Source of the DNA: a bacterium
GTDB taxonomy: Bacteria > CSSED10-310 > JAJRTK01
Reading direction: 5' to 3'
NCBI GenBank assembly: GCA_024278345.1
Contig: JAJRTK010000451.1
Location: 1-24,368 of the forward strand
Length of the DNA stretch: 24,368 bases
Positions 1 through 24,368 of the stretch are shown piece after piece. The notes beneath the pieces were generated by a model that did no database searches, was not told the DNA's origin, and worked only from the letters and a program-made list of their open reading frames with translations. The translations under genes and the position numbers were made by a program. Numbering within the stretch: position 1 is the stretch's first letter; each line of letters opens with the position of its first letter.

Positions 1-2
1 CG

Positions 3-971
3 TTTTACCTGGTGGGGCAAGTTGCCCGGAGCTCCCCGGCGGTCTACGGGGAGCTCCGGAAGTTTGGAAACCTGGAGATCTCCGCCCACTCCAGCGATGG
101 ACGGCACTACCGGCCCGGCGGTATCTCCGGTGCCGCCGCGGTAACACAAGACGTTCGCGGTGCCGAACGACTCCTGGAGCAGCCCAACTACCCCGCAGGC
201 CGGCCCTGGCTTGCATCCATGCGGACCGAAGGCTGGGCGTCCGACGAGAGTACCGGAAAGGCCTGGCAAGGGCTTCACCATGCCGGCGTCGGGCTCGTCC
301 TCGATCACAGCGCCGATCTCTTGATCCCAGGCGACTGGGGAACGGCGCCCAGGGCCTGGTTCCAGGCCGACGCGAGGCGAAGGATCTTTGTCCCCCTCTT
401 CGAGGGGAGCGTCACGACCCACGTAGATGATTTCCGGCTTCCTTCCCGCTTGGCGCTGGACGTGGCCTCCTTGGCGTCACCACAGCCGGATCCCTGTTGC
501 AACGCTCTGGTGACCTACGAACTTTATACCCGGTACGTCGAAGACTGGCACGAAGTTTTCGGACGGCTGGCCACCGTGGGCGGGTTGACCGAGGTCTGGC
601 TCTGGCATCCCTCCACGCCGGACTGGAAGGGGGGCTTCGACGAAATGCGAAAATCCCTCTCCCAGTGGGCGGCGGACAAGTCGAACCTCTTTGTCCGGGG
701 AGATGTTCTGGCCACTTGGCGGGCCAACCGGGAGCGGTTTCGGGTCCAACCGGAGCGAACCGATGAGCTAGAGCTTGTAGGGTTGAAGCTGTGGCCGCCG
801 GCGGAGAAGCTGTTCCCCTTGCCTCCCAACGCCCCGGCGGAGGCCGGGACCGTAGGCTTCTGGGTCCTGGGGCCCGCGACTCTCGATGGCTGGGAAAGCA
901 CCAGACATCGGGATCCCCTGGGCCGCGTGGTGACGGTTCTGACCAGGGCAACCCAGGAGTCCCGGCCATGA
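3..971 (+). CDS. Polysaccharide deacetylase-like protein, C-terminal part (5' end outside window)
   Basis: The reading frame is open to the left edge of the window, so the N-terminus is missing. The visible 323 residues begin FYLVGQVARSS. Several features recall the later part of the NodB-type (carbohydrate esterase 4) deacetylase fold. These are an 'EISAHSSDG' segment like the family's 'E[IL]..H' strand, a helix of many charged residues, and an 'RTEGWASDEST...GVGLVLDHSADLL' stretch like the R-x-P...'G..yd.s' region. A WxxNRERF-like helix near the end is also common there. No complete set of metal ligands can be checked because the upstream motifs are cut off. If correct, it removes acetyl groups from a cell-surface polysaccharide. 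The downstream anchored protein and SGNH hydrolase on the same strand, with almost no spacing, fit an envelope-glycan operon. The family call is from motif memory and could be wrong. Confidence 0.5.
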   Translation, partial: FYLVGQVARSSPAVYGELRKFGNLEISAHSSDGRHYRPGGISGAAAVTQDVRGAERLLEQPNYPAGRPWLASMRTEGWASDESTGKAWQGLHHAGVGLVLDHSADLLIPGDWGTAPRAWFQADARRRIFVPLFEGSVTTHVDDFRLPSRLALDVASLASPQPDPCCNALVTYELYTRYVEDWHEVFGRLATVGGLTEVWLWHPSTPDWKGGFDEMRKSLSQWAADKSNLFVRGDVLATWRANRERFRVQPERTDELELVGLKLWPPAEKLFPLPPNAPAEAGTVGFWVLGPATLDGWESTRHRDPLGRVVTVLTRATQESRP

Positions 972-1012
972 GCCGCCTTCCGATGGACCGCTCCCCCACG
1001 GGAGGCCGGCAA

Positions 1013-2077
1013 ATGACCTCCAGGAGGCTTCTCTTTTTCGGGATCACGGGCGCCCTGGTTTTCCTGGCCGTCACCTTTCTGGCACTCCGCGCCGGGCGCC
1101 CGCAGGCACCGGAGCCTCGAGGCGTGCCACTCCAGCCCCTTCCCGATAACAAGCCTCTTCCGGCAAACGAAGAGGCCACACGGTGTTTCTTGAGAACCCG
1201 CGCCGCCTTTCTTGCCGGGGAACCGGGTGCGACGGTGGAAGAGACCCGGCGGCGCCTTGAAGGGGTTTGGACGCAGTGGCCGGGCTCCATGGCGGCGGCG
1301 CGGGGGCGGATCTTCGATCTGGAGACCCTCTCCAGGTTCCCGGAGGCCCGGCGTCGAGCAGATCAAGGGGCCGGTGACTCCCCGGACGGCTCGGCGAATC
1401 GACGGGAAGCCTTGGAAGCGGGGTGGCTTGCGGCTGAAGGGGCGGATCCCGCCGGCCCGCCCGACAGTTCCACGATCCGCGGTCGGGGATCTCCAGGGTT
1501 CGACGCTGAAGAGTGCCTTCCGCCGAAGAGCCGGCGGGGAGCCGCTACCTCGTCCAAATCCGGGACGACACCGGCCATCCCGCGCCCCCTTTCCGTCCGG
1601 CGCAAGGCCTTCCTGGAAAGCGCCCTATCCTTTCCCATAACCTACTTCTCCATGGAGCTCCAGGCCGCCAGCCTGGCAGTGGCCCGGCGGCAAATCGAAG
1701 CTCTGGCGAAAGGTGGCCACGAACGAGAGGCCTGGGAAACCTGCCTGGCTCTACGCTGGAAAGCTCCTCGGCTGAACACCATCGCGGCTCCGTGCCGGGA
1801 ACTTGGCGGGAAACTGGCGCCCGAATCCTGGTCCTGGAGCTGGCCGGGAACCGCTTTCGGTCTCGACGCCATCTTGACACGCTACAGGGAAAACCCCTAT
1901 GACCCCAGAGTGCTGGCGAATCTTGCCTTCGAGATCCAAAAGGCGGGATGGACCGATCTTGCATCCCGCTTGCAAGATGAGCTCTTGGAGCTGGATCCCA
2001 AGGAGGCGACGGCACTCGACGAGCGCCTTTCCAAGCTCTCGCCCCCGGACTACCCGGGTTTTCCCCTCTTCGATTGA
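1013..2077 (+). CDS. Membrane-anchored helical-repeat (TPR-like) protein, unknown function
   Basis: This is a protein of 354 residues. I chose the ATG at 1013 because GGGAGG lies just upstream and the product then starts with a basic patch followed by a hydrophobic anchor (about residues 6-27). An in-frame ATG at 968 overlaps the stop of the preceding gene and is the alternative. The C-terminal half (from about 1620) is rich in paired amphipathic helices, for example 'DPRVLANLAFEIQKAGWTDLASRLQ' followed by 'LELDPKEATAL', as in tetratricopeptide-like repeats. The middle part (about 1345-1570) is Pro/Gly/Arg-rich and looks less like protein than its flanks; the +1 frame there has a higher share of G/C third positions. 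Two compensating indels are therefore possible. It sits 18 bp before the SGNH gene, so they are probably co-transcribed. I do not recognise a named family. Confidence 0.6.
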   Translation: MTSRRLLFFGITGALVFLAVTFLALRAGRPQAPEPRGVPLQPLPDNKPLPANEEATRCFLRTRAAFLAGEPGATVEETRRRLEGVWTQWPGSMAAARGRIFDLETLSRFPEARRRADQGAGDSPDGSANRREALEAGWLAAEGADPAGPPDSSTIRGRGSPGFDAEECLPPKSRRGAATSSKSGTTPAIPRPLSVRRKAFLESALSFPITYFSMELQAASLAVARRQIEALAKGGHEREAWETCLALRWKAPRLNTIAAPCRELGGKLAPESWSWSWPGTAFGLDAILTRYRENPYDPRVLANLAFEIQKAGWTDLASRLQDELLELDPKEATALDERLSKLSPPDYPGFPLFD

Positions 2078-2095
2078 GGCATCAACAAGATCCCC

Positions 2096-3331
2096 ATGAC
2101 CCGCGCCCTTACCCGAAAAACCGCGCTCCGTCTGTCGTCGGCGCTTCTGGCCACGGTCGTCTTCCTTCTGGTGGCGGAAATCGGCTCCTTCGCCATCTTG
2201 GCGATCTGGCCCGATCTCATCCCCAAACGGCCTCGGGCCCCTCGGTCAGTCCTGATCTCGCGGGACGAGCACCACGAGCGCGAAAAACCCAGGTTCCGCC
2301 AGAGGATCGTCTGCATCGGCGATTCCTGCACCTACGGCCTGGGCGTGAAGGCCCGCGAGGCCTGGCCAGCCCGCCTGGAAGAGCTCCTGAACCGGAACCG
2401 GGGCTACCGTGCGTACGAGGTGATCAACCTCGGCCTCTCCGGCCAAAGCAGCCAGGACGGGCTGGCACGGCTTCGACAGGCCGCCCTGAAGTTTGAGCCG
2501 GACCTTGTGATTGCCAGCTTTGGTCACAACGACAAGTGGCGCTCGGTCATCAGCGACCGGGAGAAGGCGCGGCGGGCCGGGACTCTTCTTTACCGGGGAA
2601 GCGTGGGGCTCTCCAGGTTCTTGCGGCGGAGCTCTCTCTTCGAGCTTCTCCAGGCCATGCTGGCGCCGTTCCAGGCCAGCTTTCGGAGCCGCTTCGGCCG
2701 GATGGAGGTTCGGTACCGCGTGCCACTTCACCAGTACCGGGAGAACCTTGCGGCCCTTGCCTGGGAAAGCGAGAGATCCGGTTCGAAAATCGCCTTTCTT
2801 GACCTGGTGGAAAACCCTGCCATGGCGGCTCTGACGAAGCTGGGAGCCGCAGCCTATCTGGAGGGCGACGCGGCGGAGGCCTTCCGGCTCCTCCAGAGGC
2901 TGTCGAAGATCCCCGGCGTCTACCAGCCCCGGCCCTTCCATTTTCTGGCTCTGGCGGCGGCCCGGCTTGATCGTGAAAAGCTTGCGGCCGCGGCCGCCGA
3001 GAAAGCGCGGCGCTTCGCCCACGTCTTTCCCTATTTTCGGGAGCTGGACCTGCCCCCGGGCCGCATCCGCGTGGTGGGTCACCTGGACGGCCGGATCCTG
3101 GGCCGCGAGGACTGGTTCGATATCCATTCCCGTTACCGAGAAGCCATGCGCCAAGTGGCGAAGGAGCTGGAGATCCCTCTGGTGGACGCCTGGGATGCTG
3201 GTCTTGAGGCAGCAGATTTCTACGATTACTGCCACCCTGTGGCTATGGGCCACGAGAAGCTGGCCCGGCTCCTTGCGCCGGTGATCCGCAAGCTCCTCCA
3301 CCACGGTAAGCTGGTGACTGTGCCCCGTTGA
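2096..3331 (+). CDS. Membrane-anchored SGNH/GDSL-family hydrolase with helical-repeat insert
   Basis: This protein of 411 residues has an N-terminal hydrophobic anchor (about 12-38), so the catalytic part is likely periplasmic. SGNH blocks appear in order: block I 'IGDSCTYG' with nucleophile Ser77, block II 'NLGLSGQSSQDG' with Gly116, block III 'FGHND' with Asn145, and block V 'DYCHP' giving Asp377 and His380. These are the family's four invariant residues, so an active esterase or acetyl-transferring enzyme is expected. Between blocks III and V is an insert (about 245-310) made of Ala/Leu-rich helix pairs resembling a TPR, possibly for partner binding. SGNH proteins of this kind often deacetylate or acetylate surface polysaccharides, which agrees with the deacetylase-like gene two positions upstream. 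Substrate is inferred only from context. The predicted start has a weak ribosome-binding site. Confidence 0.82.
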   Translation: MTRALTRKTALRLSSALLATVVFLLVAEIGSFAILAIWPDLIPKRPRAPRSVLISRDEHHEREKPRFRQRIVCIGDSCTYGLGVKAREAWPARLEELLNRNRGYRAYEVINLGLSGQSSQDGLARLRQAALKFEPDLVIASFGHNDKWRSVISDREKARRAGTLLYRGSVGLSRFLRRSSLFELLQAMLAPFQASFRSRFGRMEVRYRVPLHQYRENLAALAWESERSGSKIAFLDLVENPAMAALTKLGAAAYLEGDAAEAFRLLQRLSKIPGVYQPRPFHFLALAAARLDREKLAAAAAEKARRFAHVFPYFRELDLPPGRIRVVGHLDGRILGREDWFDIHSRYREAMRQVAKELEIPLVDAWDAGLEAADFYDYCHPVAMGHEKLARLLAPVIRKLLHHGKLVTVPR

Positions 3332-3478
3332 CCCTGCGGGCGTTGGTCATCGTACCGGCCAGGAGCCAGACAGGGGTGGCGCAATCGCCCTCGACTGCGA
3401 TGGAATGGCCTTTTGCGCATCGTGAGGAATCCGTTGGCACCCGGTCTTCGGGGCGACCGATGGCAACAGGGGTGAAAA

Positions 3479-3540
3479 TGGCGGACGGCGGCGGACGGAT
3501 TGCCGCCGACGGGAGCGGAAGGCAACAAGAGAAAAGAGTG
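3479..3540 (+). repeat. GC-rich palindromic repeat, copy A
   Basis: This copy lies between the convergent ends of the SGNH gene (3331) and pabC (3558). Its 25-base core (GGCGGCGGACGGATT followed by GCCGCCGACG) is the same as in the copy at 16017-16079. CGGCGG and CCGCCG can pair around an 8-nt loop. The flank continues with GAGCGGA and an A/G-rich tail, as in the other copies but more diverged. The remainder of the 226-bp gap shows no gene. Confidence 0.75.
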
Positions 3541-3557
3541 GTGTGGGGAGCCAGGCC

Positions 3558-4160
3558 TTAGCGGGGAAGGACCTCCGAATCCCAGGATCCCATGGCGTTG
3601 ATCAGACGAAACTTTTTGAAGCGATGCAGATCCTTGGCGTCGATTGGAGCTTCCTGGATGGCCCCTTGATCCAGAAGCCTGGCTCGGTGGGGTCCGGGAA
3701 GCAGGGGATTGTCTGGCGTGATCCATTGAACGCCGTCGAAACAGAGGATATTGGCGACCGAACTATCGGTAATCCGTCCGTTTTTGACAATGAGGACGTC
3801 GTCGCAATCGCCCCGTTTTTCGAAGAGCTCGCGAATTTCTGAGCGATTCGTGTATTTGAGTGGATACTCGATGTCATGGCCATCGACGAGTTTCAGCGTC
3901 TCGATCTTTCGTGGGGCGTATGGGTGGAACTCCAGGTGATAGCCCTTCTTTCCGTAAAGAAAACGGAGCATGGTGAGCCCCTTGGCGTGCTCCGGGGGAA
4001 CAGTGATGATCTCTGTTAACGGGTAGGCCACGTCCGTCCCGAAAACCCTGGAAAAAGAGTGGTCGAGTCGGCTCTGGTGGAACTTCAGGTGCCTTGGTCG
4101 CCCCTCCTGAATGGCGATGGTTTCAACGAGTGGGAAGGTGGTTTCAACGAGTGGGAACAT
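3558..4160 (-). CDS. pabC: Aminodeoxychorismate lyase-like class IV aminotransferase
   Basis: This 200-residue PLP-dependent fold-type IV enzyme is expected to split 4-amino-4-deoxychorismate into p-aminobenzoate and pyruvate, the last step of the PABA branch of folate synthesis. The N-terminus has 'LVETIAIQEGRPRHLKFHQSRL', the usual opening of the family. Lys102 in 'YPLKYTNRSEI' is the candidate PLP-binding lysine. 'DDVLIVKNGRITDSSVANI' and 'LLPGPHRARLL' are the conserved C-terminal blocks. It is shorter than E. coli PabC (about 270) but matches a compact subfamily. Its ATG overlaps the end of pabB by 17 bp, so translation is probably coupled. The first 14 residues are unusual: FPLVET occurs twice because of a 21-bp tandem duplication. 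The position behind pabA and pabB supports the specific function over a branched-chain aminotransferase. Confidence 0.85.
   Translation of the reverse strand: MFPLVETTFPLVETIAIQEGRPRHLKFHQSRLDHSFSRVFGTDVAYPLTEIITVPPEHAKGLTMLRFLYGKKGYHLEFHPYAPRKIETLKLVDGHDIEYPLKYTNRSEIRELFEKRGDCDDVLIVKNGRITDSSVANILCFDGVQWITPDNPLLPGPHRARLLDQGAIQEAPIDAKDLHRFKKFRLINAMGSWDSEVLPR
4119..4160. repeat. 21-bp tandem duplication at the pabB/pabC junction
   Basis: GGTTTCAACGAGTGGGAA occurs at 4119-4136 and again at 4140-4157, a period of 21 bp. On the minus strand it encodes FPLVET twice at the start of PabC. The upstream copy also contains the last codons and stop of pabB. The duplication is in frame for PabC. Confidence 0.9.
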
Positions 4161-5124
4161 AGACCTTGTCCAGCATTTCCTGGTATTCGTCTGCGGCCCG
4201 GCTCCTTGATGTGATGCCTCCGCCGCTTCGGAACCACCATTTTCCGTTGTTTTTCTCAATGAACCGTATGTTGACCGCGCTGTTGAGATCGCGACCGTCG
4301 AAGATGCCGAAGACGCCGGTGAAATAGCCTCTGTGGAGTTTTTCTGCCTTCCGAATGATCTCCAGGGTCTTTTTTTTTGGCGCGCCGCTGATGGAGCCGG
4401 CTGGGAGCAAGTCGATCAAGAGATGGCCCACCCGCGTGCGCCAATCTGGCGGGAGATCTCCTCGGATTTCCGAGCTCACCTGGAGCAGACTTTTGCGATT
4501 CGTCCGGATTTTGGTAACGAACCGAAACCGGGTGACCTCGATGTTCCTGGAAACGACGGCTAGATCGTTCCGGATGAGATCGACGATGGTGTTATGCTCC
4601 CACTCTTCCTTTTGGTTCTCCATGAGCAACTGCCGGGCGCCGGGGAGATCGGCGTCGATGGTGCCCTTCATGGGATAGGAGTAGATGGTGTCCGCGGAAG
4701 TCCTCACGAAGCATTCCGGAGAAAAGACCACGAATTGGTCTCGGAAATAGAGCTTGTAAGGTGCCTGGGCAACGTGAAAAAGCTGGAGAAGAGAAGAGTC
4801 GAGGTCGATTTCCGTGGGAAAGGTCAGGTTCAAAAGATAGCTGTTCCCCGCCAGAATCTGCTCCATGACGAGGTGGAAGGCTTGAGCGTATCGCTCGTAA
4901 GGCATGGGTGAAAGGCGGAGGCGGGTCTTCCCTGCGACCGCAGCCGGAAGGGGGTAGTTTCTGGATCCGCAGAGGAAGTAGAGCACCTCGCGGCGCCGGG
5001 GATCGGGAAGATCCTCCAAAGGAGATAAAAACAGGTTTTCCATCTCGAAATCGACCAGGAAGAGGAAAGGCCGCCCCGTTTCCCCCCAATCGTTGGCCCG
5101 ATGGATGAACTCTTCTCTTTTCAC
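4144..5124 (-). CDS. pabB: Aminodeoxychorismate synthase component I
   Basis: This is a 326-residue chorismate-binding enzyme. It aminates chorismate to 4-amino-4-deoxychorismate with ammonia from the PabA glutaminase. I chose the GTG at 5124 because it overlaps the pabA stop in a GTGA arrangement. The region upstream in this frame is a shadow of pabA. Signature segments are 'YPMKGTIDADLPGA' (151-164), 'HNTIVDLIRNDL' (178-189), 'LLPAGSISGAPKKKTLEII' (239-257), 'GVFGIFDGRDLNSAVNIRF' (270-288) and 'SGGGIT' (300-305). In 'PMKGT', Lys153 corresponds to the PabB lysine of PIKGT; anthranilate synthase TrpE has alanine there, so PabB is favoured over TrpE. The protein is short because it lacks most of the N-terminal subdomain seen in E. 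coli PabB/TrpE (about 450-520). Confidence 0.92.
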   Translation of the reverse strand: MKREEFIHRANDWGETGRPFLFLVDFEMENLFLSPLEDLPDPRRREVLYFLCGSRNYPLPAAVAGKTRLRLSPMPYERYAQAFHLVMEQILAGNSYLLNLTFPTEIDLDSSLLQLFHVAQAPYKLYFRDQFVVFSPECFVRTSADTIYSYPMKGTIDADLPGARQLLMENQKEEWEHNTIVDLIRNDLAVVSRNIEVTRFRFVTKIRTNRKSLLQVSSEIRGDLPPDWRTRVGHLLIDLLPAGSISGAPKKKTLEIIRKAEKLHRGYFTGVFGIFDGRDLNSAVNIRFIEKNNGKWWFRSGGGITSRSRAADEYQEMLDKVYVPTR

Positions 5125-5699
5125 GTGAGCTCGATGAAGTTCCGCACGATCCGCGATCCAAGCGGAGTCATGTGTGATTCGGGATGAAACTGTACGCCGA
5201 AGACCGGGAGGGCCCGGTGGGAGATGGACATGACGACGTTCTTCCTGGAAACCGCCGTAATTTCGAGCTCCGTGGGAAACCCATCCGCCGCGATGGCCCA
5301 GGAATGGTACAGGCCCGCGTCGAACGACCAGGGCAAATTCCTGAAGATCGGGCACTCCCCTAGCCTGTTGATCCCCTGCGCCTCTCCATGCACCACGGGC
5401 CGAAGGTGAACGAGGCTGGCGCCAAAATGGCAACCCATGGCCTGGTGGCCCAAACAGACGCCCAGGATCGGTCGCGAGGCATGGAACCGGTCAAGAAGGT
5501 CAAAAAGAATGGGATAGTCTCTGGGCAGTCCCGGCCCGGGAGAGATGATGATCTTCCCGAAATCGGCTAGCCTGGCGAGGTTCAGAGTTTCGCTCCTGAG
5601 GACCTTCACACGAACCCCATCGAATCTTCGCAACAGGTCCACCAAATTGTAGGTGAACGAATCGTCGTTATCCACAAGGGCAAGCTTCACGGTTTTCAT
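5121..5699 (-). CDS. pabA: Aminodeoxychorismate synthase component II, glutamine amidotransferase
   Basis: This is a 192-residue class I glutaminase that supplies ammonia to PabB. It opens with 'LALVDNDDSFTYNLVDLL' (7-23), followed by the oxyanion loop 'ISPGPGLP' (52-59). The nucleophile elbow 'GVCLGHQAMG' has Cys82, and 'FHPES' has His172 and Glu174, completing the catalytic triad. Length is normal for PabA/TrpG. Such subunits can be shared with anthranilate synthase, but with pabB and pabC directly downstream and no trp gene present, the PABA role is preferred. It is the first gene of the overlapping pabA-pabB-pabC run. A 95-bp gap separates it from the oxidoreductase gene upstream on the same strand. 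No strong Shine-Dalgarno sequence is seen before the ATG. Confidence 0.92.
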   Translation of the reverse strand: MKTVKLALVDNDDSFTYNLVDLLRRFDGVRVKVLRSETLNLARLADFGKIIISPGPGLPRDYPILFDLLDRFHASRPILGVCLGHQAMGCHFGASLVHLRPVVHGEAQGINRLGECPIFRNLPWSFDAGLYHSWAIAADGFPTELEITAVSRKNVVMSISHRALPVFGVQFHPESHMTPLGSRIVRNFIELT

Positions 5700-5794
5700 G
5701 GAGAGAAGATCTTTTCGATTCCGTGGAAAAGGAGGGCTGAAGCTTTGGAGATTCGCGGCGAGCTGGCCGGTGGTCTCCTTCCGGTGGGGGTCGT

Positions 5795-8083
5795 TTAAGC
5801 CGCGGTGGCGCTTTCTTTTTCTTTTCCGAAGCTCAGGGTGTCCATGGGACAGACAGTGACGCAGATCCCGCAGCCGATGCAGGAGCTATTGCTGTTGTCC
5901 AGGGTCTCCTGCTTGAGGGCGAAGTTCATGACGTCAATCCCCACCTGGCAGTAGCGAGAGCACTCGCCACAGGCGATGCACTTGTCGTTGGCCTCGATCT
6001 TGAACTGGCCGACGCCCAGCTTGGACCAAAGCCCGCTCCAGAAGTGCATCATCTTGGCCAGGGGGCACCAATAGCGGCACCAGATTTTTCCGCCCAGGAA
6101 GGGGTAGAGGGTGACGGGGATGATGCCCACGAGCCAGACATCCGCGACGATGCGGTAGAGGTGGAGGGCCTTTTCAGATGGGCTCTGAAGCCAAACGTAG
6201 GTGTCCCGCGCCAGGACGGCCCCGGTAATCGTCACGGCCAGGACCAGGACGAGGCTTCCCATCCATTCCACGCGGACGGAGCGATCGCCCTTGGGGGCCA
6301 GGTGGCGCCAACGGTCGCCCAGGGTTTCGGCAAGCCCCCCGCAACCGCAGATCCAGGAACAATAGCGTTTTCCGTGCCAGATGGCCAGGGTGGGGATCAG
6401 GACGAAGCTCAAGACCGCGCCCCAGACGACCCAGATGGTGTGGGGATTGTAGAAGAAGGTGTAGAAGAAGAGGGGCCAGGCGTAGACGAGGCCGTAGGAG
6501 CGCCAGGCGGCGCCCGCGAAGTTGGGGTCCGTGGCGAGTTTTTCCCCGACCCACTGGTAATGGACAGCCCACTGGAAGAGGAACTCCGGAATGATGAAGA
6601 AGAAGATCCACTGGAACGCCAGGAGGGAGACGTAGCGCCAGATCTGGAAGCGGTCGTTGCGGTGGAAGCCCCATCGCTTCATGGCCTGGAGGCCGAAGAT
6701 GGTCATAAGGCCGGTGTAGAGGACGGTGTACCAGAAGGACCAGGGCCGACCGCCGAAAGAGAGGGCATGGTAGCCCCAGCCGGTGAAGGGCCAGAACTCT
6801 TCTCCCTTGCCTACTTTGGCTCCGTAGACGGTGTAACAGATGAGGAAGGCGAAGGCGAGCCAGGCATATCGGTCGCCCTTCTTGAAGCCAAGGATCATGA
6901 GGAGGGTCATCCCGCCGGCGATGGTAAGGAGTGCCAGGAGATCGGCGCGGCCCTGGAGGGCTGCGAAGAGATCGGTGGCACCGGTGGATGCGCTGGAGAG
7001 AGCGGCGTGGAGCCATCCCGCGGCGCCGAGGGTACCGACGACCAGGGCAAGTGCCAGAAGGAGGCTTCCCGGCCAGTCGTTCTCCAGGCGGACGCCCACG
7101 GATCGCAGGAAGCCCACGGGCATTTCGGCGCCGATGAGGATGAAGGCATGGTGGCAGGGAATGGTTTTCTCGGTCCCGTCCTCCATGCGAATATGGGCTT
7201 CGCGGCTTTGGAACGACAAAACGTTGGAACCGTAAAGGACCTGGATGCGCCCTTTTTCCAGGGCGCCGCGGAGCTTGCGCCGGTTCTCTTTGAAAAGCCT
7301 GGAAAACTCGTGTTTGCGGTACGAGAGGATGACGCGGTTTTGCTCGCAGAGGACGAGAGCGGCCTCAACGGCGCTATTGCCGCCGCCCACCACAAGGATC
7401 TCTTTCTCTTTGTAGTGACCGGGGGTATAGAGCCGGTGGTAGACGTTTTCGTTCTCTTCTCCGGGGACTCCGAGCTTTCGTGGGTTGCCTCGCTGGCCGA
7501 TGGCCAGGATAACGCGTTTGGCCTGGAAGGTCTCGCCGCCGGCCTGGATCTCAAAGTGGCCTCCGTCGGGGCGGATGGTCTCTACGGGCGTCTCTTCCCG
7601 GACGTCGAGGTGGTTTTCCTGGATAATCCGGCGCCACCGGGCGATAAGATCTTCTTTGGTGGAGCCCTCCAGCCAGAGCTTCCCCTTGACGGGCTTGCCC
7701 TCAGGTTCGGCGTAGACCCATTTTCCTTCCGGGAAACTTTCGATGGTGCTGGCAATTTTGTTCTTTTCCATGAGAAGAGACCGGAGTCCGCGCTCCCTGG
7801 CCTGGAGCGCGGCGTTGAGGCCGGCGGCACCGGCTCCCACGATCAAGAGGTCGTAAGCCCCCGCCTTGGTGCTCCTGGCGTCGGAGAGCGCCGCGATATG
7901 CTCCACGACTTCGTATCCCTGCTCCATGGCCAGCTTAATGACGGGAGCACCGGCCAGATCCCCTATGATGTAGAGTCCCGGAACATTGCTCTGGAAATGC
8001 TTGTCCACCACGGGGCGACTGGTGCTTCCCGAGCTGGAACGTAAGACGGAGTCCAGAGCGTTTTTTATGTTTGGAATCGTCAC
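5795..8083 (-). CDS. FAD/NAD(P)-dependent oxidoreductase fused to NapH-like membrane iron-sulfur module
   Basis: This 762-residue fusion starts at GTG 8083 with AGGAGG close upstream. Residues 1-70 resemble the C-terminal end of a thioredoxin-reductase-type enzyme ('NVPGLYIIGDLAGAPVIKLA'), here placed at the N-terminus. Residues 78-330 hold two dinucleotide folds: FAD site 'GAGAAG' (83-88) and NAD(P) site 'GGGNSA' (233-238), without an obvious CxxC redox pair between them. From about 338 there are several transmembrane helices, then cysteine clusters typical of NapH/NosR/CcoG-type membrane proteins (Cys575, 579, 581; Cys669 and 673 in 'WCRYWCP'). Two ferredoxin clusters end the protein: Cys702/705/708/712 and Cys735/738/741/745. 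The layout suggests electron transfer from NAD(P)H via FAD to a membrane partner or back. The partner and physiological role are unknown. Confidence 0.85.
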   Translation of the reverse strand: MTIPNIKNALDSVLRSSSGSTSRPVVDKHFQSNVPGLYIIGDLAGAPVIKLAMEQGYEVVEHIAALSDARSTKAGAYDLLIVGAGAAGLNAALQARERGLRSLLMEKNKIASTIESFPEGKWVYAEPEGKPVKGKLWLEGSTKEDLIARWRRIIQENHLDVREETPVETIRPDGGHFEIQAGGETFQAKRVILAIGQRGNPRKLGVPGEENENVYHRLYTPGHYKEKEILVVGGGNSAVEAALVLCEQNRVILSYRKHEFSRLFKENRRKLRGALEKGRIQVLYGSNVLSFQSREAHIRMEDGTEKTIPCHHAFILIGAEMPVGFLRSVGVRLENDWPGSLLLALALVVGTLGAAGWLHAALSSASTGATDLFAALQGRADLLALLTIAGGMTLLMILGFKKGDRYAWLAFAFLICYTVYGAKVGKGEEFWPFTGWGYHALSFGGRPWSFWYTVLYTGLMTIFGLQAMKRWGFHRNDRFQIWRYVSLLAFQWIFFFIIPEFLFQWAVHYQWVGEKLATDPNFAGAAWRSYGLVYAWPLFFYTFFYNPHTIWVVWGAVLSFVLIPTLAIWHGKRYCSWICGCGGLAETLGDRWRHLAPKGDRSVRVEWMGSLVLVLAVTITGAVLARDTYVWLQSPSEKALHLYRIVADVWLVGIIPVTLYPFLGGKIWCRYWCPLAKMMHFWSGLWSKLGVGQFKIEANDKCIACGECSRYCQVGIDVMNFALKQETLDNSNSSCIGCGICVTVCPMDTLSFGKEKESATAA

Positions 8084-8177
8084 GGTTCCTCCTCAAATCA
8101 GCGCCGGCAGCAGGGTCGGACAAGAGTCTATGGAGATCAACTGACAACGAGGCCGGCACCTGGCCATAAGAACACAC

Positions 8178-8200
8178 TTCGCGGAGAAACATTCCGCGAA
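8178..8200. terminator. Perfect 8-bp hairpin downstream of glk; possible terminator
   Basis: TTCGCGGA and TCCGCGAA are perfectly complementary around a 7-nt loop. The hairpin lies 36 bp past the glk stop and upstream of the oxidoreductase start, both on the minus strand. Only a weak T-rich stretch follows it on the minus strand, so it could equally be a regulatory palindrome for the oxidoreductase gene. Confidence 0.35.
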
Positions 8201-8235
8201 AGATGTGGAACCGAGGCGTTTCCGACGCGTTCCGG

Positions 8236-9243
8236 CTAATCGACGCGCATGGCCCGGACCGCAGCCCCCAGGATCGCCGTATTCTCTTCCAGGATGACTT
8301 TCACGGGAATCGTCGTGAGCAGTTGGCGAAACCGACCCTTCTCCAAGAACCCGGCCAGAAACCTTCTATGGCGGAGGGCTGGCAGAATCTTGGGGGGGAT
8401 GCCTCCGCCCAAAAAGACGCCACCCAAGGCCAAGTTCGTCAGGGCGAGGTTCCCCACGACCGCGCCCAAAAGCTCCACGAAGAGGTGCAAGGCGCTGCGG
8501 CAAAGAGCGCATCGACCAGCAAGCGCGGCCTCACTAATGGCCGCCGCGGGATCGGCTGCCTTCAGACAAGGCAGATCTTCCTGAAGCTCCGATGGCGAAC
8601 CGGTTTGCCGGAGAAACTCGTAGATGGCCACAAGTCCAGGTCCTGAGACGACGCGTTCTACGCTGACACGGCCAAACCTGCGGCGCAAAAAGTTTAGGAG
8701 GGCCACCTCCCGGTGAGTCCTCGGGGCGAAATCGACGTGACCGGCCTCTGAAGGAAATGGCCGGAGCTCTGTGCCGCAGCGGATCATGAGGGCCACACCG
8801 AGGCCAGTGCCCGGCGCCACAAGAACGGCATTGCCCTTTGGCGGCGAGCTCGCCCCCCTCTGGATTGTTTCGAGCTGCTCCGGCAACAACCAAGCGAGGC
8901 CCTCTCCCGTGGCCACAAGATCATTGACAAGCTCCACCGCGGGGATCCGGGCAGACCGAGAAATCTGTTCTGAATCCAAAATCCACGGGAGTTGAGTCAC
9001 TTCCGCACGCCCGCCGAGGACCGGGCCAGCGGCTCCGATACAGGCGGATTCTATCTTCGGTGATTTTTTTTTCAAGAACTTTTTCAACAATTCTGGAAAA
9101 TTTTCATATTCGCGGTTCAAGAAAGAGGAGAATCGCATGAGCTTTGGTCGGTCATCGTGCTTTGTGAAAAGGCCCAATCTAGTGTTGGTACCGCCGATAT
9201 CTCCGGCGAGGAACCATCCTTCTCCGAGTCTTCTATCGATCAT
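8236..9243 (-). CDS. glk: Glucokinase (E. coli Glk type)
   Basis: This 335-residue protein phosphorylates glucose to glucose-6-phosphate with ATP at the entry to glycolysis, in the cytoplasm. Recognisable segments are the phosphate-1 loop 'GDIGGTNTRLGLF' (14-26), 'CIGAAGPV' (about 67-74), 'VELVNDLVATGEGLAWL' with the catalytic-base Asp, 'VLVAPGTGLGVAL' (phosphate-2), 'PSEAGHVDFAPR', 'SGPGLVAIYEFL', and 'GGVFLGGGIPPKI' (adenosine region). Length and motif order match the bacterial Glk family (about 320-340) and not ROK kinases, which carry a CxCGxxGC zinc motif that is absent here. The ATG at 9243 gives eight residues before the first conserved block. A 272-bp divergent region separates it from the next gene, so its promoter should lie there. 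Confidence 0.93.
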   Translation of the reverse strand: MIDRRLGEGWFLAGDIGGTNTRLGLFTKHDDRPKLMRFSSFLNREYENFPELLKKFLKKKSPKIESACIGAAGPVLGGRAEVTQLPWILDSEQISRSARIPAVELVNDLVATGEGLAWLLPEQLETIQRGASSPPKGNAVLVAPGTGLGVALMIRCGTELRPFPSEAGHVDFAPRTHREVALLNFLRRRFGRVSVERVVSGPGLVAIYEFLRQTGSPSELQEDLPCLKAADPAAAISEAALAGRCALCRSALHLFVELLGAVVGNLALTNLALGGVFLGGGIPPKILPALRHRRFLAGFLEKGRFRQLLTTIPVKVILEENTAILGAAVRAMRVD

Positions 9244-9515
9244 TTCCCTGCGTCTCCCGTCAGTCGATTTCTCTACGGAATACCACCAGAACGAGGTAGA
9301 TCCAACAGGGAAAAACCTTGCAAAAGCCGCATAATTCTGGTACCGTCCCCTGGAACAGACGGTTGCAAATTGGGTTTGAGAAAAGTAGTCCTTTTGGGTT
9401 CTGAAGGGATATCCAGCCCAAGGCGAAATGAGCGGTTAGGAAGCTCGGTCGTGGATCGACATCGGGAATATAGCTCTCTACCACGATCGGACTCGAACGA
9501 AGTGAGGCGTAAACC

Positions 9516-10202
9516 ATGAAGCAGTCCTCAACTGAGGGAACCTGTGGCAAGAACCGGAGGTTCGGTCACTCGATTCTGGCACTTCTGTGCGCCCTGCTGG
9601 GAACAACGCTCATGGTGGCCACGCCGGCGCTTGCTGGGAACCGGGTCCGCGTTAAGTCAAAGACGGCCTGGCTCCATCTTGAAGCGTCCAAGAGAGCCGA
9701 TGTCAAGGGGATTGTGATCAAGGGGCGATTTCTATACATCCACGAAACGGCGGACAAGTGGCTTCTAGTCGGGCTCAAGCCTAAGTTGGATGAAAGTGCC
9801 GATCAGGTTGAAGGGTGGGTCGATCCGGAGGACGGTCGCGATCACGTGGAAATTATCGGCTGGATCCAGAAATCGAAGGTAACGGACGTTGGGGACGATG
9901 AGACTTCGCCGGTGGCGGAAGAGCTTCCGCCGCTAGAGCGCACGCCGCGGATCGCCAAGCAAACGGCCCCGATCTACCCGCTCGGCGCCCGGCGTAACCG
10001 GATTGAAGGGCGAGTAACTCTCAAGGCCGACGTCAGCGAAAAGGGGAAGGTCAATGAGGTGTTTGTGCTCGATGGAATTGGACATGGTTGTAACAGAGCG
10101 GCCATCGAGGCTCTGAGGAAGTGGGGCTTCCAGCCTGGGATCCGAGAGGGGAAAGCATCTGTTGCAACAGTGGTCTTGACGATCACCTTCGCCCTCCAAT
10201 AA
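9516..10202 (+). CDS. Secreted protein with SH3-like segment and TonB C-terminal domain
   Basis: This is a 228-residue protein. A basic N-terminus is followed by a hydrophobic core (about 18-36) and an 'ATPALA-G' signal peptidase I-type site near residue 40. Residues 42-122 are beta-rich, repeating a 'V(K/R)SKTAWL...KW.LVGL...GW(V/I)' pattern reminiscent of bacterial SH3-like domains. Residues 148-227 match the TonB C-terminal fold: 'APIYPLGARRNRIEGRVTLK', 'V.EKGKVNEVFVLDGIGHG', 'NRAAIEALRKWGFQP', ending in a beta strand. Classical TonB has an N-terminal membrane anchor and a long Pro-rich linker. This protein has neither, so it is more likely a periplasmic protein using the TonB-C module than the energy transducer for outer-membrane receptors. 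A GTGAGG stretch precedes the ATG. It ends 9 bp before the helicase gene, which may be co-transcribed. Confidence 0.75.
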   Translation: MKQSSTEGTCGKNRRFGHSILALLCALLGTTLMVATPALAGNRVRVKSKTAWLHLEASKRADVKGIVIKGRFLYIHETADKWLLVGLKPKLDESADQVEGWVDPEDGRDHVEIIGWIQKSKVTDVGDDETSPVAEELPPLERTPRIAKQTAPIYPLGARRNRIEGRVTLKADVSEKGKVNEVFVLDGIGHGCNRAAIEALRKWGFQPGIREGKASVATVVLTITFALQ

Positions 10203-10211
10203 CCGCGGGTT

Positions 10212-13200
10212 ATGGATAAACTCACCCTTGCTGCCGATGCTGCATTATCAAGCCTCATCGCCCTCTTCGACGGTGCCGAACCGATCTCGCACCTTTGCGG
10301 GCAGGTGTCGGGGCAGCTTCGCTTCCAGAAGCGTCCAGCGATTCATGGCAAGCTCGGAAAAAAACTGCACCCCATGCTCCTTGACGCACTTGCCAGTCAA
10401 GGAATTGAAGAACTCTATATTCATCAAACAGAGGCCATCAGTTGCATCCTGGGCGGCTTGGACACGCTAGTTTCCAGCCCTACCGCGAGTGGGAAGACGC
10501 TCTGCTACAACCTCCCGGTGCTCCATTCCATCATGGAAAACCGAGACACGCGGGCTCTCTACCTCTTTCCCCTCAAGGCTCTTGCCCGAGATCAACTCCG
10601 GAGCCTTCGTGAGCTTGGCGACGTACTCTTTCCCCCCATTCATGCAGCGGTCTACGACGGAGACACCCCACAAGCTGAACGAAAGCGCCTGCGCTCCAAG
10701 CCGCCCCAGATCCTCCTCACGAATCCCGACATGCTCCACTTCGGGCTACTTCCCCACCACGCCGCCAGTTGGGCCAGCTTTTTTTCTCAATTGCGATATG
10801 TGATCCTCGACGAAGTCCATACCTACCGAGGCATCTTCGGAGCCCACATGGCTCATCTGATTCGGCGCCTTTTGCGGGTTGCTCGGCGCCACGGAGCCAA
10901 TCCTCTCTTCGTGCTCTCCTCGGCGACCATCGGCAACCCCCAAGATCTGGCCCTGAAGTTGACGGGTCGCGAAGCGCGGATCATCGATCACATCGGTTCG
11001 CCCTCCCCAGGCACTCGACTCTTCGTTCTCAACCCGGATCTCAGTCCCGCGACGGTTGCTTCGACTCTGACCATCGCCTGCATCCGGGCAGGCTACAAGA
11101 CCATCGTCTTCACCAAGGCCCGGAAAACAACGGAGCTTCTCTACACCTGGATCAGCCAAAGTGCTCCGGAGCTCGCCAGCCGGATCAGCTCCTACCGGTC
11201 GGGTTTTCTCCCCGAGGAGAGGCGCCTGATTGAAAAGCGTCTTTTTTCTGGCGAGCTCGATGCCGTGATCTCGACTTCGGCACTGGAAGTGGGCATCGAT
11301 ATCGGCGGCCTGGATGCGTGTATCCTGGTGGGCTACCCCGGCAGCATTACAGCCACGTTCCAGCGTGCTGGCCGAGTGGGTCGCGGAACAGAAGAGGGGC
11401 TCGTCTTCCTGATCTCTGGCAAGGACGCCCTCGATCAGTATTTTGCACGCAACCCCGAAGAGCTACTCCGCCGCGGCTTCGAGCATGCCGTCCTCGATCC
11501 AGCTCAAGAAGAGGTCATGCGAGGACACCTGCTCTCCGCGGCAGCGGAGCAGCCGTTGGCTCTGACGTCGCAAGAAGGAAGATCGCCACGCTCTCACCGG
11601 CGGACTTCCCACACCGCCGAAGGGCTTAACAGTCCCGTGAAGGACCTTCTGGGTTTAGAGAGTGCGGAACAGGAATACGATGGCCTGCCCGTCATGCCCA
11701 TCCTCCAAGAGCTTCTGAGGGAAGGCCGGCTCGATCCGGCCTACCGCCGGAACGAGAGTCTCCTCTTTTCCAAGGAGCGCTATCCCCACAAGGAGGTTGA
11801 CATGCGGGCCACGGGCGACACCTTCACAATCTTCGACAGCCGACGGGACCGGGTGGTGGGGCACCTCTCCGGGGGGAAGGTCTTCACCGAGGGTCACGCT
11901 GGCGCCGTCTATCTCCACCACGGCCAATCCTACCTGGTGGACGAGCTCGACGAAGAAAGCCGGACCATTCGGGTGCATCAAGAGACCCTTCCCTACTACA
12001 CTCAAACCCTCTCCAACAAGGAGACGGAGATCCTCGAGATCCAACGGAGCCGGCCTTTGGGAAATGTTCTGGCCCGGTATGGGAAGCTCCGGGTCACGAC
12101 AGAGATCCATGCCTACCAAAAGCGCCGCGTTCGGGGACAAGAACTCTTGAGCACCCACGCCCTCGAACTGCCTCCTTTGGTTCTTCACACCCAAGGCCTC
12201 TGGTGGGAAATCGACGACGAGCTTGGGACGAGTCTCGTCAGAGCGGGCAAGCATCTCATGGGCTCTCTCCACGCCGTAGAGCACTGCACCATCGGCCTCA
12301 TGCCCCTTTTTGTCTTGTGTGATCGACTGGATCTAGGCGGCATTTGTTTCCCCGAGCATGGCCAAACCCACCGCGCCAGCATCTTCATTTACGACGGGCA
12401 TTCAGCAGGCATGGGCCTCGCGAAACGGGGCTGGGAACTGGGCGAACAGCTCCTCCTCCACGTCCTCCGAGTGATTTCTGGATGCCCCTGTGCCGATGGC
12501 TGCCCTTCCTGCATCCAAGCTCCGCGCTGTGGCTCGGGAAACAAGCCCCTTGACAAATCCGGGGCCGTCCTGCTCCTGGAGCTGATGCTCGACCGGCGGC
12601 CACTTGCTCTTGAAAACCCCATTTCTCATCCCGGTCTACTGGAAACAGGAGAAAAACCCGCCATGGAAGAACCTCCCCCACAGGAATCCCCCCGCATCCT
12701 AGTCTTCGACCTCGAAACGCGCCGTTCCGCCCAGGAAGTGGGCGGCTGGCACAACGCCCACTTGATGCGGCTGGCCGTCGGTGTGATCTACGACGTTGTC
12801 AGGGAAGAATACCGCGTTTTCGAGGAAGACCAGGTGGAAGATCTCTTAGACCTTCTCCGCAACGGAGAGCTCATTATTGGATTCAACCTCTTGGCCTTCG
12901 ACTACAAGGTACTGCGTGCCTACACCCCAGACGATCTTTGCAAGCTCCCCACGCTCGATCTGCTGGTGGAGCTCAAAAAGCGATGTGGCCACCGCATCGG
13001 GCTTGGGGCGATGTGCCGGGAAAACCTTGGCGTCCCCAAGTCCGCGGACGGCCTTCAGTCCCTGGAGTGGTTCCGCCAAGGCCAACTGGAAAAGGTCATT
13101 GAATACTGTAAGAAAGATGTCGAGCTCACCTGGCGTCTTTTCCGCGAGGGACAATCCGAAGGAAGTCTCCGGATCCCCGGCCGCGGCAAACGTGGCTCGC

Positions 13201-13259
13201 GAAGCGTGAAGATAAGATGGGACCTCGGCGGCCTTCTCCGAGCCCGTAAGGGTACTTAG
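10212..13259 (+). CDS. Superfamily 2 helicase (MrfA/YprA type) fused to DEDDy exonuclease (MrfB/YprB type)
   Basis: This 1015-residue protein has three parts. Residues 60-420 are a DExH helicase core with Walker A 'SPTASGKT' (89-96), 'DEVH' (200-203), 'SAT' (237-239), 'TSALEVGIDI' (355-364) and 'QRAGRVGR' (384-391). Residues 520-795 are the DUF1998-type C-terminal region with a cysteine set at 758, 760, 764, 767 and perhaps 773, presumably zinc-binding. After a Pro-rich linker (about 805-826), residues 828-980 form a DnaQ-like 3'-5' exonuclease: 'FDLET' (Asp833, Glu835), 'FNLLAFDYKVL' (Asp897) and 'YCKKD' (Tyr965, Asp969), a complete DEDDy set. In Bacillus subtilis, MrfA and MrfB are separate proteins acting together in mitomycin-lesion repair. 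The fusion suggests the same pairing in one chain. The start codon has no strong ribosome-binding site and follows the previous stop by 9 bp. Confidence 0.88.
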   Translation: MDKLTLAADAALSSLIALFDGAEPISHLCGQVSGQLRFQKRPAIHGKLGKKLHPMLLDALASQGIEELYIHQTEAISCILGGLDTLVSSPTASGKTLCYNLPVLHSIMENRDTRALYLFPLKALARDQLRSLRELGDVLFPPIHAAVYDGDTPQAERKRLRSKPPQILLTNPDMLHFGLLPHHAASWASFFSQLRYVILDEVHTYRGIFGAHMAHLIRRLLRVARRHGANPLFVLSSATIGNPQDLALKLTGREARIIDHIGSPSPGTRLFVLNPDLSPATVASTLTIACIRAGYKTIVFTKARKTTELLYTWISQSAPELASRISSYRSGFLPEERRLIEKRLFSGELDAVISTSALEVGIDIGGLDACILVGYPGSITATFQRAGRVGRGTEEGLVFLISGKDALDQYFARNPEELLRRGFEHAVLDPAQEEVMRGHLLSAAAEQPLALTSQEGRSPRSHRRTSHTAEGLNSPVKDLLGLESAEQEYDGLPVMPILQELLREGRLDPAYRRNESLLFSKERYPHKEVDMRATGDTFTIFDSRRDRVVGHLSGGKVFTEGHAGAVYLHHGQSYLVDELDEESRTIRVHQETLPYYTQTLSNKETEILEIQRSRPLGNVLARYGKLRVTTEIHAYQKRRVRGQELLSTHALELPPLVLHTQGLWWEIDDELGTSLVRAGKHLMGSLHAVEHCTIGLMPLFVLCDRLDLGGICFPEHGQTHRASIFIYDGHSAGMGLAKRGWELGEQLLLHVLRVISGCPCADGCPSCIQAPRCGSGNKPLDKSGAVLLLELMLDRRPLALENPISHPGLLETGEKPAMEEPPPQESPRILVFDLETRRSAQEVGGWHNAHLMRLAVGVIYDVVREEYRVFEEDQVEDLLDLLRNGELIIGFNLLAFDYKVLRAYTPDDLCKLPTLDLLVELKKRCGHRIGLGAMCRENLGVPKSADGLQSLEWFRQGQLEKVIEYCKKDVELTWRLFREGQSEGSLRIPGRGKRGSRSVKIRWDLGGLLRARKGT

Positions 13260-13537
13260 AGCCCGCAAAAACATGAACTCCTGTCCTGAATAGTCGAGGC
13301 CGCCGGTGATCAGGGCACCTGGGCAGATTAAGGCTGGAAGTCATATTTTTGCAGGCATTGAACAGTCGTGCCGCAGCCAGGTTTTCGAGCAGATCACGGC
13401 TCTGGGAAACGAATAAGGCTCCAGGAGCCATGGAAAGGCACGCGGCGGCGGACGGGGTGCATGCACTTTTCCCTCTTCCGGTCCATGAGATAGACTGTTG
13501 AGCGAAGCGCCGCTCAAGACAGAAGGACGAGGAACCG

Positions 13538-14077
13538 ATGATGAACGACACCCCGCCGGCTAGACCGACTATCTGGTCCATCGTGTTGAACTGGCTTCCC
13601 CCTGGAAAGTCGCTCCGTCTCCAGGCGGGCTTGGCTCTCTTTGCAGGGTTCCTCTTTTGGCTTCAGATCTCCCGTCCGTCGGCGGCCGTATCGTGTTGGT
13701 CGGCCTTGGGTGCCCTCCTCTTCTTGGCTTTGAGCTACCCGGATCGATTTTGGGGTTCCATCACGGGGATTTTCGGGTTCGAAGCGGGTATTCTGGCAGG
13801 TCTCCTGGTGGGTATCGAGAATCATTCCCTTTGGATCGGTTCGGGTTTCGCGGGCTGCCTGGGACTCACGGCACTCACCCACCGGTTTCGATGGTACTCC
13901 CGTGGGTCGGGCGAAGGAGAAAATGGCATCGAGCCTCAAGTCATGGCCCGAGAAGTCGGGCTTGGCGCAGCTGCCGGTTCTCTGGCGGCCACGTTGCTGA
14001 CCGGCGAAGTGCTCCGTCTCTATCTCCTTGCCGCTCTCTTGGTGGCGGGTCGAGTTTTGATGGACAAAAAGGAATAA
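13538..14077 (+). CDS. Small multi-pass membrane protein, unknown function
   Basis: This is a 179-residue protein preceded by GAGGAA at good spacing to the first of two adjacent ATG codons. It has about five hydrophobic segments: roughly residues 27-43 ('LQAGLALFAGFLFWLQI'), 49-66, 73-92, 95-112 and a long one at 141-171. Between the fourth and fifth is a charged loop 'RWYSRGSGEGENGIEPQ'. No catalytic motif or named family is recognised. The 278 bp upstream separate it from the helicase gene and contain no other gene. A miniature mobile element has inserted 10 bp after its stop codon and does not disturb the coding region. Confidence 0.65.
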   Translation: MMNDTPPARPTIWSIVLNWLPPGKSLRLQAGLALFAGFLFWLQISRPSAAVSCWSALGALLFLALSYPDRFWGSITGIFGFEAGILAGLLVGIENHSLWIGSGFAGCLGLTALTHRFRWYSRGSGEGENGIEPQVMAREVGLGAAAGSLAATLLTGEVLRLYLLAALLVAGRVLMDKKE

Positions 14078-14094
14078 AGAAAGCCAAGCGGGTC

Positions 14095-14313
14095 GGGTAT
14101 CCACGCAAGGCGGGACATTCCCGGGACTGTGGAATCGAAAGCGTTCGGGCAACGCCTCGCTGTCGCTTGGCGGTCGTCCGGGGATTCCATCCCCCGTCCC
14201 CTGGCAGGGCATCGCCCTGCACCCACCAGGGAGTTACCTCCCTGGACCCACGTTTTTGTACGCTCCGCGTCTTTTTTGGGTTTTGTTGCGTGTCCCGGCT
14301 TAGGTGGATACCC
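14095..14313 (+). mobile_element. 219-bp miniature inverted-repeat element with 8-bp target duplication (element 1)
   Basis: The left end 14095-14117 (GGGTATCCACGCAAGG...) and right end 14291-14313 are inverted repeats matching at 20 of 23 positions. They are directly flanked by identical 8-mers AGCGGGTC at 14087-14094 and 14314-14321, as left by transposition. Inside are three consecutive perfect hairpins: GGGGAT/ATCCCC (14180-14194), GCAGGGC/GCCCTGC (14204-14220) and CCAGGGAG/CTCCCTGG (14226-14245). A block CCCACGTTTTTGTACGCT... at 14247-14269 follows, then a T-rich run. It carries no gene, so it would depend on a transposase supplied elsewhere. Confidence 0.88.
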
Positions 14314-14533
14314 AGCGGGTCCACCAGCGCCACAATGATCCATTTCCCCTGAAAGATTGACATTTCCATAGATTCAAGCCATGATCTTGCATGGAATAGG
14401 ATCTATCGATCTGCCAGGTTCAAAGGCCCTGCGTTGCGATGAAGTGGGGTCTAACAGCCGTCAGGGCAATAGCTGGCCAGGCCTTTTGGCACGGTTTGAT
14501 CCAGACCACGGATCGGATGGATGTGATTGATCC

Positions 14534-14557
14534 GGCCCCCCAAGAATTGGGGGGGCC
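14534..14557. promoter_or_regulatory. Strong GC hairpin upstream of the PilZ gene
   Basis: GGCCCCCCAA (14534-14543) pairs with TTGGGGGGGCC (14547-14557) around a GAA loop, with one extra G. It lies 27 bp before the ATG at 14585 and just ahead of the AAGGATGAGG ribosome-binding region. No U-run follows, so it is not a classical terminator. A 5'-leader structure is possible. The rest of 14322-14584 shows no gene. Confidence 0.4.
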
Positions 14558-14584
14558 CCCAGGCTGTATTGGTAAGGATGAGGC

Positions 14585-15937
14585 ATGAGTCTCCAAGGCT
14601 TCACGGAAGAAAAGGCGATCGCCGTTGCATTCAGGGTGGAATGCCGAACCGAGGGTTCCCGTTTTCTGGCGCTCATGACCCTGCTAAGCCGTCACTTTGC
14701 CTTCATCCACACGGCGAAACTCCCCTCGCTGGGCGCAAAGGCAAACATCCGCTTCACCATACGCAACCAGGGCTTCGTGGAGATCGACGGCACAGTGATC
14801 ACTGTGGAATGCATCAAATTCCAAGGCTTCGGGTTGCGCCTCGACGACATCAGCCGAGGCAAAAACGCGTTGATTGCTTTCCTGGATACCGAAGAAGGAG
14901 ACCTCCGAGCCGTTCCTCAGGAGGTCCAAGAGCAACGCCAATCCATGCGAATCCCCACGAACCTTCCGGTCTCTATTCTCAGGGGAAGACAGGAGATCAC
15001 CGGGACTCTTGTGGATATTAGCGAAACCGGCCTCTACCTGGCGACCCAAGGAGGAAAATGGTTTTTTGCACAAACCGTCCGACTCCAGCTCACGATTCCC
15101 CTGGACGACGGAAATATCGAGCCCGTCTCGCTGCCGGCCCAAATCATGCGTGTCGATCCGCCCGGTAAAGCGAAGAGAGGACATTCCGGTTGGGGTCTGG
15201 GGCTCCGTTTCACCGAAGACAACCGGCTTGCCACAAGTCTAGTGCTCCGCCTTCGCCCAGCGCTTCGTGCCCAACAGGGTAGCGATGCCAAAGCCCGCAA
15301 AGGTTTCTGGAAAGACGTTCAACCGACGGCGGCTGGCCGAGCACTACCCTCCGGCACAGGCGGTGAGCGCCCGGCTCTCCCTGGCGGATCGCGCACCCCG
15401 GCGCTCCCGAATCCCGTGAATACGTGGGCACGGCCAGCCTTGCCTACCCCCCCGCCCAAAAGCTCCAAGCCCGCGACTCCCGCACTTCCCGATCCAAGCA
15501 AGACTTGGGCGCGCCCGGCTTTACCCAGCGGAGCCTCCCAGCAGTCACCGCCCCCAAGGGACGACGAAAGACAACCTTTTCCGGCTCTACCAAGCCAGGT
15601 GGGCAGAAGAACACAACCCAACACCAAAGGAAACCGGCCCGCGCTTCCCGCTTCCCACCAGAAACCCGCTGGACAGCGACCACGCCCGGCAACCCGACCC
15701 GGCCAAACGCCCCTTCCCGCCCTGCCAAGCCGGGCGGGCGGTGGGCCGCGGCCCAGCAACACCGACTGGAACCGGCCCGCGCTTCCCGCTTCCCACCAGA
15801 AACCCGCTGGACAGCGACCACGCCCGGCAACCCGACCCGGCCAAACGCCCCTTCCCGCCCTGCCAAGTAGAATCGAGGAGCCGCGGAAGAAAGAGAACGG
15901 CGGTCAATTGGCACTCCCGGCATCGCTGGACGACTGA
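14585..15937 (+). CDS. Two-domain PilZ protein with Pro-rich 'ALP' repeat tail
   Basis: This 450-residue protein starts at ATG 14585 after AAGGATGAGG. Residues about 10-100 look like a degenerate PilZ-type barrel. Residues 116-225 form a second PilZ domain with both c-di-GMP-binding signatures: RxxxR in 'RQSMR' (118-122) and DxSxxG in 'DISETG' (144-149). It therefore probably senses cyclic di-GMP, which commonly governs motility, adhesion or exopolysaccharide. From about 230 to the end the protein is low-complexity: the tripeptide ALP recurs about twelve times, mostly as RPALP, TPALP or LPALP, separated by Gly/Ser/Pro/Arg-rich spacers. Thirty-odd residues of this tail are encoded by two identical 97-bp stretches. 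No membrane segment is seen, so it should be cytoplasmic. The tail may be a flexible protein-binding region; its partner is unknown. Confidence 0.82.
   Translation: MSLQGFTEEKAIAVAFRVECRTEGSRFLALMTLLSRHFAFIHTAKLPSLGAKANIRFTIRNQGFVEIDGTVITVECIKFQGFGLRLDDISRGKNALIAFLDTEEGDLRAVPQEVQEQRQSMRIPTNLPVSILRGRQEITGTLVDISETGLYLATQGGKWFFAQTVRLQLTIPLDDGNIEPVSLPAQIMRVDPPGKAKRGHSGWGLGLRFTEDNRLATSLVLRLRPALRAQQGSDAKARKGFWKDVQPTAAGRALPSGTGGERPALPGGSRTPALPNPVNTWARPALPTPPPKSSKPATPALPDPSKTWARPALPSGASQQSPPPRDDERQPFPALPSQVGRRTQPNTKGNRPALPASHQKPAGQRPRPATRPGQTPLPALPSRAGGGPRPSNTDWNRPALPASHQKPAGQRPRPATRPGQTPLPALPSRIEEPRKKENGGQLALPASLDD
15633..15867 (+). repeat. Two identical 97-bp direct repeats in the PilZ gene tail
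   Basis: The sequence at 15633-15729 is repeated, identical by eye, at 15771-15867. The offset is 138 bp (46 codons), so frame is kept. Each copy encodes 'RPALPASHQKPAGQRP...' and ends in 'ALPS'. Identity at silent positions points to a recent duplication. Confidence 0.9.
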
Positions 15938-16016
15938 GGAGAGCCAGATAGGGCCGCGAACTATTCCGCGGTGTCGTACGCTTTCAGGGCGGAAGATTCT
16001 GTCCTGGGCGATGACA

Positions 16017-16079
16017 GGCGAGTGGCGGCGGACGGATTGCCGCCGACGCGAGCGGACTCAACCCAAAGAGAAGAGAGCG
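16017..16079 (+). repeat. GC-rich palindromic repeat, copy B
   Basis: This copy lies between the convergent ends of the PilZ gene (15937) and lon (16087). It matches copy C (21196-21258, opposite strand) at 58 of 63 positions by eye and shares the 25-base core with copy A. The core forms a CGGCGG/CCGCCG hairpin. The tail reads GAGCGGACTCAACCCAAAG followed by purines. Confidence 0.85.
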
Positions 16080-16086
16080 TCCGCAA

Positions 16087-18573
16087 CTATTCCCCGGCTG
16101 GCTGAGGTTCTGGATCAGGAGGTGACGAAATCGGAATCTTGCCGTTGACGAGAACCAGCGGCAGGATCTCCGACATCTCCCTGACAAACTCAAACTGCAT
16201 GCCTTCCTTGAAGCTTTCCGATATCTCCACCAGGTCGTTCTCGTTCCGCTTGGGCAAGAGAATCCGAGTGATCCCGGCCCGCTTTGCCGCCAGCACTTTC
16301 TCCTTGATTCCGCCCACAGGCAGAATGGCGCCCCGGAGAGTGATTTCGCCGGTCATGGCAATATCGTGACGTACGAGGTTCCCCGTCAGAAGGGAGACAA
16401 GGGCCGTAAACATCGTGACGCCAGCAGAAGGCCCATCCTTGGGAATCGCTCCGGCGGGGACGTGAATGTGCAAATCTTGTTCGGCGAAGGTGGCTGGATC
16501 GATGTCGAAGTCGAGAGCATTCGTTCGAACGTAAGAGAGGGCCGCCTGCGCCGACTCCTTCATGACATCCCCCAGCTTACCGGTGAGCACGAGCTTGCCA
16601 CTGCCCCTCATCATCGTGGCCTCGACGAAAAGAATGTCACCGCCAACGGCAGTCCAGGCCAACCCCGTGGCAACACCACTCCTGCTGGTCCGCTCCTTCA
16701 CCTCGAAGAAGAACTTCTGGGGTCCCAACACGTCCCTCACGAACGGTTCGCCGGCAGTGGTCTTCTCTTGGCATCCTCCCACAATTTCCTTGGCGACGCG
16801 GCGGCAAAGGGCGCCAAGGTTTCGCTCCAGGTTCCGAACACCGGCCTCCCGAGTGTATTCCTCGATGACAAGGCGGAGCGCCGAATCTCCGATCTCCAGG
16901 TGCTCCTCGGTAATCCCGTGTGCTTCGAGCTGCTTCGGGATCAAGTACCGGAGGGCGATCTCTAGTTTTTCTTCCTCGGTATAACCTGGCAACTCGATGA
17001 TCTCCATCCGATCACGAAGTGGTCGAGGAACGGTGTCCAGGAGGTTCGCCGTGGTGAGCCACAGAATTCTGGAAAGGTCGTATGGGATCTCCAGATAATG
17101 GTCGGTAAAATCGTAATTCTGCTCTGGATCGAGGACCTCCAATAACGCCGATGACGGGTCCCCACGATAGTCACTGCCAACCTTGTCGATTTCGTCCAGC
17201 ATGAAGACTGGATTGGATGATCCACACTTCTTGAGTCCCTGGAGAATCCTTCCCGGCAGCGCTCCGATGTAGGTCCTGCGATGACCGCGTATCTCGGCCT
17301 CATCCCGCATTCCCCCAAGGCTCATCCGAAAGAATTTCCTGTCCATGCTCCTGGCAATCGAGCGTCCAAGTGAAGTCTTTCCCACACCTGGAGGCCCGAC
17401 AAAGCAAAGTATCGGCCCCTTCATGTCTTCTTTGAGCTTCCGGACGGCCAGGTATTCAAGGATTCGGGTTTTGATCTTTTCAAGGCCGTAGTGGTCTTCG
17501 TCAAGGATCTTGCTGGCCTCATTGATGTCAAGCTTGTCGGGAGTCAGCTTGTTCCAAGGAAGATCGAGCAACCAATCGAGATAGGTTCGGGTAACAGAGT
17601 ACTCCGCAGCGGCTGGATTCATGCTCTTGAGGCGCTTGATCTGCTTTTCGGCCACCTCCTTGGCATCGTCACTCAACGGAGCCTCGGATATGCGCGCCTT
17701 GAGATCCTCGATCTCAGCGCTGTGCTCGTCGGCCTCTCCCAGCTCTTTCTGAATCGCTTTGAGCTGCTCCCGCAGGATGAACTCCCGCTGAGACTTGTTG
17801 ACGACTTCCTTCACTTCCGCCTGGATCTTGCTCCCCAGCTTGAGAACCTCGAGTTCCTTCGTGAGCAGGATTTGCACCTGTTTCAATCGCTCGACCACGT
17901 CCGCGGTTTTCAGGAGCCGAACCCGCTCCGACGGGGGAAAGTTCAAGTTGGACGCAACAAAATCCGCCAGTTTTCCACCCTCGTCGATATTCAGGGCCAC
18001 CGTCGCCAACTCCCCGGGAAGGTAGGAGCTGAGTTCGACGATCTGCCCAAAGAGCTGGCGGATCATGGCAATGAGCGCTTCTGACTCGACGCTATCGGAT
18101 TCCTGGCTCACCAGCTCCACAATGCGAGCGGAAAAAAAGGGAGTCTCGACAATCCACTCCTCCACCAGGAACCGCTGGACCCCACGAACCAGGATCCGCA
18201 ACGTATCATCGGGCATTCGGACCATCTTCTCCAGAATGGCGACACAGCCAACGCCATGGAGATCCTCCGCCGAAGGCTCCTCCACCGAGCCATCCTTCTG
18301 CATCACGATCCCAAGAACGCGGTCCTCCACAAGTACGTGCTCGATGACTCGGAGGCTCTTGGGCCGACCGATCATGAGGGGCACAATCATGTCAGGGTAG
18401 AGGACAAGCTCTTTGACGGCAAGGATCGGAAGAACACGCCCATCGCCGTCAATCTCTTTGTCCGGAGTTTCCCCAGCGTCGGCTTGCCCGTCGCGTTCAG
18501 CCATTTCAGCATCCCCCACTTCCAGTTGCCTTTTCTCTGATTCGGATTGCGGCTTCTCTTCATTTTCAGTCAA
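16087..18573 (-). CDS. lon: ATP-dependent protease Lon
   Basis: This 828-residue protein degrades damaged and regulatory proteins in the cytoplasm. The N-terminal LON substrate-binding domain begins at 'RVLPILAVKELVLYPDMIVPL' (46-66). A coiled region follows ('KSQREFILREQLKAIQKELGE', 260-280). The AAA+ module has Walker A 'GPPGVGKT' (393-400) and Walker B 'VFMLDEID' (456-463). The protease domain has Ser716 in 'PKDGPSAG' and Lys759 in 'GGIKEK', the Ser-Lys dyad. Length fits bacterial LonA. The start is taken as TTG 18573 because AAGGAG lies about 8 nt upstream; the next in-frame methionine is far less well placed. A charged extension of about 45 residues precedes the LON domain. It lies 70 bp downstream of hsp20 on the same strand, so the two are probably a heat-shock operon. 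Confidence 0.97.
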   Translation of the reverse strand: MTENEEKPQSESEKRQLEVGDAEMAERDGQADAGETPDKEIDGDGRVLPILAVKELVLYPDMIVPLMIGRPKSLRVIEHVLVEDRVLGIVMQKDGSVEEPSAEDLHGVGCVAILEKMVRMPDDTLRILVRGVQRFLVEEWIVETPFFSARIVELVSQESDSVESEALIAMIRQLFGQIVELSSYLPGELATVALNIDEGGKLADFVASNLNFPPSERVRLLKTADVVERLKQVQILLTKELEVLKLGSKIQAEVKEVVNKSQREFILREQLKAIQKELGEADEHSAEIEDLKARISEAPLSDDAKEVAEKQIKRLKSMNPAAAEYSVTRTYLDWLLDLPWNKLTPDKLDINEASKILDEDHYGLEKIKTRILEYLAVRKLKEDMKGPILCFVGPPGVGKTSLGRSIARSMDRKFFRMSLGGMRDEAEIRGHRRTYIGALPGRILQGLKKCGSSNPVFMLDEIDKVGSDYRGDPSSALLEVLDPEQNYDFTDHYLEIPYDLSRILWLTTANLLDTVPRPLRDRMEIIELPGYTEEEKLEIALRYLIPKQLEAHGITEEHLEIGDSALRLVIEEYTREAGVRNLERNLGALCRRVAKEIVGGCQEKTTAGEPFVRDVLGPQKFFFEVKERTSRSGVATGLAWTAVGGDILFVEATMMRGSGKLVLTGKLGDVMKESAQAALSYVRTNALDFDIDPATFAEQDLHIHVPAGAIPKDGPSAGVTMFTALVSLLTGNLVRHDIAMTGEITLRGAILPVGGIKEKVLAAKRAGITRILLPKRNENDLVEISESFKEGMQFEFVREMSEILPLVLVNGKIPISSPPDPEPQPAGE

Positions 18574-18643
18574 GTGGGACGCTCCTTTCCAACACTCACC
18601 AACGCCTCACAAAATAGAGTTGGCAAAGTCAGCCTCATGCCCA

Positions 18644-19114
18644 TCAGCAAGGTTCGCCAATCTGCTCAATCACGGGAGACTCTTCAAACTCAACTTCAAT
18701 GACGGAGCCACGGACGTTAGGACAAACTACGGTCAGGATCCCATCCTTCACTTTGGCCTCAACCCTTTCTCCATCCACCGGGCAGGGTAACTTCACCGTC
18801 CGCTCGAAAATCCCGGTTTTTAGCTCGAGCTGATGACGACGGGCGCACCCAACCGCCGGCAACTGGCGTTCTCCCGTGATGTGAAGGAGCTCCCCATGGA
18901 GTACGACGTCGATTTTGTCACGCTCGACACCGGGCACTTCCGCAAGAATGACGATTTCTTCCGCCGTTTCGTAAACATCGACGGCCGGATACCATCTTGT
19001 CTCCGATAACTGCATGACCGGCTGGTTATGTTCCATGAACTCTGAAAGAAGCTGATCCATTTGGCGCTGTAACCGGCGAAGATTTCCGCGACGCGGGCGA
19101 TTGACGAAACGCAT
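18644..19114 (-). CDS. Small heat-shock protein (Hsp20/alpha-crystallin family)
   Basis: This 156-residue ATP-independent holdase chaperone starts at ATG 19114, immediately after AGGAGGCAGG. An upstream in-frame start at 19180 would add 22 residues but lacks such a site. The alpha-crystallin domain covers about residues 42-145: 'WYPAVDVYETAEEIVILAEVPGV', 'DKIDVVLHGELLHITGER', 'GIFERTVKLPCPVD' and the closing 'AKVKDGILTVVCP' (the A-x-x-x-G-x-L-x-V-type signature). The C-terminal tail lacks a clear I-x-I/V motif, although 'VIEVEFEE' is close in character. The N-terminal arm is basic ('RFVNRPRRGNLRRLQRQM'). It precedes lon by 70 bp, linking a holding chaperone with a protease for misfolded proteins. 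Confidence 0.92.
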   Translation of the reverse strand: MRFVNRPRRGNLRRLQRQMDQLLSEFMEHNQPVMQLSETRWYPAVDVYETAEEIVILAEVPGVERDKIDVVLHGELLHITGERQLPAVGCARRHQLELKTGIFERTVKLPCPVDGERVEAKVKDGILTVVCPNVRGSVIEVEFEESPVIEQIGEPC

Positions 19115-19192
19115 CCTGCCTCCTTCTGTCTGTTTGGGAACTCCAAGAATGCCCTGAATGACGTAAGAGAACCGAGCCACTTCCGGGGTGAT

Positions 19193-19225
19193 AGTTTAGC
19201 GGTAGAGGCAAACCTTTGGCAAACC
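19193..19225 (-). promoter_or_regulatory. Candidate promoter/operator region of hsp20-lon
   Basis: On the minus strand the octamer GGTTTGCC occurs twice (19225-19218 and 19214-19207) with an 11-bp period, about one helical turn. It overlaps a possible -35 (TTGCCA) with a weak -10 (TAAACT, 19198-19193) at 18-bp spacing. No CIRCE element or good sigma-32 consensus was found. Weakly supported. Confidence 0.25.
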
Positions 19226-19229
19226 TCAA

Positions 19230-20927
19230 TTACAACGGTGACTTCTCTTCCATGGCTCGCTGGACTGCCACTCCGCTCGAGATTCGCCCCTCGCCAGTTT
19301 TCGCCCCCTGACCCAACCCTAGCGAGGCCGCCGCATCGATACGCCCAAAGCCATAAACCGCGTCGCGGCCAGAACTACCCAGATCCACAACACCTCCCAC
19401 GATCCGTTGGCGAACCTGAGAGGGAGTCAGTCCCGAATCGACGGCCAGCACAAGGGCCGCAAGACCCGCCACATGCGGAGACGCCATGGAAGTCCCGCTG
19501 AAACTCGTGTAATCCGAACTCGTCACATCAAGAACCACGGAAGCGCCATCACCCAAGGCCACGAGCTTGAGCCCATCGGCATTACTGGTGGAAACCGTGG
19601 GAATCCAGCTTCCCTCCTGCCCCAACGTTCCGTTGAAAAGGCCGCCACCGTCCTCCGTATGATTGTAGATCACCGCTCCAATGGCACCGGCGACCGTGGC
19701 ATTGCTGACTTTTTCCGAAAAGAAGTTCTGCCCCCTGGCAATAAGAGCGATGTTCCCCTTCACCGCGTCCGGGCAATCCGAAGGCGCAAACGCCAGCCCA
19801 CAGGAATACAGCTTGGCCTCCATGCGCCCCTGCCCGCTAAACTCCATGGGAGACACCTCAAACCGGTCGCTTCCCCGAGCCAAAGTCCCCACGAGGGCGC
19901 TTCCCACGATGACCGAGGAAAAAATGCCAACTCCAGGCGCCACCACTTCCAGGTTCACGCCCTGGTTGGAAAAACCCGCCACCCCGTCTTTTTCGTCGGT
20001 CGCACCCACCGCCACCACCGTCTCATACGCCGCGGGATAGTTCACGGAAATCGCCGACTCGTTTCCGCTGGCAGCCACGATGACAATTCCAGCCTCTTCG
20101 GCCCTGGCCATCGCCTCTTGCTCGGCAAAAGAACCAGCGGCCGCACCCAAGCTCAAATTCGCCACTTGCATCCCGTTCTCGATGCTCCAATCCATGGCTC
20201 CCACAATCCAAGCCGTGGTGGTGAATTCCTGGGAACAGGCAAAAACCCGGGCTGCGTAAAGATCCACATCCGGAGCAACCCCCACGACACCGATTTTGTT
20301 GTTCTTCGCGGCGATGATCCCCGCTACGTGGGTCCCGTGGCCCACGCAATCATCCCATTCCGCCTGAGGCCCCGCGTCGAACGCCAAGTTCACTCCACCC
20401 GAAACCTTCAGATCCGGATGCTCCGTGTCGATCCCCGTGTCGATGACCACAACTTTGATACCTTTGCCCGTGCTCGCCTGGTGCGCCTCCACCGCCCGGA
20501 TCTTCTCCACTCCCCAGGCCACCCGTTGGGCCGGGCCCTGAGGCGTGCCGGGATCGTCGTCATCACCGCCGCAAGCCATAAGCCCCAAAAGTGGAACCAA
20601 CGCCACCCAGGGAAAAGCTGCCTGGGCAGTGGCACCGCTCGCCAAGTACCGCTTCATCACGGGTTCGAAAGCCGATATTTCCCCCTGATCCAGCATCTTC
20701 TGAAGCCGGGCCTCGACTGACTCTTCAGCACCCTCCACAACGGCCCAGGGAATGTGGCGGAACTCCCGAACTACTCTTATCCCCAGGGCATCGAAATCTG
20801 CTGCCCTCAACGCCCGCCCCGTCGGGCGACGCACCATCCACTCCCCTGCCTCGCTTACCGGCAGGCTAGAAAAAAGCATAGCCAGAAAACAGGCTGCGGC
20901 AGTGAATGCTCTTGGGGGCACCAACAT
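19230..20927 (-). CDS. Secreted subtilisin-like serine protease (S8) with PA domain insert
   Basis: This 565-residue protein starts at ATG 20927 behind GGAGAA. Residues 1-27 are a signal peptide ending 'PVSEA-G'. Residues 28-98 form a propeptide-like domain of the inhibitor I9 kind. The catalytic domain has Asp163 ('VVVIDTGID'), His197 ('GHGTHVAG'), oxyanion Asn289 ('AASGNE') and Ser480 ('SGTSMASPHVAG'), all intact. Between Asn and Ser a protease-associated (PA) domain is inserted (about 372-463), with 'GNIALIARGQNFFSEKV...GAIGAVIYN'. Between propeptide and catalytic domain lies 'VALVPLLGLMACGGDDDD', a hydrophobic stretch with a lipobox-like LMAC at Cys119, unusual at an internal position. 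It is likely exported and self-activating. It is preceded by 250 bp without a gene. Its target is unknown. Confidence 0.93.
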   Translation of the reverse strand: MLVPPRAFTAAACFLAMLFSSLPVSEAGEWMVRRPTGRALRAADFDALGIRVVREFRHIPWAVVEGAEESVEARLQKMLDQGEISAFEPVMKRYLASGATAQAAFPWVALVPLLGLMACGGDDDDPGTPQGPAQRVAWGVEKIRAVEAHQASTGKGIKVVVIDTGIDTEHPDLKVSGGVNLAFDAGPQAEWDDCVGHGTHVAGIIAAKNNKIGVVGVAPDVDLYAARVFACSQEFTTTAWIVGAMDWSIENGMQVANLSLGAAAGSFAEQEAMARAEEAGIVIVAASGNESAISVNYPAAYETVVAVGATDEKDGVAGFSNQGVNLEVVAPGVGIFSSVIVGSALVGTLARGSDRFEVSPMEFSGQGRMEAKLYSCGLAFAPSDCPDAVKGNIALIARGQNFFSEKVSNATVAGAIGAVIYNHTEDGGGLFNGTLGQEGSWIPTVSTSNADGLKLVALGDGASVVLDVTSSDYTSFSGTSMASPHVAGLAALVLAVDSGLTPSQVRQRIVGGVVDLGSSGRDAVYGFGRIDAAASLGLGQGAKTGEGRISSGVAVQRAMEEKSPL

Positions 20928-21195
20928 GACTGGTTTCTCCTGGTTGAGGGAAGGGAGGCTCCTAAAGCCGTCAAGGGCGGCAAGTTACCATCGTCTTCTC
21001 TACTTCGCCCTCGAAACTCCCTTGAGTATAGGAGAACTTTGGGAATCCAGCAACGATTGGGTCCGCCGATGGCCAGCCATGGCAATGCAAAATGAGCCTA
21101 CGGAATTCCAGCAAGCAGACGAAGAATAAGAGCGCAAAACAGGAAGGTTACGTTCTCCGGTAGTCTGCCTTCAGCAGGTCATGAATCAACAAAAA

Positions 21196-21258
21196 CGCTT
21201 TTCTTTCTTTGGGTTGAGTCCGCTCGCGGCGGCGGCAATCCGTCCGCCGCCACTCGCC
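21196..21258 (-). repeat. GC-rich palindromic repeat, copy C
   Basis: Reverse-strand copy of the repeat at 16017-16079 (58 of 63 by eye). Its edge lies 6 bp from the transposon-end-like sequence at 21265. The CGGCGG/CCGCCG hairpin core is kept. Confidence 0.85.
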
Positions 21259-21264
21259 TTTTCA

Positions 21265-21287
21265 GGGTATCCACTGAAAGCGGGACA
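21265..21287 (+). repeat. Third copy of the GGGTATCCAC... terminal repeat, in the transposase remnant
   Basis: GGGTATCCACTGAAAGCGGG plus ACA matches the left end of element 1 at 20 of 23 positions. It sits at the 3' end of the transposase remnant, where the end of its transposon would be expected. Confidence 0.7.
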
Positions 21288-21667
21288 AAGCCGATAGTAT
21301 CAAGCAAGAAGCCTGGTAGGTTGCCTCCTGCAGCGAGGCAATGGTAGCTGGTCGATTTTCGAGAGCAAAGTCTCAAAAAAGTCAGGAAACGAGTGCAAGC
21401 TTTCCGTTCAGGACATCGGGTCCGACTGGCTTCCCATTGCCAGTAAACCAGGGGAAGCAGAACCTCTTCGAGCCAATTTTTCTGGTGCGGAGGCAAGGGC
21501 AACGCTCCAAGATAGAGGCGAACTCTGTCCCACCAAAGATCCACCAAGGAAGCCAAGCCTTCGATCTGTTTTCTCACCTTTTTCAGGGTTTTCCGGTTCT
21601 CGGGTAGGCCGTGGGCTTCTCCCAAGGCCTTGAGGCTGTCTACGCAGGTTCGTCACTCCCGTTCGAC

Positions 21668-22096
21668 GGGTATCCACGTACCATGAAAGTACATGGTTAA
21701 ATCCATCTTCGACGGCGTGGTTATGGTGCTCGGCGCCATTCACTTTCATCTTCCGGGGGGGTGGTCGCCGGGATCATGCTCGTTACCATGAAAGTACATG
21801 GTTAAATCCATCTTCGACGGCGTAGTTATGGCGCTCTGCGCCATTCACTTTCATCTTCCGGGGGTGTGGTCCCCCGGGATCATGCTCGTTAAGGCGGGAC
21901 AGAACAGAAAAAAAGGAAAACGCGTAGCGTACAAAAACGTGGGTGGGGAACTCGTTGCTTTTCATTGCAACGGGTCCTTGCACGCTCCCCGGTCCACCTT
22001 CGAGTCACGCAAACGTGACCCGCCGAGCGGAGCTCGGCGTTGTCCGAGGCCGAGTTTCTTCCCGCCGACCCATTGTCCCGCCTTACGTGGATGGCC
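21668..22096 (-). mobile_element. Second inverted-repeat element of the same family, interrupted by a doubled 105-bp unit (element 2)
   Basis: The left end is GGGTATCCACGTA (21668-21680), continued after a 211-bp insertion as AGGCGGGACA (21892-21901). The right end is 22074-22096. The rejoined ends match at 21 of 23 positions. The left end differs from the left end of element 1 at only one position. Without the insertion the element is 218 bp, against 219 for element 1. The conserved block (CCCACGTTTTTGTACGCT... on the minus strand, 21943-21921) is at the same relative place. Interior hairpins are CGTTGC/GCAACG (21953-21972), GTCACG/CGTGAC (22004-22019) and CGCCGAGC/GCTCGGCG (22021-22039), different in sequence from those of element 1. 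No target duplication is visible. Confidence 0.8.
21679..21889 (+). repeat. Tandem duplication of a 105/106-bp multi-hairpin unit
   Basis: Copy 1 is 21679-21783 and copy 2 is 21784-21889, differing at a handful of positions. Each begins TACCATG. Copy 2 forms three hairpins: ACCATG/CATGGT, TGGCGC/GCGCCA and CCGGGGG/CCCCCGG. Copy 1 keeps the first fully and the second with a G-U pair. The third is weaker in copy 1. Confidence 0.92.
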
Positions 22097-22228
22097 TTCT
22101 TAGTCATCTCTGAGCTATGCTTCTTCCTCCTTTTCGCGTTGGTGAAGTTGCCCCTCGCGGTATCAGTGATGCGTGTCAAGGATAGAGATGAGTATGCAAG
22201 GTATTTGTTGCAAAAAAGGCGAGAATGA
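22091..22228 (+). CDS. Short hydrophobic peptide, possibly the 3' end of a gene cut by element 2
   Basis: This 45-residue frame reads 'MAFLVISELCFFLLFALVKL...' with one probable membrane segment and ends in a charged 'DRDEYARYLLQKRRE' tail. Its ATG lies within the right end of element 2, so an original N-terminus may have been displaced. No family is recognised and no ribosome-binding site is seen. Confidence 0.22.
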   Translation: MAFLVISELCFFLLFALVKLPLAVSVMRVKDRDEYARYLLQKRRE

Positions 22229-22521
22229 CGATAAATGAATACTGCTGTGCAATGCCTTCCAAAGCGCTATCGGCGCAGGGTATTTTGAACGTGCTACCAA
22301 AACATGGGAATGGGTGGGGAGGGGATCTATCAGGTCCGCTTTACAGTTTGGTATCAGTTTGGTGGGGGGGACAGTCGTCTCGCCTGTCCAGGCAGGCTCG
22401 TCTTCTCCAACACAGGCTGGGTGACCGGGTCGCTGGCCTTGGCAGCACGGCCTGTAAAGTAGAAATGGCCTAGTTTGATAGGTGCCCCTTGCTGGACACA
22501 CACTGATACTTGAGGAGATCT
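22229..22521. other. Intergenic region upstream of the RAYT gene
   Basis: No convincing gene is present. It holds a direct repeat CAGTTTGG...CAGTTTGG near 22344-22362 and a hairpin GGACAG/CTGTCC (22369-22389, 9-nt loop), which overlaps a competing pairing GCCTG/CAGGC. A small open frame at 22225-22473 has low-complexity content and no ribosome-binding site. Confidence 0.4.
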
Positions 22522-23235
22522 ATGACCAGCCCATCACATCGCCGCCGAAACAGCCTGCGACTGGCTGGGTGGGATTATTCCCGGCCTGGTGCCTATTTTT
22601 TGACTCTTTGCGTTCGAGACCGGAAATGCCGGTTTGGTGCGATCATTGACGGAGAAATGTGTTTGAATGCGTTGGGGCAGGTGGTTCGAGATGCGTGGTT
22701 CGATTTGCCGAACCATCACCACCACGTGGTTCTCGATACGTTTGTGGTCATGCCGGATCACGTCCATGGGATCATCCGTTTGGTGGGGTTTGATGAATCG
22801 TTCAGGGCGGGTTCGGAACCCGCCCCTACTCAACCTGACACCACGGACCGGGCGCGGGGGCATGCCTCGGGGCTCGGTGATTACGAAAATCCCGTTGGGG
22901 CGGGTTCGGAACCCGCCCCTACTCAACCTGACACCACGGACCGGGCCCCCTCTGCCGGTCCCTCATCCGCTGCGGCAACGCCATCCGTCCCGTATCTCAA
23001 ACGCCACGCCGTTCCGGAGATCATTCGGGGATTCAAAACGTCTTCTTCCCGGCGAATCAATGCCCTGCGGCGCACACCAGCCACACCGGTTTGGCAACGT
23101 GGGTTCTACGACCATATTGTCCGGGATGGTCGGGATCTTCACCGCATTCGCGAATACATCGAGAACAATCCACGCAAATGGGGCATCGACCGGGATCGGT
23201 TCGCCCTTGGGTGGCTGGCGCGAACCGGATGGTGA
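22522..23235 (+). CDS. REP-associated tyrosine transposase (RAYT, IS200/IS605-like)
   Basis: This 237-residue protein starts at ATG 22522 behind GAGGAG; a TTG 12 bp upstream is in frame but poorer. Y1-transposase features are 'YSRPGAYFLTLCVRDRKCRFG' (19-39), the HUH metal site 'MPDHVHGI' (His80, His82), and 'WQRGFYDHIVRD' with candidate catalytic Tyr196, followed by 'IREYIENNPRKW' (209-220). RAYTs are single-copy, domesticated relatives of IS200/IS605 transposases that act on REP palindromes. Residues about 95-142 contain two copies of 'AGSEPAPTQPDTTDRA', encoded by 49-bp repeats whose 5' parts are perfect hairpins of REP type. Removing them gives a length more usual for the family. There are no ends of an IS element flanking it. 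Confidence 0.9.
   Translation: MTSPSHRRRNSLRLAGWDYSRPGAYFLTLCVRDRKCRFGAIIDGEMCLNALGQVVRDAWFDLPNHHHHVVLDTFVVMPDHVHGIIRLVGFDESFRAGSEPAPTQPDTTDRARGHASGLGDYENPVGAGSEPAPTQPDTTDRAPSAGPSSAAATPSVPYLKRHAVPEIIRGFKTSSSRRINALRRTPATPVWQRGFYDHIVRDGRDLHRIREYIENNPRKWGIDRDRFALGWLARTGW
22805..22946 (+). repeat. Two in-frame REP-like palindromic repeats inside the RAYT gene
   Basis: A 49-bp sequence occurs at 22805-22853 and 22898-22946, 93 bp apart (31 codons). Its first 21 bases form a perfect hairpin with arms GGGCGGGTT and AACCCGCCC around CGG. The rest reads CCTACTCAACCTGACACCAC and continues GGACCGGGC. Both copies are read in the same frame. Confidence 0.92.
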
Positions 23236-23308
23236 GCGACAGGCACGGAACGCAACCAAAATCGAAAGCGAATTGACCCTCGAATTCAATGCCCACGGAG
23301 AGAACAAC

Positions 23309-23575
23309 ATGGCCATGACCAACCGCGAACGTGTAAACTGTGGGCTGCAGCAGCTCCGGGCAGGCCTGATCCCCTTCGTGGAACGAGAGCTTTCTTCCCG
23401 TATCGATGATTACTGGGAGGAACGCCTCTGCGAGGTTGCCCCGTTTCGGCTTAGCCGCAACGCCGATGGTGGAATACACTGGGACACGCGGGGTCTCGTG
23501 AAGGTCATCATCGACCGTGACATGTGGCAAAATGGGAACCTATCAAATCTGGTTTACAAGTTCAGGAGGCGATAG
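23309..23575 (+). pseudogene. Swt1-type HEPN domain protein, truncated remnant
   Basis: This is an 88-residue frame. The N-terminal 'TNRERVNCGLQQLRAGLIPFVEREL' and the later 'HWDTRGLVKVI' strongly recall the Swt1-family HEPN domain found at the N-terminus of large ATPase or nuclease proteins, some in defence islands. The usual continuation (a helix ending in the R-x4-6-H catalytic motif) is missing. After 'IIDRD' the sequence becomes unrelated and stops at 'YKFRRR'. It is therefore probably a broken 5' fragment and not a functional ribonuclease. The ATG at 23309, or 23315, follows GGAGAG. It lies 73 bp downstream of the RAYT gene and is followed by a terminase relic, so the rest of its gene was lost in rearrangement. 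Confidence 0.55.
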
Positions 23576-23611
23576 ACCCAGGCGAGGGTGAGAGTTGGAG
23601 ATGACAAAAAA

Positions 23612-23632
23612 GGCGTGAGGCGTGAGGCTTGA
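23612..23632 (+). repeat. Three tandem 7-bp repeats
   Basis: GGCGTGA, GGCGTGA, GGCTTGA in series, at the junction between the Swt1-HEPN relic and the terminase relic. It marks a possible recombination seam. Confidence 0.8.
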
Positions 23633-24212
23633 GGACAGGAGCTGGAATTGGGCGAGCGCCGAATCATCAAACTCGTCCTGCGCGTTCATATGAAACACGT
23701 GGCCTACCCGCACATCGCCCAGTCCATCGCGCTATTGGACCGATACTACGCCGCCACCGGCATCGGAGTGGATAACGGCGGCAACGGTCTGGCCGTGGTG
23801 CAGGAGCTTTCACACCCTGGACAAATACAAAGACCTCCTGTTGGAAGGCCGATTGCGCGGTTACGATTTCCGAGGGATGACGACCCTTGCCGTGCGCGAT
23901 GGGAAAGAGGTGAGAAAGCGCACCAAGGAGTTCATGACCAGCCTTATCAACGGAGCGCTCCAGCGTCGGCAGAGCGTCTTTCCGGCGGCGGATCTGGAAT
24001 TGGAGGATCAATTCACCACCCACACCTACACGCTGCGTGATGGCCGGGTTATCTATTCCAAAGGCAACGACCACATTATCGACGCCGTCCGCTGTGCCCT
24101 ACTGGCCCGGGAACAGGCCAACCTCGGTCAGATCGGGGAGGAAACCGTTTCCCTCCAGCCTGTGCTCACCGATCCGATATTCGGTGGTGCTGTTCAGGTA
24201 GTGATGATATAG
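23633..24212 (+). pseudogene. Phage terminase large subunit, nuclease-domain remnant with frameshift
   Basis: The first frame encodes 'VHMKHVAYPHIAQSIALLDR' and 'GIGVDNGGNGLAVVQEL', which resemble the beginning of the RNase H-like nuclease domain of large terminases, with an acidic residue in 'GVDNGGNG'. At the TTT run 23808-23810 a single extra base shifts the frame. The continuation 'HTLDKYKDLLLEGRLRGYDF', 'TKEFMTSLINGALQRRQ' and 'GNDHIIDAVRCALLAREQA' (the late Asp-rich motif) is in the next frame to 24212. The N-terminal ATPase half is absent. This packaging motor is therefore inactive and marks a decayed prophage. No other phage genes are seen in the window. Confidence 0.65.
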
Positions 24213-24246
24213 AGGAAGGATACGTAACCAGAGAGGAGGCGGAGCG

Positions 24247-24368
24247 ATGCAGTGTCCCCAGTGCGGGTCGGACAACACGGTGAAGAACGGCACAACCAGG
24301 CACAAAAAGCCCAAGCGGATGTGCCGCGGGTGCGGGCGTCAGTTCACGGTGGGGGCCACCAAGAAGAG
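24247..24368 (+). CDS. IS1-family InsA-like zinc-finger protein, 3' truncated by window edge
   Basis: The ATG at 24247 is preceded by GAGGAGGCGGAGCG. The visible 40 residues read 'MQCPQCGSDNTVKNGTTRHK' and then 'KPKRMCRGCGRQFTVGATKK'. Two CxxC pairs (Cys3/6 and Cys26/29) plus the 'CxxCGRQF' segment are typical of the InsA zinc ribbon that opens IS1-family transposases. The frame is still open at the end of the window, so intactness cannot be judged. It starts 34 bp after the terminase relic, and the left end of the IS should lie in or near that gap. Confidence 0.75.
   Translation, partial: MQCPQCGSDNTVKNGTTRHKKPKRMCRGCGRQFTVGATKK

Follow-up and report, generated by a model that had tools for sequence, protein, structure and literature searches.

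How a 219-bp sequence without coding capacity came to be inserted at this locus, which protein moves it and whether the chain of hairpins in its interior serves any purpose are the questions raised here. In the window, by which we mean the whole 24,368-nt stretch of DNA that was analysed, a 179-aa reading frame (13538-14077) ends 17 bp before the sequence begins and a PilZ-domain gene (14585-15937) lies downstream. The sequence is a miniature inverted-repeat element (MITE) at 14095-14313, belonging to a family termed F1, with the following parts.

14087-14094: left target-site duplication, AGCGGGTC, an exact repeat of 14314-14321; 8-bp duplications are also found at other copies
14095-14313, forward strand: F1-family MITE, 219 bp, non-coding, with inverted ends and a duplication, from a multi-copy family
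14095-14117, forward strand: left terminal inverted repeat (TIR1), GGGTATCCACGCAAGGCGGGACA, one of 437 such ends genome-wide
14153-14172, forward strand: hairpin A, a weaker, fourth hairpin with a 4-bp stem, CGCC/GGCG
14180-14194, forward strand: hairpin D, GGGGAT-TCC-ATCCCC, perfect, 3-nt loop
14204-14220, forward strand: hairpin E, GCAGGGC-ATC-GCCCTGC, perfect, 3-nt loop
14226-14245, forward strand: hairpin F, CCAGGGAG-TTAC-CTCCCTGG, perfect, 4-nt loop, occupying an exchangeable slot and common to a second family, F2
14247-14264, forward strand: conserved core block, CCCACGTTTTTGTACGCT, present inside both F1 and F2
14291-14313, reverse strand: right terminal inverted repeat, TGTCCCGGCTTAGGTGGATACCC, pairing with the left one
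14314-14321: right target-site duplication, AGCGGGTC, exact

The two ends pair at 20 of 23 nt (87%). These ends and the exact 8-bp repeats at 14087-14321 are as described in an earlier, sequence-only reading of the same DNA, as are the three perfect hairpins with loops of 3-4 nt followed by a conserved block; hairpin A had escaped it. Folding, which that reading had marked for examination, is far more stable than expected by chance, with z-scores of -5.3 as RNA and -5.9 as DNA relative to shuffled sequence and no shuffle folding equally well.

The source genome (6.06 Mb in 550 contigs) was scanned for the TIR1 pattern with up to two mismatches. This returned 437 ends, compared with none for the reversed pattern at the same threshold, and therefore indicates roughly 200 F1 copies. 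Across 934 kb of the genome, inward-facing ends and their nearest partners are for the most part separated by 210-270 bp, several with exact 8-bp duplications. The core block pattern occurs 222 times in the source genome and is absent from 7 other genomes of the phylum, and no match to the element was found in 40 other genomes. Among 42 analysable F1 copies, 16 are flanked by an exact duplication 7 bp or longer and a further 3 by 8-bp repeats that differ at no more than 2 positions, while a clear duplication is not seen in 23. One copy (L128 3808-4087, duplication GCGGAACG) sits within a dispersed repeat, four other copies of which (L057, L137, L156 and L050; 83-89% identical) lack F1 and provide paralogous empty sites. 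F1 thus combines the attributes of a MITE, namely terminal inverted repeats, target duplication, many copies without a transposase gene and both filled and empty sites, the empty ones being those of the L128 copy. Mobility, which the sequence-only reading had drawn from one duplication, is supported much more strongly by hundreds of copies, recurrent duplications and paralogous empty sites. The repeat families together make up 1.75% of a 420-kb sample picked regardless of repeat content. In this sample 23 of 70 contig ends have such a repeat no more than 200 bp away, compared with 32 of 2000 random windows (1.6%). On the practical side, roughly one in three contig breaks of the assembly is the site of one of these repeats.

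F1 shares the genome with other short repeats. F2 has ends GGCCTCGGTCATGGTACCGGCCACC, a length of 200-201 bp and duplications of 8-9 bp in 6 of 7 copies. At L035 335-535 it interrupts an ISL3 transposase frame with a 9-bp duplication, and the frame is continuous once F2 and one 9-bp repeat are removed and the flanks joined. The last hairpin (CCAGGGAG..CTCCCTGG) and the core block CCCACRTYTTTGTRCGCTGCGCG are common to F1 and F2; the ends and left interiors are unrelated, and the remaining F2 hairpins read as analogues of the F1 hairpins without homology to them. A third MITE family, F3, is 154 bp long with ends GGGACCTATCAAATC and 8-bp duplications (for example at L068 15441-15594 and L144 5839-5992), and one F3 copy is inserted within an F1 copy at L070 285-438. 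The window itself contains a second F1 copy interrupted by a further repeat, T.

21668-22096, reverse strand: second, degenerate F1 copy, one end of which is split by two tandem T elements of 103-104 bp

T is flanked by TA on both sides and lies in the window at 21681-21783 and 21786-21889. Copies elsewhere are found at L080 1839-1940, L108 5131-5232, L158 6445-6546, L147 4025-4126, L077 12188-12289, L074 6427-6528 and L104 382-462. At several loci with differing F1 interiors T occupies the identical TA of the F1 end in identical orientation (GGGTATCCACGTA, then T, then TAAGGCGGGACA), and it is seen once elsewhere (L092). T would seem to insert into a transposon end at a specific site and in a specific orientation.

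Ends starting with GG together with 8-bp duplications fit several IS families, and ISL3 was the first candidate for a partner. That F1 might derive by deletion from an insertion sequence of the ISL3 family and be moved by an ISL3 transposase is favoured by a transposase fragment on contig C5 adjoining half an F1 with its TIR1, by ISL3 elements in other genomes that combine GG-starting ends of about 22 bp with exact 8-bp duplications, and by an ISL3-moved MITE with 8-nt duplications known in Microcystis (PMC11448079). However, what appears to be the C5 copy's own end, GGCTCTTCG, lies within the F1 core block (at the junction of CACATTTTT and GGCTCTTCGCC), and Microcystis ISL3 elements are reported to start with this sequence (PMC11448079). 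The C5 ISL3 is therefore most plausibly a passenger that lies within F1. TIR1 also differs from the ISL3 ends of other genomes (GGCTCTACTGG, GGTTCTC and GGATCATACC), whereas it resembles the ends of elements encoding the DUF6399 domain. For the resident ISL3 gene, a search for named relatives found none. With the ISL3 end apparently located within the F1 copy on C5, F1 does not qualify as an ISL3-derived MITE, ISL3 was rejected as the partner and an ISL3 origin is very improbable. IS1595 was also discarded as a source, as neither of the resident IS1595-family genes (L111 and L112), whose shared boundary reads GGCTCTATATGCGATCC / GGCTCTATATGCGATCCAGGGATCTAG, has a TIR1 nearby. The remaining candidates, IS4/ISAs1 (DDE_Tnp_1), ISKra4 and IS256 (Mutator), are either absent or present without TIR1 ends.

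Intact DUF6399 (PF19936) genes encode about 530 aa and lie within elements in other bacteria. On Crinalium epipsammum plasmid pCRI9333.07 the gene is inside a 2505-bp element (L229 1298-3802) with ends GGCTACCAATCTAAGGCGGGACA identical at 23/23 positions and an exact 8-bp duplication, CGTTTTCT. On Thiodictyon plasmid pTs417 it is inside a 1916-bp element (L231 1396-3311) with ends GGCCTTGATCATCGTTCCGGCCACC and an exact 8-bp duplication, GTCCAACC, and on Acaryochloris pMB01 the end of the gene adjoins GGGTATCAATTTAAGCCGGGAAA. An 8-bp duplication is thereby common to the Crinalium, Thiodictyon and window elements, and 200 shuffles each of the Crinalium and Thiodictyon loci never produced such ends with an 8-bp repeat by chance. 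Comparison of F1 ends with those of the cyanobacterial DUF6399 elements shows 16-19 of 23 positions to be identical; for F2 ends and the Thiodictyon element the figure is 21-24 of 25, one F2 end reaching 24/25. The three DUF6399 proteins are 24-42% identical and share invariant D143 (DETF), D197 (SD), D217 (DLFH) and E449 (EGRNG), a pattern consistent with a DDE transposase. No NCBIfam transposase model claims any of the three, the PDB holds no sequence relative of the Acaryochloris protein and none of the papers searched mentions DUF6399. The domain was not found in viral contigs or phages, and no ends could be recognised around a fragment of it carried by a Methylomonas plasmid.

Pieces of the same gene occur in the source genome, one of them in the window directly beside the degenerate F1 copy.

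21265-21667, reverse strand: remnant of the probable autonomous partner, with a TIR1 end (21265-21287) and, next to it, a disrupted frame encoding the DUF6399 C-terminal part

This frame matches the PF19936 profile at E 0.11 and Acaryochloris by tblastn at 2e-4, or 3e-6 in the reverse direction. At L125 181-441 a DUF6399 N-terminal piece (3e-5 to 5e-4) adjoins a TIR1 end immediately on its inner side. Such remnant matches have modest E-values over 43-85 residues, and the parts of the genome examined yielded broken N- and C-terminal pieces only, each beside one TIR1 end, and no intact gene. DUF6399 is the likely partner because its genes elsewhere lie in elements with like ends and exact 8-bp duplications and because pieces of the gene adjoin TIR1 ends here. 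The F1 element is thus very probably a non-autonomous DNA transposon of an IS family that has a DUF6399 protein as its transposase, the activity of that protein being read from the anatomy of the elements only. A DUF6399 DDE transposase would recognise the 23-bp ends in trans, excise or copy the element and insert it at a staggered cut spanning 8 bp.

The sequence-only reading had also suggested that the structured interior is under selection, and this claim stands in part. In an alignment of 20 F1 copies the two ends have mean pairwise identities of 0.93 and 0.89. By the same measure hairpins E and F reach 0.93 and 0.92, hairpin D and the core both stand at 0.85, and the spacers are lower, at 0.79 on the left and 0.67 in the pyrimidine-rich one on the right. 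Stems E and F are thus as conserved as the ends, above the spacers of the same copies, which suggests that the hairpins are under constraint. The slot just upstream of the core is filled by hairpin F (24), G (15), H (5) or I (1) in F1 copies and by F (13) or G (1) in F2 copies; all of these fold, yet F, I and the G/H pair are distinct sequences, so unrelated hairpins share one position. Against this, compensatory changes among F1 copies are limited to 3 pairs, the stems varying too little to inform, and selection at the level of structure is therefore not demonstrated. In hairpin A, 3 of 4 pairs are invariant among copies, and the inner pair of hairpin D is swapped between T-A and C-G in 8 copies. 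Nor is there a preferred orientation relative to neighbouring genes (7/6/4/4 in the four arrangements among 21 oriented intergenic F1 and F2 copies, using a crude gene caller), a terminator-like site within the element, or an Rfam match for F1 at gathering score or for F2 up to E 0.1. A host or RNA function of the hairpins is unproven given this weak covariation and absence of orientation bias to genes.

Three accounts of the hairpin chain may be weighed on these data. If it were a functional structured RNA or a host transcription terminator spread by the MITE, the extreme folding z-score, the conservation of the stems and the retention of the slot by non-homologous hairpins would all be accommodated, and clusters of hairpins have been proposed as intrinsic terminators (PMC8355165). 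The lack of orientation bias, terminator-like site and Rfam family and the scarcity of covariation argue against such a role, as do tandem arrays of one hairpin module, B, which are typical of slippage, and we consider it unlikely. The array in the F1 copy at L071 16151-16482 repeats a 23-bp hairpin unit, GGGTCACGTTTGCGTGACTCGAA, and suggests slippage expansion of palindromic modules. This array, together with hairpin exchange between F1 and F2 and the weak covariation, favours an account in which the hairpins are passive palindromes, liable to slippage and template switching and shuffled among MITEs without function. Such passivity is compatible with mobility driven by DUF6399 and is a realistic possibility, somewhat short of an even chance; what it accommodates poorly is that stems are as conserved as ends and more so than the neighbouring spacers. 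Alternatively, and tentatively, the hairpin chain and the CCCACRTYTTTGTRCGCT block may form a selected, exchangeable cassette needed by DUF6399-type elements, for example for transposase binding, single-strand folding or blocking of transcription, so that MITEs with unrelated ends would converge on one interior and swap non-homologous hairpins. Mechanistically, the chain may be kept and exchanged between F1 and F2 either because hairpins help the element, through single-strand folding or by blocking read-through transcription, or because palindromes recombine easily.

Outside the source genome, the hairpin linker pattern GCCCTGCACCCNCCAGGG gave 13 scattered matches in 385 other genomes, which is not clearly above the reversed control, and none of these lies in a hairpin chain. 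Separately, four prophage-like viral contigs (L201 4375, L202 8811, L203 15 and L204 1901) carry a hairpin pair with the same linkers (GCAGGGC..GCCCTGCACCCGCCAGGGAC..GTCCCTGGACCCC). The pair represents one homologous intergenic spot, with no tie to a MITE shown.

Among known systems, the 187-bp ISL3-moved MITE of Microcystis aeruginosa (PMC11448079) resembles F1 in its short length, 8-nt target duplication and stem-loop structure. Its ends, however, are those of ISL3 (GGCTCTTCG), whereas TIR1 matches the DUF6399 elements. QMITE2 of Coxiella, Chunjie of Geobacter, ERIC and Correia (reviewed in PMC10969869) are similar to F1 in size, and QMITE2 also has terminal inverted repeats of 23-29 bp, repeats of 7-9 bp and a stable predicted transcript fold (PMC10969869). 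Judged by their descriptions, F1 is set apart from all four by an interior consisting of an exchangeable hairpin chain that is common to two families with unrelated ends. The DUF6399 elements of the Crinalium, Acaryochloris and Thiodictyon plasmids share the end type and 8-bp duplications of F1 and F2 but carry the gene of about 530 aa that both MITE families lack.

Our results connect DUF6399, a domain catalogued as of unknown function, with a family of mobile elements that have defined ends and duplicate 8 bp of target, and in which its protein is the probable transposase. Elements of this type occur in the sparsely sampled phylum of the source genome, cyanobacteria and one gammaproteobacterium. 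With hundreds of natural variants in a single genome, F1 and its relatives make a case for asking whether internal hairpins matter in transposition.
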